Below, piece by piece: positions 1-64,000 of a stretch of DNA of 64,000 nt. The DNA comes from Planctomycetaceae bacterium (GTDB taxonomy: Bacteria > Planctomycetota > Planctomycetia > Pirellulales > Pirellulaceae): contig JAAEMV010000078.1 in NCBI GenBank assembly GCA_024225195.1, positions 1-64,000 of the forward strand. Direction: 5' to 3'. Positions within the stretch are counted from its first letter, which is position 1. The number at the start of each line of letters is the position of its first letter. The notes under the pieces are model-generated. The model saw only the letters and a program-made list of their open reading frames with translations, was not told the origin of the DNA and made no database searches. A program made the translations under genes and the position numbers.

Positions 1-1104
1 GAGGAGCAGGTCGAGCTTTACGAGGATGCTCTCAATTGCCTTGTTTTCCACGATGTCCTTTGTGGTGCGAGTACTCTCGGAAATATTTTTATTGATCTCA
101 TTGAAGTCTGTCCTCAGTTTCTCGTCCGTGAGGGCATTTTTTGTTAGTGTATTCGGTTCGGCCTTCAAACTCTTAACAGTCCGACCTGCATTGTCAATAA
201 ACTCAATAACTTTGTCCTTAATATCCCCATTCCATTCGTTTGGAATTTCTTTGTAAACCTCTAGTGTATTCCCTGCTATATCTGAGGTATCCCGAATACT
301 TTTCGACGTCTCTTTGATACTCTCGTCGATGCTGTTGAGTGTGCCGCGAAAAGTTGTTTGTGCTTCTCCGTTGGCTCCCAGTAGATTATCAAAGTTCGCA
401 ATTGCGTCTGCGAAATTGGGTTGATTTTCCTGCCGCTGAAACATGCCCGTGATTGAGTCTGAGGTAGTCTGGATTTTCTTAATTGTCGTAAAAAGGTTGT
501 TTGACTCATCGTCGGGAGCTCCAATTATCTCGGTGATTTTCCCGGCAGCTTGGTCAATTTTATTTGCTAGTTCGCTGAGATTTAATTTCTTTTCAGTGTC
601 ATCCTGTTCAGTGTCATTTCCTACTAGATTTCCAAGACCTTCGATTAACTTTGCTCCTTTTTCTCCGAGCACTGCTTCGATCGGATTATTTTTTTTGATG
701 ATAATTTCGGACTTAATTGAGCTTCCTTCGTTTGGATCTTCAATAGATTCAATGTTGATCACGACGTCACCAAGAATAGATTCGGATCCAATTACTGCCA
801 TTTCTTTGGAAGTATCAATCGTTCGCTTCTGTCCGTTGTCATCGGATTCCTGAATGCTCATCCATACGGTAACGCCCTCTCCATTGGGCGAAGGAGCTAC
901 CTTAGTAACGCGCCCGATCGGCAACCCAAATTTCTTAATGGGAGTGCCACTGGAGATGCCCGCTGCATTCTTTGTCTCTCCCGAGATTTGGTAGGAACTG
1001 CCAAAGAAGGGTTTGCCGCTAATGGTGAGGATCAAAATCCCTAAAATCAGCATCGAGATAACGACAAGAATGCCGACTCGAAATTTTAAGATTCTTTCAT
1101 CCAT
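1..1104 (-). CDS. MlaD/MCE-domain lipid transport substrate-binding protein (3' end truncated by window edge)
   Basis: Minus-strand reading from ATG at 1104: MDERILKFRVGILVVISMLILGILILTISGKPFFGSSYQISGETKNAAGISSGTPIKKFGLPIGRV; N-terminal TM helix plus MCE-like domain, immediately downstream of MlaF- and MlaE-like genes. Open to the window start and absent from the ORF track. Confidence 0.85.
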   Translation of the reverse strand, partial: MDERILKFRVGILVVISMLILGILILTISGKPFFGSSYQISGETKNAAGISSGTPIKKFGLPIGRVTKVAPSPNGEGVTVWMSIQESDDNGQKRTIDTSKEMAVIGSESILGDVVINIESIEDPNEGSSIKSEIIIKKNNPIEAVLGEKGAKLIEGLGNLVGNDTEQDDTEKKLNLSELANKIDQAAGKITEIIGAPDDESNNLFTTIKKIQTTSDSITGMFQRQENQPNFADAIANFDNLLGANGEAQTTFRGTLNSIDESIKETSKSIRDTSDIAGNTLEVYKEIPNEWNGDIKDKVIEFIDNAGRTVKSLKAEPNTLTKNALTDEKLRTDFNEINKNISESTRTTKDIVENKAIESILVKLDLLL

Positions 1105-1170
1105 AATGTTCACCTTCGAAAGTCGAAGTTTTCAATTTCAGTTGTCGTATAAATCAGTTGACAAAAAAGT

Positions 1171-2004
1171 TTATTGGTCGTGCCCATTGGCGCGCATCTC
1201 CATCAATCGCTCACCTGCTTCGCCATTGACGAATTGTTGTACCCGGCGGTCGCGACATGACTCAAGCTCTTTTACCGAACCGTCGAAAATGACCTGGTTT
1301 TCACCCGGGTCGAGTCGTTGCCGTGGAATCAGCATCACGACCCGATCTGCTACCTTGCGAGCAGTGTGCATATCGTGAGTGACGACGATACTGGTCACGG
1401 GGTTTCGAGATCGCGTTCGCAGTATTAGTTCATTGATGACATCGCTCATGATCGGATCGAGCCCGGTCGTTGGCTCGTCGTACATAATTAATTCAGGATT
1501 CATGATGAGCGCTCGTGCGAGTCCCACTCGTTTTCTCATGCCCCCGGACAGTTCTGCCGGTTTTTTGAAAACGACAGAATCGGGCAAGCCAACTTCGGAC
1601 AATCGGGACAATACCATTTCCCGTATTTGATTATCTGAGAACCTCCCGTGTTGCCTCAATGGAAAGGCAACATTTTGTCCGATGGTCATGCTGTCAAACA
1701 GAGCGGCATTCTGGAAGATGAACCCGTACCGCAGACGCATGCGACTGAGCTGTCTTTCTGTAAGTTGATTGATGTTTTCACCATCAAATTCGATTGTGCC
1801 AACCGTGGGTTTGACTAGGCCGATGATCGACTTCATTAGCACAGTTTTGCCGCAGCCACTTTCACCCAGCAAGGCGAGTGTTTGTCCGGGAGGAATCCTC
1901 AGTGTGATATCTTTTAGAACTTCTTGACTGCCAAAAGTAACGGAGAGTTTTTCGACATCGACAATTGATTCTTGTTCTTGATCGAGTAGTTGTTCAATCA
2001 TCAT
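1171..2004 (-). CDS. ABC transporter ATP-binding protein, MlaF-like
   Basis: Walker A GESGCGKT, signature LSGGMRKRVGLARAL, Walker B ELIMYDEPTTGLDP; likely start MMIEQLL at 2004, coupled to the preceding permease gene. Confidence 0.93.
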   Translation of the reverse strand: MMIEQLLDQEQESIVDVEKLSVTFGSQEVLKDITLRIPPGQTLALLGESGCGKTVLMKSIIGLVKPTVGTIEFDGENINQLTERQLSRMRLRYGFIFQNAALFDSMTIGQNVAFPLRQHGRFSDNQIREMVLSRLSEVGLPDSVVFKKPAELSGGMRKRVGLARALIMNPELIMYDEPTTGLDPIMSDVINELILRTRSRNPVTSIVVTHDMHTARKVADRVVMLIPRQRLDPGENQVIFDGSVKELESCRDRRVQQFVNGEAGERLMEMRANGHDQ

Positions 2005-2005
2005 T

Positions 2006-2872
2006 TTAGTAAGTCCCTCCCGGGTACCACGACTCGTATAGGGCCTTGAGTGATAGCCCAAGGCTTAAGTCGAGAATCAAAATAACGATGAACGCAAACA
2101 CGAACGATGAAGTTGCTGCTTTGCCGACTCCTTCGGCTCCGGGTTTACAGTTAAATCCCTGATAACAACTAATTAAAGAGATAGCGGATCCAAAAAATAG
2201 ACTTTTTAAGATCCCTGTGAATAAATCGAAGTTGTTGACAAATTTAGCGCTGTTCGTCCAGTAATAATGCTGATCGATATTCAGCCAAATGTTACTGTAA
2301 AAATAGCCGCCAGCGACACCCATGAAATCAGCCATGATTGTGAGTGTGGGGATGAATAGGAGGCACGCAAGAAATCGGGGTACGACTAGGTAGTGAATTG
2401 GATCTGCTCCCATCGCTGAGAGGGCGTCGATTTGCTCTGTGACGCGCATGGTTCCAAGTTCGGCCGCCATGGCACTGCCAACGCGGCCTGCCAACATGGT
2501 CGCGGCAAGTACCGGGCCGAGCTCGCGTACGAGGGTCAAGTTGATGACGCCTCCGAGTTGATTCGTTAAACCGTAATGGCCAAGCTGCGAACTGCTTTGT
2601 AAGGCCAGGACGACGCCAATGAATGTGCCAGTAAGAGCAACGACGGGTAAACTGGAAACGCCAACTTGATAAAAATTGGGCCAGAGGGTTTCGCCTTTGG
2701 GGAAGCGACTAAACATCCAGCGAAATGTGCTGAGAATAAAAAGACAAAAGTCGCCCAGAGCGATACAGCTCGAGATTACCAACTCGCCCCAGTCCGATAC
2801 CCATTCCGTAAACCAACCCGTGATCCGAGCGGCTAGTCGAGGTTTCGAATTATTGGGGGCAACGATCGACAT
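2006..2872 (-). CDS. MlaE-type ABC transporter permease
   Basis: MlaE-family permease sequence (VALTGTFIGVVLALQSSSQL...LVRELGPVLAATMLAGRVGSAMAAELGTMRVTEQIDAL); start MSIVAPNN at 2872. Confidence 0.92.
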   Translation of the reverse strand: MSIVAPNNSKPRLAARITGWFTEWVSDWGELVISSCIALGDFCLFILSTFRWMFSRFPKGETLWPNFYQVGVSSLPVVALTGTFIGVVLALQSSSQLGHYGLTNQLGGVINLTLVRELGPVLAATMLAGRVGSAMAAELGTMRVTEQIDALSAMGADPIHYLVVPRFLACLLFIPTLTIMADFMGVAGGYFYSNIWLNIDQHYYWTNSAKFVNNFDLFTGILKSLFFGSAISLISCYQGFNCKPGAEGVGKAATSSFVFAFIVILILDLSLGLSLKALYESWYPGGTY

Positions 2873-3310
2873 GAAATTAGTGCACAATCTGCGCGCACGC
2901 CTGTACTGTGGTGCCCCCCACGGATACATATCTCTGTCATCGACGAAACATTGGTACAGCTTGAGTAACTTTGAGGATTAGGAAAGATTTTCTGGCCTCT
3001 GGTCGAAAGATGGAACGATTTTCCACGCTCGATTTTTCTGCGATGGTTAAACCCAGTAATCCCAGCAATTTTCATCTGAATCCGCGGATGCTATCGGTCG
3101 GTCATTCCAGCGAGTGCTAGCGGTTATTCAAACGGGGGTGAGCAAGTTCGCAAAGCGGTGGTTAGGCGGTCGATCGAACTCAAAAGGAAAAAGATCGCGA
3201 AATGAGATCAGGATCGGAGGCGGGGTTTTGACTCAAAAGCGACTCAGGCGACCTAGGCCGTTGCCTGTGAGGAGCGGCTCCGAGATACGAAATAGGAGCG
3301 AATGCCAATA

Positions 3311-3340
3311 AAAAAAGCCGGCTAAAAAGCCGGCTTTTCA
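3311..3340 (-). terminator. Rho-independent terminator of the cold-shock gene
   Basis: AGCCGGC-TAAAAA-GCCGGCT hairpin; on the minus strand it is followed by a T-run. Confidence 0.8.
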
Positions 3341-3364
3341 TGAAAACATTCAATGAATGTAGTC

Positions 3365-3565
3365 TTAATCGACAGGTGTCACGTTTTCAGCGCGTGGACC
3401 TTTTGGACCCATACCTTCGGTGTAAGTTACCGATTGTCCTTCGCGAAGATCGTCGAATCCGACGCCTTCAACGTTTGATGAATGGAAAAACATGTCCTGG
3501 CTTGTCCCAGTGTCAATGAATCCAAAACCTTTGTCAGTCAAACGCTTAATTGTACCTTCAGCCAT
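3365..3565 (-). CDS. Cold-shock domain protein (CspA family)
   Basis: MAEGTIKRLTDKGFGFIDTGTSQDMFFHSSNVEGVGFDDLREGQSVTY: RNP-1-like KGFGFI and RNP-2-like FFHSS. Confidence 0.95.
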   Translation of the reverse strand: MAEGTIKRLTDKGFGFIDTGTSQDMFFHSSNVEGVGFDDLREGQSVTYTEGMGPKGPRAENVTPVD

Positions 3566-3987
3566 TACTCAAAATCCTAAAAAGAAATCTAACAGTGCCT
3601 GCCAGAATCTACATCTACTTAAGGCCGCACTGCCAGTTAAGATACCTATTCTTACCGGCATCGCAACCGCGAAACCTTAAAAGTCAACAGATTTCCACGA
3701 TCGTTGTGTTTTTTTCCGTTGGTTTCGAAGCAAACCGGAACCCTTTCGTGATCGGAGCAACCGTTTAACGAGGCTTCGTGCGGGGGAAGGAAAGGGGGTT
3801 TTTGAATTTTAACCCGTGAAATAGCGAGTTGAATCGAGTTTTAGCTTTTTGAATGGATGGCATTCACGGTGAGGACCTAGGTCGAGGCGGCGGCAATTGA
3901 TTCAGGTAAATATTATTTAGTATTTGCTTCGAGCGGTGGTATAAACAGGGCGAATCTGAATCTTGTTGTCTTGTTGGAGAACTCAAA

Positions 3988-5769
3988 ATGGCTCAAACCA
4001 CTGGTCGAAAGACTTTCAAACTGCCTATTAGTCCCCGCTGGATGATCATGGGGGTGGTTGCCATTTCACTGTTGATGCCAGTAAATCAGTGTTTTGGGCA
4101 GGAAAAGAAAGCAGAAACGTGGATGGGCGTATTAAAAGCTGGTCCCCAGAAACTGCGGCTTCAGCTGAGGTTGAAGCCTGAAAAAGACGGCTCTTACAGT
4201 GGAGCAATGGTCAGCCTCGATCAAGTGGCGACTCCGATCCCATTCGATAAGGTTAAGCGAACCGCAAAACAGTTGACGTTTGAAATTAAGAAGCTGGGAG
4301 TTTCTTTTGCAGGTGATATGAATGCAGATCAAACCGCCGTGACTGGAGTGTTTACTCAGGGCTTAAAATTCAACATCGAGTTTAAACTTATTGACGATTG
4401 GAAACCATCGAAACACGTTGCGACTTGGGTGGGCAAGATGGAAGCGGGGCCGAAGCAGTTTGATTTTCAGTTTCGTGTGTTCGTGGATTTTCAAGGAAAG
4501 AAGTCCATTCAGCTGGATAGCCTCACCGAGGGGGTTAATGGATTAGAAGGCGGTTTTGAGCAAAAAGGGGATCAAATTACGCTGACCATCCCGGCGACGG
4601 CAGCCAGGGTCGTGGGGAAACTTGAGGCAGACGGAAAAGTGATTGACGGAACCTGGATCCAATCGGGTGCAAAAATTCCGTTGGTGCTAAAACGAATTCC
4701 CCTTGAGCAAACGAAATCGCCTGAGTTGAAGCGTCCGCAAACGCCGAAGCCTCCTTTTGATTACGAATCCGAAGATTTCAAAGTACAAGCGAGTTCGATT
4801 GATGCTAAATATTCAAACGAAGTTGTGCTTGCCGGGACGGTCACGATGCCGATCGGAAAAGGCCCTTTTCCAGCAGTTATTTTGACGAGTGGATCAGGCC
4901 CGCAGGATCGTGATGAGACGATCTTTGAGCATCGGCCATTTTTAGTCATTGCTGATTATTTAACCAAAAAAGGATTCGCCGTCGTGCGATACGATGACCG
5001 GGGTATCGGAGAATCCGAGGGAATTTTCGTTGAAGCGACCACTGCAGATCTGGCAGATGATTTAGAGGTTGTTTTTGAGTGGGCCAAGCAGAACTCCAAG
5101 ATAGATTCCAAGAAAATTGTTCTTGCTGGTCATAGTGAAGGAGGGATTATTGGGCCAATCGTTGCGAGTCGCAATGCGGATGTTGCGGGGGTCATTCTTT
5201 TGGCGGGAACTGGCGTGACTGGGCGTAAGATTGTTCTCAATCAGACTAGAAGGATTGCAGCGGTAGCAGGCCTGCCCGAGAAAATTCTAGATCTACAGGA
5301 TGAGTTGTTACGGCTAGTTGTTGCCAGATCAAAAGACGGACTTCCTATGGACGAAGATTTTGTCGACTCGCTGAATGACGTTTTTGCTGATTTAAGCGAA
5401 GATGAAAAGTTAAAATACGGTCTTAACGATGTTGCGACGAAAACAATACTGATGTTCAAATCGAAGTGGATGGAATATTTTTTAGAATTTGATCCGGCGA
5501 CCACGCTCAGCAAAACGCATTGTTCGGTTCTTTCTCTGATCGGTGAGAATGATCTTCAGGTCGATCCTAAACTGAACATGCCTGCCATTAAAGCTGCGAT
5601 GGAAAAGGCGGGGAATCAGGACTTCACTCAGGTTTTATTACCGAAGTTAAATCATCTTTTTCAAAATTGTGAGACGGGTTCGCCTAGCAATTACGTGATC
5701 ATCGAGCAGACGCTCGACGACACGGTGTTGAGTGAAATGAGTCGTTGGCTGGAAGCGCGGTTTAAGTAG
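3988..5769 (+). CDS. Secreted alpha/beta hydrolase with duplicated N-terminal beta domains
   Basis: Signal-peptide-like N-terminus; VILTSGSGPQDRDE and nucleophile elbow GHSEGG; C-terminal LPKLNHLF His motif. Confidence 0.85.
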   Translation: MAQTTGRKTFKLPISPRWMIMGVVAISLLMPVNQCFGQEKKAETWMGVLKAGPQKLRLQLRLKPEKDGSYSGAMVSLDQVATPIPFDKVKRTAKQLTFEIKKLGVSFAGDMNADQTAVTGVFTQGLKFNIEFKLIDDWKPSKHVATWVGKMEAGPKQFDFQFRVFVDFQGKKSIQLDSLTEGVNGLEGGFEQKGDQITLTIPATAARVVGKLEADGKVIDGTWIQSGAKIPLVLKRIPLEQTKSPELKRPQTPKPPFDYESEDFKVQASSIDAKYSNEVVLAGTVTMPIGKGPFPAVILTSGSGPQDRDETIFEHRPFLVIADYLTKKGFAVVRYDDRGIGESEGIFVEATTADLADDLEVVFEWAKQNSKIDSKKIVLAGHSEGGIIGPIVASRNADVAGVILLAGTGVTGRKIVLNQTRRIAAVAGLPEKILDLQDELLRLVVARSKDGLPMDEDFVDSLNDVFADLSEDEKLKYGLNDVATKTILMFKSKWMEYFLEFDPATTLSKTHCSVLSLIGENDLQVDPKLNMPAIKAAMEKAGNQDFTQVLLPKLNHLFQNCETGSPSNYVIIEQTLDDTVLSEMSRWLEARFK

Positions 5770-5809
5770 CAGGTGGGTAAGCGGTCTGAATTCATCGTGG
5801 GAAACAAAA

Positions 5810-5838
5810 CAAGCCCCGCTGTTTCCAGACGGGGCTTG
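5810..5838 (-). terminator. Terminator between convergent hydrolase and clpC
   Basis: CAAGCCCCG ... CGGGGCTTG hairpin; minus-strand side is followed by TTTTGTTTC. Confidence 0.7.
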
Positions 5839-5865
5839 TATTAGTTATCAAATTTAAACTTCGGC

Positions 5866-8466
5866 TTAGTCTTCACTCGTGCCGGAATTTTCCGGTGAAT
5901 CGTCACCGGAATCGTCGTCTGCGACCCCGACACCGACGGCTTCTTCCTGGGGAGGTTCTTCCGGAGGTGGAACAAATTCGCTATCGAATTTGAGCCCTGT
6001 GATCTTGCCTTTGTCGTTCTTGACACCGTCGACAATGATTCGGTTCTTACCTTGGAAGTTACCTTTCAGCAATTCTTCCGAAAGCGTGTCTTCGACGTAG
6101 TTCTCCAAGGCGCGTCGCAATGGGCGTGCACCATACTCCAAGTCGGTTCCCTTTTTGATCAGGAAGTCTTTGGCGTCGTTGGAGAGTGTGAGTTCAAATC
6201 CACGCTCTGAAAGTCGCTCTCTAATTTTCGCCAGCTCGAAGTCAATGACCAACTTGAGGTCTTTCTTTTCAAGGTGTCGGAAAATGATCGGCGTTTCGGA
6301 AAGACGATTGAGAAATTCCGGTCGGAAAGCTTTATTGATTTCATCGTAAACGCGAGCCTTCATGCCCTCGAACGATTGATCTTCGCCGGCACCAGGAAGT
6401 CCAAAATGTGATTCATTCTTAATCGCGTGAGCACCAACATTGGTGGTCATGATTAAAATTACATTTCGAAAATCGATGTTGCGGCCAAAACTGTCGGTCA
6501 GGCGTCCCTCTTCCATGACTTGAAGGAGCATGTTGAAAATATCAGGATGCGCCTTTTCGATTTCGTCTAAAAGCACGACTGAGTACGGACGTCGGCGAAT
6601 CTTCTCGGTTAATTGGCCACCTTCTTCATAGCCAACGTATCCCGGAGGGGCTCCGATCAAACGACTCAGGTTGTGTTTTTCCATGTATTCAGACATGTCG
6701 ATTGCAACCAAAGCGTCTTCGTCACCGAACATGAATTCAGCCAGTGCCTTGGAAAGTAATGTTTTACCAACACCGGTTGGGCCGGCAAACATAAAGCAAC
6801 CAATTGGGCGTCGTGGATCTTTAAGACCACTTCGGCTTCGTCGAACAGCTTTCGAAATCGCGACTACCGCAGCGTCCTGGCTGACGACCTTCTTGTGAAG
6901 TTCGTCTTCCATTTTCATCAGCCGCATCGAGTCTTCGGTTGAGAGGCGTGTCAGTGGAACGCCAGTCATCTTGGAAATGACTTCTGCGATGACTTCTTCG
7001 TCGACTACGCCATCAGTTTCCTGAGACTTTTCGCGCCATTCACGCTTGATTTGTTCCTTCTTTTTACGAAGTTTATCGGCCTGATCTCTCAGGTTTGCTG
7101 CTTTCTCAAAATCTTGATTGGCAACCGCGTCCTCTTTCTCTTTGTTGAGACGCTCGATGTCTTCGTCGATTTCTTTAAGATCTGGTGGACGGCTCATGGT
7201 TCGTAATCGGACACGGGCACCTGCTTCGTCGATCACGTCAATTGCTTTATCCGGGAGGCATCTCCCTGTGATGTACCGACTGGATAGGTCAACCGCAGAG
7301 GCAACAGCATCATCGGTGATTTGCACTCGATGGTGTTCTTCGTACCTCTTGCGAAGTCCTTTCAAGATTTCGATTGTTTCTTCATTGGACGTAGGTTCGA
7401 CAATGATCTCTTGGAATCGACGAGCCAGTGCATTGTCTTTTTCAATGTACTTACGGTACTCATCAAGCGTCGTTGCTCCAATGCATTGAATTTCGCCACG
7501 TGCGAGAGCGGGCTTGAGCACGTTGGCAGCATCAATTGCTCCTTCCGCACCGCCGGCACCGACGAGCGTATGTAATTCGTCGATGAACAAAATGGTGTTT
7601 TTCGCACGGCGAACTTCGTTCATTACCGCTTTGATGCGTTCTTCGAACTGTCCACGGTATTTAGTACCAGCAACCATCATTGCGAGGTCGAGAACAACGA
7701 TCCGCTTGTCGGCTAGGATTTCAGGTACTTCCCCGGAAACCACTAGCTGAGCGAACCCCTCAACGATCGCAGTTTTTCCAACTCCGGCTTCACCGAGAAG
7801 GACTGGATTGTTTTTGGTTCGTCGGCACAAAACCTGAATGGCTCGCTCGATCTCTTCGGAGCGACCAATAACGGGATCCAATTTGCCTTGTTTGGCTAAC
7901 TCGGTAAGGTCTCGTCCGAAACTATCGAGAGCGGGCGTTTTCGACTTTCCACCCTGCTTACGTTCGCTGCCTTCGCTACCGCCTGAGCTCTCGCGACCTC
8001 CTCGCTCGGAACCCTCGCCTCCTTCAAGGCCGTTTCCGAGGAGATTGAGGACTTCTTCACGAACTTCTTCTAGTTTTAGTCCAAGGTTCATCAGCACCTG
8101 GGCGGCAACCCCTTCTTGTTCTCGAAGGAGGCCTAATAAAATGTGCTCGGTACCTACGAAGTTATGGTTGAGGTTGCGAGCCTCTTCCATTGAGTATTCG
8201 ATGACCTTTTTGGCTCGCGGGGTTTGTGGAAGTTTCCCCATCGTGATCATTTCTGGACCACTCTGGACTAGCTTCTCCACCTCCAAGCGAATTTTTCGGA
8301 GGTCAACATCAAGATTTTTCAAGACATTGGCGGCAACGCCCGTGCCTTCTTTAACCAAGCCGAGCAGCATGTGCTCGGTGCCAATATATTCGTGATTGAA
8401 ACGCTGAGCCTCTTGATTGGCCAGTTGCATGACCTTTCTTGCTCGATCAGTAAAGCGTTCGTACAT
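5866..8466 (-). CDS. clpC: ATP-dependent Clp protease ATP-binding subunit ClpC
   Basis: Two Clp_N repeats, two AAA modules ([16 protein letters not shown]), UVR-like segment between them ([20 protein letters not shown]). Confidence 0.97.
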
Positions 8467-8579
8467 GTTCTTTTCCTCGTCCTAACCTATCGATTATTCA
8501 GGTTTCAAAATCTGAAAGTCGTTTTTATTAGTTGCTGGTTTTCTTTGTTGTTCGATTATACGTGATTATCGGCTTTGTA

Positions 8580-9197
8580 TTAAGCGGCGTCAGACCACTC
8601 ATTGTTATTGTTTGACTCTAACGTTGAAGAATGTTCGAGTTTTTCCTCGTCTTGCGTTGAAATAATCTCTCGAATTAATTCTTCCTCTCGTTTGCATTCA
8701 AAGTTCCACTCTACCGCTTCGTCGAAACGCTTGATCTCTTTTAGTTGTTGAAGCGATTGATCTAACTTCCGTGAGTGCCGAAATAGTGTGGCCAGTAATA
8801 GCCGAGCTTCGATGTCTCGTGGGTGTTGATCAATTTGACGATTCAATAAAGTTTGAGCTTCTCCCCAATGCCCCTTTAAGTATTCGTGTTGTGCTTGAAT
8901 AAACAAGGTGTCGGGTCGCTCGGTGACAGCAACCTTGTCGGTCACAGGAACTGCCACCAAGTCAGTTAGACGGTTATACGAAACTAAAGCCGTTGCGGCC
9001 CAAATTAAACAAATCACTGGCCAGGCGATTAGCGGGAACGCTTCGCCTAATGACCACTTCCATAAGAAACTGGAAATCAACGCAATGTTCAACAGGATTG
9101 AGAAACCAATTGCTGCAAACAGTGAAGACCAATGGCCTTTACACCAAAGACCCGGTAATCCGGGCCAGCTGCACAGCAATAATGGACCCCAACGCAT
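8580..9197 (-). CDS. Membrane protein with C-terminal TPR-like region
   Basis: TM helices then AQHEYLKGHWGEAQTLLNRQIDQHPRDIEARLLLATLFRHSRKLDQSLQQL; start chosen at MRWGPLL, uncertain. Confidence 0.65.
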   Translation of the reverse strand: MRWGPLLLCSWPGLPGLWCKGHWSSLFAAIGFSILLNIALISSFLWKWSLGEAFPLIAWPVICLIWAATALVSYNRLTDLVAVPVTDKVAVTERPDTLFIQAQHEYLKGHWGEAQTLLNRQIDQHPRDIEARLLLATLFRHSRKLDQSLQQLKEIKRFDEAVEWNFECKREEELIREIISTQDEEKLEHSSTLESNNNNEWSDAA

Positions 9198-9598
9198 GGG
9201 TGATCTCCAAGTTCCAATTAAAAATACCACCGGAAAACAGCGGTGCGGCAATAAAATTTGCCAGTCGAGGTTCCCCGTAACAAATAAGTATCAATCTGGA
9301 CGCAAAATAGGTCAATCTCAATCAAAAAACAGGTTTCGGGGGATTCTAAGGGGGACTATCAATGACCGTTTGCGTATGATCTATACGTAAATTCTCGGTA
9401 TTTGGTTTAGTTTTGAACTAGCGCTCACTTGTTTTTGATTCCTCTGAAACCGCTATCAAATTAAGAAGAGTCAACTTAGGGTGACTGGTTCGAACTAAAA
9501 AAACTTCATTTCAAGTCTAAATTTTTCCCAATCACGTTACTGCTCACTGACAAAACGAACTTTCGAGGTGTCAAACTGGCAGATTTTTTTCAAAAAAA

Positions 9599-10696
9599 AT
9601 GAACGATAAACATTCCGAATTTTCATTATTTCGCATCTTGGACGCGGCCTTTAACCGGACAACTGAAGGATTGCGTGTTGTCGAGGATTATGCCCGGCTC
9701 GCGATTGATGACGGGTTTTTATCGGCGGAGTTGAAACGTCTTCGACATGATTTGACGGAAGCCGGCAAGGGGATTGATCGTTCCCAAAGAATGCATGCGA
9801 GAGATACCCTTGGCGATGTCGGTACTGAAATCGAGTTGCCAAGTGAATATGAAAGAACGGCCGTTGATGAGATCGGCGTTCAATCAAGTGTTGGTTCCAG
9901 CGAAGAACCGGTTCAAGGTGTTGCCGGAACGATCAAAGCAAATTTTTCGAGGGCGCAACAAGGTCTTCGAACCATTGAAGAGTTTTCGAAGTTAATCGAC
10001 ATCGACGTTGCAAAAAAAATAGAACAAATTCGGTATCGTTGTTATTCGCTTGAGAAGGCATTCAACGCAACGCTATCTGGGCGTCGTGAACTCGTCGACG
10101 CCAGTCTCTACGCTTTAATTAATTCTCAAGGCGAATGGGAGTCCCGAGTCAAAGCAATGGTGGCGGCGGGAGTCGATCTCGTTCAATTACGTGATAAGGA
10201 TCGCACTGACCGAGAGCTTGTCTCGATTGGAAGAAAGATCGCTGAATTGACTCGTAATAGCAATACGGCGTTTATCATGAACGATCGCGCGGATTTGGCG
10301 ATTGCTGCCGGGGCGGACGGAGTGCATTTAGGACAGGATGATCTAACCGTGGGAGAAGCCAGACGAATTGTTGGCCCCTCAAAACTGATCGGTGTTTCAA
10401 CTCATTCGCTCACGCAAGCGCGAGAGGCGGTGTCAGAAGGTGCTGATTATATTGGCGTTGGGCCAGTCTTTCCCTCGACTACAAAACACTTTGAAAAACA
10501 TGTGGGGCTTACGCTGGTAAGAGAGGTTTCTGCGGAGATTAAGCTGCCGATGTTTGCAATTGGTGGAATCACTCTTGGCAACCTTTCGAAAGTCATTGAA
10601 GCGGGGGCGTGTGGGGTTGCCGTCAGTGGCGCAATGAATGGGCTGGGCGAGCTCGAGCGCGTAGTGCGAGAATTCAAACGTTGTCTCGCGGACTAG
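9599..10696 (+). CDS. thiE: ThiD2-ThiE fusion: thiamine phosphate synthase with N-terminal ThiD2-like domain
   Basis: C-terminal TIM-barrel motifs LVQLRDKDRTDRELV, IMNDRADLAIAAGADGVHLGQDDL, GVGPVFPSTTK, FAIGGIT; N-terminal RILDAAFNRTTEGLRVVEDYARL is ThiD2-like. Confidence 0.93.
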   Translation: MNDKHSEFSLFRILDAAFNRTTEGLRVVEDYARLAIDDGFLSAELKRLRHDLTEAGKGIDRSQRMHARDTLGDVGTEIELPSEYERTAVDEIGVQSSVGSSEEPVQGVAGTIKANFSRAQQGLRTIEEFSKLIDIDVAKKIEQIRYRCYSLEKAFNATLSGRRELVDASLYALINSQGEWESRVKAMVAAGVDLVQLRDKDRTDRELVSIGRKIAELTRNSNTAFIMNDRADLAIAAGADGVHLGQDDLTVGEARRIVGPSKLIGVSTHSLTQAREAVSEGADYIGVGPVFPSTTKHFEKHVGLTLVREVSAEIKLPMFAIGGITLGNLSKVIEAGACGVAVSGAMNGLGELERVVREFKRCLAD

Positions 10697-10966
10697 GTCA
10701 ATTTTTTAATTAGTTTGGTCGCGGAGAGCCCACCGCTGCGTCTTGTGGGGCAATTCCTTGCTCCTTTCTTATGAGTATATTGCGGGTCGCGAGGGGAGAA
10801 TTTTAATTTTTGCATCCTATCTGCATTGACCTGACGTTTTATCTCGGCTGTCATCGGCTATGATTGCAAAACGATGGAAGGGTTGGTTTTGGTCTGGCAA
10901 AGCAGGCTGCCGGGTCGTCCGCATTTTTGTTTAAATGGTCTTTAAGCCGTTTGTGGCCGGAGAAAC

Positions 10967-11602
10967 GTGAAGCTAATGGAATTTCTCGATGTTCCAATTT
11001 TTGATGACGATATTTACAAGCTGATCGTTCGGCTCACGATTAACCTTGTTTTTCTCTATCTTGTTGTTGGGGTTTCCTATTGGCTTCACCAGCAAAATCA
11101 TCGCCAAGTTTTTAACTTGCTGGTTATGAATGTAGTCGTGTTCTTCATCTGCTTTACTTTGAAGAAACTCGATTTAGGACTGGGGATGGCCCTCGGTCTG
11201 TTCGCAATCTTTGCGATTATTCGGTATCGAACCGACGCGATTGACGTTAAGGACATGACGTACTTGTTTGTTGTCATTGGCTTGGCGGTCATTAATGCGT
11301 TGTCGAATAAGCAAACTTCTTATCTCGAGTTACTGCTCACAAATTCCGTTATCTTTGGGGCGACCTATCTACTTGAGTGGCGGGTGGCAGAGCCGAGAAA
11401 AGTGAAGCCACCTAAGTTGGCATCTTACGAAGTCGTCTACGACAACATCGCTTTGTTGCATCCAGACCGCGAGGAAGAACTCATTGAAGAACTCAAGCAG
11501 AGAACGGGGATCCAGGCAGTTCGTGTGAACATAAAGCAAGTTGACCTGCAAAAATCGAATGCGGTCATTGTTTTAAAGTATCGCGGAAAAGCTATTCGTT
11601 GA
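10967..11602 (+). CDS. DUF4956-type membrane protein
   Basis: TM helices plus GLGMALGLFAIFAIIRYRTDAIDVKDMTYLFVVIGLAVINAL; GTG or nearby ATG start. Confidence 0.8.
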   Translation: MKLMEFLDVPIFDDDIYKLIVRLTINLVFLYLVVGVSYWLHQQNHRQVFNLLVMNVVVFFICFTLKKLDLGLGMALGLFAIFAIIRYRTDAIDVKDMTYLFVVIGLAVINALSNKQTSYLELLLTNSVIFGATYLLEWRVAEPRKVKPPKLASYEVVYDNIALLHPDREEELIEELKQRTGIQAVRVNIKQVDLQKSNAVIVLKYRGKAIR

Positions 11603-13118
11603 TGGCTTGATCCAGTATCGGGTGAGTGCCTACGAGTTTTTTGTACTTTTGATAGGCGGCCTCGTAAGCCGTGATTGCATCAGTTTGGGGTTGGTATTGT
11701 TTGGGCGATTCCATGGCGTGCTCATTTAAGAACTCAGACCATGGACGCTTTGATCCCTCAAGCACTTGATTGCGGTATTTCGCCATTAGTGCAGCGCCCC
11801 ACGCGGTTCCCTCTTCTGCGCTCTCGAGCAGCGTAACAGGATTGGCAAATACATCGGCAAGTAACTGGGCGAGTTCTGGAGTCTTCGTCAGCCCTCCAGA
11901 GAGGACTAATTCCGTGCGAGGGAATCCTTGGCCATCGAGAATTTCGCAACCGAGACGAAGGTTGAACATCGTGGCCAGCAACGCGGATTTTACTAGGTTG
12001 CCCGGGGTGGCGTTTTCAGAGTTGAGCCCGACTAGCATTGCGGTTCCACCGCGTTGAACATTGAGGCCAGGTTCGTCGTCCATAAACGGGAGTGCCAGGA
12101 TTCCGCCGCAGTCGGGAGCGGCGTCGAGAAGCATTGGGATGACCTTTTCAAACCCGTCACCTCGGCTTCCACCGATTGCCTGTCCAAACATTTCGACGAC
12201 GCTGTTCATAAAAGTCGTACCATTGCGAAGCCAAACCATATTGATTGGTTTGCCGTCGGGGGCACAAAAATGGTCAACTGCTTTGCTGACACCGGAAAAC
12301 GAACGGTCGCCTACCGAGTTTGCGCAAACGGAGGTTCCAAAACTACAGGAGATCATTCCTGCCTCACCGATCAGAGAACCGGCGAGCGCCGCAGGTTGAT
12401 CGCCTTCGGCGGGAGCGACAGGGGTTCCTGCGGGCAGTCCGAGTCGAGCGGCCCCTTGGGCGTTGAGGACTCCACCGGATTGTCCAGCTTGTCGGACTTT
12501 GGGTAAAAGCGATTGCAGTGGCGAGGAATGGCCAGCGACGCTGTCATATTTCTCAAGAAGTCCGAGGTCGTAATCGAGGGTTTTCTGATCAATGGGGAAC
12601 ATCCCCGCTGCATCACCAATGCCTAGCAACCAGTCCCCGGTAAGTTGGTAGGCCAGCCAGCCAGCTGGAGTTGTGATGTGGCGGGTTTGTTGAGCCAGTT
12701 CGGGGCGGTTGCGCAAAGTCCAGAGCCATCTTGCCGAGGTAATCCTTTTGGGCATTTTTACGCCCATCGCTTCGGTGAGCTCGTTTTCTTCTGCTTCGTT
12801 TCGGGCATCACACCAAAGCCTTGCTGGCCCCAGTGAGACGCCGTTCTCGTCCGCAAGAACTTCCCCGTGCATTTGTCCAGAGATTCCAATCGCCAAAACT
12901 TCGAAATCGTCATTCATTTGATCGCGAAGGTGACGCATGGCGTTTGAGAGTGCATCGTCCCAGTCAGAGGGAAGTTGTTCATAGCATCCTTCAGCAAGAT
13001 TCGGGACCATCTCGTAAGATGCCTCACCTGTGCCGAGAACTTTCAGGTCTTCATCGGTGAAGACGACCGAAAGTCCTTGCGTACCCGCATCAATACCTAA
13101 GTAGCCCTTAATTGCCAT
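11592..13118 (-). CDS. xylB: Xylulokinase-like FGGY carbohydrate kinase
   Basis: GIDAGTQGLSVVFTDEDLKVLGTGEASY, ISGQMHGEVLADENG, LVLSGGLTKTPELAQLLADVF. Confidence 0.88.
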   Translation of the reverse strand: MAIKGYLGIDAGTQGLSVVFTDEDLKVLGTGEASYEMVPNLAEGCYEQLPSDWDDALSNAMRHLRDQMNDDFEVLAIGISGQMHGEVLADENGVSLGPARLWCDARNEAEENELTEAMGVKMPKRITSARWLWTLRNRPELAQQTRHITTPAGWLAYQLTGDWLLGIGDAAGMFPIDQKTLDYDLGLLEKYDSVAGHSSPLQSLLPKVRQAGQSGGVLNAQGAARLGLPAGTPVAPAEGDQPAALAGSLIGEAGMISCSFGTSVCANSVGDRSFSGVSKAVDHFCAPDGKPINMVWLRNGTTFMNSVVEMFGQAIGGSRGDGFEKVIPMLLDAAPDCGGILALPFMDDEPGLNVQRGGTAMLVGLNSENATPGNLVKSALLATMFNLRLGCEILDGQGFPRTELVLSGGLTKTPELAQLLADVFANPVTLLESAEEGTAWGAALMAKYRNQVLEGSKRPWSEFLNEHAMESPKQYQPQTDAITAYEAAYQKYKKLVGTHPILDQAINE

Positions 13119-13227
13119 CTGTTTGCATCCTCAACTTCGAATGTGACTTGGAATCAACAATCTCTAAAAACCAAAGACCTTCCCATTGTGGTCGATCTTT
13201 TGATTTCCAAATTAGCGATGAACTGAA

Positions 13228-13776
13228 TTAAATTTCACCAGCGAGTCCGCGTTCATAATACTTGTGCGTGATCGATTCCTGATTTTCCAGTAACCAGTCG
13301 ATGTCCGGTTCGTTGCACATTGCCTTGCGGATCGCCTGGGTCGTGGCCTCGCGATGGATTTCAAACAAAGCCTTGTGATCGAGGTTGTCGTCAGTTGCGA
13401 CTCCGGGGTTTAGCCAGACGGAGCAGATGATTCCCAGGTCATTTGCTTTTTCTTTGGGGATGAATCCCGCGCGGACGGCATCAAGTACGCCGTTGGCGAT
13501 TGCTGCCTGAACCGTTCCCATGAGTATATTAGTGTAGCGGGAGCTCTTGACGGTGACTTTACTAACCATCAGCGTTACCGGGCGAACCTGGATGTCTGTG
13601 TTAAGGATAGCAAATACTTTTGAGTGCCCAGCGGATTGGTTACCGGTCAAGGTAGCGATGGCAGTTCCCACGGGGCCATCGAGTTCGCCGATGACGATCT
13701 CAGGCTCGGCGGCCGTAAATGGAGGTCCTCCTGCAATCAGGCATTCGCCGGTTCTCATTACAATTCGTTCGCTCAT
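13228..13776 (-). CDS. Formaldehyde-activating enzyme (Fae) family protein
   Basis: IVIGELDGPVGTAIATLTGNQSAGHSKVFAILNTDIQVRPVTLMVSKVTVKSSRYTNILMGTVQAAIANGVLDAVRAGFIPKEKANDLGIICSVWLNP matches the Fae pattern as I recall it. Confidence 0.85.
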   Translation of the reverse strand: MSERIVMRTGECLIAGGPPFTAAEPEIVIGELDGPVGTAIATLTGNQSAGHSKVFAILNTDIQVRPVTLMVSKVTVKSSRYTNILMGTVQAAIANGVLDAVRAGFIPKEKANDLGIICSVWLNPGVATDDNLDHKALFEIHREATTQAIRKAMCNEPDIDWLLENQESITHKYYERGLAGEI

Positions 13777-13984
13777 GATCAACTCGCTATTTTTGATTTG
13801 AAAATAGTAATTTTCGTTAAGTAGATTCTGAGTCTAAGATCTGTTGGCTATTATGTCACGGGTGTAATAATAAAAATGAATCGATCTGAAGTGGTACCGG
13901 TTCCGGCGAAGCGTCCGCTTGGGTTTGATTGGAATTCAAATCAGCCACCTTAACATTCTTAAAACATTTATCTCTGAGAAATAC

Positions 13985-14584
13985 ATGATCGAAGTAGAGT
14001 TAAAGTTTCCAGTCGCTTCGCTTGAAGAGATCCGGAGTCATTTGCAGTCGTTGGGAGCAATCTCCGAGGGTGTTTCAGTTCAAGCCGATGAGTATTTCAA
14101 TGATCCAAAACGCAATTATGCAAAACTAGATATCGCGGTGCGGATTCGGCAGAGCGACGATGAATTCTGGCTTACTTTTAAAGGGCCGAATTTGGATCCA
14201 GCGGCGAAAATCCGAAAAGAGATCGAAATGCCACTTAACGACGCTTTGGCTGCTGAGCAAATGCGGGGAGTGCTGGCAGGCATGGGGTTGGTTTCGGTTG
14301 CCAAGGTTATGAAGCGCCGGGAGGAATTTGTCGGCTGCGATGATTTGTCTTCTGTCCATTTTTGCTTGGATGAAGTAACTGAAGTGGGTGGGTTTGTAGA
14401 ATTGGAATTGGTGGTTGAGTCTCAAGAGGGAGTTGAGCCAGCCAAGCTTAAGCTGATTGCTCTAGCAGATCAGTTGGGATTATCGGGCAGCACGCGAACA
14501 AGTTATTTGGAGATGTTGCTGGAGTCACGCGAATCGACGCTCACAGATTCTCCGACGGGTCCTCGTGAAAATCAGCAGGAATGA
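13985..14584 (+). CDS. CYTH-domain protein (class IV adenylate cyclase-like)
   Basis: MIEVELKFPV (ExExK-type start), VRIRQSDDEFWLTFKGPN, RREEFV, LDEVTEVGGFVELELV. Confidence 0.87.
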   Translation: MIEVELKFPVASLEEIRSHLQSLGAISEGVSVQADEYFNDPKRNYAKLDIAVRIRQSDDEFWLTFKGPNLDPAAKIRKEIEMPLNDALAAEQMRGVLAGMGLVSVAKVMKRREEFVGCDDLSSVHFCLDEVTEVGGFVELELVVESQEGVEPAKLKLIALADQLGLSGSTRTSYLEMLLESRESTLTDSPTGPRENQQE

Positions 14585-14597
14585 CTAAACTTGCGGC

Positions 14598-15977
14598 ATG
14601 TCCTCTGAACCGCCTGACGATCCCTCTGAAACACCGCTGCGTTCTCCCCTGCCCCAATCTGATCGTGGATCTGAAGGGCAAGAGAGTTTCGATCAGGTGT
14701 GTTCGGTGATTGAACCGCCAGAACATGCTCACAATTTTCGGCTGGCAGTCCTCTACATGGTTTTCATGAGAACGGGCTGGATCTTTAAAACTGAGAGCAT
14801 CATTATGCCCGCGGTTCTAGACGTCATTGGTGGTGCCGGTTGGCTGAGAGGCTGTCTACCGATGCTAAACCGCCTTGGACAGAGTCTGCCGCCCATGTTG
14901 GCGTCCGATCGTGTCCGCGGAGCGAGATTAAAAAAACTTGGATTGTGCGCCACGACTTCAACGATGGGCATTTGTTTTCTATTACTTGCGGCCATCTGGG
15001 CGATAACCGAGGGAGCGAAAAGTTGGTGGCTTCCCGTAGTGTTTCTTTTAGTTTACGCCGTGTTTTTTACCGCGACGGGGATCAATATGATGATCCTGAA
15101 TACGATTTCCGGAAAACTGATCCGTGTCGATCGTCGCGGGCGACTGTCTTTGTTGGGAACGGTGATTGGCGCGACCATCGCCGTCGTTTGCGGCTGGTAT
15201 TTTTTAAATCGCTGGCTGGTCGATGGGTCTAGTGCTGATGGGACTCGAGCGAATTTTGAAATGATATTTTTCTTTACCGGCATGACCTTTTTAGGGGCTG
15301 CGGTGGTGGGCCTGTTTCTTAGGGAGGCCCCGGATGAAAATTTGATACAGCGGCGCGGTGGCAAAGATCTGCTACTGGCGGCCTATGAGACTTTTAAGAC
15401 CGATCGCAACTTCCGAAGGCTTGCGATTATTGCAGCGTTGTTTGGGATGTACCTAACCTTATTCCCGCATTACCAGCGTCTCGGTCGAGATCGGCTTGAC
15501 CTTGGTTTAAGCGCGTTGATTCCCTGGGTGTTGGCTCAGAATATTGGAGCGGCACTCTTTAGTATCCCTACCGGCTGGCTGGCGGATCGCTACGGTAATC
15601 GATTGGTACTTCAGTTGATCATGGTGGTGTTGTGCATCGCCCCTCTGTTGGCGTTGGCTATTTCGTGGAGTGCTGATCTGCAACCTGCCTGGTTTACGGT
15701 TGTGTTTGGTTTGTTGGGGCTGACACCCGTGGCGATGCGGTTCCTTAACAACTATACGTTGGAGATTGCGAGCCGAGATGAGCACCCACGCTACTTGAGC
15801 ACGCTGGCTTTCGCGATCGCGGCTCCCCCGATTCTATTGAGTCCATTAATTGGTGCGTTGATCGACTCCGTTGGTTTTGAGCTGATTTTTGCGATCGTGA
15901 CGGGGTGCGTGTTTACGGGTTGGCTGCTGGCATTCACGTTGGCAGAACCTCGGGATTTGAGCTCAGGTTCGGAATAA
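14598..15977 (+). CDS. Major facilitator superfamily transporter
   Basis: About 12 hydrophobic segments; IPTGWLADRYGNRLVL MFS motif. Confidence 0.85.
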   Translation: MSSEPPDDPSETPLRSPLPQSDRGSEGQESFDQVCSVIEPPEHAHNFRLAVLYMVFMRTGWIFKTESIIMPAVLDVIGGAGWLRGCLPMLNRLGQSLPPMLASDRVRGARLKKLGLCATTSTMGICFLLLAAIWAITEGAKSWWLPVVFLLVYAVFFTATGINMMILNTISGKLIRVDRRGRLSLLGTVIGATIAVVCGWYFLNRWLVDGSSADGTRANFEMIFFFTGMTFLGAAVVGLFLREAPDENLIQRRGGKDLLLAAYETFKTDRNFRRLAIIAALFGMYLTLFPHYQRLGRDRLDLGLSALIPWVLAQNIGAALFSIPTGWLADRYGNRLVLQLIMVVLCIAPLLALAISWSADLQPAWFTVVFGLLGLTPVAMRFLNNYTLEIASRDEHPRYLSTLAFAIAAPPILLSPLIGALIDSVGFELIFAIVTGCVFTGWLLAFTLAEPRDLSSGSE

Positions 15978-16146
15978 CGTTCATTTTTGCGAGGGTTGCA
16001 GCGTCTGCCCCTCCAGAAGTGTGAGTTTAGTAACAGTCCCTAATAAGTTGAATAATTCTCACGACCGTTGACTCTGGATTTTGCTGACATCGATCGATAG
16101 ACTCTCCGATAAATTATTGTGTCTTGGTTTTGTTGGAGAGAAACAG

Positions 16147-16998
16147 GTGAAGTCTAATTTTAAAGCTATGCGAATCTCGTGCTCTGGTCTGTTGGCGTTG
16201 GCCGTTGTCTTGGTCGCATCTTCGGTTTCAAACGCTCAGGATTTGACAGGTGTAAAGTGCATCCTGAATGGCAAGAAATCTGCGAAGGCGAGTGCGTCCG
16301 TCGACTATCAAGGCGGCAAGGTTTACTTTTGCTGCGGCAATTGCGTGAAAACGTTTAAGGCCGACATGAAACTGAAGGATAAAGCAAAGTACACCACGAA
16401 AGCGAATCACCAGTTGGTCGTGACTGGTCAATTTACTCAAAAGGCCTGCCCGATCAGCGGTGGTGCGGTGGATGCGTCCAAAGTCGCCGAGGTAGGTGGT
16501 ACCAAAGTGGCATTTTGTTGCGGCAATTGTCTTGGAAAAGTCAACAGCGCTGAGGGACTGGCGGCAAAGGCTGATCTAGTTTTCTCCAAAGCTGCGTTCG
16601 CAAAAGGTTTTGAGAAGAAAAAAGCCGAAGTGAATTTGGAGTCTATCAATTGCTTGCTAATGAAAAAGCGAAAAGTGGTTGAATCCAAATCAGTAGATTA
16701 CAAAGACGGGAAAGTCTATTTCTGCTGTGGTCGATGCGTCAAAAAGTTTTCTGGTTCGCCCGCAAAATTCGAAACGCTGGCAAACCACCAACTTGTTGCC
16801 TCGGGGCAATACCACCAGATTGGCTGCCCTATTTCAGGTGGCGATGTCGATGAAGACCAATCAGTGGTGGTTGGTGGTGTGACCGTCAAATTGTGTTGCG
16901 ACAAATGCAAAGCAAAAGTTGAAGGTGCCGCTTCGGAGGAAGCAAAGATTGAATTAGTGTTCGGGAAGAAGCGGTTTGATAAAGCGTTCTCTAACTAA
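16147..16998 (+). CDS. Secreted Cys-rich protein with four CC-x-x-C (YHS/TRASH-like) metal-binding half-sites
   Basis: Signal peptide; repeated VYFCCGNCVKTF, VAFCCGNCLGKV, VYFCCGRCVKKF, VKLCCDKCKAKV and CPISGG x2; GTG start with GGAGAG upstream. Confidence 0.75.
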   Translation: MKSNFKAMRISCSGLLALAVVLVASSVSNAQDLTGVKCILNGKKSAKASASVDYQGGKVYFCCGNCVKTFKADMKLKDKAKYTTKANHQLVVTGQFTQKACPISGGAVDASKVAEVGGTKVAFCCGNCLGKVNSAEGLAAKADLVFSKAAFAKGFEKKKAEVNLESINCLLMKKRKVVESKSVDYKDGKVYFCCGRCVKKFSGSPAKFETLANHQLVASGQYHQIGCPISGGDVDEDQSVVVGGVTVKLCCDKCKAKVEGAASEEAKIELVFGKKRFDKAFSN

Positions 16999-17048
16999 GA
17001 ACTGTTGGGACTATCCGCCTGAGATATAAATTCTCAAGTGAAATGAAG

Positions 17049-17071
17049 ACCGCGATGGATCGCGGTTTTTT
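17049..17071 (+). terminator. Rho-independent terminator
   Basis: ACCGCGA-TGGA-TCGCGGT followed by TTTTT. Confidence 0.8.
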
Positions 17072-17102
17072 AAATCTAGGCAACTATCAAAGGGAGTTAC
17101 TT

Positions 17103-17255
17103 ATGTCGTCTTCAGATACACCAGTCGAGAAAGATTACGACCCGGTGAAAAATCCACGGCCAGAAGATCTGCACGCTTATGGAATCGGAAGTGCTTTGAT
17201 TTGGTTTGCAGGTTTGCTTGCTTTATTGGCGATCGTTTACTGGGTCGCGTTTTAG
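17103..17255 (+). CDS. Small single-TM protein (50 aa)
   Basis: MSSSDTPVEKDYDPVKNPRPEDLHAYGIGSALIWFAGLLALLAIVYWVAF; GGGAG upstream. Confidence 0.6.
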   Translation: MSSSDTPVEKDYDPVKNPRPEDLHAYGIGSALIWFAGLLALLAIVYWVAF

Positions 17256-17369
17256 TTCGTCTTCAACAGTTAAACAAAAGCGGTAAATCGCGAGTTTTTA
17301 CTGATCTTTCCGCGTTGGCGTGGCTTTGGCATAATTTCTGTTATTCAGAAACTGGCCAGGGACGGACCA

Positions 17370-18614
17370 ATGCGGATTTTTTTTTCAGTAGGCGAGCCAA
17401 GCGGCGACTTGCACGGGGCGAATTTGATTCGTCGTTTGAAGGCTCGCGATTCAGCGATTGAGTGCGTTGGATTTGGTGGCCCCAAAATGCAAGCTGCCGG
17501 TTGCGATTTGCATTTTGATCTAACCTCGCTGGCAGTTATGTTTCTGGCCTCGGTGCTCAAAAACATTAGGTTGTTTTTTCGTTTGATTGCAGACGCGGAT
17601 CGTTTTCTTGAAAATCATGAAGTGGATGCTGTTGTTTTAATCGACTACGCAGGGTTCAACTGGTGGATTGCCAGGAAAGCAAAGAAGCACGGAGTTCCTG
17701 TTTTCTTTTACGGAGTTCCTCAGGTTTGGGCATGGGCCCCGTGGCGGATTCGAAAAATTCAAAAGCTGGTAGATCATGTTCTCTGTAAGCTTCCTTTTGA
17801 GGCTCCATGGTTCAAACAGCGGAATTGTCATGCGACCTATGTCGGGCATCCTTACTTTGATCAATTGGAAAATCAAGAATACGACACTGCCTTTATTGAG
17901 AGCCTGACGGGAAGCAATAAAAGGCTGATCACATTGTTGCCTGGTAGTCGGAACCAGGAAGTTGAAAGTGTTTTGCCGATTCTTCTGGATACAGCGAAAA
18001 GTGTTTTGGTGGAGGACGATACGTGCCGTTTCGCCATCGCGTTTTACAATGACGCTCAAAGGCAGATGTCGTCGAAGCTAATTGCTGATTCCAACCTTCC
18101 GGTGGAGGTATATGTGGGGAAGACCCCCGAGTTAATGCAGGCGGCTTATGCCTGTGTTGCTTGTAGTGGATCCGTTTCTTTAGAACTGCTGTACCATCGC
18201 AAACCCACTGTGATCGTATTTAAAGTCCGCCGTTGGGTGATGGTTGCTCAGGCTTTTTTGTTGAGGATTAAGTTTATTACGCTGGTCAATTTGATCGCGG
18301 CGAAGGAGATTCGCCGACCAAGCTTCCGACTGTACGATCCTGATGATCCGAATGCCGAATCATGTGTGATGCCTGAATATTTGACCGCCGGCGACCCATC
18401 GCAAAAAGTTGCTAGACGGATGCTAGGTTGGTTGAGGGACCCCCGGGCACATTCTGAAAACGTTGCTGAATTGGATCGCTTAGCAGTTCGCTATGCTCAG
18501 CCAGGAGCAACAGCGCGCGCAGCAGATTACTTGTTACATGAGTTGTGTGAGAAGCGGGTGTCTGACGAGGATCAGCCTTTTGATAGTTTGCCAGAATCTG
18601 AACAGGCTGCCTAA
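17370..18614 (+). CDS. lpxB: Lipid-A-disaccharide synthase
   Basis: FFSVGEPSGDLHGANLIRRLK, DYAGFNWWIARKAKKHGVPVFFYGVPQVWAWAPWRI, TLLPGSRNQEVESVLPILL. Confidence 0.95.
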   Translation: MRIFFSVGEPSGDLHGANLIRRLKARDSAIECVGFGGPKMQAAGCDLHFDLTSLAVMFLASVLKNIRLFFRLIADADRFLENHEVDAVVLIDYAGFNWWIARKAKKHGVPVFFYGVPQVWAWAPWRIRKIQKLVDHVLCKLPFEAPWFKQRNCHATYVGHPYFDQLENQEYDTAFIESLTGSNKRLITLLPGSRNQEVESVLPILLDTAKSVLVEDDTCRFAIAFYNDAQRQMSSKLIADSNLPVEVYVGKTPELMQAAYACVACSGSVSLELLYHRKPTVIVFKVRRWVMVAQAFLLRIKFITLVNLIAAKEIRRPSFRLYDPDDPNAESCVMPEYLTAGDPSQKVARRMLGWLRDPRAHSENVAELDRLAVRYAQPGATARAADYLLHELCEKRVSDEDQPFDSLPESEQAA

Positions 18615-18781
18615 TATTCTGAGTTGCTGTGTTCTCAAGGTTTGAATCCCTTGAGGGCTGAACTCATCTCTTGAGTGACCGTTGGAGAATCTCTGAGATT
18701 GGTTAGAATGGCAGCAAATTCGATTGTCTTTTTAGCGGACACTAGGTTTGCACAATCGTCTGCTCCTTTGGGGGCGTTTTA

Positions 18782-19594
18782 TTGTCGGCATTGAGTCAGT
18801 GGGAGGTCGCAGTGTTTCTGAGTGAGCCTGGGCGAACCGGTTATGATCTTAATTTTTCCTGTTTCGGTTTTCCCGTTCGGGTGCACCCTGCGTTCTTCAT
18901 CATGCCGCTGTTGCTGGGCAACGAGCTAATCTCTCCCGCGGTCAATACAGGGGTTGGGCTCCTGGTGGTCACGGGGATCTTTTTCGTCTCAATTTTGATT
19001 CACGAAATCGGGCATGCCGTTGCTTTTCGATATTTTGGTATTCCTTCTCGGATCGTTCTTTATTGGATGGGGGGATTAGCAATTCCTGAATCTTCTCGCG
19101 CATGGGGGAGTCAATCGAATAGATCGCTAAGTCCGGATCAGCAAATCATCATCTCGGTGGCGGGGCCAGTATTTGGGCTTGCGCTGGCGGTGGTTTTTTA
19201 TGGTTTGGTTTATTTGCTCGGCGGCAGCGTCGGGATTGAAAACGATCAAATTTTATCGGTATTTGTTCCTGTCTTTCCCGAAGGGTCTAAGTATGCGGGA
19301 AGGGGGATTGTGTTCATGATCTGTTTTGGCGGAATCATATTGAACGTGGTTTTAAACATTCTTAATCTCGCACCGATATACCCACTCGATGGAGGCCAGA
19401 TCGCCCGTCAGTTTATGGTGAAACAGGATGCTTATAATGGAATTCGAAACAGCATTGTGTTGTCACTCGGGACTGCCGTCTTGATTGCAGTGGTGAGTTT
19501 GGCGTATGGGGACGGGTTTCTCGCTTTCTTTTTTGCGTTCATGGCGTGGACCAATTATCAAATGCTGCAGCAGTACAATGGGCCGCGCTGGTAA
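18782..19594 (+). CDS. M50-family site-2 protease-like membrane metalloprotease
   Basis: HEIGHA zinc motif and LNLAPIYPLDGGQIARQ; start (TTG/GTG) uncertain. Confidence 0.9.
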   Translation: MSALSQWEVAVFLSEPGRTGYDLNFSCFGFPVRVHPAFFIMPLLLGNELISPAVNTGVGLLVVTGIFFVSILIHEIGHAVAFRYFGIPSRIVLYWMGGLAIPESSRAWGSQSNRSLSPDQQIIISVAGPVFGLALAVVFYGLVYLLGGSVGIENDQILSVFVPVFPEGSKYAGRGIVFMICFGGIILNVVLNILNLAPIYPLDGGQIARQFMVKQDAYNGIRNSIVLSLGTAVLIAVVSLAYGDGFLAFFFAFMAWTNYQMLQQYNGPRW

Positions 19595-20651
19595 TTGCCT
19601 GTTGAAGTTGGGAGCGCTTGTTTAATTCAAGGCGTTCGATTGACGCGAATCGACGGTGCCGAAACTGCATGCTCTCTACGTTGGCTACTTCCGAATCCTG
19701 GCATCGAACAGGCGTTGTAAGTGTTTCTAATGTCGCGCAGTTGCGGTGATGTTTGATTCAATCGAGGTCGAGTCGTTTTGCAAAATGTTGCGATCGGTGA
19801 CTCTTAAAGTGACTTAGGGAGAGAAAACGAAGAAAAAAAACCATTTTTTTTCAATTTTTTTTCCGCAGTGTTTTTCATCGCACCAATGGCAATTGTTTTA
19901 TCGACTGGAGTGCGTCGGTTTTGCATCAATCGATTAGGTCAAAATCTTGCAGTGCGTGTTTGCGTTAGTTTTTACTTGAATGTTTGGATCGGAATCACTG
20001 CCTTGAATATTTCAGTTCCAATTGATGTGCAAACTGTTTCCTGTTGCAGGAAAACTCAAACGTTAAGAGAGAAGTTTTGTTTTTTGTTCTTTTTCAGGTG
20101 TTTTATGTCGAAAACGCTTTTTTAAAACAGCCTTAATGCAATTGCTTGTTTGGTCGACTGGGCAGTTTGTCTCATGTTGAGAAACATTATCTTGTTCAAA
20201 GTCACTTTGAATAACCAAATGTTGCTTCGCGTTACTTGTGAAAACAACTTTAACAACTTGTTGCAGTTGAAAATGGAAGGCATTGATTTGAAAACGAAGT
20301 GTTCACGTTTGTTTTTTAACGTCGATTAGATTGAATGAAAAAAACAGGTTCAATGTTGAGCAAAAAAAATCCGAAAACTTCAAAAACAATATTGAAAAGT
20401 TTTTTTTGTTTTTTAAAACTTACGCATCAAAGACGCTCGGTAACTTGAGTTCAGATTTTGATGTCGACGAGAACAGATTGTTTTTTCGAAATTGAAATTT
20501 GAAATTAAGCTCTGACCATCGAAGGTTGGAAACGAGCTGACATTCGAGCCATTTCTAGAAGTGGTTTAATTTCGAATGGTGAGTTTGCTTTAAGACTGGC
20601 ATATGTTTGCTAGGGGGCGACTCGCCACGGTCTATTAACGGAGGACGTCCT

Positions 20652-20936
20652 GTGGCCAAAAAGAAAGCAGCAAAGAAAAAGCCTGCAAAGAAAAAAGTAG
20701 CTAAGAAAAAAGTAGCTAAGAAAAAAGTAGCCAAGAAAAAGGTTGCTAAGAAAAAAGTAGCCAAGAAAAAGGTTGCTAAGAAAAAAGTTGCTAAGAAAAA
20801 AGTAGCTAAGAAAAAAGTTGCTAAGAAAAAAGTAGCTAAGAAAAAAGTAGCTAAGAAAAAAGTAGCCAAGAAGAAGGTTGCTAAGAAGAAGCCTGCTAAG
20901 AAAAAAGCTGCTAAGAAAAAAGTTGCAAAGAAGAAG
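20652..20936 (+). repeat. 19 tandem 15-bp units encoding xAKKK
   Basis: Units such as gtagctaagaaaaaa / gttgctaagaaaaaa / gtagccaagaaaaag counted by eye. Confidence 0.95.
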
Positions 20937-20939
20937 TAA
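20652..20939 (+). CDS. Histone H1-like lysine-rich pentapeptide repeat protein
   Basis: GTG start with upstream GGAGG; the 95-residue product is exactly 19 units of [V/A/P]AKKK. Confidence 0.85.
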
Positions 20940-20984
20940 CTCGATTTTCGAGTGAAGCAACTGATTAATTGAAACAACGAGAAA

Positions 20985-21019
20985 GGGCCACTTTATTTAA
21001 AAAGTGGCCCTAGTTTTTT
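20985..21019 (+). terminator. Rho-independent terminator
   Basis: GGGCCACTTT ... AAAGTGGCCC followed by TAGTTTTTT. Confidence 0.9.
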
Positions 21020-21053
21020 GCGCTGTCGGTAAACCGATTTTGTGTGGCTGCAG

Positions 21054-22133
21054 TTAGCCAAGCACAGGAAGTTGTGCCTGCACGGGGGTTTCGGCGGCAT
21101 TTTTTGCCAGCGTTTTGACGAGATTGTGCGCGATCGCTACCAAGTGTGGAGCGACCTCTTCATCATCGAAATTGGCTGCCATCTCACCTGCATCGCCGCG
21201 TTCACGTAATTGAATGTTGATCGGGATATCCCCGAGGAATTCGATGTTGTCTTCCGCCGCGTATTTCTGTGCGCCGCCTTTGCCGAAGATGTCGTACTCC
21301 TTGCCATTGTCGGGGCAAATGAAACTGCTCATGTTTTCAATTAAGCCGAGGATGGGAATTTTAACTTTGCGAAACATTCCAACTGCTTTGATGGCGTCGA
21401 TCAAAGCAACTTCCTGTGGCGTGCAGACGATGACGGTTCCGGTTAACGGTAGCATCTGCGATAAGCTTAAAGCAATGTCGCCGGTTCCCGGTGGCATGTC
21501 GATGATGAGGTAATCGAGGTCGCCCCAATCTGTTCCCTGGACAAACGTCTTGATTGCCGAATGGAGCATGGGGCCTCGCCAAATGACCGCTTGGTCTGGT
21601 GGAACCATGAAGCCAATGCTCATCAAGGGGATGCCATTAAAGTCAAGCGGTTGAATTTTTTCGCCTACTTTTTGAACTTGGCCTCGAACTCCTGTGAGTT
21701 GTGGGACGCTGGGACCGTAAACGTCTGCGTCGAGGATGCCAGTTTTGCAACCGGCATTTTTTAGAGCTAAGGCAAGGCTGGTTGCTACTGTGCTCTTGCC
21801 AACACCACCCTTCCCTGCCGCGACGGCGATCACCGCTTTGGCCGTGAGTCCTACTTGGCCAACGGGTTGGGCGGGGCGAACGTGTTCGGTTATTTCAACT
21901 GAAATGTTTTCAGCTTCACTCGATAGCTTTTCATTCAGGAGTGTTTTGATTTCATTTTCGAAATCCGCCTTCAAGGGGGCGGCAAAAGTTGTCAAACCAA
22001 CCTGGACCTTAAGTTGACCATTATCTGCCGAGACCGAGTGGATTTGTTTCGCGAGTTTACGACCTGTTTCGGGGTCCTTGACTGTACCAAGCAGTTGGCG
22101 GGCTCGCGTTTCGAGGGTATTTGAATCTGTCAT
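21054..22133 (-). CDS. Mrp/NBP35-family Fe-S carrier ATPase
   Basis: AVAAGKGGVGKSTVATSLALAL, DADVYGPSVPQLTG, DYLIIDMPPGTGDIALSLSQ. Confidence 0.94.
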   Translation of the reverse strand: MTDSNTLETRARQLLGTVKDPETGRKLAKQIHSVSADNGQLKVQVGLTTFAAPLKADFENEIKTLLNEKLSSEAENISVEITEHVRPAQPVGQVGLTAKAVIAVAAGKGGVGKSTVATSLALALKNAGCKTGILDADVYGPSVPQLTGVRGQVQKVGEKIQPLDFNGIPLMSIGFMVPPDQAVIWRGPMLHSAIKTFVQGTDWGDLDYLIIDMPPGTGDIALSLSQMLPLTGTVIVCTPQEVALIDAIKAVGMFRKVKIPILGLIENMSSFICPDNGKEYDIFGKGGAQKYAAEDNIEFLGDIPINIQLRERGDAGEMAANFDDEEVAPHLVAIAHNLVKTLAKNAAETPVQAQLPVLG

Positions 22134-22193
22134 GTTTCGCTGTTCAGGTATTAAAGTTGTTACAAGCAGTCGATTTTACGTCTGCAATTGATT

Positions 22194-22616
22194 TTAGGGA
22201 GTGGGCCAAGGGAGATTTGCCCAGACATTTTGTTCGATAGATTTCTCAGTAAGAATCCTCGATTGATGGTGACGCTGGATCGCAGTTGCGAGAGCGGCGA
22301 ATTCAATTGCGCTTCCGTAATGACCGCAATTGCCAATTTTTCTTAATTCTCGTTCCCATGATGGGTTAGGTAGTTTGCCCACTGTAAACGTCTTAATTTG
22401 GAAAGAATTGTTGTGTAATCGGGCTAGGTTGCCGGGAAGCGAGTCGAGTGAACTGTCTGGTATCTCAATCACAACAGCAGACGCGTCGATTTTTAGCACC
22501 TCGGACCAAAGGGACTCGAAATTCAAAACCCAGGAAAGCCGGAATTGGCCGAGTTGACGGGAGATCGCAGAGCACCACTGGGGGGAGCGGGCCCAGACAA
22601 TGACGGTAGGTTTCAT
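22194..22616 (-). CDS. Hypothetical protein, possibly receiver-like
   Basis: Start overlaps the stop of the upstream regulator (ATGA, 22613-22616); no recognised catalytic motif. Confidence 0.6.
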   Translation of the reverse strand: MKPTVIVWARSPQWCSAISRQLGQFRLSWVLNFESLWSEVLKIDASAVVIEIPDSSLDSLPGNLARLHNNSFQIKTFTVGKLPNPSWERELRKIGNCGHYGSAIEFAALATAIQRHHQSRILTEKSIEQNVWANLPWPTP

Positions 22617-24073
22617 TCGAGCTCCTCAAATGCGGAGGAGTCGATTTCGTCGGTTGAGCTTGCCTGCTGATCGGCACGTTGCAGAGGGCTGGCGAAGTTC
22701 TGCAATCGGCGAAGCAGTTTGGGGCGACTTATCCCAAGCAGTGATGCCGCTTTGGCTTTATTCCCTTTGGATTCTCTCATTGCCCGAGCGATCAGTTCTT
22801 CTTCGACGCCTCTCAGGAATTCATCGAGGTTAATCTTGGTTTCCTTGGAAGTGCCAATCCGCATCGCTTTTAGCGATTGTTGAAATTCATCAGGCAGATC
22901 TTTAGATTGAATGAGAGTCGAGTCAGCATTGAGACCAGCAAGTTGTATGGTTCGATTGAGTTGGTCAATGTTTTCAGGCCAGTTGAATTCGAGAAACAGT
23001 TGCAGCGTCTCGTCGGCAAACCCTGAGAGTTGTTTTTTGCGATGGTTGTTGTCTCGTTCGAGTAGCGCTTGAGAAAGCAGTGGGATATCTTCAGTTCTCT
23101 CTGTCAGCGGAACCATGTTGATGACCATGACGCCGAGGTGGTTTGCTAAGTCGGTTGAGAAATGAGAGGAAGTAATTAGCTCATCTTGTGACAATGTTGA
23201 AGTGCCGATGGTTCTTAATGGGAATTCAGGTAGTTGCAGGAAGCCCAGTAATTCACTCTGAGCTGCGGGTGCGAGGCGGTCGATGTCGAGCAGCAGGAGC
23301 CAGATTGGTGCAGGGGAGATTTTTCCGCTACTAGGTAGCTCGTTGGTTATTTCTTTGATGCGTTGCTGGATTAGCTTTTGATCTGCAATCGCACAATGGA
23401 TCGGCAGGAGTTCGATGTTGCGCTCGGGCTTGCGAGCTGAGTGGATAACTCTCGCAAAGTGTTCCTTACCACTTCCGGGCGGTCCCGTGATCAATAAATC
23501 TGCATCGCATTGAATTGCGGCGGTTACTCGTTTGAGGCATTGTACTGAGAACGAACTGGAGCCAACCATGCTCTCAAGAGAGTGGGTATGATTGGAGATC
23601 GCGTGGATCTCGGCTAATTGGGTGTGAAGTGTTTCCGGCAGGAGATTGGCTGACTCTGGTTTAGGTTCGGGGGGGGATTCAAGAGTGAGTGGGTCGCAGA
23701 GTACGAGCAGGCCTAAAAGTCTTTCATCCGCGTCATTCAGCTGAAAGGTCCAGGCTGATTTCCAGCTTGTTTTCCCGTTAGCGTTAATGGCGGAGGCAGT
23801 AAAAGGTCGGGGGACAGTTGACGAGGGTGCGTCCGGCTCGAAGTGAGTGGGAGGCGGGCAGAGGCCATTGGTCTTGTCCAGCGGGGCGTTTGAAGGCAGG
23901 CTCGAAAATACACATTTAACACCGAGGAGCTGCTCGAGGGTGGTTTCGCACCATCGCCCGCAGGCTGGATTGGCATAGGTGATCTCAAAGTCAGTGCTGA
24001 CGAGGTAGACCGGTGAGGCGGAGCGGTCAAACGCTCGATTGAGAACGCGAGGTGAAGGTTTAGGGTTGGCCAT
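22613..24073 (-). CDS. Sigma54-activator-like regulator: PAS, AAA+, Fis-type HTH; GAFTGA absent
   Basis: Walker A GPPGSGKEHFARVIH, NWPENIDQLNRTI, C-terminal HTH NKAKAASLLGISRPKLLRRLQ. Confidence 0.85.
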   Translation of the reverse strand: MANPKPSPRVLNRAFDRSASPVYLVSTDFEITYANPACGRWCETTLEQLLGVKCVFSSLPSNAPLDKTNGLCPPPTHFEPDAPSSTVPRPFTASAINANGKTSWKSAWTFQLNDADERLLGLLVLCDPLTLESPPEPKPESANLLPETLHTQLAEIHAISNHTHSLESMVGSSSFSVQCLKRVTAAIQCDADLLITGPPGSGKEHFARVIHSARKPERNIELLPIHCAIADQKLIQQRIKEITNELPSSGKISPAPIWLLLLDIDRLAPAAQSELLGFLQLPEFPLRTIGTSTLSQDELITSSHFSTDLANHLGVMVINMVPLTERTEDIPLLSQALLERDNNHRKKQLSGFADETLQLFLEFNWPENIDQLNRTIQLAGLNADSTLIQSKDLPDEFQQSLKAMRIGTSKETKINLDEFLRGVEEELIARAMRESKGNKAKAASLLGISRPKLLRRLQNFASPLQRADQQASSTDEIDSSAFEELE

Positions 24074-24361
24074 AAGAGTGGTTGTAAGTCGTGAAATTTG
24101 GAGCCCAGTCAGCCCGGTCGGGGCAGTCAGCGGTTGGCATGACCGTTTATAATTTAGCTTAAACTGTGTGTTGGATTCAAATTTCAGGTCGCCGTGCCAG
24201 CGTTTTCTCGGGAAACCGATGATTAAATTCGAATGTGTGATTCGTGCAGGCCGATTGAACTATAGAAAACGTCACTTGACCGTTATATTTAGCGGGGCCT
24301 GATCTTGTAGAATCGGTAGAGATCGGTCGCACTGTTTTGAACATTTTACCCAACCGAATGC

Positions 24362-25375
24362 ATGACCCGAGAACCTATTCTTTCAAACAGTCCAGTGCCT
24401 GAAGAGGATGACCCGAGCCTGCGCCCCTCGCGAATGGCCGATATGGTCGGGCAGCGAGATGTAATTGCGAGATTGCAGATTGCAATTGAGGCAGCCCGGC
24501 AGCGGAGTGATGTCCTTGGTCACGTTTTGTTCGATGGTCCGCCTGGGCTTGGCAAGACGACGTTCGCCCATTGCATTCCCATGGAAATGGAAGTGCCGGT
24601 TGATTTTTTGTCAGGACCGAGTTTGAAGGCTCCCAAGGATCTTGTTCCGAGTTTAACGAACCTCCAGGCAAAGCAGGTTTTGTTCATCGACGAGATTCAC
24701 CGGATTCCCAAGTCAGTGGAGGAGTATCTCTACACGGCAATGGAAGACTTTCGCATTGATCTAATCCTTGGTGAGGGGATCAACGCGCGAACTCACAATA
24801 TGAAATTGCAACCGTTTACTTTAATCGGCGCGACCACGCGGGCGGGGATGTTAACCGGCCCATTGCGCGATCGTTTTCAAATACGAGAGCATTTGGAATT
24901 TTATAACGACGAGGATTTAACAGAAATTGTTCGTCGTAATGCGAGCAAGTTAAACGTCGTCATTTCGGATGATGCGGCGAGCGAGGTAGCGTTGCGAAGT
25001 CGAAGCACGCCGCGGGTTGCCAATAACCGCTTGCGATGGGTTCGAGATTTTGCTCAGAGTCGAGCTGCTGGAGAGATTACGGTTGATGTGGCGCGGGCGG
25101 CATTGCAGATGGCCGAGATTGATACGCTTGGTTTGGATCGTCAGGATCGGAGATATCTCGATACCTTGATTCGTGTTTGCATGGGGGGGCCGACAGGCAT
25201 CGGAACGATCGCTGCGACAATGAATACCGTTTCGGATACGCTGGCCGATGAGGTCGAGCCATTTTTATTACGTAGTGAATTGATTTTAAGAACCCCGCGT
25301 GGCAGAGTGGCGACGGCGAAGGCATTCGCGCATATGAAACATGAGATGCCCCCTGAGAACGAGTTTTTTAGTTGA
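24362..25375 (+). CDS. ruvB: Holliday junction branch migration ATPase RuvB
   Basis: LRPSRMADMVGQRDV, LFDGPPGLGKTTFA, LFIDEIHRIPKSVEEYLYTAMEDFRID, GATTRAGMLTGPLRDRF. Confidence 0.97.
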   Translation: MTREPILSNSPVPEEDDPSLRPSRMADMVGQRDVIARLQIAIEAARQRSDVLGHVLFDGPPGLGKTTFAHCIPMEMEVPVDFLSGPSLKAPKDLVPSLTNLQAKQVLFIDEIHRIPKSVEEYLYTAMEDFRIDLILGEGINARTHNMKLQPFTLIGATTRAGMLTGPLRDRFQIREHLEFYNDEDLTEIVRRNASKLNVVISDDAASEVALRSRSTPRVANNRLRWVRDFAQSRAAGEITVDVARAALQMAEIDTLGLDRQDRRYLDTLIRVCMGGPTGIGTIAATMNTVSDTLADEVEPFLLRSELILRTPRGRVATAKAFAHMKHEMPPENEFFS

Positions 25376-25646
25376 TTGCGATTATCGTTTGTGGGCTAAG
25401 CTCAACATTCGATGGTAAATTTCCAGCGGAAGCGTATTTTTGAGGTGCTGGCTTTTGTGTTTTCGGGCGGGATGGGCGTCCGCGTTAGCGAGCAAATTTG
25501 GCGTCTTGCCTGTTTTATTCGGAAATTTTTACCGTCAAGAAGCGAAGTTTGGGCGTGGGGGGATAATTGATCGCTCGCCGGTCGTTGACACCAAAATCGA
25601 CGGTTCTTAGATTGACGGGTCAACAAAAACTTAACGAGGTGATGCA

Positions 25647-26558
25647 TTGACCAAGATTGCTTTTTTATTTCCCGGGCAGGGAGCGCAGACCGTTGGGATG
25701 GCGAGGGAACTCTGTGATGAGTTGCCTGCGGCTAGTGATTTATTCAAGCGAGCGGCTGATCTGTTAGGCTACGATTTGGCCGATATTTGTTTCAATGGGC
25801 CGGCGGAAAAACTTAATTCGACCGTCATTAGTCAACCCGCTTTGTACGTCAGCAGTATGGCTGTTTTAGAGAAGCTAAAGCTTGAAAAGCCAGATGTTTA
25901 TCAAAATTGTGAAGGCGCGGCTGGTTTAAGCCTTGGCGAGTATACGGCTTTGGCGTTCGCTGGGGGGATGAGCTTTGAAGATGGTCTTCAGTTGGTTCAA
26001 AGGCGTGGCCAAGCAATGCAGGAGGCAGCCGACGAGACTCCTAGCTCGATGGTTAGCGTCTTGGGGCTTGATCGAGAACAAACGCAAAAAGTGTGTGATG
26101 AAGCGCGGGTTGACGGGGAAGTTTTGCAAATTGCGAATCTTTTGTGCAAAGGGAATATTGCCGTTTCCGGTGGGCTTGCCAGTTGCGAGCGAGTCCCTGC
26201 GGTGGCAGACGCGGCAGGTGCCATGAAATCAGTCCCTCTGGCGGTTGCTGGGGCGTTCCACACTCCGGTCATGGAATCGGCAGTTGGGAAAATCTCTGAA
26301 GCACTAACGCAAGTCGAAATACAGCCGACGCGTTTACCGGTATATTCTAATGTCGACGCCTGTCCTCACACTGATCCGGCTGAGTTCAAGGAGCAGTTGG
26401 TAAAACAAGTTTGCGCTCCTGTTTTATGGCAGGATTCGATCGAACGAATGCTGGAAGACGGATTCGATGAGTTTTATGAAGTTGGTGTAGGCCGCGTTCT
26501 GAGAAGCCTAATGAAACGGATTAACCGAAAGACTAAATGTTATGGCGTGCTGGATTAA
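25647..26558 (+). CDS. fabD: Malonyl CoA-ACP transacylase
   Basis: FPGQGAQTVGMARE, GLSLGEYTAL (GxSxG), AGAFHTPVM; TTG start. Confidence 0.96.
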   Translation: MTKIAFLFPGQGAQTVGMARELCDELPAASDLFKRAADLLGYDLADICFNGPAEKLNSTVISQPALYVSSMAVLEKLKLEKPDVYQNCEGAAGLSLGEYTALAFAGGMSFEDGLQLVQRRGQAMQEAADETPSSMVSVLGLDREQTQKVCDEARVDGEVLQIANLLCKGNIAVSGGLASCERVPAVADAAGAMKSVPLAVAGAFHTPVMESAVGKISEALTQVEIQPTRLPVYSNVDACPHTDPAEFKEQLVKQVCAPVLWQDSIERMLEDGFDEFYEVGVGRVLRSLMKRINRKTKCYGVLD

Positions 26559-26617
26559 GTTGCTTCAGCACGTTTGGCAGACACGATAAATTTTTGTAAG
26601 AGAAATTTGAGGAACAA

Positions 26618-27379
26618 ATGAGTTTGGAATCGATGAAGGTTGATCTTTCTGGGCAAAATGCCATTGTTACGGGAGCTTCTCAGGGGTTAGGTCGCTCAAT
26701 GGCTATCGCTTTGGCGGGAGCTGGGGCTCGTGTGGCTTTGGTGGCAAGAAATGCTGAAAAGCTCGCTGAGACAGCACGTTTAATTGAAGAGGCTGGCGGT
26801 GCTGCAGAGGTAATGGCTGCCGACGTTAGTCAAAAAGAGGCAATTGAGGAGATCGTCGAGAAAGTTTCGACTGAGTGGGGCAAGCTCGATATTTTGGTTA
26901 ATAACGCTGGAATTACGCGTGATACGCTGATGCCGATGATGTCGGATGAACAGTGGGATGACGTGATTGCAGTAAATTTACGGGGAACTTTCTTGTTCAC
27001 CCGAGCTGCGTCGCAACGCATGATGCGTTCTCGCTATGGTCGAATTATCAATATCTCTAGCGTTTCCGGCTTGATTGGAAACGCGGGCCAAACGAATTAC
27101 TCGGCTTCCAAGGCCGGTGTGATCGGAATGACGCGTAGTCTCGCCAAAGAGCTAGGCAAACGAAAGGTGACCGTAAACGCGGTTGCCCCCGGTTTTATCG
27201 AGAGTGAAATGACCGAAAAACTCGGAGATGTGATACTGGGCGAGGTAAAAAAGAAGATTCCAGCCAATCGAATTGGGACTCCGGATGACGTTGCCGCTTG
27301 CGTTCTATTTTTAGCGAGCCCTGCTGCATCGTACGTAACTGGGCAAGTTCTGACTGTCGACGGAGGAATGACAGCCTAA
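26618..27379 (+). CDS. fabG: 3-oxoacyl-ACP reductase
   Basis: [51 protein letters not shown]. Confidence 0.96.
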
Positions 27380-27588
27380 ACTCGGCGAAAATAACCATTT
27401 TTAAGGCTAAAAAAGTGGGATTCTGGTGATGTTGCCTTGACCCTTTTTGTCGGAATCCTCTATCTTATTGCCGTTGTTCATGTTGCCACCAAGACGTTTT
27501 CGCTGTCATTGCGAACTGTTGAGGGCTGAGATGAGTAATCAACGTTAACAGTTTTCCGCAAGGTAATTTTTTAGAAGGAGGCCGATAT

Positions 27589-27831
27589 ATGTCATCGGTC
27601 GAAGAACGCGTCGTCAACATCGTTGCTGAGCAACTTGGCGTCGAGAAAGACAAAATCAAACGAGAGTCAAATTTCGTCAATGACCTCGGAGCAGACTCGC
27701 TTGACACTGTCGAGCTAGTAATGGAGCTAGAAGAGGAATTTGATATCAACATTCCTGACGAATCTGCAGAAAAAATTCAGACGGTCGGTGAAGCAATAAG
27801 TCATATCGAGGGCTCTTCTGCAACTGCTTAG
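27589..27831 (+). CDS. acpP: Acyl carrier protein
   Basis: [27 protein letters not shown] phosphopantetheine site; GGAGG upstream. Confidence 0.98.
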
Positions 27832-27883
27832 TTACAGATGCTGAAATCGAATTGATTCGTTGCAAAACGGTCTTTAAAACAAT

Positions 27884-27919
27884 CCGCAGGATGGCACTTC
27901 GTTATCCTGCGGTTCTTTT
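27884..27919 (+). terminator. Rho-independent terminator after acpP
   Basis: CCGCAGGAT ... ATCCTGCGG followed by TTCTTTTTT. Confidence 0.88.
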
Positions 27920-28087
27920 TTAGGTTTTGCGTTTCGGGAAAAGCGAGTGACGGATTCAAATTGAGTCTGCTCGAAGCGAAGGTAGCGGCGAGTTTGTCGG
28001 GATGATCGATGAACTAAATGAACTCATCCGAACTGGAGGTTTGAGTTTGAAAACGAAAATAACATCAGGGAATTCGGGGTTAGTTTC

Positions 28088-29332
28088 ATGGCGCGACGTG
28101 TGGTCATTACTGGATGGGGATTAGTCAATTCACTCAGTTGTGATGTAGACGATTGTTGGAACAGAATTTTGAACGGTGAGAGTGGAATCCATCGAATCAA
28201 ACTGTTTGAAGTTGACGACATCAAAGTTCAAATTGGTGGCGATGTCTACGACTGGAACGCGAACGAAGTCATTGGCCAAAAAGAAGCCAACAAGATTGAT
28301 CGGTATTCCCAGTTCGCGATGGTAGCTGCCGCCAGCGCGTTTGAGAATTCGGGTTTTGATCCGGTGGGAAGTGAAAATGCAGCTCGTTATGGTTGTATTC
28401 TCGGTTCTGGCATCGGTGGGATGACCACGATTTCGGAGCAGATGACCCGTCTGGTTCAAAAGGGGCCAAGCCGCGTCTCTCCCATGACCATTCCAAAATT
28501 AATGCTCAACGCCGGTGGCGGGAATATTGCAATCCGCCACGGGTTGCGGGGGCCAAACTACAGTGTTGCGACCGCTTGCGCAAGCGCCACCAATGCAATG
28601 GGCAATGCGTGGGAACTGGTTCGATCCAATGTTTGTGATCTTGCAGTTACAGGGGGAACCGAGGCAGCTTTAAGTCGGTTGGCAATGTCGGCGTTCGCCA
28701 ATATGAAAGCGCTGTCTTACTCTAAGGAAGACCCGGCGACGGTGAGCCGTCCCTTCGACGCAGGTCGAGATGGGTTTGTGTTCTCTGAAGGCGCTGGAGT
28801 GCTCATTTTTGAAGAGTTGGAGCATGCGAAGGCCCGTGGCGCTAACATTCTCGCTGAGGTGGTTGGATTTGGGACCTCTTGCGATGCCGGCCATATTACT
28901 TCGCCCGACGATACAGGATCGGGGGCTGCAATGGCTATGAAAATGGCGTTGCAAGATGCAGGGCTAGAGCCAAATGAGATTGACTATATCAACGCGCACG
29001 GGACGAGTACTCCGTTGGGCGACAAGGCTGAGACCCGTGCGGTGAAGACGATCTTTGGAGAGCACGCGTACGATCTGAGTATTAGCAGTACAAAAAGCCA
29101 ACTGGGGCATTCGCTCGGGGCGAGTGGAGGGATCGAATTAATCGTCTCGATTAAGGCAATTCTCGAAGGAATCATTCCGCCAACGATTAACTTGACGAAT
29201 CCTGATCCGGACTGCGATCTTGATTACACGCCAAACGTGCCCAAGCAACGCGAAATCACTTACGCTATGAGTAATAGTTTCGGGTTCGGCGGTCACAATG
29301 CATCGATCATTGTCCGGAAGTTCAGCGAGTAG
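28088..29332 (+). CDS. fabF: Beta-ketoacyl-ACP synthase II
   Basis: VATACASATNAMGNAWELVR active-site Cys, NAHGTSTPLGDKAE, KSQLGHSLGASG, SNSFGFGGHNAS. Confidence 0.95.
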   Translation: MARRVVITGWGLVNSLSCDVDDCWNRILNGESGIHRIKLFEVDDIKVQIGGDVYDWNANEVIGQKEANKIDRYSQFAMVAAASAFENSGFDPVGSENAARYGCILGSGIGGMTTISEQMTRLVQKGPSRVSPMTIPKLMLNAGGGNIAIRHGLRGPNYSVATACASATNAMGNAWELVRSNVCDLAVTGGTEAALSRLAMSAFANMKALSYSKEDPATVSRPFDAGRDGFVFSEGAGVLIFEELEHAKARGANILAEVVGFGTSCDAGHITSPDDTGSGAAMAMKMALQDAGLEPNEIDYINAHGTSTPLGDKAETRAVKTIFGEHAYDLSISSTKSQLGHSLGASGGIELIVSIKAILEGIIPPTINLTNPDPDCDLDYTPNVPKQREITYAMSNSFGFGGHNASIIVRKFSE

Positions 29333-29439
29333 TTTCCGGAGTTTGCCCAGGCTCTGCTGCCCTAGGTCACGACCGAAACTTTTTGCTGTTGTCCGGTTCC
29401 CTGCCCTGCTCTTGAGTCGAGCGAGGCTCGCAGGCGGTG

Positions 29440-29721
29440 TTATTCGTCTTCTGGTTCGCCGACATCGACTTTATCCCAGTCGATTGCAGCATTGTCCGCT
29501 TTGAATTTCTTGAGGATCTCAGTGGCCGCTGCCTCATCTCGCTTAAAAATTTGAATCGAGATGTCTCCGGGGGCTTCAGCAATGAAGCCAGCGGTGAAGC
29601 CGCCCGTCATGGTCGCGGTGATGCCGGCCTCTTTTAAGGCGTCGACAATTGGAGCGGCCTCGGTTTCGGTTGGCACGTGGATTAAGGATGTAAGTTCTTC
29701 CGAGCTTTCATTGGGAGACAT
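29440..29721 (-). CDS. DUF2007-like putative signal-transducing protein
   Basis: LIHVPTETEAAPIVDALKEAGITATMTGG. Confidence 0.65.
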   Translation of the reverse strand: MSPNESSEELTSLIHVPTETEAAPIVDALKEAGITATMTGGFTAGFIAEAPGDISIQIFKRDEAAATEILKKFKADNAAIDWDKVDVGEPEDE

Positions 29722-29937
29722 AGCGATCCTCTTGCAAAACAGAAATAGGAGTAGGTTAGTTTCTTACGCGACAAAACGCCGTCAGTAATACGTAAGCACG
29801 TCTAAATTCGTTCACTCAAAAACTTGCGGTAAGTTTCGAGACAACAAGCTAAATTAGACAAGTCTTGGCCGTGAATCGCCACCTCTAATCGGGTGAATTT
29901 GTGGTTTTGGTTGACCGGCGGCAGCGATTGAGGATGG

Positions 29938-31728
29938 TTAAAACCAGGGCTCTCCGCCGGATCGCTCAAGTTGTGACTCAACATGGGCGAGGTGGGTGGC
30001 GGTATATCTGTCACGAATCATCTGCCGCGTGTCGGCTTCGTTCATGAACCCATCGGAGTATCCAGGGCAAGCAATATCAATTGTGCCTCGGGCGGCGTGG
30101 ACAAAATGCCTAATCAAGTCGATTGGGTCTTCGTCTCCGACAGCACAGCGAACCGTGGTCGGTGTTAAACCTGAATCCTTCAGTGCTTCCTCATTCAATT
30201 CGGAATGCGTGGTCAGCGATGGGCAGCTCACGATGGTGTTGGATTGTCCGAGGCTAATCATGTGGCCGAAGGTAGGCGAGAGAGAGTCAAAGAATCTTTG
30301 GAAAGCGTCTCGTTCGATATCGCCCATATCAAAAGTGAATAAAGGTGCGGGTAGGCCGAGGTAAAGGTTTTCTTTTCTTAGGTTTGAATTGGCGTTGCCT
30401 TGAACACCGTTGCAGTTGACCTGAATGTCTGCATGGGAATTCAGGAAGTCCGCGAGAATTTGGGTGTTGATGCACTTTCTCAGCATGCGAACGGTTAGTG
30501 TTTTCATTCCTTGCATTACTTCGAATGCCGCATCAGCGTTAAGGAAGGCGCCTTTGATGTAGTAGACATTCCAGAACATTGTTTCGTCCCACGAACGACC
30601 GTCCATCGATTGGCCTTTGGGGATGAACATGTCGTTGTTTTTTCCAATCACGCAGCCGGCGATGACAGCGCCACATCCGCTCAGATCCTTGGTGTAGCTG
30701 TGAATGACAAAGTCAGGTCTTTCGTCTGGGTCCTTGCGATTCAGGGGGCGGTAGAGAAAGGGTGTGCCAACGGTTGCATCAAGAATGACTTTGAGCTCCT
30801 GTTGGTGGGCGATCTTTGAAATGCCAGCCACGTCAAGTACGTATCCCTGCGGGTTGCTGGGGGATTCAAGGTAGATGTAAATCTTCCTGCCTTGAGAGAT
30901 TCGGTCGGCGTATTTTTCTTGGACGGACGCTAGGAAGGGGGCAAATTCTTCTGCGGTGTAGCCGTCGAAGGTCTCTACTGAAATTTCTAAATTGCCGTCC
31001 TTGGCGTACCAATCGTGGATCAGTTGGTAGGCCCCGCCATAAATGTTCCGGCTGGTGATGAGAATGTCATCGCGGCCAAGGAGATGGGCGAGGGCTGAAT
31101 CGATTGCCGCCATGCCGCTATTGAAGTTCCAGGCCATGTACTCCGGTGCGTAGTCCCCTGCTTCGAGATCGACGATGTGGTTGGCAAGGCAAACGCTTGT
31201 TGGGTTGAGAAGTCGCGAGTAGATCTCCAGCATGAGTTCTTTGCCACGGAAAGCGTCCTCAATCCACTCGGCACACGCATAAATGTAGGTGGCCGTGCGA
31301 GTGATCACGGGAGTCGCAGAGAAGAGAGCGGTGACGTTGTCGAAAACTGGATAGGGCCCCTTCGCTGCCATCGTTTCCGATTTGTACCCCAGCGATTGAT
31401 AGCTCTTTCGAAATGGATGCTGAAGCGTATCAAGAATTTTCGCAAGTTGGAATGAAAGGAATTTTTTCGCGTTGAAGCGTTGGATTCGATCGTTTTGATC
31501 CAACGAGTTCATCGATTCGAGGGTGAGTTGCCAGAGGTGCGAGATATCGCCTTGAGACTCGTACATTCGCTCAACGACTCGCGAAAGCGTCTGGCCGTAT
31601 TCGGTGTCGGGTTCGATGTGAAAATGTTTTAGCTGCTCTGCTGTTAGTTCGGCTGCTGTGGTCGCGCCGGATGTGTTCCGTTTTGGCGACAACGTTTTCA
31701 TTTGATTGGTTCTTGCGTCTGACGACAT
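29938..31728 (-). CDS. Cys/Met-metabolism-type PLP-dependent enzyme, large form
   Basis: MAWNFNSGMAAIDSALAHLL, YLESPSNPQGYVLDVAGISKIAHQ, DFVIHSYTKDLSG (PLP Lys). Confidence 0.85.
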   Translation of the reverse strand: MSSDARTNQMKTLSPKRNTSGATTAAELTAEQLKHFHIEPDTEYGQTLSRVVERMYESQGDISHLWQLTLESMNSLDQNDRIQRFNAKKFLSFQLAKILDTLQHPFRKSYQSLGYKSETMAAKGPYPVFDNVTALFSATPVITRTATYIYACAEWIEDAFRGKELMLEIYSRLLNPTSVCLANHIVDLEAGDYAPEYMAWNFNSGMAAIDSALAHLLGRDDILITSRNIYGGAYQLIHDWYAKDGNLEISVETFDGYTAEEFAPFLASVQEKYADRISQGRKIYIYLESPSNPQGYVLDVAGISKIAHQQELKVILDATVGTPFLYRPLNRKDPDERPDFVIHSYTKDLSGCGAVIAGCVIGKNNDMFIPKGQSMDGRSWDETMFWNVYYIKGAFLNADAAFEVMQGMKTLTVRMLRKCINTQILADFLNSHADIQVNCNGVQGNANSNLRKENLYLGLPAPLFTFDMGDIERDAFQRFFDSLSPTFGHMISLGQSNTIVSCPSLTTHSELNEEALKDSGLTPTTVRCAVGDEDPIDLIRHFVHAARGTIDIACPGYSDGFMNEADTRQMIRDRYTATHLAHVESQLERSGGEPWF

Positions 31729-31897
31729 AGATTTCTCCAGAAAGCTGAGGTGAATTCTCAGGGGTAAATGTCCAGAGCTCTGTGTTGCAACAGCAAGTCG
31801 TGGATCTTACAGCGGTACTACAGGCATTGGACTGGCAAAGAATGTTCCGGGCAACCCGAGTGCATCTTTGGCTATCCAGAAACCCCTTTGTAAACTG

Positions 31898-32923
31898 TTA
31901 TCCAGTCGCTTTGTTCACATAATGAAGTTGTTCTGGGAATAAGGGGGCGATTGCAGAAGGTGGAAGCTGCGTCGTTTCGTCAATTTTTGCGCCGACTTCG
32001 ATTCCTTGTTGGTGTGAAACGAACGAAGCGCCAATTAACGAGGTGCCTGTAAAATCAGCGCCCCTCAAATCCGCTCCCGAAAAATCCGCGCCTTCCAAAT
32101 CGGCGTCCGCAAAAAGAGCATTGAAAAGGTTCGCATTGTGGAAATGGGCGTTTGAAAGATTCGCGTTCGTGAAATCCGCTCCCGAGAGGTCTGTTCCCGA
32201 GAAGTTGGCGTCTCTCAGCGAGGCGCTGTGTGCATTAAGACCTGCCAAGTTGCGTTGAGATGCGTCGATGCTGCGGAGTTCACGATTGGAGAAGTCTCGT
32301 GTTTCAATCAGTCGTAATGAGGTCCGTCGGTCAATCGTGGGCGCCATGTAACGCTGTTCTTTCCAGGGGTCGGCCTGGTTGTGATAACCAGATTCGGCTT
32401 CCCAGAATCCAAGACGGTCTGCGGTCAGTAGTTCAATCTGTTCCAGCCATTTCACGCTTTTGTAGAAGTATCTTGATTCAACAATGTTTCGAATGGGGCC
32501 GCCGTGAGTCGTGGTGATCGGTTCTCCGTTTACTTCGGTCGCAATCAAAGTGTTAAGGTTGATTGCAGTGTCGAGGTTCAGGGAAGTAGCGTGGTTTCGT
32601 TTTGACCTCGCGAGGAATGAAACGAATTTGGCCTCCGGTTTGATGCCCGCTTTAGCAAGTAAATCTTTGAGGAGGACTCCCGAAAAAGTCACATCCAGCA
32701 TTGACCATCGGGTGACGCAATGAATGTCCATTGTGCGTGTGGTCTGAGGGAGTGATCGTAATTCCTCGAGACTTAATGTGACGGGGTTATCGACTTCCCC
32801 TTTGATTCTGAGCGACCACGGCGTGTCGGTTTCCGTTGGTAGGCGTTCGCCAATAATCGGCCATTTTCCCGGCGCAACCAATTGCTGGCCGGGCGGGATT
32901 CTGTTCTCTCGGGGTGTCGTCAT
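31898..32923 (-). CDS. Sulfite-oxidase-type molybdopterin oxidoreductase fused to C-terminal pentapeptide repeats
   Basis: WSLRIKGEVDNPVTLSLEELRSLPQTTRTMDIHCVTRWS (Mo-ligand Cys), THGGPIRNIVESRYFYKSVKWLEQIEL; then ADFTNANLSNAHFHNANLFNALFADADLEGADFSGADLRGADF. Confidence 0.9.
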   Translation of the reverse strand: MTTPRENRIPPGQQLVAPGKWPIIGERLPTETDTPWSLRIKGEVDNPVTLSLEELRSLPQTTRTMDIHCVTRWSMLDVTFSGVLLKDLLAKAGIKPEAKFVSFLARSKRNHATSLNLDTAINLNTLIATEVNGEPITTTHGGPIRNIVESRYFYKSVKWLEQIELLTADRLGFWEAESGYHNQADPWKEQRYMAPTIDRRTSLRLIETRDFSNRELRSIDASQRNLAGLNAHSASLRDANFSGTDLSGADFTNANLSNAHFHNANLFNALFADADLEGADFSGADLRGADFTGTSLIGASFVSHQQGIEVGAKIDETTQLPPSAIAPLFPEQLHYVNKATG

Positions 32924-33020
32924 GGGCTTGTTTGTTTCCGTGATTTTCAAAATATTTTGCTTGGCGTGTTGTTCACACAAAGTAAAGTCTGTGATTTTTT
33001 CTTCGTGCTGTGTCGGTTGA

Positions 33021-33051
33021 TTTGTGCCAGATTAAATTTGTGCCAGATTAA
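33021..33051. repeat. 15-bp direct repeat TTTGTGCCAGATTAA x2, 16-bp period
   Basis: tttgtgccagattaaatttgtgccagattaa read directly. Confidence 0.9.
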
Positions 33052-33119
33052 TTGAGGCTCGGTGCTGGTTGAGCGTGCGCAACGTTTGATGAGTGAGCGA
33101 ATGGGTTTGTTGAATGCAA

Positions 33120-33152
33120 TGAGCCACTGGCGAGAAGTCCCGCAGTGGCTCA
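33120..33152 (-). terminator. Hairpin downstream of the DUF4912 gene, possible terminator
   Basis: TGAGCCACTG ... CAGTGGCTCA; no clear adjacent T-run. Confidence 0.4.
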
Positions 33153-33192
33153 GAGTGTTGGGTGAATAGGTCGCTAGGCAAGGCCTAGGTTT

Positions 33193-34317
33193 TTAGGTCT
33201 TGTCGTCGTTGGTTATCGGTTCCATGACTTTTGTATTTCTCTCGACCGCGAGAACGGTCGTTCGCTGGTGCGTACCGTCGCGGCTAGAGGCGACGACTGG
33301 AAGGACCTGTCTGCGATCGGGGAGTTCTAGGCGAAGGGCGAAAGAACCGTCTGGTTGAAGTCGAATTGGTTCTCCGGCAACCGTCACTGTCGCTCTGGGG
33401 TCGGTCGCACCGTGCACAATCATGTGGGCGTCGACCTGGAAATTGAATCGCTGTCCATTGGCATTGACGCCTGACCCTAATCTTTCGAAGGCCGGGGCGT
33501 TCATGGGTTGGAGGGCTTTCTCTTCAAACACCTCCTGTAGATCTGCTGAGACTGTTCTCGGGTCATGCCCGCCGCTTAAGGCGTAGTACTTTTCAACATC
33601 GTTGGTGATATCGGTCCAGTGTTCGCCTTCGGGTGAGCTTCCCGGAGGGGGGCACACTTGGTTGCTTTTCGAAATCAGGTGAAATTTTTCACCCGGTGCG
33701 GTGTAGCCGATTGCGATGCGGTAGTTTTTGCAGGGTTCGGTAATGTTGACATACCAATTGTTAACACCGCTGTGTATTTCAATTTCTTGGACAACTTTTT
33801 CAACAGAGTTGGTGTTTCCGTCGCTGGTGATTTCCAGCAACCTGAGAACGGGTTTGGCGTTGTGCCAGAGTCCAGTCATTGCCACTTTGGCTCGCTGGAC
33901 AGTTGCTCGGGTAACTTCCCAGTACGCCTGCAGCCAGAATGAGTCGCGGACGATCAGAATGACGCGGTCCTTCTCTGGTGGAGTGTTGCGTCGAGCCATT
34001 CCAACTGCGGAAGACAGGTTTTTTAGGTTTTCCTGCTTTTCGCGTTCGGTTCGAATCTTCTTTGCGATTGCCGAATCGGATTGTTTGGGTTTTTTACTTG
34101 CTGCGGTCGACTTGGTCGCCCTAGTCGGCTTGGCGGTGGCCTTTGTCTTTTTCCGAGTCGCCCCGGACTTAGCCTTAGCTTTCTGCTTTGCGACTTTCAA
34201 AAGAGCCTTGACCAACTCGTCCTTTCTCATGGAATGCCAGCCGGCAACGCCCTTTTCCTTGGCCATTTGGGCGAGTTCTTTGGATTTTTGAGACTCTAGG
34301 TTCGCTGCAGTAATCAA
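33193..34317 (-). CDS. DUF4912-domain protein with N-terminal Rho_N-like SAP domain
   Basis: SKELAQMAKEKGVAGWHSMRKDELVKALLKVA plus DRVILIVRDSFWLQAYWEVTRATVQRA; probable TTG start with GGAG upstream. Confidence 0.8.
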   Translation of the reverse strand: MITAANLESQKSKELAQMAKEKGVAGWHSMRKDELVKALLKVAKQKAKAKSGATRKKTKATAKPTRATKSTAASKKPKQSDSAIAKKIRTEREKQENLKNLSSAVGMARRNTPPEKDRVILIVRDSFWLQAYWEVTRATVQRAKVAMTGLWHNAKPVLRLLEITSDGNTNSVEKVVQEIEIHSGVNNWYVNITEPCKNYRIAIGYTAPGEKFHLISKSNQVCPPPGSSPEGEHWTDITNDVEKYYALSGGHDPRTVSADLQEVFEEKALQPMNAPAFERLGSGVNANGQRFNFQVDAHMIVHGATDPRATVTVAGEPIRLQPDGSFALRLELPDRRQVLPVVASSRDGTHQRTTVLAVERNTKVMEPITNDDKT

Positions 34318-34986
34318 GTTTCGTACTCCGCGACGCGACCCTAGGTGCGTCGAATTTGTGTATTGGAGATTGCCAATACATAGTTCCGGCTTTGCGGAGT
34401 CCAATCCGAAGAAGGAAGTAAATTGGTAATCGACCGTATCCCTTGCGGTCGCCGGCCCGCGTCGAGCAATTCAAGTTGAAAAGTCCGCGGATCCTCGGCG
34501 TTGGAGCGGTGTTTTAAAACTGGGGAAGGAAAGGCTACCGCGATTAACGCTGAAGTCTTGGAATCTGCCCGTCGTCTAGAAACGTTCACATCGCCTTTGT
34601 GAAGTTTAGTTGAAAAATGACCAAAAAGCAAACGTTTTGGCGTTCCTTCGGTCGCTTTCGTTGCTTTTGGGGTTAGCCTAAGTGGTTTAATCGTAAGAGC
34701 TTACGCTTTTGGCACAGGTGTGATTCAGATTTCTGAATGAGTATTCACGGTGAGGTAAATTACTTTCGCAAATTTTCACGGCGAATGTATTTCCGTAAGT
34801 GCCTGTTTGGTAGTGGTTTGTGGCGACATTGTGAAAACTTTCTCAATCTTTCAGAGTGCGGGCTTGTGGGGTGAGATACCAGTGATTACATTACCTCAAA
34901 AGGGTTTTTCACTCGGAAAAAACCACCAATCTTACAGTCGTGGCAGGTCAAAAACGTTGGTTAATACGGTTGATGACCGATCTCCC

Positions 34987-35226
34987 ATGGCGAAGTCTTT
35001 CTCTAAGGCTTCGGAGGTAACGTCCATCAGTATCATGATGATCGTTCCAGGTTTGGTGGGTTATTGGATTGACCAAAAGGTTGGTTCGGTTTTGGTGTTT
35101 ACCCTTTTGGGATTGGCGTTGGGGATGGGAGTCGCCGTCAGGCAACTTATGCATCTGGTGTCGAACCCTATTGACGCCGGGCGAGTCTCGAAAGTTGACT
35201 CAGAAGAAGAATCTCAACAGGGCTAG
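34987..35226 (+). CDS. AtpZ/AtpI-like ATP synthase accessory protein
   Basis: Two TM hairpin MMIVPGLVGYWIDQKVGSVLVFTLLGLALGMGVAVRQLMHLV; first gene of the atp operon. Confidence 0.75.
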   Translation: MAKSFSKASEVTSISIMMIVPGLVGYWIDQKVGSVLVFTLLGLALGMGVAVRQLMHLVSNPIDAGRVSKVDSEEESQQG

Positions 35227-35234
35227 GGGCCATT

Positions 35235-35639
35235 ATGTTTCAGCAGTTGGCCTTGCAGTCGATATTTGTCCGGTTGATTTTTCTGACGGTTGTCGAGTTG
35301 CTGGCGGGCGTTGTGGCGATCTCGGTTTGTTGGTTTTTGGAAATCAACGTTTTCACGGGGTTTTTGGCGCTCGGTGTTTGTCTCGTTTCGACGCTTGCGG
35401 CTCATGTTGCAAGTGAGTATCCGAGGGGACACGAGTTGTTAATGGCTCGCATGGCAATGCAGATGGCCATTCGGGTGAGTATTCCCGGGCTGGTTGCGGT
35501 TTGGGGAATTTATTTGAAGGATCCGCCGCTCGATTTGAGTTTGGTTTTTTATATAATTTTCTTTTATTTCGTGGGTATGATCGCGGACGTTCAGGTTGCT
35601 TTAAAGAAACTTGGTCCAGATGGTGCTAGCGAAGATTAG
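35235..35639 (+). CDS. ATP synthase I-like membrane protein
   Basis: Four-TM small protein directly upstream of atpB. Confidence 0.65.
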   Translation: MFQQLALQSIFVRLIFLTVVELLAGVVAISVCWFLEINVFTGFLALGVCLVSTLAAHVASEYPRGHELLMARMAMQMAIRVSIPGLVAVWGIYLKDPPLDLSLVFYIIFFYFVGMIADVQVALKKLGPDGASED

Positions 35640-35700
35640 ATTTCTGGATAAACTAATTCGGCGCAAGTCAAAGTAGAAATTAATAGGCAGTTGCTGCTCG

Positions 35701-36891
35701 ATGAAAAATAACAGCTTACGCTCGAACGTTGCTCCTCAGGATGACGAACAACAAACGTCTCCAGAGTCGCATGGGCATGACGATAGTGACGCAGGCCACG
35801 CTGATGGCGGTCACGATAAAGACGGGCATGATCACGACGAAGACGGGCACGACCACGACGAAGATGGTCACGATCACGACGAAGATGGTCATGGTCACGA
35901 CGAAGATGGTCACGGTCATGGTGGCGATATGGCGACTACGGACCAGTGGAATGACGGCGTAGACCTCGCGATGGGGTATTATTTGAGCCCAGACAGTCTC
36001 ATTGGTCACGTTCAGGACTCGGATCACTTTGAGTTGCCGGCCTTTCCGCCTTGGGGCGAGGGTATGTCAAAGGGCAAGTTGTCCATCCCGCAGCTTTCCC
36101 CGTACACCGACGGCAGTCCGATGATGGGTGAAAATGGTTCTGTTTGGGCTTATCAGAAAAATGATTTTGTTGGTCCTGTCACTTTCCAACCGACCAAGTT
36201 CGTTGTGTTGGAGTTGATCGGGGCGTTGATCGTAGCGGCAATCTTTATTCCTTACGCGAAGCGAATCAAAAGCGGGAATCGGCCGGTTGGTCGTTTCTGG
36301 AATGTGATTGACGTCATGGTTTGTTACATTAGGGATGAGGTTGCTGTTCCAGGGATTGGTTCTGCGGACGCCAAGCGGTTTTTGCCTTTTATTTGGACGA
36401 TTTTCTTCTTTGTGCTTACCTTGAATCTTTTGGGGATGGTGCCAGGATTGGGGGCGGCGACTGGTTCAATATCAGTGACGGCGGCTCTGGCCATTTCGGT
36501 GTTCTTCGTTGTGATGGCGACCGGCATTAAGAAGATGGGGTTTGCGGGATTTGTAAAAGCTCAGGCACCCCACCTCGACATCAACCCAGTTGTGAAGATA
36601 ATCCTCGTTCCGATGATTTGGGGTATCGAGGTTTTTGGCTTGTTTATCAAGCACGCTGTCTTGGCGGTTCGATTGTTTGCGAACATGTTTGCCGGCCACT
36701 TGGTAGTCGGCGTTTTTGTCGCCTTTATTGGCGTGACGTGGCACACCCAGTTGATTTGGGGTGTAGGTCCGGCGGTAATCATCGCCACGATTGCAGTCAA
36801 CGTCCTCGAATTGTTGGTGGCTTTCATTCAGGCTTACGTGTTTGCGTTTTTGACTTCGTTGTTTATCGGTGCGGCAATTCATCCTCACTGA
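35701..36891 (+). CDS. atpB: F-type ATP synthase subunit a with His/Asp-rich N-terminal extension
   Basis: AVLAVRLFANMFAGHLVVGVF (essential Arg helix), ELLVAFIQAYVFAFLTSLFIGAAI. Confidence 0.96.
   Translation: MKNNSLRSNVAPQDDEQQTSPESHGHDDSDAGHADGGHDKDGHDHDEDGHDHDEDGHDHDEDGHGHDEDGHGHGGDMATTDQWNDGVDLAMGYYLSPDSLIGHVQDSDHFELPAFPPWGEGMSKGKLSIPQLSPYTDGSPMMGENGSVWAYQKNDFVGPVTFQPTKFVVLELIGALIVAAIFIPYAKRIKSGNRPVGRFWNVIDVMVCYIRDEVAVPGIGSADAKRFLPFIWTIFFFVLTLNLLGMVPGLGAATGSISVTAALAISVFFVVMATGIKKMGFAGFVKAQAPHLDINPVVKIILVPMIWGIEVFGLFIKHAVLAVRLFANMFAGHLVVGVFVAFIGVTWHTQLIWGVGPAVIIATIAVNVLELLVAFIQAYVFAFLTSLFIGAAIHPH
35821..35925 (+). repeat. Five tandem 21-bp units encoding DGH[D/G]H[D/G][E/G]
   Basis: gacgggcatgatcacgacgaa / gacgggcacgaccacgacgaa / gatggtcacgatcacgacgaa / gatggtcatggtcacgacgaa / gatggtcacggtcatggtggc. 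Confidence 0.95.
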
Positions 36892-36942
36892 TTTGAATAT
36901 TTTAGAAAATTTTGTTGCTCTTTGAATTTGGAGAACTTTTGA

Positions 36943-37257
36943 ATGTATAGGTTTTTGTTTGCGTTAGTGTTCGTTATGGGGGGTTTCCTCTTCTGTTCGC
37001 CAACTTTCGCACAAGAAGGTGGTTTTGCTGGCGATTTGTTGTTGGGCCAAGGCGTTGAATGGAAGTTCAAGGCCATTGGTGCTGGACTGGCCGTAATTGG
37101 TGCCGCTCTTGGAATTGGAAAAATCGGTGGTGCGGCTTGTGAAAGCATCGCACGACAGCCTGAGATGGCATCAAGCGTTCAGAGCGCTGGTATTATCTTT
37201 GCTGCTCTTATTGAAGGTGCTGCTTTTGCTGCCATCCTTCTTTGTCTTGTATTCTAA
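36943..37257 (+). CDS. atpE: F-type ATP synthase subunit c with N-terminal signal-like segment
   Basis: GAGLAVIGAALGIGKIGGAACESIARQPE ... FAALIEGAAFAAILLCLVF. Confidence 0.95.
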   Translation: MYRFLFALVFVMGGFLFCSPTFAQEGGFAGDLLLGQGVEWKFKAIGAGLAVIGAALGIGKIGGAACESIARQPEMASSVQSAGIIFAALIEGAAFAAILLCLVF

Positions 37258-37270
37258 ATCTTGGGTATTG

Positions 37271-37299
37271 GCTCAAAAGCCTGTTGTGTGTTTTTGAGC
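37271..37299 (+). other. Intergenic hairpin between atpE and atpF
   Basis: GCTCAAAA ... TTTTGAGC inverted repeat. Confidence 0.5.
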
Positions 37300-37344
37300 A
37301 GACCTGAGGTAGTTGTTCAGTTTGATTTTCTTACTTGGTGAAGA

Positions 37345-37890
37345 GTGATGATGTTGAACCAAAGTCTAGCAGGCTTGATTGCTTCTGGGGCGGCCAGCCC
37401 TCCCTTGGAGCTTAGAGTCGATACGCTAATTTTCTCTCTCTTAATCCTTGCCGGGCTTTTGGCAGTGCTGTTCAAGTTTGCTTGGACGCCTATTGTCGAG
37501 GGTTTGGACGCGCGTGAAAAGCGGATGGTGGATGACATCGAAGCCGCCCGGATCGCAAAAGAGCAGGCGGAGGCACAGCTCACCGCCTATCAAGAAAAGA
37601 TGGCTGGTGCAGACGGAGAGGCGTCGGCTTTAATTGCCGAGGCGAAATCAACAGCAAACGACGCGAAAGAGAAGATCATGGCGGAGGCGGCAGCCGAAGC
37701 TCAGAAAACTCGAGAGCGTGCGTTGGCTGAGATTGAAGCGGCGAAAACCGCTGCAGTTCGGGATTTGGCGGAATCGAGTGTGGACTCGGCCGTCAGTCTG
37801 GCTGGCAGTATCGTAGGGCGATCGCTCGACAAATCGGATCATTCCGCTTTGATTGAGAAGTCTCTCGAGCAGTTCACCACCGGGGCATAG
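37345..37890 (+). CDS. atpF: F-type ATP synthase subunit b
   Basis: Single N-terminal TM then long Ala/Glu/Lys-rich coiled coil; KFAWTPIVEGLDAREKRMVDDIEAAR. Confidence 0.94.
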   Translation: MMMLNQSLAGLIASGAASPPLELRVDTLIFSLLILAGLLAVLFKFAWTPIVEGLDAREKRMVDDIEAARIAKEQAEAQLTAYQEKMAGADGEASALIAEAKSTANDAKEKIMAEAAAEAQKTRERALAEIEAAKTAAVRDLAESSVDSAVSLAGSIVGRSLDKSDHSALIEKSLEQFTTGA

Positions 37891-37934
37891 TTGCCGTTTA
37901 GATCAATCAACGACTGATTAGGTAGTCACTTTCG

Positions 37935-38555
37935 ATGGTAGAAGCGAAACAACCGACGGTTTTCGATAGCGACCAACAGCAGTTGGGCGACGTGTATGCT
38001 CGGGCGCTCTTGGCGTTCGCAGCAGATGCTGGGAATGTTGACCAACTGGTCGATGAGCTTGGTGAAGTCGTCGAAGCGATAAACGGTGTTGCAGGGTTGC
38101 GGGATGCCTTAGAGTCTCCGAGGGTCGGAGTGGAATCTAAAGTGGATCTGCTCGATAAGGCATTTGCCGGAAAAGTCGAAAAAGGCTTGCTGCACTTCCT
38201 CAAGGTTGTGGGTAACAAAGGTCGTTTTGACTGTCTCGGTGCAATTGCTTCGTCAGCGAAAACTTTGCGTGATGAGATGTCGGGTCGTGTTCAAGCGGTT
38301 GTGACATCGGCGTCTCCAATGGACAGTGAGGTGGTCGGGCGAATCACGGACCAGTTGTCCAAGACACTTGGTAAAGATGTCAGCCTTCAGGTTTTAGTCG
38401 ATCCTGAAATACTTGGCGGAATTGTAGTGCGGGTGGGTGATACGGTTTATGACGGAAGTGTTGTAAACCAGTTGTCTCAGGTTCGGGCGCGAGCGGTTAA
38501 GCGTGCTTCGGATGCCATTCGTGAAAAATTGGATCGCTTCACGACGTCAGAATAA
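37935..38555 (+). CDS. atpH: F-type ATP synthase subunit delta
   Basis: VYARALLAFAADAG ... VDPEILGGIVVRVGDTVYDGSVVNQLSQVR. Confidence 0.94.
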   Translation: MVEAKQPTVFDSDQQQLGDVYARALLAFAADAGNVDQLVDELGEVVEAINGVAGLRDALESPRVGVESKVDLLDKAFAGKVEKGLLHFLKVVGNKGRFDCLGAIASSAKTLRDEMSGRVQAVVTSASPMDSEVVGRITDQLSKTLGKDVSLQVLVDPEILGGIVVRVGDTVYDGSVVNQLSQVRARAVKRASDAIREKLDRFTTSE

Positions 38556-38655
38556 TGACTGAGTAGATCCTGAGGCTTTAAAAAATAAAACAAACTTCAA
38601 TTGGTTGAAGCAAGGATGGCCGAGAGGTTGTCTTTTAAAAATAACGAGGAAATCA

Positions 38656-40182
38656 ATGAAAATCAGTGCTGACGAAATCGCCTCGGTGATTCAACAGGAA
38701 ATCACTAACTTTGAGAGCGAGATTGATGTTCGCGAAGTAGGAACCGTGCTGGAAGTCGGCGACGGTATTGCCCGTGTTCATGGCCTTACGAATGTTGCCG
38801 CCGGTGAGATGGTTGAATTCCCTGGGGGAATCATTGGTCTTGCGTTTAACCTCGAAGAGAACTCGGTCGGTATCATCATTCTTGGTGATTACCTTAAGAT
38901 CAATGAAGGTGACCAGGTTAAGTCGTTGGGAACCTTGCTCTCCGTTCCGGTTGGTGATGCGGTTGTCGGTCGCGTTGTTGATCCTCTTGGAAATCCTCTC
39001 GATGGAAAAGGGCCTGTCAATTCAGATGCGACACGTCCTGTTGAGATCATTGCGGCGGGTGTTGCTGAGCGAAAGCCGGTAACCGAGTCGATGCCAACCG
39101 GTATTAAAGCGGTTGATGCGATGACCCCGGTTGGTCGCGGACAACGCGAATTGATCATTGGCGATCGTAAGACCGGTAAGACGGCCATCGGTATTGATGC
39201 GATCATCAACCAAAAAGGGACTGGCGTTCAATGTTTCTACATTGCTGTCGGTCAGAAGGATTCGTCGGTTGCAGGCGTAATCAAAGAGCTTGAAGAGAAC
39301 GGAGCCATGGACTACACCACGGTGATCGTCTCTGGTGCAAGTTCACCCGCACCAATGCAGTACATCGCTCCTTATGCTGGAACGGCAATGGCGGAGCATT
39401 TCATGTACGCTGGCGGTCATTGCTTGGTTGTCTACGATGACCTTTCGAAGCAGGCGGTTGCTTATCGCGAACTTTCTTTGCTAATGCGGCGTCCTCCGGG
39501 ACGTGAAGCCTACCCGGGCGACGTGTTTTACTGTCACTCTCGTTTGTTAGAGCGGAGTGTAAAGCTCAGCGACGAACTGGGTGGTGGTTCAATCACATCG
39601 CTTCCAATTATTGAAACACAAGAAGGCGAAGTTTCCGCCTACATTCCAACCAACGTAATTTCGATTACCGACGGTCAGATTTACCTTCAGCCCGACTTGT
39701 TCTTCTCGGGTGTTCGACCTGCGATGAACGCCGGTATTTCGGTTTCCCGTGTTGGAGGTAATGCCCAGGTTTCAGCGATGAAAAATGTGGCGGGTGGTTT
39801 GCGTCTCCAGTTGGCGGCTTTCCGAGCGTTGGAAGCGTTTGCTCAGTTGGGAACGGATCTCGACGCGGCGACTCAAGCTGACCTAGACCGTGGATATCGC
39901 ATGGTCGAATTGCTGAAGCAGCCACAATACAAACCGCTTCATGTTTGTGACCAGATTATGGTTATTTACGCGGGTACTTCTGGAAAGCTGGACGGCGTTG
40001 CTGTGGCTGACGTTCGCCGGTGGGAAGAAGAGTTCCTGGATTACATCCACACGAAAAAACAAAATGTTTGGGATAGCCTGGACGAAAATAAAGATGTCAG
40101 CGCTGTGATGAAAAAGGCTGACAATGAGGTCACCCAAATGGTGGTCGCTGCCATCGACGAATTTAATCAATCGTTTAAGTAG
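38656..40182 (+). CDS. atpA: F-type ATP synthase subunit alpha
   Basis: [49 protein letters not shown]. Confidence 0.98.
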
Positions 40183-40331
40183 TGCAGAGGTTCTCAGGTT
40201 GCTCCGAGGAGTCACTTGAGCCGACCTCTGGTTAACTAAGAAGTAAGGCACGAAGGAAGGACGGAAACTGAAGGTTAGAAATCGAGCTCGATCACGAGCT
40301 GCAGACAACCGGAAATTTCCCATAAATATAA

Positions 40332-41225
40332 ATGGCCAACGCCCGAGCACTTGATAAACGTCGCAAGTCGATCCGTAATATTAAAAAGATTACGAGAACG
40401 ATGGAGTTGATTGCGACTGCAAGATTTAAAAAAGCGATGGATCGTGCGACCTCGGCAAGTGATTACACGAAACGTATCACTTCTGTTGTCGCTGATTTGG
40501 CACGTGCTGGTCTTGAGGTTTCGCATCCGCTGTTGGAAGCGCCTGAGGAAACGAAATCCGCCACGCTGTTGGTGTTGACTGGAAATCGAGGTCTTTGCGG
40601 CGGTTACAATGGAAACGCAATTCGTCTTGGTGCAAAGACCTTCGAAGCGCTGTCGAGTGAGATCGGAAACGTTAGCCTCGAGGTAAGTGGCAAGCGAGGG
40701 ATTTCGGGTTTTAATTTCCGTGACATGGCAGTGGCTGAGTCGTTTACAAATTTCGACGACCAACCGTTATACGCTGAAGTTGAAATGATCGCCAACCGGT
40801 ATCTTCGAGCCTACGCTGAAGGAACCTTAGATCGGCTTGACGTAACCTATACAAAATTTATCTCTGTCGCGAAGCAAGAAATTGTCAACGAGACCTTGCT
40901 GCCGTTAGGGAAAATTGAAGGTGCGGAGGTGGTGGACGATGATTCGGAGGCTTCTGGTAAGACGTCGCTTTACGAGTTCGTGCCTTCGGCAGAGAGTATT
41001 TTAGAAGAGGTCGTCCCAACAAGTTTTAAGATTAAGTTATTTAAGTGCTTTCTCGATGCGGCAGTCAGCGAGCAGGTTGCTCGAATGGTGGCGATGAAGA
41101 GTGCAACTGAAAATGCAAATGACATGATCAAGATGCTTTCAAGAACTTACAACCGTGCTCGACAATCCCAGATTACGGGTGAGATCATGGAAGTCATTGG
41201 TGGTGTCGAGGCGTTAGAGGGATAG
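40332..41225 (+). CDS. atpG: F-type ATP synthase subunit gamma
   Basis: MANARALDKRRKSIRNIKKITRTMELIATARFKKA ... LTGNRGLCGGYNGN ... ARQSQITGEIMEVIGGVEAL. Confidence 0.97.
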   Translation: MANARALDKRRKSIRNIKKITRTMELIATARFKKAMDRATSASDYTKRITSVVADLARAGLEVSHPLLEAPEETKSATLLVLTGNRGLCGGYNGNAIRLGAKTFEALSSEIGNVSLEVSGKRGISGFNFRDMAVAESFTNFDDQPLYAEVEMIANRYLRAYAEGTLDRLDVTYTKFISVAKQEIVNETLLPLGKIEGAEVVDDDSEASGKTSLYEFVPSAESILEEVVPTSFKIKLFKCFLDAAVSEQVARMVAMKSATENANDMIKMLSRTYNRARQSQITGEIMEVIGGVEALEG

Positions 41226-41291
41226 ATAAAGAGAATGTGAGTCGGTGCTTCGACTTGCTGAGTATAGAAGCTAAATCAAACTGAAAATTGA

Positions 41292-42743
<1,452 letters not shown>

Positions 42744-42852
42744 TTTTGAGGGCAGCCGATCGAAAGACTTGGCTGCTTCTCGGTTTTGTTCGTTGAGCGG
42801 TAGATTGAGTCCGGCTTTTTAAAAAGTTTTCGTGCGTATTTAGAGCAATGTT

Positions 42853-43248
42853 ATGGCACAGATACAACTTGTAATCGTCACACCTGAAAAAACGACGCTT
42901 GATCAGATGGTCGATGCTGTGACACTCACGCTCTTCGATGGCGAAGCTGGTTTTTTACCGGGGCACGCCCCGATGATTGGTAGACTCGGACCGGGTGAAC
43001 TTCGGGCACGCGTTGGTTCTGAGGAATCGAGATATTACGTTGAGGGCGGCAACGTCCAGGTTGAGAACAACGTGGTTTCGGTTTTGACAGGTCAAAGCAT
43101 GGACGTCGCTGAGATTGATCTTGCGGCGGCGAAGGCAGCACTTGAGGCCGCTGAGGCGGAATCGGCGTCATCACCAGCGTTGGCTGAAATGAAGCAAAAG
43201 GCGATCGCTCAGGCTCAGGCGAAGATTCGAATCGCATCCAAAGCCTAA
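42853..43248 (+). CDS. atpC: F-type ATP synthase subunit epsilon
   Basis: IQLVIVTPEKTTLDQMVDAVTLTLFDGEAGFLPGHAPMIGRLGPGELR. Confidence 0.95.
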   Translation: MAQIQLVIVTPEKTTLDQMVDAVTLTLFDGEAGFLPGHAPMIGRLGPGELRARVGSEESRYYVEGGNVQVENNVVSVLTGQSMDVAEIDLAAAKAALEAAEAESASSPALAEMKQKAIAQAQAKIRIASKA

Positions 43249-43264
43249 GCTTTCGGTTGGTCAG

Positions 43265-43975
43265 TTACTTCGAAGTTTTCTTGGCATTCTCAAGGCAACC
43301 GGACTGGCGGAAACTGTCGGTTAGCACCTCATTCCACAGGATGTATCCAGTGACGTTGAGGTGAAGGTTATCTTTAGCGAACAACTCGGGCCGAGGTTTT
43401 TGGTCGGCTCCCATCATCGGCTGATCGATATCGACAAAGAAGAGTTGATCATCTGCCTCGCAGTAAGATTTAATAAGTTCGTTAGTCTTTCTCATTTGTG
43501 TTACTCGTTTCCACCGCTTGATGCTGGGCTTGATCGCTACAAAATGGATTTTGGTTGACGGTAGCTTTTTTCGAACGATGGCTACGAATTCAGCAAAATC
43601 AGCGAATACTCGTTGAGGAGATTTTCCAGCGTTGATGTCATTGTCGCCTGCATACATAACAATCGACTGAGGTTCGTAGTTGAGAACAATTCGGTCGAGG
43701 AATTGAACGGAGTCGGCGAGTTCCGACCCTCCAAATCCGCGATTGATGGTCACTAAGTTTGGAAAAGATTTGCTTAGGTTCCACAGGCGAATGCTGGAAC
43801 TGCCAACGAACAAAATGGCGTTTTTAGGTGGCATTTTCTTCTTGTCAGCGGCTTCAAATTTGGCGATGTCAGCCTGCCATTGCGATGAGTCGTGAGGGTC
43901 CTGTGGCTCCGACTGTGCGACGGCGTAATGCGTTAGTGCCAGAGTGAGGAATATGGCAACTAGGTTTTTCTTCAT
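43265..43975 (-). CDS. Secreted GDSL/SGNH-family hydrolase
   Basis: ILFVGSSSIRLW, NRGFGGSELAD, MYAGDNDINAGKSP, DNLHLNVTGY. Confidence 0.9.
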   Translation of the reverse strand: MKKNLVAIFLTLALTHYAVAQSEPQDPHDSSQWQADIAKFEAADKKKMPPKNAILFVGSSSIRLWNLSKSFPNLVTINRGFGGSELADSVQFLDRIVLNYEPQSIVMYAGDNDINAGKSPQRVFADFAEFVAIVRKKLPSTKIHFVAIKPSIKRWKRVTQMRKTNELIKSYCEADDQLFFVDIDQPMMGADQKPRPELFAKDNLHLNVTGYILWNEVLTDSFRQSGCLENAKKTSK

Positions 43976-44093
43976 CGGTGTTGTCAGTCTTGGGTCAATG
44001 GAAATGGGCAGCGTTTAAGGGAGTTCACTGAATCCTTGGGGTGGCATCATAGATTATAAAGTGGTAACTGAAACCGCCCCAAGAAAAAAAGAG

Positions 44094-44933
44094 TTAGGTC
44101 CCTGGCTGTTGGAAATCGGCGTGCTGAGAAACTATTTCCAGGATCAGTGGGTGGAGTTTTGAATTGGTGGCCAGAACTGAACTTTTCTCCAACGGGAGAG
44201 TTGTTCCTTTGCAAGTAGTAACGGTACCTCCAGCTTCTTCGACAAATAATCGGGCGGCTGCGAAATCCCAAGGGGAGAGCTCGTATTCAAAGTAGCCGCC
44301 GAATCGACCAAGGCCAACTTGGACAAGATCAAGTGCGGCCGTTCCAAACCTGCGAATTCCATGAATCTTTTGGTGAAAGAGCGCTTCGACGGCATTGAGC
44401 GTGGCTTTCATCATGGCTCCGCGATCGTAGTAAAATCCTACGGCAATCATCGTGTTTTCAAGGGACTGATGTTGGTTGACGGAAACCGGATTGGCATTCC
44501 AGTACGAACCCTTCCCGCGCTGAGTGGTAAAGAGGTCGCCGTTGGTCGGATTAAGAATCACGCCACATTGGGCGACTCCCTTCCGGTAGTAGGCGATTGA
44601 GATTGCGAAATGAGGGATGCCGTGCGCGAAATTGTTCGTTCCATCGAGCGGATCGATTACCCAAAGATGTTCGCTCTCGAGCGTCGCTGTGTGTTCTTCT
44701 TCTGCTAGGAACTGGTGATCAGGTAATTCTCTTCGAATGTCATCTACAATCGCCCGCTCTGCTTCGATATCAGCCTTGGTGACAACTCCTTGAAATTCTT
44801 CGTTTGTATATTTTGTGCGAATTTCTGCCGACGCAAGGTCTGAGAAATAAGATGACAGTATCTGTTCGGCTTTTCTTGCGGCATTGATTGCTACTGTCAA
44901 CTCAGACGAGGGTGTCATGTTTTCAGAGGTCAT
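44094..44933 (-). CDS. Inositol monophosphatase family protein
   Basis: FLAEEEHT, WVIDPLDGTNNFAHGIPHFAISIA, SPWDFAAARLFVEEAGG. Confidence 0.93.
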   Translation of the reverse strand: MTSENMTPSSELTVAINAARKAEQILSSYFSDLASAEIRTKYTNEEFQGVVTKADIEAERAIVDDIRRELPDHQFLAEEEHTATLESEHLWVIDPLDGTNNFAHGIPHFAISIAYYRKGVAQCGVILNPTNGDLFTTQRGKGSYWNANPVSVNQHQSLENTMIAVGFYYDRGAMMKATLNAVEALFHQKIHGIRRFGTAALDLVQVGLGRFGGYFEYELSPWDFAAARLFVEEAGGTVTTCKGTTLPLEKSSVLATNSKLHPLILEIVSQHADFQQPGT

Positions 44934-45007
44934 GTTTGTGGAGGTCTTGTTTGTGATAGTGTTTAGGTGACGCGAATTTAATAGGTAATGCTTCAGCTTT
45001 GTGGCAG

Positions 45008-46555
45008 TTAGTGGTTCTTGACGGTTGGTAGATTGTTCATGAGGTCAATGATTGACGAACGATCTTCTGTGGAGGGAATGGTCGACGTATCTTGTAACTG
45101 GAAACACTCGCTAAGGCTTTGTGACTGGAATCCTTCGTTGAGGATTTCAAAGCTATTGGGAGTGGTCAGACCGGGGTGTTCCACTCCACAGGCATGGCTT
45201 AGCTGAAGAATTTCTTTTCTGAGGGTGAGAATGAAGTTGGCAAGTTTTGCCGATTTATCGGTTGGGTCGAGGCCTCGCATGAGCCATGGATTTTGCGTTG
45301 CGACGCCAGTGGGACATTTGCCTGTGTGGCAAACTTGGGCTTGAATGCAGCCAATGGCAAGCATGGCTTCTCGGGCAATGTTTATCATGTCGCATCCCAT
45401 CGCCATTGCTGCGAGAGACTCATGCGGGAATCCTAGTTTTCCAGCACCGATGAACGTGATGTTTTCTTGGAGATTAAGTTCAGCAAACTCACGGAAGACT
45501 CGCGAAAATCCGAGTTTAAACGGCAGAGACACGTGGTCGGAAAAAGTAAGCGGTGCGGCGCCGGTTCCACCCTCCCCGCCGTCGATGCAGATAAAGTCGA
45601 CTCCGCGGGTGCGCGTCTCCATTAGCCTGGCAAGTTCTTGCCAGAAATTAAGTTCCCCAACGGCGGACTTTATTCCAATGGGTAGGCCAGACTTTTCGGC
45701 GAGTCGTTCGACAAAGTCGAGAAGTTCATCAGCGTTAGAGAATTCAAGGTGGGAGTTCGGTGAGAGGCAGCTTTTTCCGATCTCAATTCCACGAATATCT
45801 GCAATCTCAGCGGTTACTTTACTCGCGGGCAGAACGCCACCGCGACCAGGTTTGGCACCTTGACTCAGTTTGATTTCAATTGCTTTGACTTGATATTGAT
45901 CGCAAGCTTCGACGAATTTGTTTTCATCGAATCCTCCGTCGTTTCGTCTGGCTCCATAATATCCGGTGCCAAGTTGCCAGATCAGTCCGCCTCCCAAATC
46001 GTGGTGTGGCGAGATTCCTCCTTCCCCCGTATTGTGCAGACATTCGGCTATCGCACACCCTCGATTAATAGCCTGGACTGCCGGCGCCGAAAGTGAGCCA
46101 TAACTCATCGCTGAAACGTTGATAATAGAATTGGGGCGGAAGGCGAGTTTTCGATTTCGCGGGCCACCTAAAATTTTGGCGACAGGAATTCGATAATGCG
46201 GATCATAATTAGGGTCATCTGGTTGAATGTCGTGAATGGGAAACGTCGATTGTTTAACGATCAAGTAGCCCGAGGTTTGTTCCAAGTCGTTATCGGTTCC
46301 GAAGCCGAAATAATTGTTACCTTTGCTGGCAGAGCGATAGATCCAGTGTCGTTGGTCGCGGGTGAAGGGACGTTCTTCGTTGTTGCCCGCGACAATATAT
46401 TGCCGTAGTTTGGGGCCGAGTTCTTCGAGCAGGTAACGTCCGTGTCCGAGCACGGGGAAATTGCGGAGGATCGGATGTTTTTTTTGTGTTAGATCGTGCA
46501 CTGCAATCATGAACACGACAAAAAAGATTACACCCAGTATTATGTAGCCCGTCAC
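45008..46555 (-). CDS. FMN-binding glutamate synthase-family protein with N-terminal TM
   Basis: VSAMSYGSLSAPAVQAINRG, KLSQGAKPGRGGVLPASKVTAEIA, DFICIDGGEGGTGAAPL, CPTGVATQNP. Confidence 0.9.
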   Translation of the reverse strand: MTGYIILGVIFFVVFMIAVHDLTQKKHPILRNFPVLGHGRYLLEELGPKLRQYIVAGNNEERPFTRDQRHWIYRSASKGNNYFGFGTDNDLEQTSGYLIVKQSTFPIHDIQPDDPNYDPHYRIPVAKILGGPRNRKLAFRPNSIINVSAMSYGSLSAPAVQAINRGCAIAECLHNTGEGGISPHHDLGGGLIWQLGTGYYGARRNDGGFDENKFVEACDQYQVKAIEIKLSQGAKPGRGGVLPASKVTAEIADIRGIEIGKSCLSPNSHLEFSNADELLDFVERLAEKSGLPIGIKSAVGELNFWQELARLMETRTRGVDFICIDGGEGGTGAAPLTFSDHVSLPFKLGFSRVFREFAELNLQENITFIGAGKLGFPHESLAAMAMGCDMINIAREAMLAIGCIQAQVCHTGKCPTGVATQNPWLMRGLDPTDKSAKLANFILTLRKEILQLSHACGVEHPGLTTPNSFEILNEGFQSQSLSECFQLQDTSTIPSTEDRSSIIDLMNNLPTVKNH

Positions 46556-46730
46556 TATGCACCTCAATCTCGTAGGAATGAACCCTTTCCAGTTTAACCC
46601 TCGATGGGTGCTGTTAGCTACTCCGAACGGTAATCAATTATCTAGGGAGAATTGATTTTTGTATGTGGAAATCCAATGGAAGCAGAGCCGAGCGGTTATC
46701 TTGGCTTCCGTGAGTGACTAGGATAGACGC

Positions 46731-49325
46731 GTGAAATCTTTCGTAAAAAAACTCAAAACACCTCTGTTTCGGTTTTGGCCTGCGCTCTTGATTGGTGGGA
46801 TCTGGGTCTGGTTTTTTGGTCCGATGATGATGGGCCGCGAAGTCGTTGGATTTCGCGATTCTGCTTATCTCTATTATCCGTTGTTTGAATGGATTGATGC
46901 GCAGTGGGCGGCTGGCGAAATCCCGCTTTGGAATCCGTTTTGTAATTTCGGGATGCCGGTGATCGGAGATGGTTCTTCGAGTGTTTTTTATCCGGGCAAA
47001 CTAGTTTTCTTTTGCCGTTTTCTGAGTTATCCGTCGCGTTACGGGATTTATCTAGCAATGCACGTTCCTCTGGCTGCGGTCGGTGCGTATAAATTTTCCC
47101 GGTTGATTGGCGCGAAGAAGACGGGCGCGACGCTGGCGGCGTTCGCCTATCCCTTTGGTGGAGTCGTGTTGTTTCAGGTGACCAATGTGATCTATCTGGT
47201 AAGCGCGGCTTGGTTTCCGTGGGCCATGATTTGTGTTTTACAGATGGTTCAAACTAAACATCTAAAGTGGGCGCTTGGTTTGGCTATGGTTTGCGCGATG
47301 ATGATCCTTGGCGGGGATCCGCAAATGGTCTATCACGTTGGGCTGATCTCGGTGGTTACCCTCGGAGTTCAGTGGGCTCGGACACGTAAGCGGCTTGATT
47401 TGCAGCGTCGCTTGGGTGGGTGGCAGGCGTTGATCTTAATGGCTGTTTTAGTCGGAACCACCAGTTTGCTTTCGGCAGTGCAGTTATTGCCGACGATGGA
47501 GTGGTCGCGATTGAGCGAGCGTTCAAGAACCTCCCGGGTGATGAATTTTTACCAGGCAGTTGGAAGTGAATTAAGTCAGACCGCCCCCGAGTCTGGAGGT
47601 CAGTCACTGCTGGATGATGCCAGTGGAGTTGCCGGGCATGCTTACCAATTCAGCCAGCCTCCCTGGTCGGTGATGGAATTGGTTTGGCCGAATATTTCGG
47701 GGAGGCCATTTCCCATCAATCGACGGTGGACTGCTAACCTTGCAGGCGCTGATCGGATGTGGGTGCCGTCCCTCTATGCCGGTTTGGCTGTTTTTATTTT
47801 AGGGATTCTCAGTTTGCGATTTTGGGGGCGCAGCAAGAAACAAGTCTGGCTCTCTTGGGTTTTTTGCATATTTACCATGGGGTCGTTCGGTTGGTATGGA
47901 CTTGTTTGGTTCATTAATGAATTTCACCCTGACCCTTCTTTTCGAAGTTCGCTAGGGCCTCAAGTGGGAGGTGTTTATTGGTGGATGGTAATGACTTTGC
48001 CAAAATATTTTTTGTTTCGTTATCCAGCTAAGTTGTTTGTGATTTCCAGTTTTGCAATCGTAGTATTAGCGGCGATGAACTTTCATAAGTTGCGTACGCG
48101 TGGTGTGGCAGCGGTCAGCTTGGTCCTGGCTTGTCTCAGTTTTGCCGGATGGGTGGCGGTGAATCAAGGAAGCGAGGCTTGGTTTCCGTTGGCCATTTCA
48201 GATCCATTTTTTGGCCCTTTTGATTTCGAGGGATCGCTTGTCGAGATCAAGGCGGCGCTGCTCCATACCTGCATAGTCGCGTTCGTGCTGTTCGCAGGGA
48301 GTTGGTTGGGGGCGTCGGGGAGGTTGGGCCGGAATTCGACCAACTGGCTTTTCGGAGCGGTGCTTCTAGTTTCGATCGTTGAAACTTCGCTCGCCAATCA
48401 CTGGTTGGTTTCAACTGTTCCTGTTGCAGCATTTACAGAAGAAACGGAGGGACCTGCCGGGCTAAGAGAATTGCAGCAACAGATTGGTGTTGAACCGCTC
48501 AGGATTTATCGAAGTGAGATGGGGGCTTCACCACCGGTAGAGTGGGCCACAGTGAGCTCGGACCAACGGCTTGAGGAAGTCGTGAGTTGGCAGCGACGGT
48601 CAATGTTTCCCAAGCAACATTTGGGTGAGGATGTTGTGCTGTTAGGTAGTTTCAGTTCAATCTGGCCGCAATCCTACCAGGGCTTGATCGATCGCTGGGA
48701 AGCCGTTGTTGCTGGGGATTACGATCCGAAGGGAACAAGGTGGATGCAGGATTCGCGAATTCACGGCCTCATTAAGAGATCAGACGAGGGGGATCTCCTG
48801 ATCAAGCCGCCCCCCTCCCCTGCTTACGAATCGTCGGCATTGCCGATTGAATGGATGTTTGAGTTTGAAAACGGGGCAGAACCTTTCCCTGTGGTTCCAA
48901 TTTCTGAATGGGGAGAGGGAATTAAGTTGATTGACTGGGAGGCCGCCACCAATCGTCCTGAGATTGAGATAACCGAGTTCAGTAGCAATCGATTTGTCGC
49001 CAAAGTAGTGACAGATCGACCACGGGTTTTAGGGTTCTACGCTCCCCCCGTCGAAGGTTGGAATGTGACTGTGTGGGACGTCGGCCGGGAGCAGGTTGTT
49101 TCTCCAGATTTATTGTTGGCCTCGGAATATTTACCTGATCCGAACGCCGGATTTGAAAATTTATCTCTACTGCCCTTTAATCAAGAAGGCGAATTTCTGG
49201 TTGAATTTCGCTACCAACCAAAGTCATTTTGGATGGGAGCTTCATTGAGTTTCTTAGGTTGGATCTCTGTATGTCTTTATGCAGGCCGTCGTTTTTGGGG
49301 GTTGCCCCGAATTGTAGGCGAGTAG
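46731..49325 (+). CDS. YfhO-like polytopic membrane protein
   Basis: GREVVGFRDSAYLYYPLFEWIDAQWAAGEIPLWNPFCNFGMPVIGDGSSSVFYPGKL; many TM helices. Confidence 0.75.
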   Translation: MKSFVKKLKTPLFRFWPALLIGGIWVWFFGPMMMGREVVGFRDSAYLYYPLFEWIDAQWAAGEIPLWNPFCNFGMPVIGDGSSSVFYPGKLVFFCRFLSYPSRYGIYLAMHVPLAAVGAYKFSRLIGAKKTGATLAAFAYPFGGVVLFQVTNVIYLVSAAWFPWAMICVLQMVQTKHLKWALGLAMVCAMMILGGDPQMVYHVGLISVVTLGVQWARTRKRLDLQRRLGGWQALILMAVLVGTTSLLSAVQLLPTMEWSRLSERSRTSRVMNFYQAVGSELSQTAPESGGQSLLDDASGVAGHAYQFSQPPWSVMELVWPNISGRPFPINRRWTANLAGADRMWVPSLYAGLAVFILGILSLRFWGRSKKQVWLSWVFCIFTMGSFGWYGLVWFINEFHPDPSFRSSLGPQVGGVYWWMVMTLPKYFLFRYPAKLFVISSFAIVVLAAMNFHKLRTRGVAAVSLVLACLSFAGWVAVNQGSEAWFPLAISDPFFGPFDFEGSLVEIKAALLHTCIVAFVLFAGSWLGASGRLGRNSTNWLFGAVLLVSIVETSLANHWLVSTVPVAAFTEETEGPAGLRELQQQIGVEPLRIYRSEMGASPPVEWATVSSDQRLEEVVSWQRRSMFPKQHLGEDVVLLGSFSSIWPQSYQGLIDRWEAVVAGDYDPKGTRWMQDSRIHGLIKRSDEGDLLIKPPPSPAYESSALPIEWMFEFENGAEPFPVVPISEWGEGIKLIDWEAATNRPEIEITEFSSNRFVAKVVTDRPRVLGFYAPPVEGWNVTVWDVGREQVVSPDLLLASEYLPDPNAGFENLSLLPFNQEGEFLVEFRYQPKSFWMGASLSFLGWISVCLYAGRRFWGLPRIVGE

Positions 49326-49468
49326 GATCCTACTGATTTGGCATCTCTGGCGGCGAGAATTCAAGAAAAACCATTGGAAGGATGCGATGCGTAATTAGAG
49401 TCGTTAGACTAACAGTGTTAAATTTTATTTCGTTTGACTTACGAATTTTTTATTGTCGAGGTGGTTCG

Positions 49469-50494
49469 ATGTTGCGTTTTTCAATTGGTGTGGGAGCTCT
49501 GGTTTGTGCGTTAGTTTTGCCGCCGCTTTCTTTGCCGCTCAATGCGCAGGACGATGCTGACGAGCAAGTGACGGTAGGAAGTATCGAAGTGCTCGATCCT
49601 TCATTGAAAGACTTGATCGATCCGACAAGTCCAATCGAAGTCCTGACGACTGGGTATCAGTGGTCGGAAGGTCCGGTCTGGATCAAAGACAAAAGTGTCT
49701 TGCTTTTTTCAGATGTGCCTCAAAATAAGATCCACTGTTGGAGTCCAAAAAACGGACATTCGATTTTCATGGATCCCAGCGGTTACGAGGGGAAAAATGG
49801 CGAAAAGGAGCCAGGTTCTAACGGGCTGATGACCGATGCCAAAGGTCGGTTGGTTGTTTGCGATCATGGTAATCGGCGAATTTACCGTGTTGAAGCGGAT
49901 GGTTCAAAGACGACCTTAGCAGATAAATTTGAAGGCAAACGGTTTAACAGCCCCAACGATTTGGTCATTCATTCCAACGGTGCAATTTACTTTACCGATC
50001 CACCGTATGGATTGCGAGATGAGTCCAAGCGGGAGCTTGATTATTGCGGAGTGTACCGACTTGGTGTCGATGGTGAGGTGACGCTGTTGACCAAAGAGCT
50101 GGAACGTCCTAACGGGATTGCGTTGTCTCCCGATGAAAAGACTTTGTACGTCGCCCAATCGCACCGCCCTGCTCCGATTTATAACGCTTACGCGATTAAA
50201 CCTGATGGGACGACGGCAGCAAAAGGGAAGACGATTCTTAATAGCATTAAGTATGCGAACCAAGGAGATCCGGGCATGCCGGATGGCATGTGCGTTGATG
50301 TGCAGGGAAATCTCTGGGCATCGGGGCCGGGCGGGATACTCGTGATTTCCCCGACCGGAAAGCTATTGGGGCGATTAATGATGGGCAAGCCAACGGCGAA
50401 CTGTGCGTTTGGGGGCGATGGATCCACTCTGTTCATCACATCCAGCGATCGGATTTGTCGCGTGCAAACAAAAACTAAAGGTTTGGGGTTTTAG
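49469..50494 (+). CDS. SMP-30/gluconolactonase-like secreted beta-propeller
   Basis: WSEGPVWIKDKSVLLFSDVPQNKIHCW, GSNGLMTDAKGRLVVCDHGNRRIYR, FNSPNDLVIHSNGAIYFTDPPYG. Confidence 0.92.
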   Translation: MLRFSIGVGALVCALVLPPLSLPLNAQDDADEQVTVGSIEVLDPSLKDLIDPTSPIEVLTTGYQWSEGPVWIKDKSVLLFSDVPQNKIHCWSPKNGHSIFMDPSGYEGKNGEKEPGSNGLMTDAKGRLVVCDHGNRRIYRVEADGSKTTLADKFEGKRFNSPNDLVIHSNGAIYFTDPPYGLRDESKRELDYCGVYRLGVDGEVTLLTKELERPNGIALSPDEKTLYVAQSHRPAPIYNAYAIKPDGTTAAKGKTILNSIKYANQGDPGMPDGMCVDVQGNLWASGPGGILVISPTGKLLGRLMMGKPTANCAFGGDGSTLFITSSDRICRVQTKTKGLGF

Positions 50495-50586
50495 CCAATT
50501 TTCAATTAATTGTGGCAGTTGCCAGTGGTTGGCTTGCTGCGTTTCTTGGAGGTTGGAAACCGGTTGGTTGGATTTATCAGTGGTTC

Positions 50587-51558
50587 TTATTCAGTGGGCT
50601 GAGTTGGAAGCGTGGCGACAGTTTCCTTGGACTCGACCTTCTCGTCCGGATGATTGGGATCATGCGGTACCTCTGGCGAAGGTTTCGTTGGTGCTGGAAA
50701 TTTGGGAATCGTTCCAATGGGTGGCACTGGTTCGCCGGGAGCGACTGGCGGATAAAAATTGTGGAATCGTCGAGCGCATCGATCTTTAAAGCTCGCGAGT
50801 GCCGAATCGCGAAGGTCTTTGGTTGAGAACGCCTGGTTAAGTGTATTATCCAGGAATTGATTTGCCCTTTCGAATACAGCATCGTCCATTTTTAGATAGC
50901 GATATGCGAATTCCCGATCTGCTGGGGAGATGTCTGCGTCGCGTTTGGAGACATTCGCCCGAACGTAAGATAGGTCGGAAAAAACGGTGGGGTATAATTG
51001 CTCTAGGCAAATGCAGGATTCATCAAATCGCTCGATCGGAAAGACAAACGCTCTGCCAGTGGCGATGGCCCGATCAATGACCTCCATTGAGTCGAACGAT
51101 TTGCCTCCATTGAGAAAGTAGATCTGGCTATTGGTTTGCGGGTGAACCTCCTGTTGAACTAATTCAGCGGTGGCAAATTCGCGGAAGCTCATTCGCTGGG
51201 CAATGCAATTTACTTCTTCGAAATGTCGATGGAAGAAATATCTTGAGATAAATCGATCCACTGGATTGCGGACATAGCTAAGTGCAAAAACTTCCGCATG
51301 TTCATGTTCAAATGGGAGGTCGAGCGAGAGCTTGTGATCACTCAGACATTGAACCCAGGGATGGCAGCGGACAATTTCGCTCACATCGTCACGGGTGTAT
51401 TGTTTTGTTTCCAGTAAAGAATTGGAGTTGTAAAACCCTTTTCCAAAGTTTCGATTCATCAATTGTCTTAATGTCGATCCTCCAGCTTTGGGTACATGGA
51501 CATGTAGCCAGCATTGCCGAAGTCGTTCAGTACCGGTTGAGGAAATGGCATCGGTCAT
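50587..51558 (-). CDS. Sulfotransferase-family protein
   Basis: HVHVPKAGGSTLRQLMNRNFG (PAPS loop-like), FALSYVRNPVDRFISRYFFHRHFE. Confidence 0.82.
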   Translation of the reverse strand: MTDAISSTGTERLRQCWLHVHVPKAGGSTLRQLMNRNFGKGFYNSNSLLETKQYTRDDVSEIVRCHPWVQCLSDHKLSLDLPFEHEHAEVFALSYVRNPVDRFISRYFFHRHFEEVNCIAQRMSFREFATAELVQQEVHPQTNSQIYFLNGGKSFDSMEVIDRAIATGRAFVFPIERFDESCICLEQLYPTVFSDLSYVRANVSKRDADISPADREFAYRYLKMDDAVFERANQFLDNTLNQAFSTKDLRDSALASFKDRCARRFHNFYPPVAPGEPVPPIGTIPKFPAPTKPSPEVPHDPNHPDEKVESKETVATLPTQPTE

Positions 51559-51721
51559 TTCAGAATCCAGAGAGATAACAATTGGGAAATTGATTCGAAT
51601 CATACGAATGAGGCTAAACTGAATCGCACGCATTCGATTAACGCAATTGTCTCACGACTCTTGCTCGTAGACAATATCAACCTGTTGGATCGCATGGTAG
51701 AGATTTTGAGAAGCGTCTGCT

Positions 51722-52693
51722 TTAGCTGCCTACCTGATTACGGATCTTCAGTTTGGGCTTTTCCATGGTGACCGTAGTCGATGGAGCAACGCTTTCGGTC
51801 AGCCAAACACTCGAGCCGACGACAGAATCGCGGCCGACGACCGTCTCGCCGCCTAAAACGGTCGCATTCGCGTAGATAACGACATTGTCTTCGATCGTGG
51901 GGTGACGCTTTGAATCGCGTACTAGTTGGCCCATTTCGTCCTGTGGGAAACTCAAGGCACCTAGCGTAACCCCTTGGTAAATTTTGACGTGCTCGCCAAT
52001 GACGCAGGTTTCACCAATCACAACCCCGGTACCGTGGTCAATGAAGAAGTGGTTGCCGATTGTCGCTCCCGGATGGATGTCGACTCCTGTTTCTCCATGG
52101 ACCCACTCTGCCATCATCCTGGGGAGGAAGGGGACGTTTAATTTGTAAAGTTCATGGGCAAGTCGATGGACGGTAATCGCGCTTAACCCGGGGTAGCAAA
52201 GGATTACTTCATCGTAATTTTTGCAGGCGGGGTCGCCGACGTATGCTGCTTTCACATCGGTTAACAAGGACGCCCGGATTTGCGGCATTTTAAGAATATA
52301 ATCAGTCGAGATTCGTTGGCTGAATTCTATGATATTATCCGGCATCGTAAGCTTGCCGGAGGAGCTGCTCCCACAATCCTGGAGGGTCATGTCCTCGCAA
52401 GCTTCAAAATGACGAGCAATTGCAATGGCGATTTGTCGAGAAATCAGTTGATGCGTTTCGTCAATTTGCGATCTTAATCCAACCAGCACTTTTTCACTGG
52501 AGGATTCATTTGAGCGGAACCCCGGGTAGACGATTGCTTTTAATCGCAAAATTAGGTCAACCAAAGAATCGAATTCGGGAATGGGCGCTACGTGAGATGA
52601 TTTTGGAAATACAAGCGATCCGTGAATTTCCGCGGCAACCTTATCAAGGGTTTGCTCAGAGTTTTGATTGTCTGATGGAGATTGCGGTTTCAT
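51722..52693 (-). CDS. cysE: Serine O-acetyltransferase
   Basis: HRLAHELYKLNVPFLPRMMAEWVHGETGVDIHPGATIGNHFFIDHGTGVVIGETCVIGEHVKIYQGVTLGA left-handed beta-helix. Confidence 0.93.
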   Translation of the reverse strand: MKPQSPSDNQNSEQTLDKVAAEIHGSLVFPKSSHVAPIPEFDSLVDLILRLKAIVYPGFRSNESSSEKVLVGLRSQIDETHQLISRQIAIAIARHFEACEDMTLQDCGSSSSGKLTMPDNIIEFSQRISTDYILKMPQIRASLLTDVKAAYVGDPACKNYDEVILCYPGLSAITVHRLAHELYKLNVPFLPRMMAEWVHGETGVDIHPGATIGNHFFIDHGTGVVIGETCVIGEHVKIYQGVTLGALSFPQDEMGQLVRDSKRHPTIEDNVVIYANATVLGGETVVGRDSVVGSSVWLTESVAPSTTVTMEKPKLKIRNQVGS

Positions 52694-53129
52694 ATAATTC
52701 GAAATGAAAAAAGTTTCCGTGGAAGAATTTCGATAAGCTGCGGCGATCCTGCGAGGGGGTGTCGTCGAACTATGCAATGTCCCCGGTGAGATTCCATGAT
52801 TAGTTGGGAAAGGACTTGGATTTGCATTCATTGGAATCTAGGATCACAGAGTAAGTTTAACGGCTGGGGACTGATTTCAAACACGAGTCCTCAGTAAATC
52901 TATTGGTTCAAAGCCTTTTCGAATTTATCGTCACTGTCGTCCTTTGGATTTGGTTCGATTCGTCACTAACTCTCCGAAACTCGATAAATCGTTGCGTTTT
53001 GTTTAAAATTGCCGCAACGTCCGGTAGTTCTCGAATTGCTCTGGGCCAAAGCGGGGTTGTCCTGCAGAGCGATAGCGGTTTCTTGCTGGCTTAGCTAGGT
53101 GATGAAATTTATTCCGCTAAGATAAGTAA

Positions 53130-54371
53130 ATGCTTTTAGAATGTTGGACAATTTGGGCGAGACTGGCTCCGTGGCTTCTTCTGGGAATGTTAATTTCTGG
53201 ACTCATGGGAGCTCTACTTCCTAGTGATTGGATTCGGAGGCGTTTTCACGGATATTCGGGAGTCTTCCGAGCGGTTCTGCTCGGCGTTCCCCTGCCGCTT
53301 TGCTCATGTGGTGTAATTCCGGCTGGCGTTGGTTTACGCCAGCAAGGAGCTAGCAAGGGAGCTGCCCTTGGTTTTCTTATCAGCACCCCGCAGACGGGGA
53401 TCGACTCAGTGTTAGTGAGCGTTTCCTTTTTTGGTTGGCCATTTGCGATAGTAAAGATGCTTGCTGCTGCGGTGACTGGTTTAGCCGGCGGCTGTGTATT
53501 GGATCTTGTTGAACCTGAGGTTCCGCTCTCGCCAGAGACGGTAGACAAAGCGGGGGCTCTTCCGTGTGTTACTGTTGATCGACCATCCCAACGGCGTAGC
53601 TGGTTGGAGCGATTTAAAGAATCGAGTGTCGAAATTCTTCGGTCGATATGGGTTTGGCTGGTTTTCGGCGTGTTAGTTTCGGCATTGATCAATCAATACC
53701 TTCCAGTGGTTTGGGTGCAAAACCTGGAGTCTTTGGGCTGGCTTCCCTCAATTTTGGTCGTATTGCTGCTATCAATTCCGCTTTATGTTTGTGCAACGGC
53801 GTCAGTTCCAATTGCTGCGGCATTGGTTTCAAGCGGCCTCTCTCCGGCGGCAGCATTAGTTTTTTTGATGGCTGGGCCAGCTACGAATGTCTCGACGATT
53901 GGCGTTATTTATGGTCGGTTTGGCTGGAGATCGGTAATCGTTTATTTGGTTACCATTTTGGTTGGCAGTATCGGTGTCGCCTGGCTGTTTGATGGGTTTT
54001 TGTTATCCGATGTTAGTCAGGGCATGGTTGCGAATCACCACGTTTTGTCGTTCTGGGAGTCAGCTAGCGGGATTGTACTTTTATGTTTGGTCGGAAAATT
54101 TGTGGCGGCTGATCTGAAAAGGTTCTTCACCACAAATCGAATGGTCGACGGGGATGTTAGAGAAATGACCTTAGATGTCATCGGAATGACGTGTGGTAAT
54201 TGCGTGCAGCGGGTCGAAACCTCGTTGCAGCAGATTGCTGGAATTCAGAAGGTGGTAGTTGATTTAAAATCGGAAACGGCAACCATTTGGGGGGATCCGA
54301 ATCCGAGCGAGGTAATTGATTGCGTTGAACGGTTAGGGTTTCGAGCGACGAACCAACTTCAAGGGAAGTGA
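53130..54371 (+). CDS. SO_0444-type permease with C-terminal HMA domain (predicted metal efflux)
   Basis: VPLPLCSCGVIPAGVGLRQQGASKGAALGFLISTPQTGIDS, PLYVCATASVPIAAALV; C-terminal VIGMTCGNCVQRVETSL. Confidence 0.88.
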   Translation: MLLECWTIWARLAPWLLLGMLISGLMGALLPSDWIRRRFHGYSGVFRAVLLGVPLPLCSCGVIPAGVGLRQQGASKGAALGFLISTPQTGIDSVLVSVSFFGWPFAIVKMLAAAVTGLAGGCVLDLVEPEVPLSPETVDKAGALPCVTVDRPSQRRSWLERFKESSVEILRSIWVWLVFGVLVSALINQYLPVVWVQNLESLGWLPSILVVLLLSIPLYVCATASVPIAAALVSSGLSPAAALVFLMAGPATNVSTIGVIYGRFGWRSVIVYLVTILVGSIGVAWLFDGFLLSDVSQGMVANHHVLSFWESASGIVLLCLVGKFVAADLKRFFTTNRMVDGDVREMTLDVIGMTCGNCVQRVETSLQQIAGIQKVVVDLKSETATIWGDPNPSEVIDCVERLGFRATNQLQGK

Positions 54372-54377
54372 AATAAG

Positions 54378-54599
54378 ATGGACCAGAGTGAGAGGGATAG
54401 AAAGCGCATTACCGAATTGGAAAGTTCGATGATGCACTTGCAAAATGATTACGAATCATTGAACGAAGTGGTGCTGGAAAATGTTCAGCGACTGGAGAAA
54501 ATGAGACTAATCATCGAGCGTTTAGAGAGTCGTCTTCGAGCTAGTTCGGAGTCTGAGCCGGAGCGGAAAGCGGAGGATGAAGTGCCTCCTCATTATTGA
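54378..54599 (+). CDS. SlyX-like small coiled-coil protein
   Basis: RITELESSMMHLQNDYESLNEVVLENVQRLEKMRLIIERLESRL ... PPHY. Confidence 0.8.
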   Translation: MDQSERDRKRITELESSMMHLQNDYESLNEVVLENVQRLEKMRLIIERLESRLRASSESEPERKAEDEVPPHY

Positions 54600-54810
54600 T
54601 CTTTTTGTTGGAGTATCCAGGCGATGCCAAATATTTTTGATTGATAAAACGTTTTGAGTATTCCGTTCAAGAAGAGGCCTTTCGGCAGACGAACAGGATA
54701 TAGGAAATCAAGGACATGATTTGTGTTTGAACCAAGCCAAGAGTCTTTCAGTTGCGTGATTTCCCAGCCTGTTTCCGTTGCAATTTCGAACTTTCTGGAC
54801 GCTCTCTCGA

Positions 54811-56025
54811 ATGAAGCTCGCGATAATCTCACGCCAGCCAACCTGTTATAGCACGCGAAGATTGGTCGAATCGGCCAAGGCGAGAGCGCACGAGGTAGAG
54901 ATTCTCGACACGCTCAAGTTTTCAATTGATTTAGCTGAATGCAACCCACAGTTGTTTTATCAATCTCAGCGTTTAGGGGAATTTGATGCGATCATTCCCC
55001 GGATCGCTGCTTCGATCACTCGATTTGGAACGGCGGTGGTCAGGCAGTTTGAACAGATGGATGTTTTTTCCGCCAATAGTTCTCATGGAATCGCCAATTC
55101 GAGAGATAAATTAAGAGCGTTGCAAATTTTAAGCAGGCATCAGATCGGGATGCCGCAAACGACGTTTGTGAAAAACCGCACGGATGTGCTTCCGGCTATC
55201 GAGCGGATCGGCGGAGCTCCGGTGGTCATCAAGTTGCTGGAAGGGACGCAGGGCGTCGGAGTGATTCTTGCGGAAACAGAAAAGGTTGCCGAAGCAATCA
55301 TCGAAACGATGCAGAGCACGCGTCAAAACGTCTTGGTTCAGAAATTTGTTTCTGAAAGTCGGGGGCAAGATATTCGAGCGTTTGTTGTCGGAGATCGTGT
55401 GGTCGCCGCAATGCGCCGAATTGCGATGGGAAATGAGTTTCGCAGTAATGTCCATCGCGGGGGGAGAACCGAAGCTGTTGATTTGACACCGGAACAAGAG
55501 AGAACAGCGGTTCGAGCGGCTCAAATAATGGGCCTGCGGGTGGCTGGAGTGGATATGCTCGAATCGTCTTGCGGACCGCAAATCATGGAGGTTAATTCAT
55601 CGCCTGGTTTAGAAGGAATCGAGCGTTGTACACAGCTCGATATTGCCGGAGCGATCATCGACTATTTGGCTGCTCAAGTCGACTTTCCTGAAATCGATAT
55701 TCGACAACGGTTGACCGTTAGCCAGGGGTATGGCGTTACCGAGATACACGTTCCCGAAGGGTCAGAGTTCGTTGGGAAGACCATTGACGAATCAGGATTA
55801 TTGGAGCAGGACATTAACGTGTTAACGCTTTACCGTGGTACGACGGTGATTCCTAACCCGCGATTGAAACGCCGGCTGGAAGCGGGAGACCGGATGTTGT
55901 GTTTCGGGAAACTGGAATCGATGCGATCGATGATTCCTGCGAAGACACAACGCCAGCGCCGACCAACCATTCAGGGGTTGGCCAGCGATGCAGAGAGGAT
56001 TTACCCACGCCGATTTGCTGCCTGA
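54811..56025 (+). CDS. rimK: RimK-type ATP-grasp ligase with C-terminal TrkA_C/RCK_C-like domain
   Basis: IIPRIAASITRFGTAVVRQFEQMDVFSANSSHGIANSRDKLRALQILSRHQIGMPQT, EGTQGVGVILAE, MEVNSSPGLEGIE; C-terminal extension described in findings. Confidence 0.9.
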   Translation: MKLAIISRQPTCYSTRRLVESAKARAHEVEILDTLKFSIDLAECNPQLFYQSQRLGEFDAIIPRIAASITRFGTAVVRQFEQMDVFSANSSHGIANSRDKLRALQILSRHQIGMPQTTFVKNRTDVLPAIERIGGAPVVIKLLEGTQGVGVILAETEKVAEAIIETMQSTRQNVLVQKFVSESRGQDIRAFVVGDRVVAAMRRIAMGNEFRSNVHRGGRTEAVDLTPEQERTAVRAAQIMGLRVAGVDMLESSCGPQIMEVNSSPGLEGIERCTQLDIAGAIIDYLAAQVDFPEIDIRQRLTVSQGYGVTEIHVPEGSEFVGKTIDESGLLEQDINVLTLYRGTTVIPNPRLKRRLEAGDRMLCFGKLESMRSMIPAKTQRQRRPTIQGLASDAERIYPRRFAA

Positions 56026-56055
56026 TCGGGACCCGTTGAAAGACTGAGCCGCCGG

Positions 56056-56979
56056 TTAAGATTCGACCGAGTCCAGCCAGTTCCATTGGTCTTGCGTGGT
56101 CCCGTCAAATAAGCCGAAGAAGGCATTTTGCAGTGCTTCTGTGATTGGTCCACGGGAGCCGCAGCCAATTTCCATGCGATCCACGCTCCTCACGGGGGTG
56201 ACTTCGGCAGCGGTTCCTGTCAAGAAAATTTCGTCAGCGACATAGAGGAGTTCCCGCGGAATTTCTTGTTCGATCACTTCGAAATTGAGGTGTCGCGCCA
56301 GAGTTATAACGGCGTCGCGCGTGATTCCGTCGAGAATCGCAGCGGAGAGTGGCGGCGTAAAGATTTTACCATCTCGGACAACAAAAATATTCTCGGCTGA
56401 CCCTTCGCTGACCGTTCCCCGTGCGGTTACCGAGATGCCTTCGGCAAAACCATTTCTCCTCGCTTCGCCTCCGATGAGTTGTGCGTTGAGATAGTGTCCA
56501 CCAGCTTTTGATAAGACCGGCAGTGCTGCACTGGTGGTCCTGGCCCAGGAAGAAACGCAAACATCGATTCCGTTTTTCAGTCCTTCTTCGCCAAGATAAG
56601 TTCCAAATTCCATCGCCGCGATGATGACATCGGTTGGGACGTCTTCATTGGGAACTACGCCAAGAGAGCCTGCTCCCAGAAATGCGAGCGGACGAATGTA
56701 GGCTGTTTCAAGATCGTTTTTAGTGATGGAATCGCGACAACCCGTTTCGATTTCGGAAATAGAAAAAGAGAGGGGGTAGCGATATAATTTGGCAGAATTA
56801 AAAAAACGTTTGATATGAGCGTCGAGTCGGAAGATGCATCGCCCGTTGGGGGTCGCGTAGCAGCGAATTCCTTCAAACACGCTCGAGCCATAATGGAGTG
56901 CGTGTGACATGACATGAACGGTAGCGTTTTCCCACGGAACCATCTCGCCATTCATCCAGATGTACTTGCTGTTTTTCAT
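56056..56979 (-). CDS. ilvE: Branched-chain amino acid aminotransferase
   Basis: IWMNGEMVPWENATVHVMSHALHYGSSVFEGIRCY, KAGGHYLNAQLIGGEARRNGFAEGI, EIFLTGTAAEVTPV. Confidence 0.95.
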   Translation of the reverse strand: MKNSKYIWMNGEMVPWENATVHVMSHALHYGSSVFEGIRCYATPNGRCIFRLDAHIKRFFNSAKLYRYPLSFSISEIETGCRDSITKNDLETAYIRPLAFLGAGSLGVVPNEDVPTDVIIAAMEFGTYLGEEGLKNGIDVCVSSWARTTSAALPVLSKAGGHYLNAQLIGGEARRNGFAEGISVTARGTVSEGSAENIFVVRDGKIFTPPLSAAILDGITRDAVITLARHLNFEVIEQEIPRELLYVADEIFLTGTAAEVTPVRSVDRMEIGCGSRGPITEALQNAFFGLFDGTTQDQWNWLDSVES

Positions 56980-57223
56980 AGTTTTTACCAGTGTTGCGTT
57001 CGAGTTTTCAAATTGTCGCAATTCCGGCCAAACGGCACAAGTTTCACTTTCGAAAATTCTTGCCGCAGTCCCTTTAAACCACGATGTGGATCAAAGATCG
57101 GATTGCTCGAACACTGCTTGGGGGTGGCTGTTTTGCGATTGCGACGTTCGCCTTGCTGCTGTTGCCAATCTCCGAATTTCTTTATCATGAGAGAGGCAGA
57201 TCAAACGCCTGAATTGCGGTATT

Positions 57224-57772
57224 GTGAAGTGCGATCTTTTGAAGATCAAAAAGCGAAATAAAGGAAATGCAGTGAGCCTGGAAATGAAGCAGTTGTTGGC
57301 GACGATGCCGCAGGTGGGAAAAGTGGAGTGGATCGGTGTGCGGCCAGGGCGTCGCGAGCCGTTGGATGTTCTGCCATCAGTAGACGTAAGTCTGGAAGGC
57401 CTTGTTGGAGATCGTTACCGAGGTAAGGCTGGCGGTCCAAGAATGGTGACCCTGATCCAACAAGAACACATCGCGACCGTAGCAAGTATTTTGAAAATCG
57501 AAGCGATCGACCCTGGATTGCTGAGACGTAATCTCGTCGTTTCGGGCATCAACTTGCAAGCTCTCAAAAAGAGGCGAATTCAAATCGGCGGGGCGATTCT
57601 TGAAGTCACGGGAAACTGTCCCCCCTGCAGTCGCATGGAAGAAAACCTTGGAAGTGGTGGATACAACGCAATGCGCGGCCACGGGGGAATTACCGCAACC
57701 GTTATTCAGGGCGGCACGATCAATTGTGATGACTCGGTTAAGTGCTTAACCGAGGCGACCAACGAGCAGTGA
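57224..57772 (+). CDS. MOSC-domain protein
   Basis: VEWIGVRPGRREPLDVLPSVDVSLEGLVGDRYRGKAGGPRMVTLIQQEH, CPPCSRMEE, MRGHGGITATVIQGG. Confidence 0.87.
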   Translation: MKCDLLKIKKRNKGNAVSLEMKQLLATMPQVGKVEWIGVRPGRREPLDVLPSVDVSLEGLVGDRYRGKAGGPRMVTLIQQEHIATVASILKIEAIDPGLLRRNLVVSGINLQALKKRRIQIGGAILEVTGNCPPCSRMEENLGSGGYNAMRGHGGITATVIQGGTINCDDSVKCLTEATNEQ

Positions 57773-57774
57773 AG

Positions 57775-58383
57775 TCACTTTGCTTTTACGATCATTGCCG
57801 GTGGTTCTGTGCCTTCTGGAAAAAATTTCAAAGAAACAGAGTTCACGCAATGCCGAATGTTTTTCTCAGTCTTTCGCTCGCCTTCAAAAACATGACCAAG
57901 ATGACCATCGCAATTTTGGCATAAAATTTCTACCCGATATCCATCGGCGTCAATTTCTCTTCGGACTGCTCCCGGGATCTCGTCGTCAAAACTTGGCCAT
58001 CCACAGTGTGCCTCAAATTTGTCATCAGAGCGGTAAAGCTTGGCGTTGCACCGGCGGCAGGCGTAGACGCCTGACTCGGTCGTCGCGTTGTACTCTCCCG
58101 TGTTGGGGCGTTCTGTTCCTTTGTCAAGAATCACACTGGCTTCGAAAGCGGTAAGTTTGTTGTACTCAGCAGGCATTTCTTTCTTCTTTTCTTTCTCGAC
58201 GACCTTTGTTTTAGGAGTCGCGGTATCAGTAGTCGCGGTATTAGGATTCGCCGTGACGGGGTTTTTAGTCACACTCACGGTTCCGGTTTCTTCTTGCTTG
58301 ACCGGTTGGTTATTTAAATAAAAGACCAACGCAATGAGCAAGGAGACTAATAATCCGGCTCCGATGATTTTATTTGGGGTCAT
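57775..58383 (-). CDS. msrB: Membrane-anchored peptide-methionine (R)-S-oxide reductase
   Basis: N-terminal TM, ACRRC and CQNC Zn sites, [24 protein letters not shown]. Confidence 0.94.
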
Positions 58384-58976
58384 GGCTTTATACTCTCGAC
58401 TAACTGGTTCATTCGCTTGCGATTGACTCCGAGATCTGAATGACCGACTCGCGAGGCTGAGCGAAATTGGATTACTGAGTTTTTATCATCAACGAAGAAC
58501 TCCACATCGTCAATGAACCGAAAGATTAATGATTTGAATTCATAATGCAAATAGTATTCCGTCTCACTAATTAGCGTAGCTCTGGGCCAGTTTAATTTGA
58601 TTGCTTGTTTAATCTTGGAAATTGCCTCCGAGGGAGTACCGCTGAACGCAATCGGGTCCATTCTCTTTACCGGATCTGCCGCTTGAGTCGACACACAGTT
58701 GGGGGTGTCTGGACAAGCAGCGAGTTGGCCGGCGCTGACACCTAGGTTGTCGGGTTGTTTGGAAGTCATGCTAATGGCGAATAGACCAATTAAAGATAAA
58801 ACCATCACGGTAAGAAGATTACGAGTGATTCGGGATAAAGAAAAGCGAACGCGGGTTTTCTTCTCGGTCGGGGGTGGATCGGTGCTTGAATTCATCTTGG
58901 TGGTGTTTCGGATTAATTTAAAACGAGTACTTACGGTGCGAAAAAGATATTTTATCCGACTCGTTACTGAAACCAA
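58380..58976 (-). CDS. DUF1499-domain protein
   Basis: [12 protein letters not shown] ... [52 protein letters not shown]. Confidence 0.88.
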
Positions 58977-59410
58977 CTTAATAAAAGGATTGCCACCGAC
59001 ACAACAACTAATAAAAAGAGGACGGTTCCAAATAGTTCCCCATTCTGCCCTTTTTTACAAATTAGAAAGTCATTTGAAATTAAATTGAGTTTTTCTTTTT
59101 GTTCAACAGGATCATTGAAAACCCAAATCTGTGTTTTCATGTTCTGCTTTCTCTCACGTTCGTCGTCTAATGCCACGCCGAACAACTCCTGCCAGTCGGC
59201 AGTCACGTCGCCGTCCGTTTCAAGGTTGTTATTGTCGAGTGGGTGATATTTGACCCTTGCGCAAAATCTAAAAACCTGCACCCAACCGGGTCGTTGGATG
59301 GCGTGAAGCTCTAGTTCTTCAAATTTTGCGGTCTTTCCGACAAAGCCGTTATTGTTCAGCCAAGACCGAACATCTGCTTCAGTCGATCGATTGGAAATGG
59401 TTAGAGGCAT
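58964..59410 (-). CDS. Hypothetical protein with C-terminal TM helix
   Basis: ORF overlaps the DUF1499 gene; C-terminal [19 protein letters not shown]. Confidence 0.6.
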   Translation of the reverse strand: MPLTISNRSTEADVRSWLNNNGFVGKTAKFEELELHAIQRPGWVQVFRFCARVKYHPLDNNNLETDGDVTADWQELFGVALDDERERKQNMKTQIWVFNDPVEQKEKLNLISNDFLICKKGQNGELFGTVLFLLVVVSVAILLLSWFQ

Positions 59411-59663
59411 TTATTTTCAGCTTAGTTATTTGCATTCGAGTGGTGGTTGATCGGCCAAATTCTGCGGTCCCTTGGGAGCATTGAACGGACGCATGAAAAA
59501 ATTCCCGCTAGTGACAATGAACTGGTAACGGCACCCTTCTGTACCCGTCGTTTTACTGGTGAATTCACAATCGTTTCGCCGTGACGTTCTCTTTACAAAA
59601 ATCGGTTAACCGAATTAAGATGCGGCTAGGATTTGGGAGCGCAGGAAGCAATGGGGTGGACTT

Positions 59664-60128
59664 ATGATTGATGTTTGTTTGTCGGTTGCGTTAATTCGCA
59701 AGACTTATAACGAAAAACTGAAGTGGCTTGCACGGTTAGATCCGGCAACCAAGCAACTGAATTTTATTATCGGTGAAAGACTTGAGGACGAATCATTTCG
59801 TGAGACGACGATTCGCGAGGTGGCTTGGTCGCTTTGGTTGGATCGAAAACGGGACTTTCTTGTTTCCAATATGGCTCAGATGAATTTGGAGTTTGTTGAC
59901 CGAGTGCCTGGTCACTTTCAAAAGAGTCGCGTTGCGGTTTCGTTCTTTAATGTGGAAGTGTATCGAAAAGACGTTGTTTCAAAACTCGAACGTCAGGGCG
60001 ACAATTTTTGGGTGACGTCGGATGAGATTTGTAATGGTATCAGTCAGTGTGGACGTCGATTTGATCCAATCGTTCCCTATTTAATTAATCGTTCAAGTGT
60101 GATTCAGTATTGGGAATCCTCTCAGTAA
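59664..60128 (+). CDS. Hypothetical protein, possible degenerate Nudix fold
   Basis: GERLEDESFRETTIREVAWSLWL fits GX5EX7REU but not the EE pair. Confidence 0.55.
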   Translation: MIDVCLSVALIRKTYNEKLKWLARLDPATKQLNFIIGERLEDESFRETTIREVAWSLWLDRKRDFLVSNMAQMNLEFVDRVPGHFQKSRVAVSFFNVEVYRKDVVSKLERQGDNFWVTSDEICNGISQCGRRFDPIVPYLINRSSVIQYWESSQ

Positions 60129-60222
60129 ATTACCTCATCAGGGCGACCGCCACGCGTCCTCTCTATGCTATAGCCCCAAGCCATCCACCTCTGTGAACTT
60201 GAAGGTTTTGGTGCGGCCGATT

Positions 60223-61833
60223 CTAGTTGCCGTTTTGGGTTGCGTTCGGCAAGTTCCCGGTTGACTCTGAAGACAGCGCCGGTGGACTCGTGATTTGATC
60301 GAGATGGGTCATCTCGCGTTGAAGAATCTTGAGGAGCGTCTGCAGGAAGGCAACGACCATTGGTCCAATAACGATTCCGATAGGGCCGAGCGTGGAAACT
60401 CCGCCGAGAACACTCAGCAGAGCGAAGAGGGGGTGGATGTTAGATTGGCCGTGCAAGATGTAGGGTTTGATCACGTTATCAGCCATTGAAATAATAGCGA
60501 TCCCATAAATCCCCAAACCGATCGCGGCCGTGACGTTGCTGTCGAAAAAAAGTAAATAGAAACAGCATGGAATCCAAACAGCAGCGGCGCCCACGAAGGG
60601 AACCATTGCTAACATGGCTGAGACCACGGTCAGCAGAAAAACTGAATCGAATCCCGTGAAGTAAAAGCCAATTCCAGCCAACAGTCCCTGAGCCAGTGCC
60701 GAGGCGAGTGTCGCGACAACCACAGCCCGACTGACTGTTCCGAACTCGGCGACAAGTTCTTGTTCGTGTGCATCATCGATTGGGGAAAGGCCTTTGAAAG
60801 CTTCAATCAGTCGCGGTCCGTCCAGCAGGAAAAAGTAGAGCCCAATGACCATGATCGCAGCCCCGACAAGCAGATTGCCGGCGTAGCTAACACCAGCTCC
60901 TGTTAATTGAAGTAATTTATCCTGGAGGAATCCGACCACCGAGTTGGCATAAGATTCTGATTCCTCGTCGGAGGGATTAACCAGTTTGATTAGCCAGGCT
61001 CTTGCTTTCCCGCCGAGTAGTTCGGATTCAAACAGATCGAAATGAGTGACGGTCTGATTGATTTTGTCGTGATAATTAACGATTGCCTGATTGCGACTTT
61101 GCCCGGTCTCGATCGAAGCTGCTGGGATCGCTTCGTGCAAGGTCCGCGCTTCGATTAGATCTGCGGCGAACAAATCCCAGGTTGAGCGGGATTCGAGTGG
61201 AGTTTCATCGAGTTTACCTCGAATTGGCCAGTCTCGTCCCGTCACGCGAGCCAGCTTTTTTCCAGCCTCTTCAATTTCAAAGAGACTGATTTGGAATCGA
61301 TCTTCATCGGTCGGGGAAAACGAAGTCGACGATTTTAAAGCGGTTAACTCTGTTCCAATTTTTCGCAATTCATTCTTGCAAGGCATGTCCAGTTTTAAAT
61401 CGGATCGAACTTGGTAAAAGCCATCGGTGATTTTTGTTGCGTTGAAGTCGTTGTAGACTTGCTTTCCTTCGATCGCTGCCATGAAAAATATGACTGTCAG
61501 TGGGGCCAGTACGGTGAGTAACACGCTAAGAGTCGTCAACGCAGCGGCTAGTTTTTCCCGCCCACCCGACTTATTGATAATCCAGCGATGCAGCGGTCGA
61601 AATACAACTACAAGAATCGCCGAGAGGAATAGCGGGATTAGAAAGTGAGCCATGACCTCGTAAAACAGAAGGCCGACGATCGCAATTACACCGAGCAACA
61701 AGCCAAACGAAATGTACCTTGAGACATTGGATTCGGACCGTGCAGCCGATCCTGCATTGGTCCGTTCATCAGTGTTTAATTTCGGTTTGGGACTCGCGGG
61801 GTTGGGCTTGCGTTTTCGTTTCTTTTTGCTCAT
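60223..61833 (-). CDS. AI-2E-family transporter (PerM-like)
   Basis: AHFLIPLFLSAILVVVFRPLHRWI, GLYFFLLDGPRLIEAF, VPFVGAAAVWIPCCFYLL, LGGVSTLGPIGIVIGPMVVAFLQTLLKI. Confidence 0.9.
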   Translation of the reverse strand: MSKKKRKRKPNPASPKPKLNTDERTNAGSAARSESNVSRYISFGLLLGVIAIVGLLFYEVMAHFLIPLFLSAILVVVFRPLHRWIINKSGGREKLAAALTTLSVLLTVLAPLTVIFFMAAIEGKQVYNDFNATKITDGFYQVRSDLKLDMPCKNELRKIGTELTALKSSTSFSPTDEDRFQISLFEIEEAGKKLARVTGRDWPIRGKLDETPLESRSTWDLFAADLIEARTLHEAIPAASIETGQSRNQAIVNYHDKINQTVTHFDLFESELLGGKARAWLIKLVNPSDEESESYANSVVGFLQDKLLQLTGAGVSYAGNLLVGAAIMVIGLYFFLLDGPRLIEAFKGLSPIDDAHEQELVAEFGTVSRAVVVATLASALAQGLLAGIGFYFTGFDSVFLLTVVSAMLAMVPFVGAAAVWIPCCFYLLFFDSNVTAAIGLGIYGIAIISMADNVIKPYILHGQSNIHPLFALLSVLGGVSTLGPIGIVIGPMVVAFLQTLLKILQREMTHLDQITSPPALSSESTGNLPNATQNGN

Positions 61834-62019
61834 CAGTAGTTTTCGAGTTGCGTGTGTATTTGCAGCGAGTGACCCATCGTGTTGCCAATCGCAGATGTCT
61901 CAAAGCTCTGACGACAAGCAGTTTTCAAAAAACGTATCGAAAGTTAAGCAGCATCATTTCTTAGTCGTTGGTTGCCCGCTGCGTTGGTTGTCCACTGTTA
62001 ACGCAAGCCAAAGGTTTCT

Positions 62020-64000
62020 CTATTGCCGTGAGCCGGGGGTGATTTTTAATTCAATCCGCTTGCCGTTCCGGAGAACGGTGACGGATGTCTCTTCTCCGAT
62101 TTTTATGGCATCGATAATCGCGGTATAGTCGTAGATGTTTTCAATGCTTTTGCCAGCAAGTTCAACAATAATGTCGCCGCCTTTGATTCCTGCTTTATCT
62201 GCTGGGGCACCTTTGGTTACATCTGAAAGTTTGACTCCGACGACGTCCTCGCCATAGGCAGGGACACTTCCAAGATAGGCGCGAAGCCCACCTTTGGGAG
62301 CGTCTTGTGATGCCGAAGATTGTTCGATGTAGTCGGGGGCTTGGTCGGTGGTCGCAAGTGATCTGGTGATGAGTCCCATCAGGCGAGCAATTCTTGCAGC
62401 GTCGGGATAGTTAAGTTTTTCAGGTGTGTCGCGAGGCGTGTGGTAATCGGTATGCGATCCTGTGAAGGCGGACAGGATAGGAATGCCACCGCGATAAAAC
62501 GAACTGGCATCGGTGGGGAGGTCGGTTTCGTTACTGAGCGTAACGGGAAGTCCGACGACTGCATTCTTAGATTCGATGACCGAAGGCCAGAAACTACTGC
62601 TGCTGACACCTTGAAGAACAAGCTGATCGGTTAGGCGACCAACCATGTCCATGTTGAGAGCAGCAATAATTCCAGTGCTTGGCCGTGAAGCTCCCGCTTT
62701 GGGATCTTTGTTGTTGAGGGTGACTTTTTTGACTCCGAGACTTTTGACCATTTCGGAGAGTTCAGTAACGACTTTCGTCTTTGCTTCCGGGTGAGCCTCG
62801 ATTTGAATTTCAAAATCAGGATAGTTTTTGGCGATGAACTTTAAGGACTCACTGATTTCATCAGTTTTCGCGGCTTCTCCATTTAGCAAAATTTCACCAT
62901 TGGCATCCACTCCGAGCACGAAGTCATGGGAGGCATCCTGAGTAGCAGGAGTTTCGGTAGGTTGGAGCGATTTGACGTAATTGGCAGACCCATAAAGCCC
63001 GAGTTCTTCGCCGGACCAGCCAGCAAAAATTACGTCTCGTTTGAGTTTTAGTTTTCCAGCCCTTTGTTGGGAGACTAGGTACTCGGCAATTTCGAGCATT
63101 GCGGCGACACCCGAGGCATTGTCATCTGCGCCGAAGTGGATATTGTTTTGCTCGTCTTGTTTCGCAAGGCTGCTGCCAGATTTGCCAGCGCCGAGATGGT
63201 CAATGTGTGCTCCTACGATTACCGCGTCCTCGCTCGGAGTATCCCCGGCGAGGAGTCGGCCTACTACATTGCGTCCTTTGCCTGTGATTTTTTCGATATC
63301 GATCTCTGTTTTGAGCTTGCTGCCTTCGAGGTTGAAGCCCATTACCGGTGATCCGTCATCTAACCGGTTTTGGAGTTTTTGGATGTCTTTGCCAGCCGCT
63401 TCCAGGATTTTTTGCCCGACCTCATCAGTGACGCTGATCGCTGCAATGCTGGATCCGCTGGGGGAGAAATCATTTCGCAGAGGGACCAATTGCTCCCGAA
63501 CCTGTGAATTAGGACCGCTGACAACGATCACGCCCTTTGCGCCTTGCTGCCTCGCATGAAAAATCTTTTTGTGAAGTTCAGCGTGTGTTTTGAAAAATCG
63601 CCGCCGCTCAGGGGAGACATTTTCAGGTAGGAATCGGTAAACAAAAACCCACTTGTCCTTTACATCGAGATGGACGTAGGAGTCGTATTCTTCTTCTTCG
63701 CCTTGTTGCGGGGCGACGATCCCGTAGCCAGCAAAGACGATTTCAGTTGGATCGATCTGGAGATTGCCAGAAAACGAGAGCGGTCTCCAGTCTTGGTTGA
63801 CTTTGAGTGATTTGGTGTTCCCACCAACGGTGAGTTCCAGTTGGTTTTTGGGCCCCATTTCGACGCCATTAGGGAAGTCGAACTTTTGAAACCAAGTGCC
63901 ATTGTCACCGGCGGGTTTCAGTCCCAAGTGATCAAGATAGGCCGCGACGTACGCCGTTGCTTTCCGCTCGCCTGCTGAGCCAGTCATTCGGCCGCCCAGC
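62020..64000 (-). CDS. M28-family metallopeptidase with PA-like, inserted ExbD/TolR-like and PDZ domains (N-terminus likely outside window)
   Basis: VGAHIDHLGAG, GADDNASGVAAMLEIAEYL, GWSGEELGLYGSANY, MDMVGRL, HTDYHTPRDTPEKL; C-terminal PDZ GVKLSDVTKGAPADKAGIKGGDIIVELAGKSI. Confidence 0.92.
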   Translation of the reverse strand, partial: LGGRMTGSAGERKATAYVAAYLDHLGLKPAGDNGTWFQKFDFPNGVEMGPKNQLELTVGGNTKSLKVNQDWRPLSFSGNLQIDPTEIVFAGYGIVAPQQGEEEEYDSYVHLDVKDKWVFVYRFLPENVSPERRRFFKTHAELHKKIFHARQQGAKGVIVVSGPNSQVREQLVPLRNDFSPSGSSIAAISVTDEVGQKILEAAGKDIQKLQNRLDDGSPVMGFNLEGSKLKTEIDIEKITGKGRNVVGRLLAGDTPSEDAVIVGAHIDHLGAGKSGSSLAKQDEQNNIHFGADDNASGVAAMLEIAEYLVSQQRAGKLKLKRDVIFAGWSGEELGLYGSANYVKSLQPTETPATQDASHDFVLGVDANGEILLNGEAAKTDEISESLKFIAKNYPDFEIQIEAHPEAKTKVVTELSEMVKSLGVKKVTLNNKDPKAGASRPSTGIIAALNMDMVGRLTDQLVLQGVSSSSFWPSVIESKNAVVGLPVTLSNETDLPTDASSFYRGGIPILSAFTGSHTDYHTPRDTPEKLNYPDAARIARLMGLITRSLATTDQAPDYIEQSSASQDAPKGGLRAYLGSVPAYGEDVVGVKLSDVTKGAPADKAGIKGGDIIVELAGKSIENIYDYTAIIDAIKIGEETSVTVLRNGKRIELKITPGSRQ

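Follow-up and report, generated by a model that had tools for sequence, protein, structure and literature searches.

An ExbD/TolR-type periplasmic domain inserted in a secreted M28 peptidase of the planctomycete genus Mariniblastus

The host peptidase and its insert

The window, a 64,000-nucleotide stretch of contig JAAEMV010000078.1 from a marine planctomycete, carries at its end part of a gene for a secreted peptidase with an ExbD/TolR-like insert in its catalytic region. The whole gene (G000:C78:62020-65289, minus strand) encodes 1089 amino acids, and the portion in the window (62020..64000, minus strand) covers residues 431-1089 and the stop codon. Residues 1-430, beyond the window, comprise a signal peptide and a TolB-like PD40 propeller; these are followed toward the C terminus by a protease-associated (PA) domain, an M28 peptidase domain split in two by the insert, and a PDZ domain. 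The signal peptide was called by eye, with cleavage near VPA-QE and no lipobox. The propeller matched Pfam PD40 at 3.1e-39, and TolB structures were the best PDB matches (residues 222-374). The protein itself is not TolB, having scored 137 bits with TIGR02800 against a cut-off of 343, and the propeller is therefore termed TolB-like. PD40 propellers are frequent in secreted proteins and are no proof of Tol function.

The remaining domains are encoded on the minus strand of the window. The PA domain (63406..63708, residues 528-628; PF02225, 3.3e-5) interrupts the N-terminal half of the M28 region, an arrangement found in PA-type M28 aminopeptidases, of which PaAP and BSAP were fold matches of the full model. 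The first part of the peptidase (62938..63270, residues 674-784; PF04389, 9.8e-36) contains H695, D723, E761 and E762; the second (62350..62670, residues 874-980) supplies zinc ligands D881 and H950, with roles assigned from the family. A PDZ domain (62041..62280, residues 1004-1083; PF13180, 1e-9) ends the protein. Pfam thus confirms the PA, M28 and PDZ parts recognized in an earlier sequence-only reading of the window, which missed the propeller because the N-terminal part lies outside it. Known PA-containing M28 aminopeptidases, such as PaAP of P. aeruginosa (8AC7/8ACK), BSAP of B. subtilis (6HC6) and an Aneurinibacillus enzyme (2EK8), share the M28 core, PA domain and zinc-ligand pattern, whereas the N-terminal propeller, the C-terminal PDZ domain and the ExbD-type insert are additions in the host. 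Orthologues with the same propeller-M28-PDZ architecture occur in other planctomycetes and other phyla (e.g., L152, L157, L171 and L182) and are 50-60% identical over the shared parts, but their corresponding loop totals 32 to about 104 residues and holds no ExbD domain.

The insert (62671..62934, minus strand) spans residues 786-873. It opens with a conserved HDF and closes with a poorly predicted tail that runs from the end of the fold to residue 873. Within it, the ExbD/TolR periplasmic-type domain proper (62707..62922, minus strand; residues ~790-861) has the predicted order strand-strand-helix-strand-helix-strand, and is entered through a flexible linker (62926..62958, minus strand; residues 778-788) with pLDDT below 50. 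The peptide quoted in the sequence-only reading agrees letter for letter with the minus strand at 62934-62704. That reading had also remarked that two peptidase motifs are unusually far apart for M28, and comparison bears this out: EELGL and MDMVGRL are separated by 127 residues in the host versus 35 in paralogues of the same genome. In orthologues outside the genus the distance is mostly 32-104 residues, with 119 in one repeat-bearing case, and the extra sequence in this loop is of low complexity and many lengths.

The insert joins the helix after E761-E762 to the strand ending at D881 (predicted elements, helix 761-774 and strand 874-880); from knowledge of the M28 family, we take E761-E762 and D881 to be zinc-binding residues. 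H695, D723, E761, E762 and D881 are invariant in 41 orthologues, and H950 is present in at least 90%. Judged by this conservation, and with residue roles taken from the family, the zinc ligands and catalytic glutamate are intact. Since the helix leads away from the active site and the strand leads back, the loop from helix end to strand start should lie across the alpha/beta core from the active site, a placement that we infer from topology and with which the predicted elements agree. Given such a position, we propose that catalysis would be kept. A full-length model (pLDDT 83, pTM 0.53) shows a folded insert (blocks of ~78-89) behind the 778-788 hinge, the flexibility of which would leave its orientation on the peptidase free.

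Relationship to ExbD and TolR

Searched alone, the insert had ExbD (PF02472) as its best Pfam match at about 4e-5; with 12 upstream residues the match improved to 1e-5, or 26.0 bits versus a cut-off of 25.4. The whole host protein scored 21.5-22.2 bits with the same model, and values in other frames of reference ran up to 24.0. A single copy is therefore borderline, and a family-wide test is what counts. In an alignment of 20 orthologous inserts (A1), 19 matched Pfam ExbD, the best at 3.2e-8, whereas the next Pfam family reached at most eight, with E no better than 0.019. The profile comparison with ExbD/TolR proposed in the sequence-only reading was run against the PDB, where the six top chains were all ExbD, aligned over the full domain (best E 0.0057). 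Across 347 genomes, the insert profile recovered the inserts of the genus first and then mainly free-standing, ExbD-sized open reading frames, and reciprocal genome searches returned ExbDs. As a control, an HMM built from six membrane ExbDs of the same genome was applied to the inserts and to about 10,000 shuffles; 18 of 20 inserts (13-25 bits) exceeded the top shuffle (8.6 bits), and two (L093 and L104) were not separated from the shuffles. Structure prediction, likewise proposed earlier, gave a model from insert rows only (AlphaFold, pLDDT 76, pTM 0.59) with elements ordered as in ExbD. Its seven top Foldseek matches were ExbD/TolR (E 1.5e-4 to 1.6e-2, TM up to 0.82).

The modest single-sequence scores (about 24-26 bits) and the two inserts indistinct from shuffles are what might be expected if an unrelated small alpha/beta domain had come to resemble ExbD by chance or convergence. 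Against such an origin stand 19 of 20 members pointing to one family, the leading ranks of ExbD/TolR in both PDB and Foldseek searches, the shuffle control and the reciprocal return of ExbDs; we regard chance resemblance as largely refuted and highly improbable. Collectively, sequence profiles and an independent comparison of predicted folds show that the insert genuinely belongs to the ExbD/TolR periplasmic-domain superfamily, as the sequence-only reading had supposed.

Compared with the ExbD/TolR family (PF02472; E. coli ExbD 8P9R, 8VGC and 2PFU; TolR 5BY4 and 2JWK), the insert has the same fold, element order and hydrophobic core, but is housed in a secreted enzyme and lacks the transmembrane helix with its proton-carrying aspartate and the N-terminal swap strand. 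Hydrophobicity ahead of the insert scored 0.18-0.48, with no hydrophobic segment found there, versus more than 2.0 in the free ExbDs examined; in the free-standing ExbD-sized frames that we examined, such a segment precedes the domain. Columns of the 20 inserts were compared with 50 free planctomycete ExbDs and E. coli ExbD, the numbering of which is used here. Inserts keep the ExbD core, including G72, the hydrophobic positions, the YPD turn and G126. Conversely, R105 is kept in two of 20 inserts versus 44 of 50 free ExbDs and D107 in three of 20 versus 47 of 50, a comparison biased towards likeness because the free ExbDs were picked by similarity to the inserts. Y112 persists in at most one or two of the 20, and an aromatic residue or histidine at this position is mostly lost. 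R105, D107 and aromatic 112 form the surface, in the dimer region, that free ExbDs conserve most; their loss may have abolished ExbD-type dimerization and the groove that the dimer interface forms. Other positions have become fixed in the inserts (H788, F790, N803 and F826) or nearly so (D789, P824 and K821).

Pairs with dS of 0.8-1.05 gave insert dN/dS values of 0.05-0.14 (Nei-Gojobori), with dS estimates that are rough for a stretch of about 74 codons. Most catalytic stretches had values of 0.00-0.02, making the insert several times higher and the fastest of all parts, and its identity between distant species falls to 24-32%. By these rates the insert is under purifying selection, though loosely constrained. 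As both the transmembrane proton helix and the R105/D107/Y112 surface are missing, its sequence marks it as a detached, repurposed ExbD domain and not a motor part.

Distribution of the insert and of other non-motor ExbD domains

Among 241 genomes of the family, the ExbD insert was seen at the M28 site only in the window's genus, Mariniblastus by record names, and in a search of 392 genomes of the phylum the top-ranking matches from outside the genus do not include it. Distant matches in other genera of the family are almost all free-standing ExbD-sized frames. The host gene is present in 26 of 28 genus genomes. The ExbD insert occurs in 21 of the 28 species (21 of the 26 with an orthologue), namely the 20 in alignment A1 and G517; three other orthologues have a different, helix-rich insert and one has none (L103), with G514 outside these counts. 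On a host tree built without insert columns, by a quick method with SH-aLRT support only, the ExbD state is accounted for by a single gain and a single loss, and the lineage with the helical insert is sister. Flanking genes for an FAD oxidoreductase and an AI-2E transporter are retained through the genus; the host loci are therefore orthologous. The same frame and site in the genomes of 21 species and in independent records exclude an assembly error. Absence outside the genus likewise excludes the insert as a normal M28 feature, and the architecture search in planctomycetes upholds the earlier view that it is atypical for this family by confining it to one genus. A literature search by title and abstract, of partial coverage, for ExbD with M28, sulfatase or planctomycete yielded no report of such an architecture. 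The domain is a known one, and its setting is new.

The same M28 loop holds other kinds of sequence. In three sister species (L099, L100 and L102, of G505, G503 and G504) it contains a helix-rich stretch of ~110 residues with a PHD motif at its start, for which no known family was found (FapA, 0.14). In one planctomycete (L146) it carries about 11 HADPHAK-like, histidine-rich repeats, and loops of other orthologues also contain His-rich stretches that are possibly metal-binding.

ExbD-type domains also turned up in other proteins that are not membrane motors. In another family of the same order, an 876-residue protein (L217:339-2969, G670:C429) combines a sulfatase, an ExbD-like stretch and a GDSL hydrolase. 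A relative (L218, G693:C183) carries a diverged version of the domain, in both cases located between the sulfatase part and the sulfatase C-terminal part; relatives in G369 and G661 lack it. Profile comparison of this domain with the M28 inserts gave E 9.5e-8, although the model sequence itself was found with that profile. Like the host described here, the sulfatase-GDSL protein is a secreted hydrolase whose relatives have only a short loop at the position of the ExbD-type domain. It differs in that the enzyme is unrelated to M28 and that one of the two copies keeps the R-A-D motif. Two more proteins emerged from the search of the phylum. A secreted protein of 348 residues (L246, G132:C111:6268-7311) contains three ExbD-type stretches without a motor helix (Pfam 7.8e-20) and has divergent relatives in its own family, and a probable lipoprotein (L249:917-1927, G185:C14; LLPAC lipobox) ends in an ExbD-type domain (Pfam 5.3e-9). 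Long frames around planctomycete ExbD matches were also considered as further fusions. Nearly all 15 are ordinary membrane ExbDs with upstream frames open by chance, the two exceptions without a motor helix being L246 and L249.

The sulfatase case and the two non-membrane ExbD-domain proteins suggest a recurrent module. In a bolder and rather unlikely reading, ExbD/TolR domains cut loose from the proton motor constitute a recurrent, mobile module that docks proteins of the planctomycete envelope to peptidoglycan or to proton-driven transducers; its hosts, by the same speculative reckoning, would include the M28 peptidase in Mariniblastus, the sulfatase elsewhere in the order, the lipoprotein and the secreted tandem-repeat proteins.

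Possible roles of the insert

We are close to certain of the anatomy and origin of the insert. The fuller account, in which an ExbD domain was spliced once into the M28 loop and now acts as an accessory docking module, has about an even chance of being correct as a whole. The donor was probably an ExbD of Pirellulales, of the class with a YPDL motif. The domain, without its membrane helix, entered a single time, in an ancestor inside the genus Mariniblastus, the loop that runs from helix to strand between zinc ligands E762 and D881 of a secreted propeller-PA-M28-PDZ peptidase. There it cannot act as a motor stator and may serve to hold the peptidase at peptidoglycan or at an envelope partner protein. 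Precedent comes from trimmed forms of its relatives, which the insert resembles. Removal of the swapped strands at both termini, as in TolR(60-133), allows E. coli TolR to bind peptidoglycan (PMC4646322). ExbD contacts peptidoglycan glycan chains and, without residues 43-60, captures a TonB peptide (PMC10771500); the D-box peptide is captured as a strand added at residues 130-134 (PMC10907165). In the insert, the N-terminal swap strand is missing and the edge strand that corresponds to 130-133 (KVTL) is still present, and the domain is thus built like an always-open form that could take up a peptide as an extra beta strand. The peptide groove of ExbD is formed by the dimer. Because dimer-contact residues (104, 106 and 112) are partly lost, binding of the TonB type is not claimed. 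By analogy with trimmed TolR and ExbD, docking of the peptidase to peptidoglycan or a partner protein is our best guess, offered tentatively.

Nearly as likely is that the insert is a tolerated ornament, a well-folded, ExbD-derived spacer without a binding role that is retained in a permissive loop because it folds. Permissiveness is evident from the low-complexity stretches of many lengths, His-Ala repeats included, that fill this loop elsewhere, and within the genus from the helical domain of three species and the species with nothing there; this loss and replacement also count against docking. The rapid evolution of the insert and the loss of the conserved ExbD surface fit a spacer as well. 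Yet the domain has been retained over long branches in 21 of 26 orthologue-bearing genus genomes, is under purifying selection, and has invariant (H788, F790, N803 and F826) and nearly invariant (D789, P824 and K821) residues in excess of what a spacer should need, some of which may serve folding or packing against the host. The sequence-only reading had suggested that the insert could dock to TonB/Tol-type machinery or peptidoglycan and so couple an envelope protease to an energized complex. In the strong form of this idea, the insert would replace or join an ExbD/TolR protomer in a proton-driven complex and link the protease to it mechanically. Its homology to ExbD/TolR, the TolB-like propeller, and eight free-standing ExbD matches and two OmpA-type proteins in the genome (G000) are in keeping with such mechanical coupling. 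However, the insert has neither the proton helix nor most of the conserved dimer surface, no TonB C-terminal domain was found at E 0.01 in the genome (94% complete), and the PD40 propeller, being common in secreted proteins, is no proof of a Tol role. Nor were exbB, tolQ, tonB or pal found among the neighboring genes tested; the neighbors encode SelR, DUF1499, AI-2E transporter, FAD oxidoreductase/halogenase-like, DUF1559 and endo/exonuclease proteins. Live coupling is thereby weakened to an improbable reading.

The known role of ExbD/TolR domains is within proton-driven motors. If docking is correct, the presence of the periplasmic domain within secreted enzymes of two or more unrelated kinds would make it a usable binding module in itself. 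It would also offer a simple way into the debated question of whether, away from the motor, the domain by itself binds peptidoglycan or a peptide strand, and into how hydrolases are retained in the unusual envelope of planctomycetes. Even as a tolerated spacer, the insert would be a clean example of an enzyme loop that has taken up a large domain, with its gain, loss and replacement all visible in a single tree. The peptidase described here is one of several cases of non-motor ExbD domains, among which the sulfatase, tandem and lipoprotein proteins are the most interesting lead.
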